Shown one piece after another: positions 1-33,810 of a stretch of DNA of 33,810 nucleotides (the first letter of the stretch is position 1; each line of letters begins with the position of its first letter). The position numbers and the translations under genes were made by a program. The notes under the pieces are model-generated. The model ran no database searches. It was not told where the DNA came from and saw nothing but the letters and a program-made list of their open reading frames with translations. The stretch covers positions 1 to 33,810 of the forward strand of contig JADHWG010000013.1 of assembly GCA_016783605.1 (NCBI GenBank), read 5' to 3'. The DNA is from Candidatus Omnitrophota bacterium. GTDB lineage: Bacteria > Omnitrophota > Gorgyraeia > Tantalellales > Tantalellaceae.

Positions 1-3000
1 GGCAGTATTTCTCTTGAAGAAAGTTTGGACTTTTTACGGATGTATTTAGCACTCAGTATTAACAGTCACCGTGAAGGGGTTTTTGGTATACCTGTATTGG
101 GGAATGTCGCTGGTCGTTATAAATTACTTCCGGAGACAACCGAGCAGATAGTTCGTGTTCTGGCAAAATATGACAAAGAGAGGAACATCGAGAAGATAAA
201 GAAAGAAGTAACATCATTTTTGACAAAAGATAGATCTCAAAAAGATAAATCAAGGTCTTTGCACAAGCTTTTCACCAGGTGTGATAGTAATGGGTTCAGC
301 GTTCCGGAATCTTTCCTCGAATTATCAAAAGCAATGACAGCGGCAAACTCCATTTTCAAGGATGATCAGAATAACAGCATCTTATCCTCCGAAGAGATGT
401 TGAGCCACATTCAAACATTTGTCGAATACAGAGGACAAAAAGAAGCCACGAAGAAAATAGACCCGGACGGAGTCCGAGGCTCTCTTCTTCCCGCCCATGC
501 CGAAGGTATGCCGCTTGAGAACCCTCAACCGATTTCAAAGAATGGGATTTGGGATATAGGTGGGATTAAGGAAAGTGTAATACCGGACGCGGCTCGGCTG
601 GTTGTTGGTGAAACAACCGTTTATATAGATAACGATCTTATCCGGCAATATAAGGCGTTTGGATTTGAAGATCAAAAGTCCTTTGTCGAATTTCTGAGTG
701 GCTTTTTCGCGGATGAAATTTTGGCGTGTCCGATAACACAGAAAGAGCTGGTTATTTCTGTTCTTGACACAGCTGGATACCTTTTTGAGGATCATTTGGC
801 TAATGGATTTATTGGCATTCATCGGTCATTGTTTGAAAAACTTGGTTCTACCCCGCAAACCGCGCGTGAGCTTCTTGCTGTCGGTCTTAAACATGAACTT
901 TCGCATGAGGCGTTATTTATGGAAAGGGAAGTGCTTATTGCTAATTCCATGAATGCTGACGAATTTATTGGTCGCAATCGCGCTGATATTAAAAAGGCTA
1001 TGCGGAAAAAAGGGCTTTGGCGGGAAGTGGAAAAGAGGATGCTTGAAGAGGACATAAAGAACGCTGAAAAAATGGGGCTGAACATACAAGAGATCATCTC
1101 AAGCGGTCTTTTATCCGAATCAGCGCCTTTTGCGCGTGGAATGGTTAGGGGAAGTGTTCGAAGTGAAGAGGTAGATAAAGAATTTTTGCAAAAACCGCCG
1201 CCGGGAGCGGGCGGAGAGATTGAGCAGGTACTTATTGATCCGGCGGAGGTTATACGGAGCGATGGGTGGAGGTCTTTGGCGAATACGGTGTCTTTTATGA
1301 GAGAAATCCTGAATTCATCTTGGAAATCAAGATTGGAGAATAAAGAATATTTTGAAATGTGTGAAAACAAAAATTTTCGGGAAAAAGCTCAGGAGATTTT
1401 TGAAAAGAGAAAGATGATTCCAGCGAGAATAGATACCTACATATTTAACCAAAATAAATATATTGAAAATGCTTTGGTAGAGCTTATCGCGAACGCCCAG
1501 GACGCTGAAATCGAAGAGAAAGCTATCGGCCGGTTCGGCGCGGGATTTTATCAGATTTTTCAGGAATTATACAAAACGCAAGGTGCTTCAATAGTTGTTA
1601 CTACGTCAGATGATGGAAAAAAAGCGTTAAGAACAGAATTTAAATTGATAAGTGGAGAGGTTTGTTACAAGGAACCGGAGATAGTAACAGAAAAAGTGGA
1701 ACAGGGCACTAAAATAGAAGTTAAACGCGAGTTATCGCCTGATGAAATAAATGAGCGCATTAAATACGCGAAATCTAAATTAAAAGCTAATACACGCGGG
1801 AAAATAATGATAAATGGAGAATGGATAAATGATGTCAGAAAATACCGGTATATTAATGGGGATGCACTCCCGCCTATGCCTAATATTCCCGCTATTCAGG
1901 TTGAGGTAACGAAAACAGGGTATGTAGTTACGGATAGAGGACGCGGCATAAGCGCTAAGAAGATGTTTGAGAAACTTTTAACGCCTAAAGAGTCTCCGAA
2001 TGCCATGGAAGGCGCGGCTAAAGAAAAAAGTTCTGAGGTGAGGGAAGAGACGAAGATATTTTATTGTAATGAGATTCCCGCTTCCGCGGGAATGACAGAG
2101 GGTGCGGGAATGACAGAAGGTGCGGGAATGACAGAGGGTGCGGGAATGACAGAGGGTGCGGGAATGACAAAAGGAGAAGGACAAGGCGTTGTTTCTATAC
2201 AGGTGAGCGGGGTGATTAACGTTGATGTTCCGATTTTCGGGATGAATATACCGCGAGAGATGATAATAGAGCTTCCGCATGATACGTGGCTTCCGGAATC
2301 CAGGGACGATATCGCGCTGGATGAAATGACAAAAGAAGGACTTATCGCGGCGATGAAAAAAATAACGGATTTGAATAGGGATATTAAAGACCGCTATAGT
2401 CTTTTAAACGCGCTTTCGGTCTTAGTTAAAGAGCTTACAAAAGATACGGAAGACAAAACCTTGCTGTATGAGCTTAAAAAGTTGTGTGGCGTTCTCATCC
2501 GAAAAGAAAAAGCGGAAGGTAAAATAATATTGCCGAACAAAAAAGTATTTATGAATCTTCTCTTACCGGCGGATAAAAAAGATGCTCTTATTTATCTAAA
2601 TGAGGCGCTGTATGAATTTAATCCCGGTTTTTTACCGGGTGCTGAAAAAGTAAAAAATTTCTCTTCCAAAACACACGTGCTTTATACGGCGGATTTGGAT
2701 ACTTCAGGCGACAACGACATATATTTAGAAGGTAAATATGCCAATGAAAAGGGCTGGATCATTATAGACAAAACTATATGGGAGAAGGACAAAAAAGATC
2801 CTGTTTTAATCAATCTTTTGCTTAATTTAGGTATTTCGTACGGGGATAGGGGGCGTGATTTAGGGAACGTAAGTGCCGAAAGAGAGGCAGAGACTCGTCC
2901 GGATGTGACGGAAATTACTAAGGGTATATCATTTATCCAGGATGATGTAAGTGAAAAAAAGATTGCCGAAATTGTAAAGAATATTTTTTCTAAAAGAGCA

Positions 3001-6000
3001 GAAATGATTCTTGGGTCATTTGACGAAGACGATCAGGAATTTATCAGGCAGAAAGCGGCTGAAGCCGTGCGTGCCGGTATTGTAACGGAGGCAAATATTC
3101 CCGAAACAGCCGCGAATTTTGAGGCGTGGCTTGATCTTGTGGTAAAACTGAAAGACGTAATCTCGGAGTTTTCCATAAGCGCTCTCAGGGACAATTGGGT
3201 CGCGAAAGAATTTTTCTGTACCGGGGTCAATGTATTTAGTGGGGATATGCTTTTAGAGATGAAAAAGGCGGGGGATAAAATTTATTTTTGGTATAAGGAC
3301 ACGGTGATTGAAAATCAGAAACTATTTGAAATGGACTTAAATGGCAAAATTAGTCTTCTTGGAGAAAAAATGGAGCCGGTTTTTGTTGGGGATGATGTGT
3401 ATTTCTACGAGTGGGACGAAGGTAGAGAGGCTTTTCAGCTTAGGAACCTCAAGAATGAGGTGATATTGTACGATATAATAAAACTAAGTTCCTCAATGGA
3501 TATGAATGAAATAATAGCTGTAACATTAAATAAAGATGATCGTGTAAAGTTTAACATTATACAAAAAGGTGAAATTTCTGAATTTTGTGAAATAGATTTT
3601 TATCAAGCGACCGAATTTTTACCTTTCGAAAGTATACCATTCATTAGGAAAAGTGGTAAATATGTCTTTGTGGTTAAAGACAAAAATTCCGCGCAAGATG
3701 TTTATAGAATAAATTCCAAAGGACACGTTGTGAAGGTGTATTGGAAAGGCATGACATTGGTGAGTTTGGGAACAATATCGGATATTAAAGTTCTGGAAAA
3801 CGGCAGTTTTATGGTTTCGGGAATGTTTCCGAACATGTTTGAATTACTCATCAACAAGACGATCAAAAAAGAATTTGATATATTTCTTTTTGATGTTGAC
3901 GGAGTTTTGATCCAAAACCCTACGGGATCAGGTCATTCGATAGAACCTAAAGGGAAAATAGTAAAAAGGTATGATGGCTATATTTATTTTGTAGAATTTG
4001 GTTTTCTCAAAAGATGGAAAGGCGGAAGGGATGTAGAAATATTTGTGGAGAATAGGGGTTTTATGGCGGTGGATATGGATGAGGCGCGTACGCTTCAACC
4101 GCCATTACTTCCGTTACAGCCCATGCATGGCGAAATAATGGACATACAGTTTTCAGAGAACCACGCATACATTAAGGAAAAAAGAAAAGTAATAACGACA
4201 ACAGCTCCTAGTCCTGTTGAAAACAAAAGAATAATAAAATCTTCATTAAAAGACGGACGGTGCAATGTAATTGGTACATGTACGGGACTGTCGTGGACCA
4301 AGAAGGAAATTCGTGTGGGGGATAAGTTGTGTTTTCATTTGGAAGGCGCGGATGCTTTTGAATCACACATAGCCATAATTGGTGTTGATGATAGTATAAC
4401 ACAAGTGGATTTTAAAAATAAAATTACGAATATTCGGGTGATTGATAACTTGCTTTATGTGACGGAAAGGACAGAGTTTAAAATGCCATCCAGGGTTTTA
4501 TGTGCAAAGAACACGATATATAGAATTACTGCGGAAGGCTGGAAAGAACCAGTTTATGAAATCAGCGGTCATGCTTTGAATATCCTAAAACCGGGTAATT
4601 TAGAAGCAGATTCGCGATTTATCTTTAAAAGGATAGATGAACAGTTACCACATAAAGAAAGAGTGTTCACTATGGAAACCGCCATATTTAACATGGAAAC
4701 CGGGAAAGAAAACAGAATAAGAGGATATCGTATGGGAGATGAAGACGCATTGATAAATAACAACATTGTTCAGGTTGATAACACGAAAATTATACTTCGA
4801 CCGACATTCAATTCTGTTATCAATAATCAGAAATTATTCGGCCGAAATCTCGAAAAACTGGAAAAATCAATACCTCAAATCGGTAGGTATATACCGGAAT
4901 TGGCAGAAAAAGAAATCTTGCAGTTAATATCCACTTTACAAACACGTGAGAACTGGATGCCGGCATATATCTTTCTGTTCCCGCGTTTTGATGAAGAAGG
5001 CATGGATAAACTGGAAAATGTATTTAATGAGATCTTTCAAAAAGCAAAAAGTGTTAAGGAAATAAGGACGATATTTTCGTTTGTTAATGATGTTCTTTGG
5101 GATGTGAACGATAAGGATATGGCGCGTGGTGTCTTGGAAAGATGGATGCGGATTTTTTCATGTAACAGGGAACTTGCGGATATTGTTTCTCAGAAAATGC
5201 AGGAGGCAATTTGTGTGGATAGTGGTGAAATTCCGATTGATCTTCGGCCACTTACGATTTATTGTGATTTTCCAAGCACGCTTAATCAACTGCCGCAGGA
5301 GGTTCATTTCTTTCTAAATTTTCTGGTACAAGAAAAGATCACCGCGCCGAAAGTTATCAAATCCGATCGTTTTGAAGGCGGAAAAATCGATGGGGAAATT
5401 CTGAAGAATCGGCCTTTGGCGGCGCTTATGAGGCTCAGACAAAAAGCTCCGGAAAGCGTCATGCGACGTGATATTGAGTGGAGCACGATAATGGATAAAA
5501 TTAAAGAGGTTAATGATGAAGAGCTCGGAGGTATCAAACGTGAAATTACGGGCGCCGTTAACGGTCAGGATAAAAAACAGATGTTTTTTATCCGGGAATT
5601 CGGTCAGAACGCGCGTGACGCCATTAGATCGATGTTGGGGGTAAAAGTTAAAAGCGGATTTTTGGGGCACGGATTCTATACAGGGTTTGCCGGCAAATGT
5701 GATGAAATAAGGATAATTACAGGCAACGGCAAAGAAACTTATGAACTTGTGCTTATCCCGGAATATGACGCCAAAGAGGACCTCACGGACGCCCAAATAA
5801 AAACAATGACGAAGTATCTTTCAGATTATAAAGGGACGCGTATTGAAAAAGCCGAATTTTTTGAATCTCAGGCTGATATGGACGCTATGATCAAGATTAT
5901 GTATTCGAGATATCAGGCAAAGAAGTTTTTGGGCGCGGTTCCTGCCAAAGGAGCTGGAGGCGTTACATTTCTTTTTAATGATGAGGTGATAAATGAGGAC

Positions 6001-8856
6001 GGATATCTGAACGAAGATCCCAACAGGATCGTTAAAATTACCAGCGGTATGACGGAGCGTCCCAATGATAGAGGTTATTACGAATGGATCGCGTCGTGTG
6101 AAGACCCTGTGGGGATGGATCTTTTTACGATTCTCAATAAATTGCTCCCGCCGGATGTTTCAGGAAAACCGTCTCATGGAAAAACATCCGCGGCGGATAT
6201 AGGCAAAGGTATAAAATCAAGTTTCAGTAAATCCGGGACAACCCGGGTAAACGTTGATAATCTTTATGTAGACAAAATTGACAGCAAATATACGCGTTTG
6301 GTTCCTGAGTCGATTTTGAAAATACTGCTAAAAAAAGGCTGGAACATTGAGTTTCCCGCCGGAACGCCTGTTCCGAGAACCCGAAACGGTGTGATTAATC
6401 CAGGGCAGTATGAAAAGTGGATCGCGGTTTCAGCGTTTAAAGCGTTGATTGATCTATATATTCGAGAGAAAGACGTTGAGATTCCGCTTATTCCGAAAGA
6501 TTACGTATATTCAAGAACAAGCATTATTGAACCCGCCAGAGATGTTGCCGGAGACGTTGAGATGATAAAACAAGATTATCCGGAAGGTGTGAATTTTGAA
6601 AAATATCTGAAAGATCCGTTCGCTTTAGTCCAGCTTTTAACGGTTATTGAGGTGATTTACGACGGGGAGGAATTTACGATCAACGAAACTAAAAGGAGAG
6701 TTTTAAAGGAATATGAGAAAAAAGATGCAACAGAAGTAAGTTTAAAAGGTGTATTACCTCCGGGAATGGAAGATCAGGCGAAAAGAGCCGAAGACTATAT
6801 CCGCGGTAAGGTTTCTGCCATAGAAGCGGATATAGATGATTTGTTGGACGAACCTGTATTTCGGGTTTTTAGGAATTTTTTTAGCGAACTAAACCGATTT
6901 ATAGAAGCGGAAAATAATACCAGCTTGTTCGAATGTGTTTATAACGCGACGAATGATGCTTCCGCCGCGAAAAATAGCAGACATGTGTGGTGGAATTTGG
7001 CTCATCATTCCTATATTTTAGATCCCTTTGTTGATTTTATTACTAAAGGAGATACCGGTGGGAATTTTCAGAAGTTTATTGATACCTACATTCACGAATC
7101 TGCGCACATAGAAGAACGTTCCGTCTCTTCCAAATATAGGCGTCAATCCACGCATCAGGTGGAGCAAGATGTAAAAGATTCTTTCGGTTGGATAATGAAA
7201 AAACTTTTAACCAAAATGATAAAGGAGATAAAACCTTTGGAAGAGTTTCGTCAGGAATTCCGCGCGTCTATGTCGTATTCGGACGAAGAATTAAAAAAGT
7301 CCTATGATAAGGTAATGGCAGAAATAAAAAATCGAAGAAAAACAGCCATCACCGGCGATATCATTAAAGGGTTTAAGCCTGATGAAGAAGCGCGGCTTCG
7401 CGCGGAGATATTGGCTAATAGCGGTGCGGTGATGGAGGCGAATGAGGATGTTGTGAAAGTTGTGGAGGAGAGGTGCCGGGGGCTTAAGGGGAATGTTGAG
7501 TTTTTATTGGAGACAAGAGGGGTTTCTGAAATTCAGATCAAAAAGGTTATGTATGCTTTGGAATCGCCGCGGACGGCATTTAAATGGTTTATGGCTGTTG
7601 TAGAGGGGAAGAATAAATATCTTTTGGGGCATGAAAGCGCTTTGGCTGTTAATGTCATAAAGTATCTTTTGGTGCAGGAAAAATTGCAGGGGATCGAAGA
7701 GCTTGTTGATGAATATATTCTGCATGAAGCTTTGGAGAATTTGAATTTTGGGTGTTCGAAATCTGAAAAACACTATGAAATTATTAAGTTTACAAGTTTA
7801 TATTTCAGGCATAAAACATACAACGCCCCTGTTTTAACGCCTTTGGGGAAAGCTTTGAGGGCTTTTATAGATATTTCCGTTCGGAACAAAGGAACTGTTA
7901 ACAGTATGCTAAGGGTGCAACCTGCTAATGTTATGCCTCTAGAGCCTGTTGAAGAAATTCAAAAAACTGGGCAAGTACCACAATCTAACATATCCGGAGT
8001 CGGTAACGAAGAAACGGGTTTTCAGCCTTACAATAGCAGTGTGAAACCGGAATTTAAACCGTTATTTTCCGATCCTGAAAGACCGGCAAAATTTGAAAAG
8101 TTAGTTCCCAAATCTCCTATACCGCGATTCGAAACGACAACTTTCGTAAAAACGCATGATACGGTCAAAGATCGAAAAGCGGCGACCATTGAGGCGTTTA
8201 ATAGCGAACCTCCGACAAGAGAGCGCGATCCGATCGCGATAGTGGGACTTCCGGCGTGGATGAAAGGCGAGGTTAAGCTCCTCAATGGGTTGAAGAGGGA
8301 TATAAGCCGTGCTCTGGGGCGTGCCGGGCATGGCAAGCCGAACGATCCGCATAAGGTTGATTTCTTTTTTATGGGCAAAAATAAGCCGAAAGAGACAAAA
8401 ACGAGTATAACAAATATTTTACGCAAATATGAAAACAGAAAATCCGTTCTATTTATACCTGAAATGCCGGAGTTGAAGATAAAATCTGACTCTGTATACG
8501 TAAAAGGTTTGGAAAAGGAGTTTGAGAAAAACCTTACGATAGTTCCCGATGCCTATACCGACCTGGATTTTTCTGAGAAAGGAAAAGTTTTTGTGGATAT
8601 TACCGCGCGTATCGCGATAACGCGGCTTATCGGATGGTATAAAGAATCAGAGATTTCCGGCAATTCGTTCGCGCAAATTGAGGCGATGACGGCGTTAACG
8701 GAATATCTTTTAAAAATTACCGGGGAAGACGCGACGAAGATAAAGGACTTAAACGTATTGCTCAAAAACTTGCTTCTAAGGATAAGACCGGTGGATTATA
8801 ACGGTGATTTTAAAAATTGGGAAAAAGCTCAAAAGGCTCTGGCGACGTCGCTGTAA
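1..8856 (+). CDS. Giant multidomain protein with two GHKL-like ATPase motif sets and two HExxH motifs (5' partial)
   Basis: The frame is open from base 1, so the gene starts outside the window; TTG at 25 is only the first in-window start codon. At least 2,951 residues (numbering below from TTG 25). I see HELSH at 290-294 (metalloprotease-like). A GHKL/HSP90-like set follows: N-box ELIANAQDA near 486-494, glycine box IGRFGAGFY 501-509, GT 561-562, and DRGRGI 637-642. A beta-rich, propeller-like stretch spans about 1060-1580. A second set is N-box FGQNARDAI (Asn1862), GFLGHGFY 1878-1885, GT 1937-1938 and EDPVGM near 2026-2031. A second HExxH, HESAH, is at 2357-2361. The C-terminal domain (about 2730-2943) is alpha/beta and ends KALATSL. 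No signal peptide can be judged. Giant proteins like this are typical of Omnitrophota; function is unknown. I infer an ATP-binding, possibly chaperone- or protease-like machine. Confidence 0.9.
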   Translation, partial: GSISLEESLDFLRMYLALSINSHREGVFGIPVLGNVAGRYKLLPETTEQIVRVLAKYDKERNIEKIKKEVTSFLTKDRSQKDKSRSLHKLFTRCDSNGFSVPESFLELSKAMTAANSIFKDDQNNSILSSEEMLSHIQTFVEYRGQKEATKKIDPDGVRGSLLPAHAEGMPLENPQPISKNGIWDIGGIKESVIPDAARLVVGETTVYIDNDLIRQYKAFGFEDQKSFVEFLSGFFADEILACPITQKELVISVLDTAGYLFEDHLANGFIGIHRSLFEKLGSTPQTARELLAVGLKHELSHEALFMEREVLIANSMNADEFIGRNRADIKKAMRKKGLWREVEKRMLEEDIKNAEKMGLNIQEIISSGLLSESAPFARGMVRGSVRSEEVDKEFLQKPPPGAGGEIEQVLIDPAEVIRSDGWRSLANTVSFMREILNSSWKSRLENKEYFEMCENKNFREKAQEIFEKRKMIPARIDTYIFNQNKYIENALVELIANAQDAEIEEKAIGRFGAGFYQIFQELYKTQGASIVVTTSDDGKKALRTEFKLISGEVCYKEPEIVTEKVEQGTKIEVKRELSPDEINERIKYAKSKLKANTRGKIMINGEWINDVRKYRYINGDALPPMPNIPAIQVEVTKTGYVVTDRGRGISAKKMFEKLLTPKESPNAMEGAAKEKSSEVREETKIFYCNEIPASAGMTEGAGMTEGAGMTEGAGMTEGAGMTKGEGQGVVSIQVSGVINVDVPIFGMNIPREMIIELPHDTWLPESRDDIALDEMTKEGLIAAMKKITDLNRDIKDRYSLLNALSVLVKELTKDTEDKTLLYELKKLCGVLIRKEKAEGKIILPNKKVFMNLLLPADKKDALIYLNEALYEFNPGFLPGAEKVKNFSSKTHVLYTADLDTSGDNDIYLEGKYANEKGWIIIDKTIWEKDKKDPVLINLLLNLGISYGDRGRDLGNVSAEREAETRPDVTEITKGISFIQDDVSEKKIAEIVKNIFSKRAEMILGSFDEDDQEFIRQKAAEAVRAGIVTEANIPETAANFEAWLDLVVKLKDVISEFSISALRDNWVAKEFFCTGVNVFSGDMLLEMKKAGDKIYFWYKDTVIENQKLFEMDLNGKISLLGEKMEPVFVGDDVYFYEWDEGREAFQLRNLKNEVILYDIIKLSSSMDMNEIIAVTLNKDDRVKFNIIQKGEISEFCEIDFYQATEFLPFESIPFIRKSGKYVFVVKDKNSAQDVYRINSKGHVVKVYWKGMTLVSLGTISDIKVLENGSFMVSGMFPNMFELLINKTIKKEFDIFLFDVDGVLIQNPTGSGHSIEPKGKIVKRYDGYIYFVEFGFLKRWKGGRDVEIFVENRGFMAVDMDEARTLQPPLLPLQPMHGEIMDIQFSENHAYIKEKRKVITTTAPSPVENKRIIKSSLKDGRCNVIGTCTGLSWTKKEIRVGDKLCFHLEGADAFESHIAIIGVDDSITQVDFKNKITNIRVIDNLLYVTERTEFKMPSRVLCAKNTIYRITAEGWKEPVYEISGHALNILKPGNLEADSRFIFKRIDEQLPHKERVFTMETAIFNMETGKENRIRGYRMGDEDALINNNIVQVDNTKIILRPTFNSVINNQKLFGRNLEKLEKSIPQIGRYIPELAEKEILQLISTLQTRENWMPAYIFLFPRFDEEGMDKLENVFNEIFQKAKSVKEIRTIFSFVNDVLWDVNDKDMARGVLERWMRIFSCNRELADIVSQKMQEAICVDSGEIPIDLRPLTIYCDFPSTLNQLPQEVHFFLNFLVQEKITAPKVIKSDRFEGGKIDGEILKNRPLAALMRLRQKAPESVMRRDIEWSTIMDKIKEVNDEELGGIKREITGAVNGQDKKQMFFIREFGQNARDAIRSMLGVKVKSGFLGHGFYTGFAGKCDEIRIITGNGKETYELVLIPEYDAKEDLTDAQIKTMTKYLSDYKGTRIEKAEFFESQADMDAMIKIMYSRYQAKKFLGAVPAKGAGGVTFLFNDEVINEDGYLNEDPNRIVKITSGMTERPNDRGYYEWIASCEDPVGMDLFTILNKLLPPDVSGKPSHGKTSAADIGKGIKSSFSKSGTTRVNVDNLYVDKIDSKYTRLVPESILKILLKKGWNIEFPAGTPVPRTRNGVINPGQYEKWIAVSAFKALIDLYIREKDVEIPLIPKDYVYSRTSIIEPARDVAGDVEMIKQDYPEGVNFEKYLKDPFALVQLLTVIEVIYDGEEFTINETKRRVLKEYEKKDATEVSLKGVLPPGMEDQAKRAEDYIRGKVSAIEADIDDLLDEPVFRVFRNFFSELNRFIEAENNTSLFECVYNATNDASAAKNSRHVWWNLAHHSYILDPFVDFITKGDTGGNFQKFIDTYIHESAHIEERSVSSKYRRQSTHQVEQDVKDSFGWIMKKLLTKMIKEIKPLEEFRQEFRASMSYSDEELKKSYDKVMAEIKNRRKTAITGDIIKGFKPDEEARLRAEILANSGAVMEANEDVVKVVEERCRGLKGNVEFLLETRGVSEIQIKKVMYALESPRTAFKWFMAVVEGKNKYLLGHESALAVNVIKYLLVQEKLQGIEELVDEYILHEALENLNFGCSKSEKHYEIIKFTSLYFRHKTYNAPVLTPLGKALRAFIDISVRNKGTVNSMLRVQPANVMPLEPVEEIQKTGQVPQSNISGVGNEETGFQPYNSSVKPEFKPLFSDPERPAKFEKLVPKSPIPRFETTTFVKTHDTVKDRKAATIEAFNSEPPTRERDPIAIVGLPAWMKGEVKLLNGLKRDISRALGRAGHGKPNDPHKVDFFFMGKNKPKETKTSITNILRKYENRKSVLFIPEMPELKIKSDSVYVKGLEKEFEKNLTIVPDAYTDLDFSEKGKVFVDITARIAITRLIGWYKESEISGNSFAQIEAMTALTEYLLKITGEDATKIKDLNVLLKNLLLRIRPVDYNGDFKNWEKAQKALATSL
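2071..2175. repeat. In-frame palindromic repeat plus five 18-bp tandem units inside the giant gene
   Basis: A palindrome of the type ATTCCCGC...GCGGGAAT lies at 2073-2094. Its right arm leads into five tandem 18-bp units (2086-2175, unit GCGGGAATGACAGAGGGT with few changes). They encode AGMTEG five times without breaking the frame. The insert sits just after the first DRGRGI motif, before a stretch that resumes with a normal domain sequence (VDVPIFGMNIPREM). This looks like an intergenic-type repeat that landed in a surface loop and then expanded by slippage. Confidence 0.9.
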
Positions 8857-8863
8857 AATTGTT

Positions 8864-8947
8864 CTACGATTTTTTATAGAAAATAATAATGGCGAAGTCA
8901 ATTAACAATATGCTTACGGCTATGAAGTAAAGAATGGTATCAGTCAT
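8864..8947 (-). CDS. 27-residue single-span membrane micropeptide
   Basis: ATG at 8947 down to TAG at 8864 gives a 27-residue product. It is one hydrophobic helix (ILYFIAVSILLIDFAIIIFY) followed by a KKS tail, so the basic C-terminus is probably cytoplasmic. It is the third gene of a compact minus-strand set, starting six bases after the stop of the 26-residue gene. No family is recognised. The composition, the tight spacing and the same layout (one helix plus Lys-rich tail) as its neighbour support a real gene over chance; size is reminiscent of KdpF-like subunits, but there is no kdp context. Confidence 0.55.
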   Translation of the reverse strand: MTDTILYFIAVSILLIDFAIIIFYKKS

Positions 8948-8953
8948 AATAGA

Positions 8954-9034
8954 TTATTTCTTTCCCTTGACAATCACAATAAGGATAACCAGTGCTAATA
9001 TTCCGGCAAAGATATAGAAAGTAAGAAGATTCAT
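8954..9034 (-). CDS. 26-residue single-span membrane micropeptide
   Basis: ATG at 9034 to TAA at 8954 encodes 26 residues: a short polar start (MNLLT), a helix (FYIFAGILALVILIVIV) and a KGKK tail. The start codon overlaps the stop of the upstream 68-residue gene as ATGA (9034-9031), which predicts translational coupling. The Lys-rich end predicts an inside C-terminus. I recognise no family. The coupling and the twin micropeptide directly downstream are the main support. Confidence 0.6.
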   Translation of the reverse strand: MNLLTFYIFAGILALVILIVIVKGKK

Positions 9035-9237
9035 GATTCTCCCGAATCCATTTTAGATAGTTTTAAAGAAATGCTTAAAAATAAAATTGTCATAGCCAGT
9101 CCGACCAAGCAAGTAAGCCATGGAATTTTTCCTGCCGCGTCCGGAACAAGTATTCCAATAACCAATGACGCAAATATAATCTTCGCACTGTCTGAAAAAA
9201 AGTTAACAAATATTTGTAATTCTTTTCGACCTATCAT
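9031..9237 (-). CDS. Small membrane protein, two predicted spans
   Basis: 68 residues. An N-terminal amphipathic part (MIGRKELQIFVNFFSDSAK) precedes two hydrophobic segments at about 20-31 and 41-57, separated by a short loop with PDAAGKIPW; the tail is SKMDSGES. It leads a three-gene minus-strand operon of tiny membrane proteins, sharing an ATGA overlap with the next. A TTGACA-16-TACACT promoter ends only six bases before the ATG, so the mRNA is probably leaderless. The length and layout resemble uncharacterised small membrane proteins seen in many uncultivated bacteria. Function unknown; the ORF is well supported by promoter and coupling. Confidence 0.7.
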   Translation of the reverse strand: MIGRKELQIFVNFFSDSAKIIFASLVIGILVPDAAGKIPWLTCLVGLAMTILFLSISLKLSKMDSGES

Positions 9238-9243
9238 GTTGTT

Positions 9244-9271
9244 AGTGTACCGTACATTAGCTGGTTGTCAA
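9244..9271 (-). promoter_or_regulatory. Sigma-70 promoter giving a probable leaderless transcript
   Basis: On the minus strand, TTGACA (9271-9266) is followed by a 16-base spacer and TACACT (9249-9244). The ATG of the 68-residue gene begins at 9237, six bases past the -10 box, so transcription would start at or beside the A of ATG. No Shine-Dalgarno is visible upstream. Confidence 0.7.
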
Positions 9272-9294
9272 GAGTTTCTATGAATTTTATTCAT

Positions 9295-9416
9295 GGGTCT
9301 GTGCGCAAAACACCTTTTTCTGTCATCCTCACGCTTGTCCGGCAAAGCCGGACAAGCGTGAGGATGACAAGTGGGGAGGGCGAGGATAACATTTTGGGGT
9401 ATTTTGCGACAGTCCC
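9295..9416. mobile_element. MITE-like palindromic element, copy 1
   Basis: The outer ends are a mutated GGGTCTGTGCGCAAAACACC on the left and GGTATTTTGCGACAGTCCC on the right. An inner near-perfect palindrome (TGTCATCCTCACGC... to ...GCGTGAGGATGACA) is folded around CCGGCAAAGCCGG. Terminal repeats match the cleaner copy at 24655-24783. No transposase is encoded. No target duplication is visible, so one end may have been rearranged; the right end abuts a duplicated piece of the giant gene. Confidence 0.75.
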
Positions 9417-9418
9417 AA

Positions 9419-9530
9419 AAGACTTGAACAATTGCTCGAAAACTTGCTTCTAAGGATAAGACCGGTGGATTATAACGGTGATTTTAAAAATTGGGAAAAA
9501 GCTCAAAAGGCTCTAGCGACGTCGCTGTAA
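9419..9530 (+). pseudogene. Duplicated 3' end of the giant gene
   Basis: Bases 9431-9530 match 8757-8856, the last 100 bases of the giant gene including the stop codon, with two mismatches; weaker identity extends about 12 bases further left. The piece encodes NLLLRIRPVDYN... through ...KALATSL and stop in frame, but has no start. It begins almost at the right end of MITE copy 1. It is either the stump of a tandem paralogue lost by deletion or a local duplication. Confidence 0.85.
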
Positions 9531-9540
9531 GATTTTGGGT

Positions 9541-9569
9541 TTGACAAACATAAACGAATAGTGTAATTT
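9541..9569 (+). promoter_or_regulatory. Promoter for the MNT/HepT pair
   Basis: TTGACA (9541-9546), a 17-base spacer and TAATTT (9564-9569). The start of the MNT gene lies 27-30 bases downstream, with AAAGAGG at 9587-9593 as ribosome binding site. The promoter begins ten bases after the duplicated gene tail. Confidence 0.65.
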
Positions 9570-9595
9570 TATAACTGCAGAAGTGAAAAGAGGTT

Positions 9596-9886
9596 ATGAT
9601 GAAGAGCGACATAAGTAGAATAAAACGTAAAATTCTTCCAATTTTGAAAAAATTCGGGACTCGAAAAGCGGCACTTTTTGGTTCGTGTGTTCGAGATGAT
9701 ATGAGAGAGAATAGTGATATTGATGTTTTAGTAGAGATTGAAAGTGATATTAGTTTGCTTGGTTTCGTAGATTTAAAACAGAAAATTGAAGAAGTATTGG
9801 GACGAAAAGTAGATTTAGTGGAGTATGATACACTTAAACCTCTTCTTAGGGAAAAAATTTTAAAAGAACAAGTGGTGATTTTATGA
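9596..9886 (+). CDS. MNT-type nucleotidyltransferase (HEPN/MNT antitoxin)
   Basis: 96 residues with the minimal nucleotidyltransferase signature: GSCVRDD (29-35) followed by SDIDVLVE (40-47), giving the two catalytic aspartates Asp41 and Asp43, and VDLVEYD with a third acidic residue. MNT proteins of this size neutralise a HEPN RNase partner (HepT), in MntA by adding AMP to it. The ATG at 9599 has better spacing to the AAAGAGG at 9587-9593, so the true start may be one codon later. The stop overlaps the ATG of a HepT-like frame as ATGA, as in intact MNT/HepT operons, but that partner is broken here. The catalytic residues look intact. Confidence 0.85.
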   Translation: MMKSDISRIKRKILPILKKFGTRKAALFGSCVRDDMRENSDIDVLVEIESDISLLGFVDLKQKIEEVLGRKVDLVEYDTLKPLLREKILKEQVVIL

Positions 9887-10013
9887 AAAGGGATGTAAAT
9901 GTACATATCGAAGATATTTTGGAGAGAATTTGAAACGGACGCTAAAAGTTGTAAAAGAAGATATGCTTGATTTGAAGGATAAAATTTTAGAGATAAAGAA
10001 AAGTTTGGAATAA
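9883..10013 (+). pseudogene. HepT (HEPN) toxin remnant with internal deletion
   Basis: The first frame gives MKRDVNVHIEDILERI then TGA at 9931-9933. This resembles the usual start of HepT/DUF86 proteins (MKRD..LYLEDILE.I). In another frame, from 9930, the sequence reads LKRTLKVVKEDMLDLKDKI... and ends KKSLE at 10013, which resembles the usual HepT C-terminus. About 70 codons between them, including the region where the Rx4-6H RNase motif should be, are missing, and the frame has shifted. I conclude the toxin is dead. The match is from memory of the family. Confidence 0.7.
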
Positions 10014-10029
10014 ATGTTTTTAAGTTAAC

Positions 10030-10080
10030 CCCCAAAATAACCTCGTAGGTTGATCTGCAAGGTTGATTTGGGGTATTTTT
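10030..10080 (+). terminator. Imperfect hairpin terminator with CGTAGGTT repeat
   Basis: CCCCAAAATAACCT (10030-10043) pairs with AGGTTGATTTGGGG (10060-10073) with two mismatches, followed by TATTTTT and a second T-run at 10087-10094. A degenerate member of the AACCTCGTAGGTT palindrome family forms the stem. It closes the MNT/HepT unit. Confidence 0.65.
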
Positions 10081-10092
10081 TGCCTGTTTTTT

Positions 10093-10121
10093 TTGACAAA
10101 ACTACATAATTTTCTTACAAT
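10093..10121 (+). promoter_or_regulatory. Promoter upstream of the ERCC4 relic and dinG
   Basis: TTGACA (10093-10098), 17 bases, TACAAT (10116-10121): close to consensus. It follows directly on the T-run of the previous terminator. The first intact gene downstream is dinG at 10306, so the nuclease relic is now part of its leader. Confidence 0.75.
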
Positions 10122-10180
10122 TAGACAAAAGCATTGGTGAGGTGGATACTGTAGGCGGAGAGAAGATAAAGTAGAAATGA

Positions 10181-10309
10181 ATTCATGTCTTAGATTATTT
10201 TGGGAGTGTGGAAGCGGTTTTTACTGCCAGGGAAAATCAATTAATGGAAATATCCGGGTTAGGTAAGATTACAGCTAAAAAGATTAAAAGAGTGGTATCA
10301 AAGACATGA
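10181..10309 (+). pseudogene. Helix-hairpin-helix tail of an ERCC4/XPF-type nuclease
   Basis: The frame opens after a TGA at 10178-10180 with no start and ends TGA at 10307-10309, overlapping the dinG ATG as ATGA. It reads LDYFGSVEAVFTARE then ISGLGKITAKKIKRVVS. This is the classic second HhH domain of ERCC4-family nucleases (FGSVEAVLTAS.EEL..VPGIG..TAKKI). The catalytic ERCC4 domain (GDxnERKxxxD) is nowhere upstream. The exact start-stop overlap suggests that an intact nuclease was once coupled to this helicase. Confidence 0.7.
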
Positions 10310-12294
10310 ACATATTTTCATTGGTATTTGGCAATGATTACGAGAATCTCCCGAAGAAGTTTAGAAATTTTGAAGCTCGAGCGCAGCAAATAGAGATGGT
10401 TAAAGCTGTGCAGAATTCTCTTCTTTCGAGGAGGCATTTGTTGGTTGAAGCCGGAACAGGTGTCGGCAAAAGTTTAGCATATCTCTTGCCGCTCATAAAG
10501 TGGACTAATGAATGCGGCAAAAAAGTTGTAATTTCCACTTATACGAAAACTCTTCAAAGGCAACTCGTGGAAAAGGATCTTCCCGAACTTAAAGCTATCT
10601 TAGGGCTTGATTTTAGTTTCGCGTTATGCGTGGGGTCACAGAATTATCTTTGTTTGAGAAGATTAAATCAAAACAGCCAGCATGGTTTATTTGAATCGGA
10701 AGCAGAGAAAAAAGAACTTGTGAGGATACTAAGATGGTCGAAATCTTCCAAAACGGGTTTAAGGCCGAGTTTTAATCGCGTAATAGCGGAAACAATGTGG
10801 AGCAAAATATGTAGGGAAAGCGATCTTTGCTTAGGGAAAAAATGTCTTTTCAGAAAAGAATGTTTTTATGCCAAAGCGCGGTTTGAAGAATATAAGGCGA
10901 ATATTTTAATAACCAACCATCATCTTTTTTTCTCACATATCGCGTCCGGCGGAAATGTTCTTCCTCGTTTTGACGCAGTTACTTTTGATGAAGCGCATAC
11001 TTTGGAGGATGTTGCTACAAGCTATTTAGGGACGTCAATATCGAATTTTCAGATAAAACATTTTTGCGATTCGTTATTTAATCCGGAATCGGGAAAAGGT
11101 TTTTTGCGAGGGATAAAAGGTGCTCCAAAAAAGAAGGTAGAACTAGTGAGAGAAAAACTGGACGAAGTGAGAAATACTTCTTTGTTGTTTTTTTCCAGTC
11201 TAAAATCAAGGTTTGGTATTCTGTCCGGTACGATTCGAATAAGAGAAAAAGGATTGATTACAAATTATCTTGACGAACCATTATCAAATCTTGCTTTTTC
11301 ATTGAAAGAGCTTCTCTTCTTCGCGAGGAATGATGAAGACAAGATTGAAATTGAAGCATTTATATCGCGCGCACAGTTGTTCAATGTTACTTTAGACACG
11401 ATTTTATGTATGCGACAGAAAGAATATGTATACTGGATAGAAATTCTGAACCGTTCGAGAGGAGTAAAATACACGTTTTTCGCCGCACCCATAGATATAG
11501 CCGATGAATTCAAAACGAAAATCCTTGATGATATAAGACCGGTTATATTGACATCGGCGACGATTTCCGTCGGTGGAAGTTTTGAATTTATAAAAAAGAA
11601 TCTGGGCATGGGAAAGAATAGTGACAGCCTGATTTTAGATTCTTCTTTCGATTACAGAAAAAACGCGCTTTTATATCTGTCAGATAATTTGCCGGATCCA
11701 AGTTTGGAATATGACCTTTATGAGCAAAAAGCGATTGGAGAAATTAAAAAAATTATTTACTTTATGCACGGCCGAACATTTGTATTGTTTACCAGTTTTA
11801 AAATGATGGATAGAGCGTACGCCACGCTAAAAAAGGAGTTGGGGGGTATGCGAATTTTACGGCAAGGCGATGTCGGGCGCTATCAATTGTTGCAGAATTT
11901 TAAGCGCGCTCCAAATGCTGTTCTTTTGGGAACGGCCACATTCTGGCAAGGTATTGATGTCCCCGGCAGGGCCTTAGAATGCGTTATTCTTAGCAAGCTT
12001 CCTTTTTCGGTTCCTGATGAACCGGTCGCGGAGGCGAAAATGGAACGGCTTGTTTCCGAGAACAGGAATCCTTTCACACATTACCAGATGCCGCGCGCGG
12101 TTATCATGTTTCGGCAAGGATTTGGCAGGCTCATACGGACAGAGAAAGATAAAGGTATGGTCGCGGTAATTGATCCCAGGATAAAAACGCGCGCTTACGG
12201 TAAAACTTTTCTGTCGGCTCTTCCCGAATGCAAAAAAATAACCAATTTAAATGATGCCAAAAAATTTTTCGAAATGATAAAAACCTCCTTGTAA
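10306..12294 (+). CDS. dinG: DinG/XPD-like Fe-S superfamily 2 DNA helicase
   Basis: 662 residues. Walker A EAGTGVGKS lies at about 48-56. Four cysteines, Cys169, Cys175, Cys180 and Cys186, form the 4Fe-4S domain of XPD/DinG helicases. The DEAH box is at 228-231 (TFDEAHTLEDV), motif III is LTSATI, and motifs V-VI are seen in LLGTATFWQGIDVPG and QGFGRLIR. The expected role is 5'-3' unwinding of DNA, including R-loops and forks, in repair. The start overlaps an ERCC4-type nuclease relic (ATGA). The E. coli DinG length is about 716, so this is complete. It could equally be named YoaA-like; the family is certain, the exact orthologue less so. Confidence 0.93.
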   Translation: MNIFSLVFGNDYENLPKKFRNFEARAQQIEMVKAVQNSLLSRRHLLVEAGTGVGKSLAYLLPLIKWTNECGKKVVISTYTKTLQRQLVEKDLPELKAILGLDFSFALCVGSQNYLCLRRLNQNSQHGLFESEAEKKELVRILRWSKSSKTGLRPSFNRVIAETMWSKICRESDLCLGKKCLFRKECFYAKARFEEYKANILITNHHLFFSHIASGGNVLPRFDAVTFDEAHTLEDVATSYLGTSISNFQIKHFCDSLFNPESGKGFLRGIKGAPKKKVELVREKLDEVRNTSLLFFSSLKSRFGILSGTIRIREKGLITNYLDEPLSNLAFSLKELLFFARNDEDKIEIEAFISRAQLFNVTLDTILCMRQKEYVYWIEILNRSRGVKYTFFAAPIDIADEFKTKILDDIRPVILTSATISVGGSFEFIKKNLGMGKNSDSLILDSSFDYRKNALLYLSDNLPDPSLEYDLYEQKAIGEIKKIIYFMHGRTFVLFTSFKMMDRAYATLKKELGGMRILRQGDVGRYQLLQNFKRAPNAVLLGTATFWQGIDVPGRALECVILSKLPFSVPDEPVAEAKMERLVSENRNPFTHYQMPRAVIMFRQGFGRLIRTEKDKGMVAVIDPRIKTRAYGKTFLSALPECKKITNLNDAKKFFEMIKTSL

Positions 12295-12317
12295 TTTTAT
12301 TTGGGCGCCCATCGTAG

Positions 12318-12336
12318 GGGCACATTGCATGTGCCC
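12318..12336. repeat. GTAGGGGCAC palindrome, member 1
   Basis: GGGCACA, five bases, TGTGCCC just downstream of dinG. It belongs with the GGGCACGGCATGCCGTGCCC palindromes at 22347-22366 and 31782-31801 and the G/C-changed form at 16290-16314. No run of T follows, so it is more likely a repeat than a terminator. Confidence 0.6.
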
Positions 12337-12409
12337 GTTCGAGTTGCATACCATGGACAGACCCCTATGCCTGTTTGTTGTACAAATTCACGTGTGCGAG
12401 GAAATGACA

Positions 12410-12488
12410 ATTCTCATTTGTCCCTCTCCACCCAGATTTATGGGTAAGGAGTAGCTCAGAAGAGGGGAGAGAGGCTCAAAATGAGAAT
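12410..12488. repeat. Candidate 79-bp palindromic element
   Basis: The ends are ATTCTCATTT (12410-12419) and its reverse complement AAATGAGAAT (12479-12488). Inside, CCCTCTCC (12422-12429) faces GGGGAGAGAG (12464-12473). It has the form of a small non-coding palindromic insertion. No second copy is seen in the window. Confidence 0.45.
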
Positions 12489-12493
12489 AATAT

Positions 12494-12533
12494 TTGACAA
12501 TGGATCGCTCATAGTCTAAACTATATTAGACTA
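12494..12533 (+). promoter_or_regulatory. Promoter with candidate operator for the ATPase gene
   Basis: TTGACA (12494-12499), 17 bases, TAAACT (12517-12522). An inverted repeat TAGTCTAA (12513-12520) / TTAGACTA (12526-12533) covers the -10 box and the start site. A repressor bound there would block initiation. The repressor is unknown. Confidence 0.6.
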
Positions 12534-12567
12534 AACAGGATTATACTGTCAAAATATGGAGGTGCGT

Positions 12568-13965
12568 ATGAAGTTTGTAAACAGAAAAACGGAACTTGCG
12601 TTTCTTGAGGAAAAATGGAGTGAAAATAAGGCACAATTGATAGTGATCTACGGCAAGAGGCGGGTGGGGAAAACCGAATTAAGTGTTCATTTTGCAAAAG
12701 ACAAAGCTCACATATATTTTTTGTGTGAAAGGATTTCTTCTCTGAAGCAGTTGAAAAAGTTCACGGAAATGGTGGGGGCTTACTTCAAGGATGAATTCTT
12801 GCCGCAAAATGGATTCAGTGATTGGGAAACCGCGTTTAAATACATTGCAAGAAAAAATAGAAAGATAGTTTTGATAATCGATGAATTTCCCTATTTAGCG
12901 GAAACTGATAACGCGATTCCTTCAACCTTTCAAAAAGCGTGGGACTTGTATTTGAAGGATTCGAAGGTATGTCTGATACTTTTGGGTTCAAGTATTTCCA
13001 TGATGGAAAAAACCGTTCTTTTTCATAAGGCGCCGTTATACGGCAGAAGAACCGGACAACTGCTCATAAAACCTTTTAGTTTTAGAGACATTGTTAAAAC
13101 TTTTCCCAAAAAGAATTTTGAAGAAATTTTATCAATCTACAGCATTGTAGGTGGAATTCCTCTCTATCTTAACAAGTTTCATGGGAAAAAAGTGTTAAAT
13201 GTTGTTGAAAAGGAAATTTTCAGTAAAGGTCAGCCCCTCTATGAAGAAGTTGAATTTCTGCTTCGAGAAGAATTAAGGGAACCAAGAAATTATTTCGTTA
13301 TATTAGAAGCTTTATCTCTTGGAAAAAACAAACTTTCTGAGATTATTAACGAAACCGGATTTGATAAAGGGACGGTTTCCCGATATATTTCAATACTGGA
13401 TAGTCTTCAAATAACGAAAAAAGAAATACCGATTACTGAAAAAATTCCGGAAAAAAGCCGAAAAGGCATATACAAGATCGATGACAATTTTTTTAATTTT
13501 TGGTTTCGAATTATATTTAGGAATCGTTCTTTGCTTGAAGAAGGCAGGCTTAAAGAAGTAATTTCTCGGTTAAAGATAGCTATGCCGGTGTTGTTATCAG
13601 AAAACTATGAGAAAGTAGCGGGTGAAATACTGTTTAACGCGATAGCGGATAGGAAAATAATGGCAGATTTTACGAATTATGGGCGTTGGTGGAGCAATAA
13701 CCAAGAAATTGATCTTGTCGCGGTAAACCGAGTTGAAAATGAAATTTTGTTTGGAGAAGTAAAATGGTCGAATAAACAAGTGGGGACGGATATATATGAA
13801 AACTTAAAGGAAAAAGCACAGTCTATTGAATGGGGGAAAACAGGAAGAAAAGAGTATTTCGCTTTATTCAGTAAATCCGGATTCACAAAAGCAATGAAGG
13901 AAAAAGCCGAAAAAGACGGGATTTTTTTGTTTCACAAAGATAAGCTAATTTGCGGGAATGGGTAG
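12568..13965 (+). CDS. Archaeal-type ATPase with C-terminal DUF234 nuclease-like domain
   Basis: 465 residues from ATG 12568, which sits behind GGAGGT (12558-12563); the in-frame ATG at 12556 lacks such a site. Walker A GKRRVGKT is at 29-36 and Walker B IIDEF at 103-107 (Asp105, Glu106). A winged helix follows (IINETGFDKGTVSRYISIL), then a PD-(D/E)XK-like end with EIDLVAV (Asp382) and FGEVKW (Glu397, Lys399). This order matches the ATPase_2 plus DUF234 families, common in archaea and in uncultivated bacteria, often in mobile or repeat-rich spots. The function of the family is poorly known. The gene stands alone behind its own promoter with a palindromic operator. Confidence 0.85.
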   Translation: MKFVNRKTELAFLEEKWSENKAQLIVIYGKRRVGKTELSVHFAKDKAHIYFLCERISSLKQLKKFTEMVGAYFKDEFLPQNGFSDWETAFKYIARKNRKIVLIIDEFPYLAETDNAIPSTFQKAWDLYLKDSKVCLILLGSSISMMEKTVLFHKAPLYGRRTGQLLIKPFSFRDIVKTFPKKNFEEILSIYSIVGGIPLYLNKFHGKKVLNVVEKEIFSKGQPLYEEVEFLLREELREPRNYFVILEALSLGKNKLSEIINETGFDKGTVSRYISILDSLQITKKEIPITEKIPEKSRKGIYKIDDNFFNFWFRIIFRNRSLLEEGRLKEVISRLKIAMPVLLSENYEKVAGEILFNAIADRKIMADFTNYGRWWSNNQEIDLVAVNRVENEILFGEVKWSNKQVGTDIYENLKEKAQSIEWGKTGRKEYFALFSKSGFTKAMKEKAEKDGIFLFHKDKLICGNG

Positions 13966-14019
13966 TAAATAGAAATACCGTCTTGAGTCCGGTATGCAAA
14001 TCGACCGAGAGTTTTCTGA

Positions 14020-14043
14020 GATTCCACCTACTCTGGTGGAATC
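14020..14043. other. Nine-base-pair hairpin after the ATPase gene
   Basis: GATTCCACC, six bases, GGTGGAATC: a perfect stem 55 bases past the ATPase stop. No T-run follows, so it is a weak candidate for transcript-end protection or rho-assisted termination. Confidence 0.4.
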
Positions 14044-14063
14044 GGATAATGTCGGGATTTGTG

Positions 14064-14098
14064 TTGATAAATGGAAGCAGATGGTGTACATTTGTACA
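14064..14098 (+). promoter_or_regulatory. Promoter of the SemiSWEET-SDR-rnz set, with palindrome
   Basis: TTGATA (14064-14069), 17 bases, TACATT (14087-14092). TGTACA (14085-14090) and TGTACA (14093-14098) flank the centre of the -10 box and form a symmetric operator-like site. AAGGGAG precedes the ATG at 14115. Confidence 0.6.
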
Positions 14099-14114
14099 AA
14101 AACAAGGGAGTTTT

Positions 14115-14378
14115 ATGTTGTTTATTTGTATTGAAATGGTGGGACTTATCGCGGGCGTATGTACGACGGTCGCGTTTGTGCCGCAGATATTTAAAATATT
14201 GAAAAGCAAACATGCAAGAGATATTTCGCTTGGGATGTATGTCATTCTTACTACCGGTATTTTTTTGTGGATGGTGTATGGGATCTTATTGGGAAGGATC
14301 CCTATTGTTTTAGCCAACGGGATATCGTTTGTTTTGTGTTTAACTGTTGTGATCACGAAAATTAGGTATAAAGGATAA
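14115..14378 (+). CDS. SemiSWEET-type PQ-loop sugar transporter
   Basis: 87 residues, three hydrophobic helices, the first holding the PQ motif (FVPQIFKIL, Pro23-Gln24) followed by the KSKHARDIS connection typical of SWEET and SemiSWEET proteins. These half-size carriers dimerise and move sugars by facilitated diffusion; the substrate here is unknown. The start at 14115 is chosen because AAGGGAG (14103-14109) sits before it; the longer frame from 13950 overlaps the ATPase gene and adds no hydrophobic sequence. Two bases separate its stop from the next start, so it heads an operon with the SDR and rnz. It has its own promoter at 14064-14092. Confidence 0.85.
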   Translation: MLFICIEMVGLIAGVCTTVAFVPQIFKILKSKHARDISLGMYVILTTGIFLWMVYGILLGRIPIVLANGISFVLCLTVVITKIRYKG

Positions 14379-14379
14379 T

Positions 14380-15345
14380 ATGACCGAATGTGTGGTGCTT
14401 GTTACCGGTGCGACGGGGTTTATCGGCAAGAGTCTGGTAAGGCGTCTTTTGTCACGTAAAAAATACAAAATAGTGTGCCTGGTCAGAAAAACAAGCAATG
14501 TTGATTTTTTGATAGAGAAAAAAGTGGAAACGGTTGTTGGTGATATTTGTGATTTTGCCGGTTTGGAAAAAGTTTTTAAAGAGGTAAGACCGGATATGGT
14601 CATCCACGCGGCGGCGAAAGTGTCAGATACGGTCGAGACGGAACTTCATAATTGTAACAGTGTCGGCACTCACAATATCTGCGAGTTGTGTTTTGTATAC
14701 GAAATAGAAAAACTTGTTTACTTAAGTTCCGTAGCCGTCCTCAGCGGAAATCCGGATGTCCCGCTTACCGAATGTCTGCCGTATAAGGCGTCCAATCATT
14801 ATGGAAAAAGCAAGATAGAAGCCGAACAAATTGTTTTAAGTTATAGAGAAAAAGGTCTTCCAGTTTCTATTTTAAGGCCGTGTATGGTTTATGGTGAAGA
14901 CGAGCCGCACGCTTTGGACAGGATCCTTCGCTTGGTGGAAAAGCGCCGTATTCCCATATTGAACGTGCCCGGGATGGATTCGAAACTGCATTTGGTGTAT
15001 GTTGAAAATGTTACGGACGCGTTAATTCTCGCGCTTGAAAAGGAGGAAGCCCTTACCGGTACGTTCATGATAGCCGACAAAGAAATTATAACCTTGAGAA
15101 AGTTTTTGAAAATAATTTATGACGCGTTGGAAAAAGGTACGCCGCCGGTGGTGCCGCGTTGGATCGCGAAGTGTCTTATGATATTTCCTCCTTTTCGTTT
15201 GCGTCTTCAGAGAATTTTTAAAGACAGAGTTTATGATACATCGCGCGCGGCGCGCGAACTCGGATACGATCCCGGAGTTTCAACTGAGGAAGGTCTCTGC
15301 CGTACGGTGCGGTATTGGAAGGAAACCGAATATGTCAAAAATTAA
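14380..15345 (+). CDS. Extended SDR, NAD-dependent epimerase/dehydratase family
   Basis: 321 residues. The Rossmann motif TGATGFIG is at 9-16, followed by an HAAAKVSD stretch of the extended SDR class, YLSSVAV with the active Ser, and YGKSK with catalytic Tyr141 and Lys145. ILRPCMVYG lies downstream, as usual for sugar-nucleotide epimerases and 3-beta-HSD-like or dihydroflavonol-reductase-like members. The substrate cannot be read from the sequence. It is two bases from the SemiSWEET gene and overlaps rnz by 14 bases, so the three are co-transcribed. Confidence 0.85.
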   Translation: MTECVVLVTGATGFIGKSLVRRLLSRKKYKIVCLVRKTSNVDFLIEKKVETVVGDICDFAGLEKVFKEVRPDMVIHAAAKVSDTVETELHNCNSVGTHNICELCFVYEIEKLVYLSSVAVLSGNPDVPLTECLPYKASNHYGKSKIEAEQIVLSYREKGLPVSILRPCMVYGEDEPHALDRILRLVEKRRIPILNVPGMDSKLHLVYVENVTDALILALEKEEALTGTFMIADKEIITLRKFLKIIYDALEKGTPPVVPRWIAKCLMIFPPFRLRLQRIFKDRVYDTSRAARELGYDPGVSTEEGLCRTVRYWKETEYVKN

Positions 15346-16246
15346 AGTTACGATGCTTGGGACGACCGCGGCGGTGCCGACGAGAGAAAGGGGTCATCCC
15401 GCGGTGTATGTTAGTTTCAGGGACGAAAAAGAAGATTGTTTTCTTTTCGACTGCGGGGAAGGGACCCAGCGGCAAATTATAAACGCGCGTCTGTCTTTAA
15501 GAAAAATAGAAAAAGTTTTTATTACGCATTGGCATGGAGATCATTCTCTGGGGCTTCCGGGGATGGTTGATACGATGGGGTTTGAGGGAAGAAAAACTCC
15601 GCTTGAAATCTATGCTCCTGAGGCGCGAAAAATAAAGAAGATGCTCAAATTCAGTCATTCTTTCGGTGAGTTTAAAGTGGTTTCACGTAACGTGCGGGCA
15701 AAAGGGAAAAAAATTTCCGAGATCGCGAATGAACCCTCTTACAGAATATTATCTTCTCCCGTCAAGCATAGTGTGCCGACCGTTGCTTACGCGTTTCAAG
15801 AAAATGATAAAATTCATATCGATCCTGAAAAAGCGGCGAAATACGGACTTCCGGAAAAAGGTCGAATATATCGAAAATTAAAAGATGCCGGAGCCGTTAC
15901 GGTAAAAGGGCGGAGAGTAAAGCTCGAAGACGTCGCGGTTATAAAAAAAGGAAAAAAAATAGTTTATTCGGGAGATACGGAAGTATGTGATAATTTGAGG
16001 AAATTGGCCAGGGGAGCGGACTTGCTTATTCAAGACTGCACTTATTTTGACAGTCCGGATCCTGGTAAAAATTATCAACACGCGGCGCTTCCCGAAGTTA
16101 TTGAAATGGCTTCGACCGAGCAGATAAAAAAGACGATTTTAACCCATATCAGCAGAAGATATAAAACTTTGGGATGGCTGAAAGATCTCATCAAGGATTA
16201 TCCGGGATTTGAGATCGCGGAAGATTTTATGGAGATTTGCGTGTAG
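15332..16246 (+). CDS. rnz: Ribonuclease Z
   Basis: 304 residues from ATG 15332 (GGAAGG at 15317-15322). The N-terminus KVTMLGTTAAVPTRERG, the zinc motif HWHGDH (66-71) and FDCGEGTQRQI are diagnostic of the metallo-beta-lactamase-fold tRNA 3'-endonuclease. SGDTEVC supplies the conserved Asp, and the C-terminal LTHISRRY supplies the last His. RNase Z trims 3' trailers of tRNA precursors; both tRNA genes in this window encode CCA, so its main substrates lie elsewhere or it acts in turnover. The first 14 bases overlap the SDR gene. A longer frame upstream is only an open extension. Confidence 0.95.
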   Translation: MSKIKVTMLGTTAAVPTRERGHPAVYVSFRDEKEDCFLFDCGEGTQRQIINARLSLRKIEKVFITHWHGDHSLGLPGMVDTMGFEGRKTPLEIYAPEARKIKKMLKFSHSFGEFKVVSRNVRAKGKKISEIANEPSYRILSSPVKHSVPTVAYAFQENDKIHIDPEKAAKYGLPEKGRIYRKLKDAGAVTVKGRRVKLEDVAVIKKGKKIVYSGDTEVCDNLRKLARGADLLIQDCTYFDSPDPGKNYQHAALPEVIEMASTEQIKKTILTHISRRYKTLGWLKDLIKDYPGFEIAEDFMEICV

Positions 16247-16289
16247 GTGTCACACCACCAACCTTGTAGATTAGTGGTTACGATAAAGT

Positions 16290-16314
16290 GTAGGGGCGGC
16301 CCTTGCGTCCGCCC
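16290..16314. repeat. GTAGGGGC palindrome, variant
   Basis: GGGCGG (16294-16299) faces CCGCCC (16309-16314) after GTA. It is the G/C-changed relative of the GTAGGGGCACGGC repeats. It lies in the rnz-queH gap just before CGTAGGTT-type repeats. Confidence 0.55.
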
Positions 16315-16325
16315 GTGAATGGTAA

Positions 16326-16396
16326 GTTCAACCTCGTAGGATGGAAAGAGCCCAACCTACGAGGATGAACTTTCACTCCAGCCTACGAGGTTGGTT
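16326..16396 (+). terminator. Three-arm CGTAGG repeat with T-run after rnz
   Basis: GTTCAACCTCGTAGG (16326-16340) pairs with CCTACGAGGATGAAC (16356-16370) with one mismatch. A third arm, CCTACGAGGTTGG (16381-16393), could replace the second and is followed directly by TTTTTT. It probably ends the SDR-rnz transcript, yet the T-run is only about 20 bases before the queH start, so read-through or alternative pairing may decide queH expression. Confidence 0.6.
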
Positions 16397-16411
16397 TTTT
16401 ACGAACAGATT

Positions 16412-16972
16412 ATGAAAATTTTACTTCACATATGCTGCGGGGTGTGTGCGGCGCCGGCGGTTGAATGGCTGATGGCGGATGGACATGTTGTAAGAGGGTT
16501 TTTTTATAATCCGAATATACATCCTGCCGATGAATATGAAAAACGGCTTCTTGCGGCAAAAAAGGCGGCCGGGGAACTCGGGTTTCGGATGGATGAAGGC
16601 GTTTATGACAGAGAAACGTGGTTTAAAGCGGTGAACGGAACTGAACGCGCGGTTGAAGGCGGTGAGCGTTGCGGGATATGTTTTAAATTGCGTCTTGAAA
16701 AAGCTTTTGAACATATGAAAAAAAATATGTGTGACGCGTTTACGACAACGTTGTCGGTGAGTCCGCATAAGGACGTTACGGAGATAAACGCTATAGGCCG
16801 ATCCATTGGCGGGGAAAAGTTTATTTCAGCCGATTTTAAAAGAAAAGGCGGTTTCGAGCGCGCCGGAGTTCTCGCAAAAGAATGGGGACTTTACCGTCAG
16901 AATTATTGCGGATGTATTTATAGTTTGGAAGAAAGTTTTCGTAAAAAAGAATCGGAGAAAAAGGACAAATGA
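16412..16972 (+). CDS. queH: Epoxyqueuosine reductase QueH
   Basis: 186 residues. The N-terminal CCGVC (Cys8, Cys9, Cys12), RCGIC (Cys87, Cys90) and YCGC (Cys166, Cys168) are the conserved cysteines of the QueH (DUF208) family, which bind a 4Fe-4S cluster and a second metal and reduce epoxyqueuosine to queuosine in tRNA. NPNIHP and FTTTLSVSPHKD are also typical. ATG 16412 starts at the family N-terminus; the upstream TTG at 16391 falls in the repeat. The stop overlaps the tilS start as ATGA, coupling two tRNA-modification genes. No strong promoter is seen between rnz and queH. Confidence 0.93.
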   Translation: MKILLHICCGVCAAPAVEWLMADGHVVRGFFYNPNIHPADEYEKRLLAAKKAAGELGFRMDEGVYDRETWFKAVNGTERAVEGGERCGICFKLRLEKAFEHMKKNMCDAFTTTLSVSPHKDVTEINAIGRSIGGEKFISADFKRKGGFERAGVLAKEWGLYRQNYCGCIYSLEESFRKKESEKKDK

Positions 16973-18006
16973 CAAAACCAAAACTTGTCCCAGCAAGCTC
17001 TAAGCAGGGATTATCTTATTCCGCTTTTTTGAAGCGGGTTAAGGATACGATAAAACGGGGCGACATGTTTCATAAGGGAGACAGGGTGCTTGTGGCGGTT
17101 TCAGGAGGCGCGGATTCGGTGTGTCTTTTGAAAGTGCTTTTGGAAACGCGTAAAACTTACGCCGCAAAAATCATAGTTGCCAATATGGATCATTGTCTCA
17201 GGGGGGCGCGGTCGAGAAAAGATTCAGAATTTGTAAAAATATTATCTCGTGAGTTAAACGTAGAATTTCTGCATAAAAAAGTGAAAGTTAAATCCGTCCG
17301 CGCGCGCGGAGTTTCTCTTGAGGAGTGTGCTCGCTCCGAGAGATATAAGTTTTTGAAAGAAGCCGCCGCAAAGAAAAAATGCAACGTTATCGCGACAGGT
17401 CACACAATGGACGATCAAGCCGAGACGGTTTTAATGAGAATAATTTCAGGCGCGGGTCTCGCGGGTCTTGCGGGGATACCGGCGGTGAGATATGTTGGGA
17501 AAATTAAAATTGTGCGACCCTTGATAAGAACTACAAAACGTGACATTTTAGGATTTTTAAAAAATGAAAAAATACCTTTTGTTGAAGATGAAAGCAATCT
17601 TGATCTCAAATTTGCCAGGAACAATATCAGGCATAAGATATTGCCGTTTCTCGAGGAGTATAATCCCAAGATCAGACGGACTTTGGCGAATCTGGCGGAA
17701 ACACTGCGGGAAGATTATTCGTATCTGTCCGCTCATCGGGAAAAAGCCGTTGGCAAGTACGGAAAGCGTTCCGGTAGGATTCTATCGGTTAAGATCAGAG
17801 ATATGGTTTTTCAGCCGGAAACGGTGAGGAAAGAAATATTCAAAACGCTCATAATAAAAGCCGGCGGAAATGTCAAGAAACTCAACTATCGGCACTGGAT
17901 AGATATGAATTATTTTTTGGTTTTCGCGAAACCCGGAAAATCTTTGGATCTGCCCGGAGAAGTGAAAATAACAAAAAAAAGAGGCGAGATAATCTTCAAA
18001 AAATAA
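16969..18006 (+). CDS. tilS: tRNA(Ile)-lysidine synthetase
   Basis: 345 residues with the PP-loop VAVSGGADSV (SGGADS 45-50), NMDHCLRG, and ATGHTMDDQAETVLMR, all typical of TilS. The enzyme converts C34 of the CAU-anticodon tRNA-Ile to lysidine using ATP. The C-terminal substrate-binding part is present but short (E. coli has about 430). The start overlaps queH by four bases. A 61-base perfect palindrome follows its stop and probably ends transcription. Essential in nearly all bacteria. Confidence 0.93.
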   Translation: MTKPKLVPASSKQGLSYSAFLKRVKDTIKRGDMFHKGDRVLVAVSGGADSVCLLKVLLETRKTYAAKIIVANMDHCLRGARSRKDSEFVKILSRELNVEFLHKKVKVKSVRARGVSLEECARSERYKFLKEAAAKKKCNVIATGHTMDDQAETVLMRIISGAGLAGLAGIPAVRYVGKIKIVRPLIRTTKRDILGFLKNEKIPFVEDESNLDLKFARNNIRHKILPFLEEYNPKIRRTLANLAETLREDYSYLSAHREKAVGKYGKRSGRILSVKIRDMVFQPETVRKEIFKTLIIKAGGNVKKLNYRHWIDMNYFLVFAKPGKSLDLPGEVKITKKRGEIIFKK

Positions 18007-18011
18007 TTCCA

Positions 18012-18072
18012 CCGCCAAACAACCTCGTAGGTTTCAACCTACGAGGTTGAAACCTACGAGGTTGTTTGGCGG
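18012..18072 (+). terminator. Perfect 27-bp-stem palindrome after tilS
   Basis: Bases 18012-18038 and 18046-18072 are exact reverse complements with a seven-base loop CTACGAG. The stem contains the AACCTCGTAGGTT motif three times over the whole hairpin. TTTTGATGG follows, so the T-run is short; hairpin strength is extreme. It separates tilS from the ftsH promoter. Confidence 0.75.
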
Positions 18073-18120
18073 TTTTGATGGTTGGCGGGTAAGGTTTTTG
18101 TTTGTTTTTTGTTCTAAAAT

Positions 18121-18149
18121 TTGACCGAGTTCAACTGGTGTGCTACAAT
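18121..18149 (+). promoter_or_regulatory. Promoter of the ftsH-folP-cdaA-cdaR unit
   Basis: TTGACC (18121-18126), 17 bases, TACAAT (18144-18149). The leader to the ATG at 18234 is about 77 bases and contains CGTCTG-GCT-CAGACG (18196-18210), a small hairpin about 23 bases before the start codon. Confidence 0.7.
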
Positions 18150-18233
18150 ACTCGGCGTATTATTATAAGAAGAATTTCTATCCGTTTATGATGGTCGTCT
18201 GGCTCAGACGGTACAACCCAATAAGAAGAGAAA

Positions 18234-20147
18234 ATGGCAAATAATAAAAAGTTTGAAGACCAATTCAGAAAAAAGATAAACAACTCCAAGAAATCATCTA
18301 AAAAAAACAAAAAAAAATTCCCGGACAATTTAAGCTGGATATTCATTATTGTCGGACTTTTTTTTCTTTTTCAATGGGTGTTTTCTTCCTATGATCAAAA
18401 TTCCAGAGACGTAACTTATAAACTATTCTACGAAATGGTCGAATCCAACAGTACGACGGGAGACATTATCTCGGCCGTTAAAACGAATAATCGCATTTCC
18501 GGACAGCTAAGTGACGGCAAAACTTTTATCGTGGACATCCCCGAAAACGATCCGGAGTTGATCAAACTTTTAAGGGAAAATGTGCCGGAGTTTGATATAA
18601 GCCCTCCGCAAACTTTCTTGGCGAATTTGTTTTATTCGCTGGGGCCGATGCTCATATTTATCCTTTTTCTGTGGTTCTTTATTTACCGCGGATCGGCGGC
18701 GGGCGGCGGCAAGATCATGTCTTTCGGTAAATCACGCGCGAAGTTAGCGACCAAAGATAAGATGAAAGTAACTTTTGATGATGTTGCCGGTATTGAAGAA
18801 GCGAAAGAGGAGCTCAAAGAAGTCATAGAGTTTCTTAAGGATCCGCGTAAATTTCAAAAACTAGGCGGGAAAATGCCCAAAGGTGTGCTTCTTATGGGAC
18901 CGCCGGGAACAGGCAAAACTCTTTTGGCAAAAGCGGTCGCGGGTGAAGCGGGGGTTCCGTTCTTTAGTATTTCGGGTTCGGATTTTGTGGAGATGTTTGT
19001 CGGAGTTGGCGCGTCGCGCGTGAGAGACCTTTTTGAACAGGCAAAAAAATCGGTTAAACTCAGTAAAAAAGGGTGCATAATTTTCATAGACGAAATTGAC
19101 GCCGTGGGCCGGCAGAGGTTTTCAGGGATCGGCGGCGGACATGACGAACGGGAACAGACACTTAACGCGCTTCTTTCCGAAATGGACGGGTTTGATACCG
19201 GCGGTGGCGTGATATTGATAGCGGCCACTAATCGACCCGACGTGCTTGATAGCGCGCTTTTAAGACCCGGACGATTTGACAGACAGATAGTTGTGGATCA
19301 GCCAGATATCGTTGGACGCGACGCGATCTTGAGGGTTCACGCGAAAAATATAAAGGTGCGCAAAGATCTCGACCTGTACAAAATCGCTCAACAAACCGCG
19401 GGGTTTTCGGGCGCGGATCTTGCCAACATAATCAACGAAGCGGCGCTTCTGGGTGCCAGACGACAAAAAGAAGCGGTTGGCAGTGAAGAAATTCAGGAGG
19501 CGATGGAAAGAGTTATTGCCGGGCCGCAAAGGAAATCCAGAAAAATAAATGAGGAAGAAAGAAAAATTATTGCTTATCATGAATCGGGACACGCGCTAAT
19601 GTCGTATTTGATAGACGGCGCAGATCCTTTGCATAAAGTTACTATCGTTTCAAGAGGGATGGCTCTCGGGTACACAATGCAGCTTCCGCGAGAAGACAAA
19701 TATTTGTATAGAAAAAAACAGTTTCTCGGTAGGATTGCCGGAATGCTTGGCGGCAGGGCCAGTGAAGAAATAACATTTGGTGAGATCTCAACCGGTGCGC
19801 ATGACGACATAAAAAAAGCGACCGCTCTCGCGCGCGACATGGTCACGCAATATGGTATGAGCGAGAAGTTGGGGCACTTGACGGTCGGCCGGCGTCACGC
19901 TCAGGTGTTTCTCGGCAGAGACATTACGGAAGAGAGAAACTATAGCGAAGAGACGGCGAAAGTGATTGACGAGGAAGTGAAAAAGATCGTCCATGAATGT
20001 TATGATACGGCTAAAGACAACCTTTTGAAAAACAAAGATAAGCTTGATCTATTAGCTGTGGAATTAATGAAAAAAGAAACAATGGACGAAAACGATGTAA
20101 GGAAACTTCTCGGATTTAAGAAAACTCGTGATCAGAAAAAAAGTTAA
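18234..20147 (+). CDS. ftsH: Membrane-bound ATP-dependent zinc metalloprotease FtsH
   Basis: 637 residues. A Lys-rich start leads to a first membrane span (about 33-48, [16 protein letters not shown]), a periplasmic domain, and a second span near 133-150. The AAA domain shows Walker A GPPGTGKT (222-229), FIDEIDAVG and the SRH around RPGRFDRQ. The protease motif HESGH is at 449-453 with a downstream [10 protein letters not shown] carrying the third zinc ligand. FtsH hexamers extract and degrade membrane and short-lived soluble proteins such as sigma-32 and LpxC. It leads the transcript from the 18121 promoter; folP starts six bases after its stop. Confidence 0.97.
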
Positions 20148-20152
20148 ATAAT

Positions 20153-20977
20153 ATGCGTTTTAAAGATCTTACTTTACCGATTTATCAGCGTACGTGCATA
20201 ATGGGAATATTGAATGTTACGCCCGATTCTTTTTCCGCGGGCGCGGTTTATAAAGATCCGGCAGGTGCTTTAAAACGGGCGGATCAAATGGTTTCTCTCG
20301 GGGCGGATATTATAGATGTAGGGGGGGAGTCTTCGCGGCCGGGAGCGGTGGCGGTGGAGGAAAAAGAAGAAATTGAAAGAGTTGTGCCGGTTATTAAAGC
20401 AATAAAACGTTCTTTAAAAGTGCCTATTTCGATCGATACATGCAAAAGCGAAGTGGCGCGCGAAGCGCTTAAAGCGGGGGCGGATATTATCAACGATATT
20501 ACCGCGCTTCGCAGAGATGAAAAAATGGCGCGTGTGGCGGTTGAGTTTAAGGCAACAGTTGTTCTGATGCACATGAAAGGTACTCCGCGTACTATGCAGA
20601 AAGAACCGCTATACGATGATGTTGTTGAAGAGATTTATTCATATCTTTCTGAGTCGGCCTCGTTGGCTGAAAGTGCAGGTGTGGCGCCGGAAAAAATTAT
20701 TATTGATCCGGGAATTGGTTTTGGGAAGACTCTCGAGCACAATATTAGAATTTTGAAGAAATTAAAAAAGTTCAGAGAACTTAAAAAACCGGTATTGGTT
20801 GGCACGAGCCGCAAATCTTTTATAGGCGCGCTTACCGGTAGAGATGTTAATGAGAGAATGTTCGGTGACTTGGCGGCTTTTGCTCTCGCCATTCAGAATG
20901 GAGCAGATATTTTAAGGGTGCATGATGTTGGCGCGGCATGTGACGTTGCGCGTGTCGCGGACAGTATGGTCAGGTGA
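20153..20977 (+). CDS. folP: Dihydropteroate synthase
   Basis: 274 residues. Signature motifs of DHPS appear in order: MGILNVTPDSFS (17-28), DVGGESSRPGA, IDTCKSEVA, DPGIGFGKT, GTSRKSFIG and a closing RVHDV. The enzyme joins dihydropterin pyrophosphate to p-aminobenzoate in folate synthesis and is the sulfonamide target. It lies five bases after ftsH and three before cdaA; an ftsH-folP-cdaA order is a known bacterial arrangement. The length is normal and no motif is missing. Confidence 0.96.
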   Translation: MRFKDLTLPIYQRTCIMGILNVTPDSFSAGAVYKDPAGALKRADQMVSLGADIIDVGGESSRPGAVAVEEKEEIERVVPVIKAIKRSLKVPISIDTCKSEVAREALKAGADIINDITALRRDEKMARVAVEFKATVVLMHMKGTPRTMQKEPLYDDVVEEIYSYLSESASLAESAGVAPEKIIIDPGIGFGKTLEHNIRILKKLKKFRELKKPVLVGTSRKSFIGALTGRDVNERMFGDLAAFALAIQNGADILRVHDVGAACDVARVADSMVR

Positions 20978-20980
20978 AGT

Positions 20981-21781
20981 ATGGGATTTTTTTTAGGATA
21001 TTGGGAAATAACGCTTGAGATATTGATCCTTTGGGGTGTTTATTACCTCATTTATCTTCTGCTGAAGGAAACTGCGGCTGAACAGGTATTAAAGGGGATC
21101 GTTATCATCACGGTTATTGTCATGTTGACGCGCGGATTTAACTTGGTAATAATCAACTGGCTTTTGACAAGGCTTTTGGCGATTTCCGTTATAGCGTTTC
21201 TGATCATACTTCAGCCGGAAATTAGACGTGCGTTGGCCAGTCTCGGTCGGTTCGGTATTTTTTCCGGCGAAAAGGAAACTATCGGAGAGATCGCCAAAGC
21301 CGCTAAAGTGCTTTCGAAGAAAAAAACAGGCGCTTTGATAGCGATTGCCAGAGAAAGCGGTCTCAGGCGTTACGTTGAAAGCGGAGTTAGTGTTGATAGT
21401 CGTGTTACGAGTGAGCTTATCAACACGATATTTGCGCCCGGCGCGTCTTTACACGATGGTGGTATTATTATTTCAGACCAGAGAATAGAGGCGGCAGCAT
21501 GTTTGTTCCCGCTTACGCAGAATCCGAATATTTCAAAGACAATGGGCACTCGGCATAGGGCCGCTTTGGGTCTCAGCGAGGAAACGGATGCGGTTATCCT
21601 TGTGGTTAGCGAAGAAACCGGAAACGTCTCACTCGCGACGAACGGAAAAATAACAAAAAATATCGATTCCAAAGATATTGCGAAAATTTTGGAAAAAGTA
21701 TATATTCCGAAAATAAGTAAAAAATCATTTTTATTGGCGATAAAAAGAATATTCAAAAAACGTAAGGCGAAAAAGGCGTAA
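20981..21781 (+). CDS. cdaA: Membrane diadenylate cyclase CdaA
   Basis: 266 residues. Three N-terminal hydrophobic spans (about 8-88) lead into the DAC domain: LHDGGIIIS (DGG 159-161) and GTRHRAALG (RHR 191-193). It makes c-di-AMP from two ATP, controlling potassium, osmolyte and wall homeostasis. The usual DGA motif reads DGG here; the catalytic Asp is kept, so activity is likely. A CdaR-like regulator follows after three bases. The glmM gene that often completes this set is not present; pdxJ follows instead. Confidence 0.94.
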   Translation: MGFFLGYWEITLEILILWGVYYLIYLLLKETAAEQVLKGIVIITVIVMLTRGFNLVIINWLLTRLLAISVIAFLIILQPEIRRALASLGRFGIFSGEKETIGEIAKAAKVLSKKKTGALIAIARESGLRRYVESGVSVDSRVTSELINTIFAPGASLHDGGIIISDQRIEAAACLFPLTQNPNISKTMGTRHRAALGLSEETDAVILVVSEETGNVSLATNGKITKNIDSKDIAKILEKVYIPKISKKSFLLAIKRIFKKRKAKKA

Positions 21782-21784
21782 GAT

Positions 21785-22267
21785 ATGAAGTTTGGAAACA
21801 TTTTTTTTAACAATTTTTTGGCGAAGATTATCTCGCTCATACTTGCGGTCCTTACATGGTTTTATGTTTTTGATCTTATTAACAGCGATTCGTTTCATCA
21901 AAAGAAAGAATCAGTTGAAGATATCTTTTCCAGGTATAAGTTCGTTGTTAAAGAAGTTGCGGTAAAACCGGTTTTTACCGGTAAGGTGAGAGAAGGATAT
22001 AAAATAAATTTTGATAACGTAAAGATCGAGCCTCAAAAAATAGCGGTGTTTGGTCCGGAGGAAGCGATTGGCGGAGTCAAAGAACTGAGAACGGACAAAA
22101 TTGATCTTGGGGAATATACAAAAAACGCGAATCTGCGGTTGGGGGTTAATTCCGATACGAAATTTTTAAGAATAAAAAATAACGCCGTAAACATATACCT
22201 TCCGGTAGAAGCGATAAAGCGGGAACCCGAACAGAACGCCTCAGATAATCCAAACGCGCCGCAATAA
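21785..22267 (+). CDS. cdaR: CdaR/YbbR-like regulator, single-domain form
   Basis: 160 residues: one N-terminal span (LAKIISLILAVLTWFYVF) and one extracytoplasmic YbbR-type domain (FTGKVREGYKI, VKIEPQKIAVFGPEE). CdaR of Bacillus has four YbbR repeats; this has one, as in many Gram-negative-type bacteria. YbbR proteins bind and modulate CdaA. The position three bases after cdaA supports the assignment. The C-terminus is low complexity (NASDNPNAPQ). Confidence 0.82.
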   Translation: MKFGNIFFNNFLAKIISLILAVLTWFYVFDLINSDSFHQKKESVEDIFSRYKFVVKEVAVKPVFTGKVREGYKINFDNVKIEPQKIAVFGPEEAIGGVKELRTDKIDLGEYTKNANLRLGVNSDTKFLRIKNNAVNIYLPVEAIKREPEQNASDNPNAPQ

Positions 22268-22288
22268 ACGAATCGTAGGAAAATAAGG

Positions 22289-22366
22289 TAGGGCGCGTAT
22301 TGTCACAATTCAGGTAACAAATTGGGAGTTAATTTGAAATACGTAGGGGCACGGCATGCCGTGCCC
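22289..22366. repeat. GTAGGGGCACGGC palindrome with attached conserved flank, copy A
   Basis: A stretch containing CAAATTGGGAGTTAATTTG leads to the perfect palindrome GGGCACGGCATGCCGTGCCC (22347-22366). The same 78-base block occurs inverted at 31782-31911, there with its flank doubled. It sits between cdaR and pdxJ. Confidence 0.8.
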
Positions 22367-22392
22367 TTCTACGGTATTGGGGATGGATGTAA

Positions 22393-23106
22393 ATGGTGAA
22401 ACTCGGAGTTAATATTGATCATGTCGCGACAATAAGAGAGGCTCGGAAAACCTTTGAGCCGGATCCTGTTCAAGCGGCGGTTCTTTGTGAAAAAGCCGGT
22501 GCGGACGGGATAGTTTGTCACCTGCGAAAAGACCGCAGGCACATAAATGACGACGATCTGAACGAACTTAAAAAATCCGTTACAACGAGACTAAACATGG
22601 AAATGTCAACGGATGAGGAAATTGTGCGGATCGCCTGTCGGGTAAAGCCTCATCAGGCGACTCTTGTTCCGGAAAACCGGCAGGAAGTCACAACTGAAGG
22701 CGGGCTTGATGTCGCGGGTAATTTTGACAGAATAAAAGAAGTCGTCGGAAGACTTTCGTCCGAGGGAATAGACGTAAGTTTATTTATCGACCCGGAAAAA
22801 GAACAAGTGGAAAGTTCGGTCAAAACGCGCGCGAAAATAGTTGAATTTCATACCGGCAGATACGCTGAGAAATTTAATGCCAAAGGCGCGTACCAAAAAG
22901 AGCTCGAGGCGATCGAAGCAATGGTAAAGTTCGGAATAGAAGAAGGCCTTTTGGTTAGCGCCGGACACGGTCTCAACTATTTTAACACAAAACCGGTGGC
23001 CGGTATTAAAGACATATATGAACTCAATATAGGTCATTCAATAATTTCAAAGTCCGTGTTTACCGGGATAACAAACGCTGTTAAGCAAATGAAGGAACTT
23101 ATATAG
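22393..23106 (+). CDS. pdxJ: Pyridoxine 5'-phosphate synthase
   Basis: 237 residues of a TIM barrel with family motifs LGVNIDHVATIREAR, CHLRKDRRHI, the catalytic EMS region (NMEMSTDEE), TTEGGLDV, FHTGRYAE and SAGHGLNY. PdxJ condenses 1-deoxyxylulose 5-phosphate with 3-amino-2-oxopropyl phosphate in DXP-dependent vitamin B6 synthesis. acpS starts directly after its stop, a pdxJ-acpS order conserved in many bacteria. A repeat element lies between cdaR and its start, so it may have its own unseen promoter. Confidence 0.96.
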   Translation: MVKLGVNIDHVATIREARKTFEPDPVQAAVLCEKAGADGIVCHLRKDRRHINDDDLNELKKSVTTRLNMEMSTDEEIVRIACRVKPHQATLVPENRQEVTTEGGLDVAGNFDRIKEVVGRLSSEGIDVSLFIDPEKEQVESSVKTRAKIVEFHTGRYAEKFNAKGAYQKELEAIEAMVKFGIEEGLLVSAGHGLNYFNTKPVAGIKDIYELNIGHSIISKSVFTGITNAVKQMKELI

Positions 23107-23496
23107 ATGAATGTTACCGGTATCGGAATAGACGCGGTTGAAATTGAAAGATTCAAAAAAGCTTTGGATCAGTGGGGAGAAAATTTTCTAAAAAGAATAT
23201 TCACACAAAAAGAACTGGAATACGCGGGTACAAAAAAAGGTTACGCCATGCATATGGCCGGTAAATTTGCCGCAAAAGAAGCCGTAAAAAAAGCTATCCC
23301 GGACGGTGCGGAGATAGGCCTTAATTGGGCACAGATAGAGATATTAAACGGCAAAGACGGCAAGCCTCACGCGTGTTTACACGACCACGCGGAGCGTCTC
23401 GCGAAAAAATTCAACTTATCTCAAGTGTATGTCAGTATTTCTCATACTGAAAAACTTGCGATAGCAAACGCGATAGGAGTAAAAAATGGTACATGA
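23107..23496 (+). CDS. acpS: Holo-[acyl-carrier-protein] synthase
   Basis: 129 residues. GIGIDAVEIERF (Asp9) and FAAKEAVKKA (Glu58) provide the Mg2+ ligands, and VSISHTEKLAIA is the closing motif. AcpS attaches 4'-phosphopantetheine from CoA to acyl carrier protein. It abuts pdxJ and overlaps nnrD by 11 bases, so the three are one transcript. Confidence 0.95.
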   Translation: MNVTGIGIDAVEIERFKKALDQWGENFLKRIFTQKELEYAGTKKGYAMHMAGKFAAKEAVKKAIPDGAEIGLNWAQIEILNGKDGKPHACLHDHAERLAKKFNLSQVYVSISHTEKLAIANAIGVKNGT

Positions 23497-24346
23497 ACAT
23501 ATTGAAAAAATACCCGAACGTTCAAAAAGCTCTCACAAAGGCGATTATGGCAGAGTTTTTGTTATTGCCGCCTCGCGAGGTATGACGGGCGCCGCGTTTT
23601 TGTCGGCGGAAGGGGCGATATTAACCGGAAGCGGACTTGTAACCGCCGGAATTCCCGAATCTTTGAACTGTATAATGGAAATAAAACTTACCGAAGTTAT
23701 GACGCTTCCTTTACCCGAAACCAAAAACGTGTCCTTAAGTTTAAAAGCGAAACCCCAAATACTTGAGTTCTCCGAAAAATGTGATGCCGTCGCGATTGGT
23801 CCCGGGATAGGAACGAATGATGAGACAAAAAAGCTCGTGAGAGAACTTCTTGAAGAAATAGAAAAACCTATAGTGTTGGATGCCGATGGAATAAACGCGA
23901 TCGAAGGGAATCTTGAAATTATTCAGAATCGTAAAGGCAAGACCGTTATAACTCCGCATCCCGGCGAAATGGCACGCTTGACAGGCAAAAGCGTAAACGA
24001 AGTTCAAGCGAAAAGAAAAGATATCGCAAAAAGCGTCGCGGAACTCACCGGCGCTATTGTATGTTTGAAAGGCCACGGAACTGTTGTCACGGGTCCTTCG
24101 GGACAGGTATACGTCAACGAAACAGGCAATTCCGGTATGGCTACGGGTGGCACCGGCGACGTTTTAACAGGCATGATCACGTCTTTTATCGGTCAAAAAG
24201 TGGACGCCCAAAGCGCGGCAGTCACAGCGGTTTATCTGCACGGTCTGGCGGGAGATATCGCCGCCGAGAAAAAAGGCCAGTTCAGCATGAGAGCCTTGGA
24301 TGTTCTAAATTCCATCCCCGAAGCGTTTGACAAAGCCGGTATTTAA
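23486..24346 (+). CDS. nnrD: ADP/ATP-dependent NAD(P)H-hydrate dehydratase (kinase-fold domain)
   Basis: 286 residues, ribokinase-like. KGDYGRVFVIAAS, VAIGPGIG, VLDADGINAI, TPHPGEMARL and TGGTGDVLTGM (catalytic Asp225) define the NnrD/CARKD repair enzyme that restores NADH and NADPH from their hydrates. The N-terminal epimerase domain (NnrE) found in fused forms is absent, so this is the stand-alone dehydratase. It is the last gene of pdxJ-acpS-nnrD and is followed by a strong palindromic terminator. Confidence 0.92.
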   Translation: MVHEHIEKIPERSKSSHKGDYGRVFVIAASRGMTGAAFLSAEGAILTGSGLVTAGIPESLNCIMEIKLTEVMTLPLPETKNVSLSLKAKPQILEFSEKCDAVAIGPGIGTNDETKKLVRELLEEIEKPIVLDADGINAIEGNLEIIQNRKGKTVITPHPGEMARLTGKSVNEVQAKRKDIAKSVAELTGAIVCLKGHGTVVTGPSGQVYVNETGNSGMATGGTGDVLTGMITSFIGQKVDAQSAAVTAVYLHGLAGDIAAEKKGQFSMRALDVLNSIPEAFDKAGI

Positions 24347-24365
24347 GAATATCAGCGTGATAGAT

Positions 24366-24420
24366 CCTACAAAAACAACCTCGTAGGTTGCAAAACAACC
24401 TACGAGGTTGTTTTTGTAGG
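24366..24420 (+). terminator. Perfect 25-bp-stem palindrome after nnrD
   Basis: Arms 24366-24390 and 24396-24420 are exact reverse complements with a five-base CAAAA loop; the right arm carries TTTTTG near its end. The AACCTCGTAGGTT core matches the palindrome after tilS. Its place 20 bases after the stop supports termination. Confidence 0.75.
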
Positions 24421-24600
24421 ACAGGGGGCGAATGGGGTTGCATTTGAGAAGTCAAAAATTCACGAAAGACCATTTGACCGTAACCCCTGTAGGATAAAGC
24501 AGTTGCAAGAAATATTTTTTTACGCATTTTGGTTATGAGTATCTACCAATAAACATGGTCATACGATTAGGTTCTTTTAATGCTTGTGAAAAGCGGGATG
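24421..24600. other. Intergenic stretch without a convincing gene
   Basis: Only a 21-codon frame (24432-24497) with no ribosome binding site was found. I see no RNA motif, no promoter close to consensus, and no match to the repeat families of the window. Confidence 0.5.
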
Positions 24601-24650
24601 TGTCAATATGTAAATTACATATTGACACATTTATATATTTATGCTACACT
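24601..24650 (+). promoter_or_regulatory. Promoter and 27-bp palindromic operator of the AbrB/RelE pair
   Basis: TTGACA (24622-24627), 17 bases, TACACT (24645-24650). TGTCAATATGTAA (24601-24613) and TTACATATTGACA (24615-24627) are perfect inverted repeats around one base, and the right arm contains the whole -35 box. This is the layout expected for autorepression by the antitoxin or the complex. Confidence 0.8.
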
Positions 24651-24654
24651 TTAG

Positions 24655-24783
24655 GGGTCTGTCGCAAAATACCTTTTTCTGTCATCCTCGCGAACGCGGG
24701 GATCTGTAACATATAGTGTTTCTTAGACTTATAGATCCCCGCGTTCGCGAGGATGACATTTTGGGGTATTTTGCGACAGACCC
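24655..24783. mobile_element. MITE-like palindromic element, copy 2, with 5-bp target duplication
   Basis: 129 bp, ends GGGTCTGTCGCAAAATACC and its exact reverse complement, both followed inward by a second shared block around TGTCATCCTCGCGAACGCGG. TTTAG flanks both sides (24650-24654 and 24784-24788). No coding capacity. It inserted between the -10 box of the toxin-antitoxin promoter and the antitoxin gene. Confidence 0.9.
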
Positions 24784-24816
24784 TTTAGATGTGATGGTGA
24801 ACAGGGGAGGTGAGTT

Positions 24817-25101
24817 ATGACTTTAGAAACTGTTGGTAAAATTTCGAGAAACGGACATTTGACTATACCCATAAAAATAAGGCGTCTTTTACATTTGAAA
24901 GACGGTGATGTTGTAAGAATTGGAGTAAACGGAAATCAAATAGTTGTTTTGCCGGGGGAGATTGTTGATAAGGATCAGACGTATATTTTTAATGCAAAAA
25001 ATCAAGAAGAAATTAAACAGGCAGAAAAAGATTTTCGGAAAGGTGATTATAGTTCTTATGACTCCGCTCGGGAGTTAAGAAAGGACGTTGAGGGTGATTA
25101 G
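24817..25101 (+). CDS. AbrB/SpoVT-type antitoxin
   Basis: 94 residues. The N-terminal swapped-hairpin DNA-binding domain is seen in GKISRNGHLTIPIKIRRLL and GDVVRIGVNGNQIVVLP; the C-terminal half (QEEIKQAEKDFRKGDYSSY) is acidic and helical, as in antitoxin segments that wrap the toxin. GGGAGGTG lies before ATG 24817. The toxin gene overlaps its end. The palindrome at 24601-24627 is its likely operator. A MITE separates promoter from gene and must be part of the leader if the old promoter is used. Confidence 0.87.
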   Translation: MTLETVGKISRNGHLTIPIKIRRLLHLKDGDVVRIGVNGNQIVVLPGEIVDKDQTYIFNAKNQEEIKQAEKDFRKGDYSSYDSARELRKDVEGD

Positions 25102-25360
25102 AAAAATACATATTTCGGATTCTCTCAAAAAGAAACTGCGAAAAAAGAAGAAAGTGCCGCAGGAGGTTATAGACAAATTTTATTGGTGTTTAGAGCAACT
25201 ATTGAAAAATCCAAAATACCCCTCTTTGCGTCATAAACCGGTTCATGGAAGCAAAGATATGTGGGAGTTCAGTATTACCATGAATTATCGTTGTGTCTAT
25301 AGAAAAAGTAGAAATGAGGCGTTTATTCTATTGGTAGCGAAACATGAAGATGTTTTCTGA
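25088..25360 (+). CDS. RelE/ParE-superfamily toxin
   Basis: 90 residues from TTG 25088, or 88 from GTG 25094; both overlap the antitoxin. A basic helical start (DSLKKKLRKKKK) is followed by the strand pattern SLRHKPVHGSKDMWEFSI, NYRCVYRK and FILLVAKHEDVF, as in RelE/YafQ/HigB-like mRNA interferases (the final H-x-x-V-F/Y pattern is common). The likely role is ribosome-dependent mRNA cleavage held in check by the AbrB-type partner. It could instead be a ParE-type gyrase poison; the sequence does not decide. Confidence 0.83.
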   Translation: MRVIRKIHISDSLKKKLRKKKKVPQEVIDKFYWCLEQLLKNPKYPSLRHKPVHGSKDMWEFSITMNYRCVYRKSRNEAFILLVAKHEDVF

Positions 25361-25381
25361 TCGGAGATATTATTTAACCAC

Positions 25382-25416
25382 CCTTGGGTTTCGACCCAAG
25401 GCGCGGGGTTGCTTTT
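25382..25416 (+). terminator. TTCG-loop hairpin after the toxin gene
   Basis: CCTTGGGT-TTCG-ACCCAAGG (25382-25401) is a perfect eight-pair stem closed by a TTCG loop; AACC just before and GGGTT just after can extend it. TTTT follows at 25413-25416. A modest intrinsic terminator. Confidence 0.6.
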
Positions 25417-25512
25417 AGCGGTCCCTGCTTATTTTTGAAGTGATTGGGAACATTTCTTGCAGAAATTGTAAAATAAAAAAGTCGCATGAAGTGTCTTTTA
25501 GTTGAGAATTAT

Positions 25513-25529
25513 TGAACGCAGTGCGTTCA
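25513..25529. promoter_or_regulatory. 17-bp palindrome before the DUF6933-like gene
   Basis: TGAACGCA, G, TGCGTTCA: perfect eight-base arms, 14 bases before the ATG at 25544. It may be an operator or a translation-control hairpin. No convincing -35/-10 pair is seen near it. Confidence 0.45.
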
Positions 25530-25543
25530 GAATTGAGTTGATT

Positions 25544-26143
25544 ATGCCGTTAATTCGTGTAACGCAAAAATTACAGAAAGAAATTGGGATAAAGCCGGCT
25601 GATTTAGAGAGCGTGCGGGAGACGAGTGAATTATTTACAGAGTGGTATGCACATGTATTTCTTTTGAACCGGCGAAAACAAATTATATTTGTAGAGCTGC
25701 AAACCCTCTTTTCATTTTCTATCAGTGATGTTTCCCGCAAAGATATCAGAGAACGTTTATCAACACTATTTGAAAAAGGATTGAGTAAGGCTCTTTTTGT
25801 TGAGGGAGCGAGTGGAGAGATTATGTCTAAAATGATGAATATATGCCGTGGTGAATTGAGTTTTTCAAAGACGGAAAGCCGAAAAACGCTTGGTGTGATG
25901 AATGAATTTATTAAACAGCACAAGTTTGCTTTTTGGGATAACGATAGATCTACTGACATTCAAGATTGGGATAATCGGTATATGCCGATGGGAGGTTTTC
26001 CGGACGGCTCAAAGGATTTAAAGTTCCCACTCGAAGTTTTTGCCAAAATTTTGAAAGAAAAGTTCAAATTAAATTTTATTCCGAAAAAAGAAGAGCATTT
26101 TAAACAAATTTTCAACAAAAGCATTATAGAATATCAAAAGTAA
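25544..26143 (+). CDS. DUF6933-like protein of unknown function
   Basis: 199 residues from ATG 25544; the frame is open to 25502 but the homologous-looking part starts at MPLIRVTQKLQKEIGIKP. A WYAHVFLLNRRKQIIFVE strand-rich core and QTLFSFSI are reminiscent of DUF6933 proteins as I remember them. The C-terminus (DNRYMPMGGFPDGSKDLKFP) is polar and may bind a partner. No catalytic motif is visible. It follows a toxin-antitoxin pair and precedes a candidate RNA, so it is accessory. Family name uncertain, coding status likely. Confidence 0.6.
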   Translation: MPLIRVTQKLQKEIGIKPADLESVRETSELFTEWYAHVFLLNRRKQIIFVELQTLFSFSISDVSRKDIRERLSTLFEKGLSKALFVEGASGEIMSKMMNICRGELSFSKTESRKTLGVMNEFIKQHKFAFWDNDRSTDIQDWDNRYMPMGGFPDGSKDLKFPLEVFAKILKEKFKLNFIPKKEEHFKQIFNKSIIEYQK

Positions 26144-26154
26144 AAAAATATTAA

Positions 26155-26299
26155 GAAGCCCCTTTTACAGTTCTGACGAATATCATGATAGCAGATAGTC
26201 TATTTGCCAAGTCTGGCTGGTGGGATTGGTAATCACGAGTATCTGCTAAATAGCACCAGCATGAAAACCCTCTTCGTTAATAGCAAAAGGGGTTTTCTT
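26155..26299 (+). ncRNA. Candidate pseudoknotted structured RNA ending in a terminator
   Basis: The outer stem pairs GAAGCCCCTTTT (26155-26166) with AAAAGGGGTTTT (26285-26296; two G-U pairs), followed by CTTTTT. Inside, TAGCAGATA (26189-26197) pairs with TATCTGCTA (26240-26248), and GCTGGTG (26216-26222) pairs with CACCAGC (26254-26260). These two perfect helices cross, making an H-type pseudoknot. AAAACCC (26264-26270) can compete for the GGGGTTTT arm, as in a riboswitch with terminator and antiterminator. I recognise no named RNA class. Confidence 0.5.
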
Positions 26300-26343
26300 T
26301 TTAGAGCTAATCTTCATCGATTTACACTACAAAAGCAATTTTA

Positions 26344-26352
26344 TGGTATAAT
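26344..26352 (+). promoter_or_regulatory. Extended -10 promoter
   Basis: TGGTATAAT is a perfect extended -10. No good -35 box lies 17 bases upstream, which fits the extended -10 class. The first frame downstream begins at 26380 behind AAGGGGAAGGGG. Confidence 0.65.
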
Positions 26353-26379
26353 GTAGCGTAAGGGGAAGGGGTGTGAAAA

Positions 26380-26463
26380 ATGAAAATTTTAAAAGGCGTT
26401 TTAAGGGAAAGCAAACAATATTATCTTGATGCGAAAAAGAAGATACAGAAAATGATAAAATAA
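26380..26463 (+). CDS. 27-residue peptide before the Phd-type antitoxin
   Basis: ATG 26380 to TAA 26463 gives MKILKGVLRESKQYYLDAKK then KIQKMIK. It has a strong purine-rich ribosome binding site and an extended -10 promoter. It resembles the start of longer small basic proteins that often read LKGVL.ES..YY, after which those continue; here a stop follows. It may be a truncated relic or a genuine short peptide. Basic and amphipathic. Confidence 0.45.
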   Translation: MKILKGVLRESKQYYLDAKKKIQKMIK

Positions 26464-26512
26464 TTGTCTACCGCGTTATGCATAGAAAAGGATCATATCG
26501 ATAAAGGAAAAA

Positions 26513-26713
26513 ATGGTACCGTTACATACAAAAATTTTAGAAAAAGATGGCAAAAAAGAATTCGTTGTATTGCCCTATGAAGAATTCGTTCTAATTCAGG
26601 AAGAGCTTGAAGATTATGAAGCTCTGAAAGCATTGCGTGATGCCAAATCAAAAGAAGCCGATGCTTCTACTACTTCATTAGATGACGCAAAAAAAGAACT
26701 GGATATGGAATAA
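26513..26713 (+). CDS. Orphan Phd/YefM-like antitoxin
   Basis: 66 residues. KILEKDGKKEFVVLPYEEFV is the N-terminal fold of prevent-host-death family antitoxins in the form common in uncultivated bacteria, followed by a helical IQEELEDYEALKALRDAK and a short acidic tail. AAAGGA precedes ATG 26513. A RelE-type toxin would be expected directly downstream, but the next 100 bases hold no frame of that kind. It may protect against a distant toxin or be a leftover. Confidence 0.75.
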   Translation: MVPLHTKILEKDGKKEFVVLPYEEFVLIQEELEDYEALKALRDAKSKEADASTTSLDDAKKELDME

Positions 26714-26802
26714 AGTAATGAGTTGCCATTCCCAGTGCATTCAAAATAGATGAGGACAACGATCCGGAATACATAAATTAGGATTTGGGATTTTTTAACG
26801 AT

Positions 26803-26829
26803 TGACAATAAAACTTTTTTTGGTACACT
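26803..26829 (+). promoter_or_regulatory. Promoter of the candidate small RNA
   Basis: TTGACA (26803-26808) and TACACT (26824-26829) with a 15-base spacer, shorter than usual for this window. Transcription would start near 26836. Confidence 0.55.
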
Positions 26830-26835
26830 TTATAT

Positions 26836-26896
26836 ATCACCCCAGTAAGGCGTATGCCTTATTGGCCCCGGACTCTTGAGGGTCCGGGTTTTTTTA
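26836..26896 (+). ncRNA. Candidate 60-nt small RNA
   Basis: No frame is present. After the promoter comes AAGGCGTATGCCTT (near 26847-26860, self-complementary) and then a textbook terminator: CCCGGAC (26867-26873), eight bases, GTCCGGG (26882-26888), seven T. The promoter-to-terminator length of about 60 bases fits a stable small RNA. No Sm-like binding site or known class recognised. Confidence 0.55.
26867..26895 (+). terminator. Strong intrinsic terminator
   Basis: Seven G/C-rich pairs (CCCGGAC/GTCCGGG) then TTTTTTT. It ends the candidate small RNA and insulates the tRNA genes. Confidence 0.85.
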
Positions 26897-26995
26897 GTAA
26901 GCAGAAAAATGTTCTTGTTTATTGAAAATCTGGTATAGTGGATTCCCGGATGACAGGTGTTAAGTTCTTTGGATATAAATAGATATAATGCATAT

Positions 26996-27070
26996 GCCGG
27001 CGTAGCTCAGTGGTAGAGCAGGGGTTTTGTAAACCTCTGGTCGGGGGTTCGAGCCCCTCCGCCGGCTCCA
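26996..27070 (+). tRNA. tRNA-Thr (anticodon TGT)
   Basis: 75 bases including CCA. The acceptor is GCCGGCG paired with CGCCGGC, the D arm GCTCAGTGGTAGAGC, the anticodon loop TTTGTAA with TGT, and the T arm GGGGGTTCGAGCCCC. TATAAT at 26984-26989 ends seven bases before the 5' end, so the transcript starts almost at the mature end. CCA is encoded. Confidence 0.95.
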
Positions 27071-27127
27071 TGAACCATTCGTTTTGTATTACTCGCTGTT
27101 GCTCGTAATACAAAACTTAGGTTCATG
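27069..27127 (+). other. Long hairpin between the two tRNA genes
   Basis: CATGAACC (27069-27076) pairs with GGTTCATG (27120-27127), and GTTTTGTATTAC (27081-27092) with GTAATACAAAAC (27105-27116). The stem starts inside the CCA end of tRNA-Thr, so it could compete with or guide 3' processing. Confidence 0.7.
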
Positions 27128-27200
27128 GCAGGCCAGCCTAATTATTTGTTCTTTACAAAAGAAACGTGATTTCATACAATACGTTTTGACATATTCTTTC

Positions 27201-27285
27201 GGGGAGATAGCGAAGTGGTTAAACGCAACAGACTGTAAATCTGTCGGCTCAGCCTTCGAAGGTTCGAATCCTTCTCTCCCCACCA
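27201..27285 (+). tRNA. tRNA-Tyr (anticodon GTA)
   Basis: 85 bases including CCA. The acceptor is GGGGAGA paired with TCTCCCC, a class II tRNA with a long variable arm (GTCGGCTCAGCCTTC region), the anticodon stem-loop CAGACTGTAAATCTG with GTA, and T arm GGTTCGAATCC. An accessory island begins downstream; tRNA 3' ends are common integration sites. Confidence 0.95.
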
Positions 27286-27340
27286 TTTTAACAGAAGACC
27301 TCAAAGCTTTTTGCGAAATTGAGGTTGTATCGTTTTAGAG

Positions 27341-27378
27341 CGGGTTATTCTTAAAATAGGGTAACCCGTTTTTTTTTT
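27341..27378 (+). terminator. Intrinsic terminator after tRNA-Tyr
   Basis: CGGGTTA (27341-27347), a 14-base loop, TAACCCG (27362-27368), then ten T. Confidence 0.85.
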
Positions 27379-27448
27379 GTAAGAGGACGTCCTTAAGTTT
27401 ATTTTTACTTTTTTAAGTTTAAGGGAGTTCGGGGCATCCCCCTCCCGT

Positions 27449-27559
27449 ATGGTAATGTCAGTGGTTTTTGATTTGGAAGATCGCATGGATAGTGCCTGTG
27501 AAATAATTGCTCAGATGTTGTATAAACGGCTTATGAAAGAAATGGAACTTGGTGCTTGA
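27449..27559 (+). CDS. Short frame of unknown meaning before the MerR-like gene
   Basis: 36 codons from ATG 27449 (or 34 from 27455), MSVVFDLEDRMDSACEIIAQ then MLYKRLMKEMELGA. It is a plausible amphipathic helix and the frame stays open upstream to about 27413. Its stop overlaps the next promoter's -35 box. It has no clear ribosome binding site and no family; it may be the tail of a deleted mobile gene. Confidence 0.3.
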   Translation: MVMSVVFDLEDRMDSACEIIAQMLYKRLMKEMELGA

Positions 27560-27584
27560 CAGGCAAAATTAAGCATGGTAAAGT
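27556..27584 (+). promoter_or_regulatory. Promoter of the MerR-like gene
   Basis: TTGACA (27556-27561), 17 bases, TAAAGT (27579-27584). The start site would be near 27591 and the ATG at 27594, giving an almost leaderless mRNA. Confidence 0.65.
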
Positions 27585-27593
27585 ATGGTAATT

Positions 27594-27770
27594 ATGAAAA
27601 AGAGATATTGGGTATCAGACATAATTAAGATTCTTGGGATATGTAAAAAGACATATTACCTATGGGAGGCGTCGGGGAAAATTCCGAAAGCTAAACGGGA
27701 CAATATGAATAACTATCGGTATTGGACGGAAGAAGATGTTGAGCAATTGAAGAAAATTACAGGAAGATAA
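27594..27770 (+). CDS. Small MerR-like helix-turn-helix protein
   Basis: 58 residues from ATG 27594. RYWVSDIIKILGICKKTYY is the HTH, followed by LWEASGKIPKAKR and the wing NNYRYWTEEDVEQLKK: the layout of the MerR/excisionase superfamily DNA-binding domain without an effector domain. Such single-domain forms act as excisionases or as regulators on mobile elements. It opens a small island after tRNA-Tyr, 22 bases before the membrane-protein gene. The ATG at 27585 adds only MVI and is too close to the -10 box. Confidence 0.78.
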   Translation: MKKRYWVSDIIKILGICKKTYYLWEASGKIPKAKRDNMNNYRYWTEEDVEQLKKITGR

Positions 27771-27791
27771 AAATAATTAAGGGGAGAGTTA

Positions 27792-28310
27792 ATGCGTAAC
27801 AATAAGAAAAAAATTGAAGAAAAAATTGCAAAGGGAAAATCTATAATAGATTTTTGGGAGACCAAGAGTACTAAAGAAATTTTACAGTATATTTGTTTTG
27901 AAAATTCTCATAAAAGAAAAGCGGGAGCAAATGCAATAATACAAAAAAGGCAAATAGAGGCTATTGATAAGTTTAATGAATCGACAACAAAGCTTGGGAA
28001 AAGACAAGTTTTCTTAGGAGTTGTCATGCTTATTTTGGCAGGTATCCAAATATTCGTATCGTATACTGTAAATAAAACTGGTATACAGATCGAGAAAACG
28101 GGGAAGGATGTGATTGAAGGACGTAAAACGTTTGTTAATGCGATTGACCAAGTTTCTGATGAAATAACGGCAACAGCTTCACAGGTAAACAGTGTTGCGT
28201 CAGGGATAAAAACTTTGATGTTGGAATATGATTATAAAAACACAGATTATCATCCTGTCGCAAATGATTCTACTGTTACAGTTGCTCCGATTAAAAAGGA
28301 CAAACTATGA
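27792..28310 (+). CDS. Membrane protein with one span and a long polar coil region
   Basis: 172 residues, unknown family. A charged N-terminal half (KKKIEEKIAKGKSIIDFWE, STKEILQYICFE, IIQKRQIEAIDKF) leads to a span at about 75-94 (FLGVVMLILAGIQIFVSYTV), then helix-prone sequence with heptad-like spacing (GKDVIEGRKTFVNAIDQVSD, TASQVNSVASGIKTL). GGGGAGAG precedes ATG 27792. The stop overlaps the recombinase start as ATGA. The layout recalls membrane-tethered coiled coils of mobile islands; no function is claimed. Confidence 0.7.
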   Translation: MRNNKKKIEEKIAKGKSIIDFWETKSTKEILQYICFENSHKRKAGANAIIQKRQIEAIDKFNESTTKLGKRQVFLGVVMLILAGIQIFVSYTVNKTGIQIEKTGKDVIEGRKTFVNAIDQVSDEITATASQVNSVASGIKTLMLEYDYKNTDYHPVANDSTVTVAPIKKDKL

Positions 28311-28564
28311 ATAATAAAGCCATAGCATACTGTCGTTGTTCAACTGATATGCAGGAAATGAGCATACCTGATCAGAAGAAGTCGTTTGTAGAATATGCTG
28401 ATAAGAATAGTCTTTCTGTTATCCATTGGTTTGAGGATGAAGGGAAGAGTGGACGGTATGCGGAAGAGCGTCCGTCTCTTATGCGGATGATAGATTATGT
28501 GAAAACCCATGACGATTTTAAACATGAAAACGGGACTGATGGAGTAAGAAGAAAACATTATTAA
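28307..28564 (+). pseudogene. Truncated serine recombinase (resolvase domain only)
   Basis: The first 75 residues match the large serine recombinase start: AIAYCRCSTDMQEMSIPDQ (catalytic Ser is in YCRCST), WFEDEGKSGRYAEERP, MIDYVKTHDDFKH. In the family this is followed by the strand with the Arg-rich VxxxDRxxR-type site, which is missing; the frame instead ends ENGTDGVRRKHY. The recombinase and DNA-binding zinc-ribbon domains are absent, so it is inactive. It is the remnant of the integrase of a former element at the tRNA-Tyr locus. Confidence 0.8.
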
Positions 28565-28631
28565 AACGATATAAAAAGCAAAAGGGCAGAAAAGTAAGGC
28601 AAAAAGTAAGGTAAGAGGTAGTCAGGAAACT

Positions 28632-28814
28632 GTGGAAAGAACTGTGGAGAAAATCTTAGCCTTGATCAAAGTTAATCCGCGTATTACTCAGAAACAGATT
28701 GGAGCTGAAACGGGACTAACCCGACGAGGCGTGGAATGGAATTTGAAGAAATTAAAAAACGAAGGACGTTTTAAGCGCATTGGTCCTGCTAAAGGCGGAC
28801 ATTGGGAAGTTTAG
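28632..28814 (+). CDS. Winged-helix fragment (C-terminal part of an AlbA_2-type or similar regulator)
   Basis: 60 residues from GTG 28632; the frame is open back to 28575 (after a TAA) with KAKGQKSKAKSKVRGSQET, a linker typical of ATP-binding AlbA_2 proteins. VEKILALIKVNPRITQKQIG, TGLTRRGVEWNLKKLKNEG and RIGPAKGGHWEV form a complete winged helix. It could be a stand-alone regulator or the tail of a longer protein deleted between it and the recombinase. The ribosome binding site is weak, which favours a relic. Confidence 0.6.
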   Translation: MERTVEKILALIKVNPRITQKQIGAETGLTRRGVEWNLKKLKNEGRFKRIGPAKGGHWEV

Positions 28815-28847
28815 GATTAATCTATGCGTATTAACGGATATATTTAG

Positions 28848-29000
28848 GGGCTGTCGCAAAATATCCCAAAATGTCAGGCTCGCGAACAGACTGTGTCAAA
28901 AGTGGAATTTTGCAGTTTCTTTTTAAAATTTACTCCACTTTATGCTATAGATCCCCGCGTTCCCGGCAAAGCCGGACAAGTGCGAGGATGATAGAAAAGG
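28848..29000. mobile_element. MITE-like element, copy 3, right end lost
   Basis: The left end GGGCTGTCGCAAAATATCCC is preceded by TTTAG, the same five bases that flank copy 2. The middle contains TATAGATCCCCGCGTTC, CCGGCAAAGCCGG and GCGAGGATGATAGAAAAGG, as in copies 1 and 2, plus an extra imperfect hairpin around AGTGG/CCACT. The right terminal repeat is missing; the sequence stops at AAAAGG just before the nuclease start. Confidence 0.75.
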
Positions 29001-29009
29001 AAATAAATA

Positions 29010-30227
29010 ATGGCAGTATATTCACATTCCAGGTTAAGTACATTTGAGACATGTCCGTTGCAGTTTAAGTATAATTATATCGATAAAATTGAACGTGAAG
29101 AGCAGGGGATTGAGGCTTTTATGGGGACACAGTTTCATAATGTTATGGAAAAACTTTATGAAGACTTGAAATTTAAAACATACAAGCTTGAAGAGTTATT
29201 GAAAATGTATGATATGAATTGGGATAAAGAATTTACTGAAAGTATAATTATTGTTCGTAAAGACAGAACCGCGGAAGATTATAAAAATGCTGGAAAGAAA
29301 TGCATAGAAGATTATTATAAAAGGTATTATCCTTTCGATCAAGGACGTGTTGTCGGGATTGAAAGAGCTGTTTCGGTTGATTTAAATAATGATGGGCGAT
29401 ATAAGATTAGGGGATTCATCGATAGGCTTGTTCAAGCGGACGATGGGACTTATGAAATTCATGATTATAAGACTTCGGGACATTTGCCTGAACAAGAGCA
29501 ATTTGATAAAGATCGGCAATTAGCACTTTATCAAATCGGAATATCTGATATGTGGAACGATGTAAGCGAAGTTAAACTGATATGGCATTATGTGATATTT
29601 GATAAGGAAATGGTTTCTATCCGCTCACAAGAGCAGTTAGATGATTTGCGGAAAAGTACGATAGAATTAATTGATAAAATCGAAAGCGCGGAAGAATTTT
29701 TGCCTCAAGAAAGCACACTTTGTATTTGGTGCTCATACCAAGATGTGTGTCCCAAGAAAAAGCATATATATAAAGTATCAGATTTGCCGCCCAATGAATA
29801 TTTAGAAGATAGCGGGGTTAAATTGGTGGAGCAATATATGGATCTTGAAGATAAAAAAGAAGAACTGAAGCAAGAGGTTTCTATAATTGGAAAAGAACAG
29901 GACAAGATCAAAGAAGCGGCAATAAAATTTGCTGAAAAAGAAGAAGTATCGGTTATTGATGGTCCCGGGAAACGGCTTAAAATTGATATAAAAAAAGATA
30001 TAAAAACACCGTCAAAAGGCAACAATCCAAAGGAATGGGCAGGATTGAGGGACATACTCATAAAAGAATGGAAATATGAAGAAGTTTCAACTGTTAATAG
30101 CAGTATGTTGAAGGCTCAAATAAGAAAAAATTTATGGCCGCAAAATTTCATTAATAAACTCAAGCCTTTCGTTAAGGAGCAAATTGTAAAAAGAGTTACA
30201 TTAGTGAAAAAAAGAGAAGATGTCTGA
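29010..30227 (+). CDS. PD-(D/E)XK nuclease with Cas4/AddB-like iron-sulfur cluster
   Basis: 405 residues. Cys15 (TFETCPLQF) and a C-terminal trio Cys238, Cys241, Cys247 (TLCIWCSYQDVCP) have the spacing of the 4Fe-4S cluster of Cas4 and AddB. Between them lie GTQFHNVME (active-site His region), GFIDR (Asp138) and YEIHDYKT (Asp152, Lys154), the PD-(D/E)XK core. A C-terminal extension of about 150 residues (coiled coil 270-310, then a basic tail) is not part of Cas4. No CRISPR array or Cas gene is in the window. RecB-like single-strand exonuclease activity is the best guess. The AAGG used as ribosome binding site comes from the MITE remnant. Confidence 0.88.
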   Translation: MAVYSHSRLSTFETCPLQFKYNYIDKIEREEQGIEAFMGTQFHNVMEKLYEDLKFKTYKLEELLKMYDMNWDKEFTESIIIVRKDRTAEDYKNAGKKCIEDYYKRYYPFDQGRVVGIERAVSVDLNNDGRYKIRGFIDRLVQADDGTYEIHDYKTSGHLPEQEQFDKDRQLALYQIGISDMWNDVSEVKLIWHYVIFDKEMVSIRSQEQLDDLRKSTIELIDKIESAEEFLPQESTLCIWCSYQDVCPKKKHIYKVSDLPPNEYLEDSGVKLVEQYMDLEDKKEELKQEVSIIGKEQDKIKEAAIKFAEKEEVSVIDGPGKRLKIDIKKDIKTPSKGNNPKEWAGLRDILIKEWKYEEVSTVNSSMLKAQIRKNLWPQNFINKLKPFVKEQIVKRVTLVKKREDV

Positions 30228-30404
30228 GAAAGGACATAAGAGATATAGACGACCTGTAGTTAATGTTGCACAGATATAACATGGTCTAAGCATGTAGTAG
30301 CTCTTGTAACAGAGCGGATATGCGCTGTTTATGTGAATCTTGTAAAAAAATCTGCAACAGCTTGTCAAAGAATTTTCTTGATGACAGATTGAAATCTTCC
30401 GTTT

Positions 30405-31640
30405 TTATTTATGCGTAAAATTATATTTCCAGTATTCGACGGTTGGCTCGAGTTTCAAGAGACCGAACTCACGTGCGAACTCTATTAAGAGGAAAAAGCA
30501 AAATACGATCAGTACGAAAATTCCGAGTACGCGGAACAGGCGGTTGGGGCGGATTATGGCTATCAAACATGGGAGAATGCCGAAGAGGATGACGATGCCT
30601 ATTCCGCCGACAATGTCGAGCGCTTTAAGGAAAATGTTCGGATAAATGAGTGCTATCAAAAGCGGAGGACCGAAAGAAAGGAGTCCGCTTACTAATTGAT
30701 TCGGTTTTTTGAAAAGTTTGAGATGATTTATCGTGAGATCATCGACAAAACCCATAAGTCCTTTTCCGTTGGACAAAAATGAAGTGGTTATCGCAAGGAC
30801 GGCAAAGATGAGAGAATAAGAAGTGAACATCGGTGATTGTATCTTTTGAGCTAAAGGAACGGTTGCCGGATAGTTGTTTTCAAGAGCGCTTGATATGCTG
30901 ACGGTGTCTCCTCCTAAAGGAAGGCTTCCCAAACTTACCTGCATCCAGACGGCGTTAAGCGCGTAGCCGATAAATAGACCGAAGAGTATCGCCTTCCATA
31001 TCGCGGCCGGATTCCATTTAAGATCTTTACAGATCATCGGAATAATGTTGTAGAAATTCAACGACACTATTATGATAGGTATGGAAGCCGGAAAAAACCG
31101 CCAGTCGTGATGCGCGAGACGCGAGGGTTCCACAAATTTTTGTGTCATGATAACGATAAGCGCGAAAGCGATAAGCATCAGAACAACGAAAGCCGAGTTA
31201 TATCTGTGCAGTACTTTCATGTTTGTCATGGCGATGGCGCCCAATATTACCGAAAAAAGTATTATTATGATGGATGTTGAGATAGGCGGGTGGAAGAGTT
31301 CCACAATAATGCTTGCCGCGCCCGTAAGGTATGCCGTTAAAGTTCCGTAAAAGATCAGTAAATACGCGACGATCGCGATCCATTTACCGGCGTTTCCCAG
31401 GTATTGGTGATAAAGTGACGGATAGTGGAAATTTGATTCTTTTGTCCGTATTGATTCGTTACTCAAAACGATCGAAGTGAAATACATAACGGCGGCAATG
31501 AACAGCATTCCGATCAGTGACGGAAAAAAACCGGCCAGTCCTGTTTCGATCGGTAGGCCCAGAATTCCCGCACCGATAACGTTACCGATGATCAAAAATA
31601 TTACCGCGATGATTAACATGGCGTTGAGTTTCGAGCGCAT
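30405..31640 (-). CDS. Aromatic amino acid permease (HAAAP family)
   Basis: 411 residues, about eleven hydrophobic spans. The N-terminal signature GNVIGAGILGLPIETGLAG is that of Trp/Tyr permeases (TyrP, Mtr), proton-coupled importers of the inner membrane. Substrate choice between Trp and Tyr cannot be read. The minus-strand promoter at 31683-31711 and AAAGG before the ATG support the start at 31640. The gene converges on the nuclease; no strong terminator is visible in the 177 bases between them. Confidence 0.9.
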   Translation of the reverse strand: MRSKLNAMLIIAVIFLIIGNVIGAGILGLPIETGLAGFFPSLIGMLFIAAVMYFTSIVLSNESIRTKESNFHYPSLYHQYLGNAGKWIAIVAYLLIFYGTLTAYLTGAASIIVELFHPPISTSIIIILFSVILGAIAMTNMKVLHRYNSAFVVLMLIAFALIVIMTQKFVEPSRLAHHDWRFFPASIPIIIVSLNFYNIIPMICKDLKWNPAAIWKAILFGLFIGYALNAVWMQVSLGSLPLGGDTVSISSALENNYPATVPLAQKIQSPMFTSYSLIFAVLAITTSFLSNGKGLMGFVDDLTINHLKLFKKPNQLVSGLLSFGPPLLIALIYPNIFLKALDIVGGIGIVILFGILPCLIAIIRPNRLFRVLGIFVLIVFCFFLLIEFAREFGLLKLEPTVEYWKYNFTHK

Positions 31641-31682
31641 AAAATACTACCTTTCGTTGTTTCGTGATAACTGTTACCGTGA

Positions 31683-31711
31683 AGTATACCCAGTAAAACA
31701 ATAAATCTCAA
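31683..31711 (-). promoter_or_regulatory. Promoter of the permease gene
   Basis: On the minus strand TTGAGA (31711-31706), 17 bases, TATACT (31688-31683). The leader is about 36 bases and ends in AAAGG before the ATG. Confidence 0.7.
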
Positions 31712-31781
31712 CCTGGCTTTGATAAAAACACTCCGCATCATGATTTAGCTCCTGTAATATTTTCACCAGTAATTGGGATAA

Positions 31782-31911
31782 GGGCACGGCATGCCGTGCC
31801 CCTACGTATTTCAAATTAACTCCCAATTTGTTATCTGGATTGTGACAATACGCGCTCTACGTATTTCAAATTAACTCCCAATTTGTTATCTGGATTGTGA
31901 CAATACGCGCT
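31782..31911. repeat. GGGCACGGCATGCCGTGCCC palindrome plus two exact 55-bp tandem units, copy B
   Basis: The 20-bp perfect palindrome (31782-31801) is followed by two exact copies of a 55-bp unit (31802-31856 and 31857-31911), each beginning CTACGTATTTCAAATTAAC and ending ACAATACGCGCT. The palindrome and one unit match 22289-22366 in the opposite orientation with a few changes. The tandem copy is a recent, perfect duplication. No frame. Confidence 0.9.
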
Positions 31912-32068
31912 CTACAATGGGGAGGAAGATGTGTTATGCAATTCTGAAACTTGCAAGAGGGGGGTTGGTTAGGTAGACTATTGAAGGTGAATAAGAGGCG
32001 GGGTGTTCAGGCGAGTGTTGAAATTTTCGGTCATGAAAGGTTTTGCTACAAAAAAAGGAGGGAGTAAT

Positions 32069-32320
32069 ATGAAACTGAACGTAAAAGCGTTTGCTTTGGC
32101 GGGTGGTATTTTGTGGTCGATTTCTGTATTTGTAATGACGTGGTGGATTATGATGTTCACCGGAAATACGGGAGACCCTACGATTGTCGGCAAGATTTAC
32201 TACATAGGATATTCAATCAGCCCCATCGGAAGTGTTATAGGAGCGGTTTACGGTTTTTTTGACATGGGTATAGCTTGCGCTATTTTCGTGCTTTTGTATA
32301 ACAAAATCGCCGGAAAATAA
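32069..32320 (+). CDS. Small membrane protein of the kind often annotated as phage holin
   Basis: 83 residues from ATG 32069 behind AAAGGAGGGAG, the strongest ribosome binding site in the window. Two or three spans: AFALAGGILWSISVFVMTWW and the region from SPIGSVIGAVYGFFDMG to IACAIFVLLYN. The pattern MKLNVKAFAL.GGILW and YSISPIGS is common in Omnitrophota-like genomes, where it is labelled holin by automatic pipelines. No lysis genes are nearby, so I do not read it as a phage gene. It precedes a secreted repeat protein and an AsmA-like protein, suggesting an envelope role. Confidence 0.8.
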   Translation: MKLNVKAFALAGGILWSISVFVMTWWIMMFTGNTGDPTIVGKIYYIGYSISPIGSVIGAVYGFFDMGIACAIFVLLYNKIAGK

Positions 32321-32371
32321 AATAGGTTCGTTCTTGAGCGTTTTGAGGTTTAAAAAACAGAAGGGGAAGGT

Positions 32372-32851
32372 GTGCGTAAATCTCTTTGTTTGTGTTTTGT
32401 GTTGATATTGGCGATCGGTTTTTCAAGCGGCGCGTTTGCCGGAAATTATTCATCGGCGGATGGGTCAAGAGAGGAAGGACAGTCGTTAGGCGGCGGGGAT
32501 TATATGTCGGAAAAAGGGGTGAGATCTCCCGGACAAGAACTTGGCGGCGGAGATTATATGTCGGAAAGTGGAGTAAGAGCGCCTGGTCAAGGGTTAGGCG
32601 GAGGAGATTATATGTCGGAAGATGGAGTGAGAGCGCCCGGGCAAGGTATGGGTGGCGGAGATTATTTCTCGGAAAACGGGCAAAGAGTGCCGGATCAGAA
32701 TTTAACGGGAAATGTTTATCAGACCGGTGCGGGAACGATAGCAAATCCTAAAATGATAAGCGGGGGGAATTATTATCCCGCCGCCGGTGAGGCGCCGGAA
32801 AAGAAGAACAGCAATATAGTCGACAAAAAAGGGGACATGCTTGTCTCGTAA
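32372..32851 (+). CDS. Secreted protein of 18-residue repeats
   Basis: 159 residues from GTG 32372 (GGGGAAGG upstream). A signal peptide (RKSLCLCFVLILAIGFSSG, then AFA) is cut near residue 23. The mature part has six or seven 18-residue units; the best four start GGGD(Y)(M/F)SE and contain G(V/Q)R.P.Q, as in GGGDYMSEKGVRSPGQEL. The last units decay (TGNVYQTG, SGGNYYPA). Regular Gly-rich repeats of this size suggest a beta-structured surface or fibre-forming protein. Family not recognised; it has no Cys after the signal. Confidence 0.8.
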   Translation: MRKSLCLCFVLILAIGFSSGAFAGNYSSADGSREEGQSLGGGDYMSEKGVRSPGQELGGGDYMSESGVRAPGQGLGGGDYMSEDGVRAPGQGMGGGDYFSENGQRVPDQNLTGNVYQTGAGTIANPKMISGGNYYPAAGEAPEKKNSNIVDKKGDMLVS

Positions 32852-32863
32852 GCGGAGGATAGA

Positions 32864-33646
32864 ATGCGCATGATGAAACAATTTGCGGTAGTGGTTGTGT
32901 TAGTTCTGGTGGTGATGACGGTAATTTTTGCTTTTAAAGATACTTTGGTCAAAATTGCGGTTGAAAAAGCTGTTCAGCATGTTGCCGGTTTGAAACTGGA
33001 GATGTCGGGATTAAAGATCAGGATCATAGATCCCGCTATTGAGATAAAAAATTTAAAGCTATATAATCCCGCCGGATACCAAGACAAAGTTTTTATCGAT
33101 ATGCCCGAAATTTATATTGACTACGACCTGTCGTCGTTCTTTAGGGGGGAGGTTCATTTTTTTAAAATGAGAATAAATCTTAAGGAACTTGTTGTCGTAA
33201 AAAACCGGGAAGGAAAATTAAATCTCGATGTTTTGAAACTCGTAAAAAACAATGGAAAGAAAAAAGCGGCGAAAGAAAAAAAGAAAAACACCTCCGGATT
33301 AAAAATAGATACTCTCGAACTGAAAATAGGCAAAGCGTACTACAAAGATTATTCCAAAGGCGGCGCTCCGATCGTTAAAGAGTTTAACGTCAATGTTGAT
33401 GAGACGTATAGCGATATCGAAGACTTGACGGCGTTGATAAGTTTGATAGTGGTAAAAACGCTTACCAAGACAACGATAATAAGCATGACCAATTATGAAA
33501 TAAACAAACTGAAAAATAATGTTAAAAACGTGTTAACGCATCCGTCAAAAATTATTCCCGTAAAAAAGATCTCTGAAATGAAAGGAACTCTTGAGGGAGT
33601 GACGAACGTCTTTGGCGAAGCGCTCACGACTTCTTCCGAAAAATAA
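32864..33646 (+). CDS. AsmA-like inner-membrane-anchored protein
   Basis: 260 residues. An N-terminal span (FAVVVVLVLVVMTVIFAF) anchors an extracytoplasmic domain that starts LEMSGLKIRIIDPAIEIKNL and NPAGYQDKVFIDMPEIYI, the pattern of AsmA/DUF748-type lipid-transport-related proteins. GELNLDVLKL-like text (EGKLNLDVLKLV) is also typical. A Lys-rich linker (about 131-146) splits two beta-rich halves. It is short for AsmA (usually 500 or more). It starts 12 bases after the repeat protein, so the two are probably co-transcribed. Confidence 0.75.
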   Translation: MRMMKQFAVVVVLVLVVMTVIFAFKDTLVKIAVEKAVQHVAGLKLEMSGLKIRIIDPAIEIKNLKLYNPAGYQDKVFIDMPEIYIDYDLSSFFRGEVHFFKMRINLKELVVVKNREGKLNLDVLKLVKNNGKKKAAKEKKKNTSGLKIDTLELKIGKAYYKDYSKGGAPIVKEFNVNVDETYSDIEDLTALISLIVVKTLTKTTIISMTNYEINKLKNNVKNVLTHPSKIIPVKKISEMKGTLEGVTNVFGEALTTSSEK

Positions 33647-33675
33647 ACAATGGCGGGTCTCTTTGAAATATTTGA

Positions 33676-33810
33676 GGGGTCGGGGAGTTTTTCTCCGACC
33701 ACTCATCCTGAGCAAAGCGAAGGATCTCTTGTTAATTTTCCAAAAGAATCTATAGAGATCCTTCAGCCCTTTGGGCTTCAGGATGAGGAGTCGGGAAACT
33801 CCCCGACCCC
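33676..33810. mobile_element. Long palindromic element reaching the right edge
   Basis: GGGGTCGGGGAGTTT (33676-33690) and AAACTCCCCGACCCC (33796-33810) are exact reverse complements. Nested inside are TCATCCTGAGCAAAGCGAAG and GAGATCCTTCAGCCC...CAGGATGAG. It is non-coding and follows the AsmA-like gene by 29 bases. A MITE of a family different from GGGTCTGTCGC; the right target flank is outside the window. Confidence 0.8.

Follow-up and report, generated by a model that had tools for sequence, protein, structure and literature searches.

Two HSP90-like GHKL domains with a displaced G1 motif in a giant protein of an Omnitrophota bacterium

A giant open reading frame (ORF) of a Candidatus Omnitrophota bacterium encodes two GHKL/HSP90-like domains, dom1 and, after a spacer, dom2, and in both of them the motifs stand in the order N-box, G2, GT, G1 (N-G2-GT-G1) instead of the order N-G1-G2-GT that defines GHKL ATPases. 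This order is conserved for dom1 in 29 genomes, the domains are homologous to those of HSP90-like proteins, dom1 has retained its ATPase motifs, and the displacement arose twice. We consider it reasonably probable that dom1 and dom2 are a paralogous HSP90-like GHKL pair, each with the same non-circular permutation, that operates by the mechanism proposed below. To our knowledge, the GHKL superfamily (gyrase, HSP90, histidine kinases, MutL, MORC) has one invariant motif order. The window protein is apparently the first natural case of a moved G1-lid module, and it presents that case twice, at the same site in the paralogues of one protein.

Domain architecture and homology

The window (the whole stretch of DNA analysed, 33,810 bases) is one complete contig of a 1.65-Mb genome, and the features of its giant ORF are listed in Table 1. 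Residue numbers used here exceed those of the preliminary description by 8, because the latter counted from a TTG at nucleotide 25. A Pfam search of the whole window ORF returned neither a GHKL nor an HSP90 match, Pfam matches were almost absent from this and related giant ORFs, and single-sequence PDB searches gave nothing useful. Standard domain libraries miss these GHKL domains because the displaced order breaks the profile.

Table 1. Features of the giant ORF in the window (nucleotide positions)
Feature	Position	Strand	Basis
Giant ORF, 2951 aa, 5' end cut by contig edge	1..8856	+	translation of window
dom1 core, GHKL/HSP90-like, order N-G2-GT-G1	1417..2028	+	
dom1 N-box ELIANAQDA, aa 494-502; catalytic-type E and Asn kept	1480..1506	+	
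dom1 G2 AIGRFGAGFYQ, directly after N-box	1522..1554	+	
dom1 GT motif and strand EQGTKIEVK	1699..1725	+	
dom1 strand GKIMINGEWIND; transposed module inserted after it	1798..1833	+	alignment with canonical relatives
dom1 transposed module: beta-hairpin, G1, lid helix and lid	1894..1995	+	
dom1 G1 DRGRGI, inside transposed module	1933..1950	+	
18-bp tandem array between lid and next domain, in frame, within dispersed genomic repeat	2086..2169	+	
Conserved segment LP..t.LpeSRD..alD	2251..2322	+	
dom2 core, GHKL/HSP90-like, order N-G2-GT-G1	5539..6195	+	
dom2 N-box REFGQNARDA	5593..5622	+	
dom2 G2 SGFLGHGFYT	5653..5682	+	
dom2 GT YKGTRIE	5827..5847	+	
dom2 strand GVTFLFNDEVINEDG; module inserted after it, site equivalent to that of dom1	5959..6003	+	
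dom2 transposed module: hairpin, shortened G1, lid helix	6025..6168	+	
dom2 shortened G1 EDPVGM, inside transposed module	6100..6117	+	

The motif set of dom1 is that of GHKL ATPases, with an E..xN..DA N-box, a DxGxG G1, a GxxGxG G2 (IGRFGAGFY) and a GT motif (GTKI). An N-box, a G2 (GFLGHGFY) and a GT motif (GTRI) are likewise present in dom2, where EDPVGM at the G1 position has the form DxxGM and departs from DxGxG. Some 6 residues lie between the N-box and G2 of dom1 and some 10 between those of dom2, a gap that holds no overlooked canonical G1, and the G1-like motifs of both domains follow G2 by well over 100 residues. The preliminary description had reported two GHKL/HSP90-like sets, each running from N-box through G2 and GT to a late G1; all of these motifs lie where it placed them, and its observation turned out to be stronger than stated. 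The 'LL-x-P-x-x-S' stretch that it noted after the late G1 corresponds to the lid helix/lid motif, which canonical relatives also carry after G1.

Alignment with canonical relatives identified the moved unit as a beta-hairpin, G1, the lid helix and the lid. In dom1 its insertion point follows the strand '[IL]NGE.IN' and lies between '..YING' and 'IFYCN/IYYSN'; in dom2 it follows the equivalent strand, FNDEVIN. The conserved segment LP..t.LpeSRD..alD may be a transducer with a basic catalytic residue. The 18-bp array upstream of it encodes GAGMTE repeats and is missing from the G193 orthologue; the dispersed repeat that holds the array has 26 other matches in the window's genome. Downstream of dom2, an HExxH-type stretch, TYIHES.H (7087-7107), is conserved in G193 (locus L063, aa about 2896), and two further HE-x-x-[HE] stretches occur in the window ORF at nt 889-918 and 7717-7737.

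Homology to HSP90 became apparent when profiles were compared. The transposed-order profile A3 found HtpG and TRAP1 in the PDB, with HtpG 7u4c as the best match (E 7.5e-8). Positions 31-42, 172-222 and 33-137 of A3 aligned to HtpG 29-40, 57-108 and 99-192, respectively, so that the pieces read N, G1, G2-GT along HtpG and N, G2-GT, G1 along the profile. Likewise, hhalign comparison of the 29 transposed dom1s with this phylum's HtpG gave three fragments (E 1.2e-9, 2.7e-5 and 2e-4). When the dom1 segments were cut and re-ordered, a single 166-column alignment with HtpG was obtained at E 3.4e-18, compared to 1.2e-9 before, and among the six possible segment orders N-G1-G2 scored best. Homology is thus supported over chance both by this repaired HtpG match and by the collinear A3 matches in 29 genomes, and the profile comparison with GHKL families that the preliminary description had proposed has HtpG matched in pieces of differing order. 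Compared alone with HtpG, dom2 matched weakly; it is clearly orthologous to canonical dom2s. The dom1 profile A2 also matched GyrB (4urm, E 9.5e-7). No match to the HtpG middle domain was found by hhalign in the segment after dom1, and the middle and C-terminal dimerisation domains that follow the ATPase domain of HSP90 chaperones were not detected in this arrangement.

Structure prediction had been suggested as a check in the preliminary description; AlphaFold2 models of dom1 were built from four alignment rows and were of low confidence, with pLDDT 41.3 and pTM 0.32 for the full domain and pLDDT 58.6 and pTM 0.60 for the core. Foldseek searches with these models returned no significant match (best E 0.21); the highest probabilities among the listed matches went to the GHKL domains of topoisomerases II and VI-B, with E values that were not significant. 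The secondary structure of the models comprises a helix (N-box), a helix (G2), five strands (the last being GT), a helix, a strand, a hairpin and a helix. These predicted elements would be the expected elements of the Bergerat fold in transposed order.

Relatives and two origins of the displaced segment

Profile searches covered 384 genomes of the window's class and 384 of the phylum. Collinear matches to profile A3 were obtained for 29 proteins from 29 genomes, with its full length covered in nearly every case, and canonical relatives matched it only in fragments that run out of order (G306, for instance, at profile positions 167-225, then 49-155, then 224-369). The 29 genomes represent many families, mostly of the window's class, with G398 and G424 elsewhere in the phylum, and all 29 proteins sit in open frames. 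At 17-53% identity to the window copy, these dom1s keep the N-box E...N..D in 27 of 29 cases, DxGxG in 27 and G2 in 28, which suggests that the dom1 nucleotide site is in use; the lid often keeps a G-x-K/T-x-K-like motif as well.

A canonical-type dom1 was found in eleven proteins, and G003 contains canonical and transposed dom1 types within one genome. Canonical giants with the layout dom1-spacer-dom2 occur in G003 (contig 11), G027, G151, G306, G412 and G437, where the G1 region of the G437 dom1 was not recovered; G003 and G027 belong to the window's class, and their giant ORFs have both GHKL domains in canonical order. A transposed dom1 and a canonical dom2 share one ORF in G015, of the window's own family, and in about 15 other proteins. 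A transposed dom2 was found in the window and in G193, a genome of the same class, and nowhere else among the genomes surveyed; the 108 genomes of the G193 family contained no further case. A genome-wide scan with profile A4 returned one locus, L095, which is the G193 contig. Conservation between the window ORF and G193 extends beyond the two domains (aa 409-1281 and 1503-2438, 38-40% identity). Searches of viral contigs, plasmids and phages found no relatives, and none of the surveyed sequences combined an old G1 with a new one, as an intermediate would.

No rotation of N-G1-G2-GT yields the cyclic order N-G2-GT-G1. Thus, a circular permutation was rejected, and the rearrangement is a segment transposition, or non-circular permutation. 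In a tree of 68 domains, aligned on re-ordered segments, all dom2s grouped together with support of 100 and the transposed dom1s with support of 98, and the dom2s of the window and G193 were nested among canonical dom2s. Constraining the dom1s of the window and G193 to group with their dom2s cost 85 lnL units (p-AU 8e-8). The nesting of dom2 and the rejection of a single origin by the AU test imply that transposition occurred twice. The dom1 and dom2 paralogues separated while canonical; dom1 underwent a single transposition, in an ancestor from which a large clade descends, and dom2 a separate one, in the lineage of G193 and the window. The canonical dom2 profile matched the window dom2 in four pieces that follow the transposed order (profile 2-30, 85-194, 47-81 and 206-287), and the canonical G200 dom2 has SIEDPAGMDLSTI where G193 has SITDPAGMDLHTI, in keeping with a moved segment that belongs to its own paralogue. 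Conversion of dom2 by a copy of dom1 was also considered, and was rejected because dom2 keeps the dom2 signature and the dom2 G1.

The preliminary description had instead proposed an ancient duplication, in which a domain permuted in a single event was later copied within the gene, so that both copies inherited the order. The identical order and insertion site in the two copies are what such a duplication would leave, but it is very improbable given the tree: a tree constrained to hold every transposed domain in a single clade was 80 lnL units worse (p-AU 2.1e-6), since the dom2s of the window and G193 fall inside the canonical dom2s, and such a clade was still rejected (p 0.02) when only the N-box and G2-GT segments, without G1, were used. 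Moreover, the transposed dom1 profile scores at most 5 bits on the window dom2, which the canonical dom2 profile does match, and G015 and its approximately 15 counterparts pair a transposed dom1 with a canonical dom2. An assembly, binning or frame artefact, or a chance occurrence of motifs, could be suspected in a metagenome-assembled genome whose ORF is cut by a contig edge; it is hardly credible for an arrangement found in open frames throughout 29 genomes of many families and in a G193 protein that is 53% identical across both domains.

The second G1 had been described as having lost a glycine, so that one copy might be a pseudo-ATPase. The glycine is indeed missing from dom2, but its absence is not peculiar to this copy, since DxxGM is common in canonical dom2s (DETGM in G003, DRMGM in G027, DPAGM in G200, DPVGM in G159). 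Thus, the loss did not accompany the transposition of dom2. In G200 dom2 (L050, aa 316-382), a close canonical relative, an insertion of approximately 65 residues lies between the N-box and the G1 hairpin, which indicates that the connection from N-box to G1 tolerates change.

Probable export and genomic setting

Signal-peptide-like starts, recognised by the simple rule of a basic residue followed by a hydrophobic core, were found in 24 of 29 two-GHKL giants whose 5' end lies inside the stretch read, and they argue that these giants are probably exported. An AxA-type site often comes next; locus L063 (2366-17038) offers an example of such a start. For the window protein we infer export from its relatives, because its own N-terminus is missing. 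Several giants share an N-terminal stretch, 'V[IV]H[IVL][QR]D.H....AQ..I...I..L', that carried no annotation in the searches made (L047, L056, L058, L129, L137 and L138, in G014, G023, G263, G103, G196 and G398, respectively).

Giant ORFs of Omnitrophota, for which a cut-off of > 20 kb has been used, are believed to have roles in predation or at the cell surface, and their annotation is otherwise poor (PMC10066038). The window ORF measures 8.9 kb as truncated at its 5' end by the contig edge, and its relatives reach 9878 aa and 29.6 kb.

The neighbours of the giant ORF in the window (10306-31640) are ordinary: a DinG-like helicase, an archaeal-type AAA+ protein with DUF234, an epimerase, a tRNase Z-like protein, QueH, a TilS-like PP-loop protein, FtsH, DHPS, a DisA-like DAC, YbbR, PdxJ, an NAD(P)HX dehydratase, a PD-(D/E)XK nuclease and a Trp/Tyr permease. 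A short palindromic unit, CAACCTACGAGGTTG, is repeated in tandem between genes at 18020-18064 and 24372-24410, and a 54/108-bp tandem repeat at 32485-32691 encodes a Gly-rich repeat of the GGGDYMSE.GVRAPGQ type.

Proposed mechanism and comparison with known systems

In GHKL ATPases the G1-lid module contacts adenine and closes over ATP. The module made up of the lid helix and a hairpin ending in G1, which normally lies between the N-box and G2 helices, now occupies the loop after the post-GT strand, where its domain borders on the transducer-like one that follows. We propose that the moved hairpin still packs in the sheet at its ordinary position and completes the ATP pocket of its own domain. 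We predict that dom1 binds and probably hydrolyses ATP, and is a working nucleotide switch; dom2, with a G1 shorter by one residue, may serve as its weaker or regulatory counterpart, and pairing of the two within one chain may resemble that of HSP90 or MutL protomers between chains. In a canonical GHKL domain the lid runs back into G2, whereas here it runs straight into the next domain, so that nucleotide-driven movement of the lid would pull on that domain and bypass G2.

The probable site of action lies outside the cytoplasm, where the protein would be an ATP- or nucleotide-responsive component of the giant proteins that these host-associated bacteria secrete or display on their surface. Such a location fits an exported ATPase poorly, because little ATP is available there; a host or prey cell in contact with the bacterium could, speculatively, be a source. 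Only tentatively, and with some doubt, do we suggest that the exported giants contain working, rewired ATPases with the lid leading into an output domain, that the arrangement arose twice because it is mechanically useful, and that binding of extracellular nucleotide, for instance during host or prey contact, directly drives the giant protein.

Two other readings concern the state of the ATP site. The domains might be degenerate, non-catalytic structural modules in which transposition was tolerated since ATP binding had already been lost. The exported location with its little ATP, the shortened G1 of dom2 and the loss of motif residues in some members (G196, G398) are consistent with this, but the retention of the dom1 N-box, DxGxG and G2 residues in nearly all of the divergent copies, and of the lid motif in many, makes it unlikely. 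It is also possible, though similarly unlikely, that each displaced G1 segment fills out the pocket of a different domain, between dom1 and dom2 or across a dimer, as a built-in domain swap; GHKL dimers are known to exchange strands and lids at the C-terminal edge of the Bergerat domain, which is where the G1 segment lies here. Against a swap, each moved G1 segment is most similar to that of its own paralogue family (22-25 bits for the canonical dom2 profile on the dom2 G1 segments of G193 and the window), and a transposed dom1 can share its protein with a dom2 that has a canonical G1 of its own. We favour the paralogous pair in which each module serves its own pocket. Because canonical and transposed relatives coexist in the phylum, even within G003, fold topology versus lid-coupled mechanics is directly testable. 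The proposal would supply the first predicted biochemical activity for giant Omnitrophota proteins, the functions of which are poorly understood (PMC10066038), and it poses the question of why exported-looking proteins carry an ATPase-like domain.

Among open-licence PMC literature, we found no published GHKL/Bergerat domain with a permuted order. Non-circular permutation, a term already in use (PMC10085705), has been described in another fold, the HK97-like fold of phage BPP-1 (PMC3863775). There, as is proposed here, a segment has moved within the domain and kept its three-dimensional place; the phage fold, however, is neither a GHKL domain nor a nucleotide-binding catalytic module. GHKL domains of GyrB, TopoVI-B and MutL share the motif set of the window domains, but have the canonical order and DNA-linked functions. 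The sacsin N-terminal ATP-binding-like domain (NF047352/Pfam SACS) resembles the window domains as an HSP90-like domain in a giant protein. Sacsin matches were below threshold, at E 0.004-0.008 (NCBIfam) and 0.015 (Pfam, canonical dom2), far below the curated cut-offs, and sacsin domains, unlike those of the window protein, have the canonical motif order.

The N-domain of HSP90, HtpG and TRAP1 is alike in its N-box, DxGxG, GxxGxGF and GT motifs and in the strand-helix-strand after GT, with significant profile similarity, but its order is N-G1-G2-GT, and the window protein has two different paralogues per chain, is giant and is probably exported. By motif order, we conclude that the window domains are a homologous topological variant and not a canonical member of the GHKL family. 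The canonical two-GHKL giants of Omnitrophota share with the window protein the dom1-spacer-dom2 layout and orthologous domains, and differ from it in that G1 has stayed at its canonical position in both domains.
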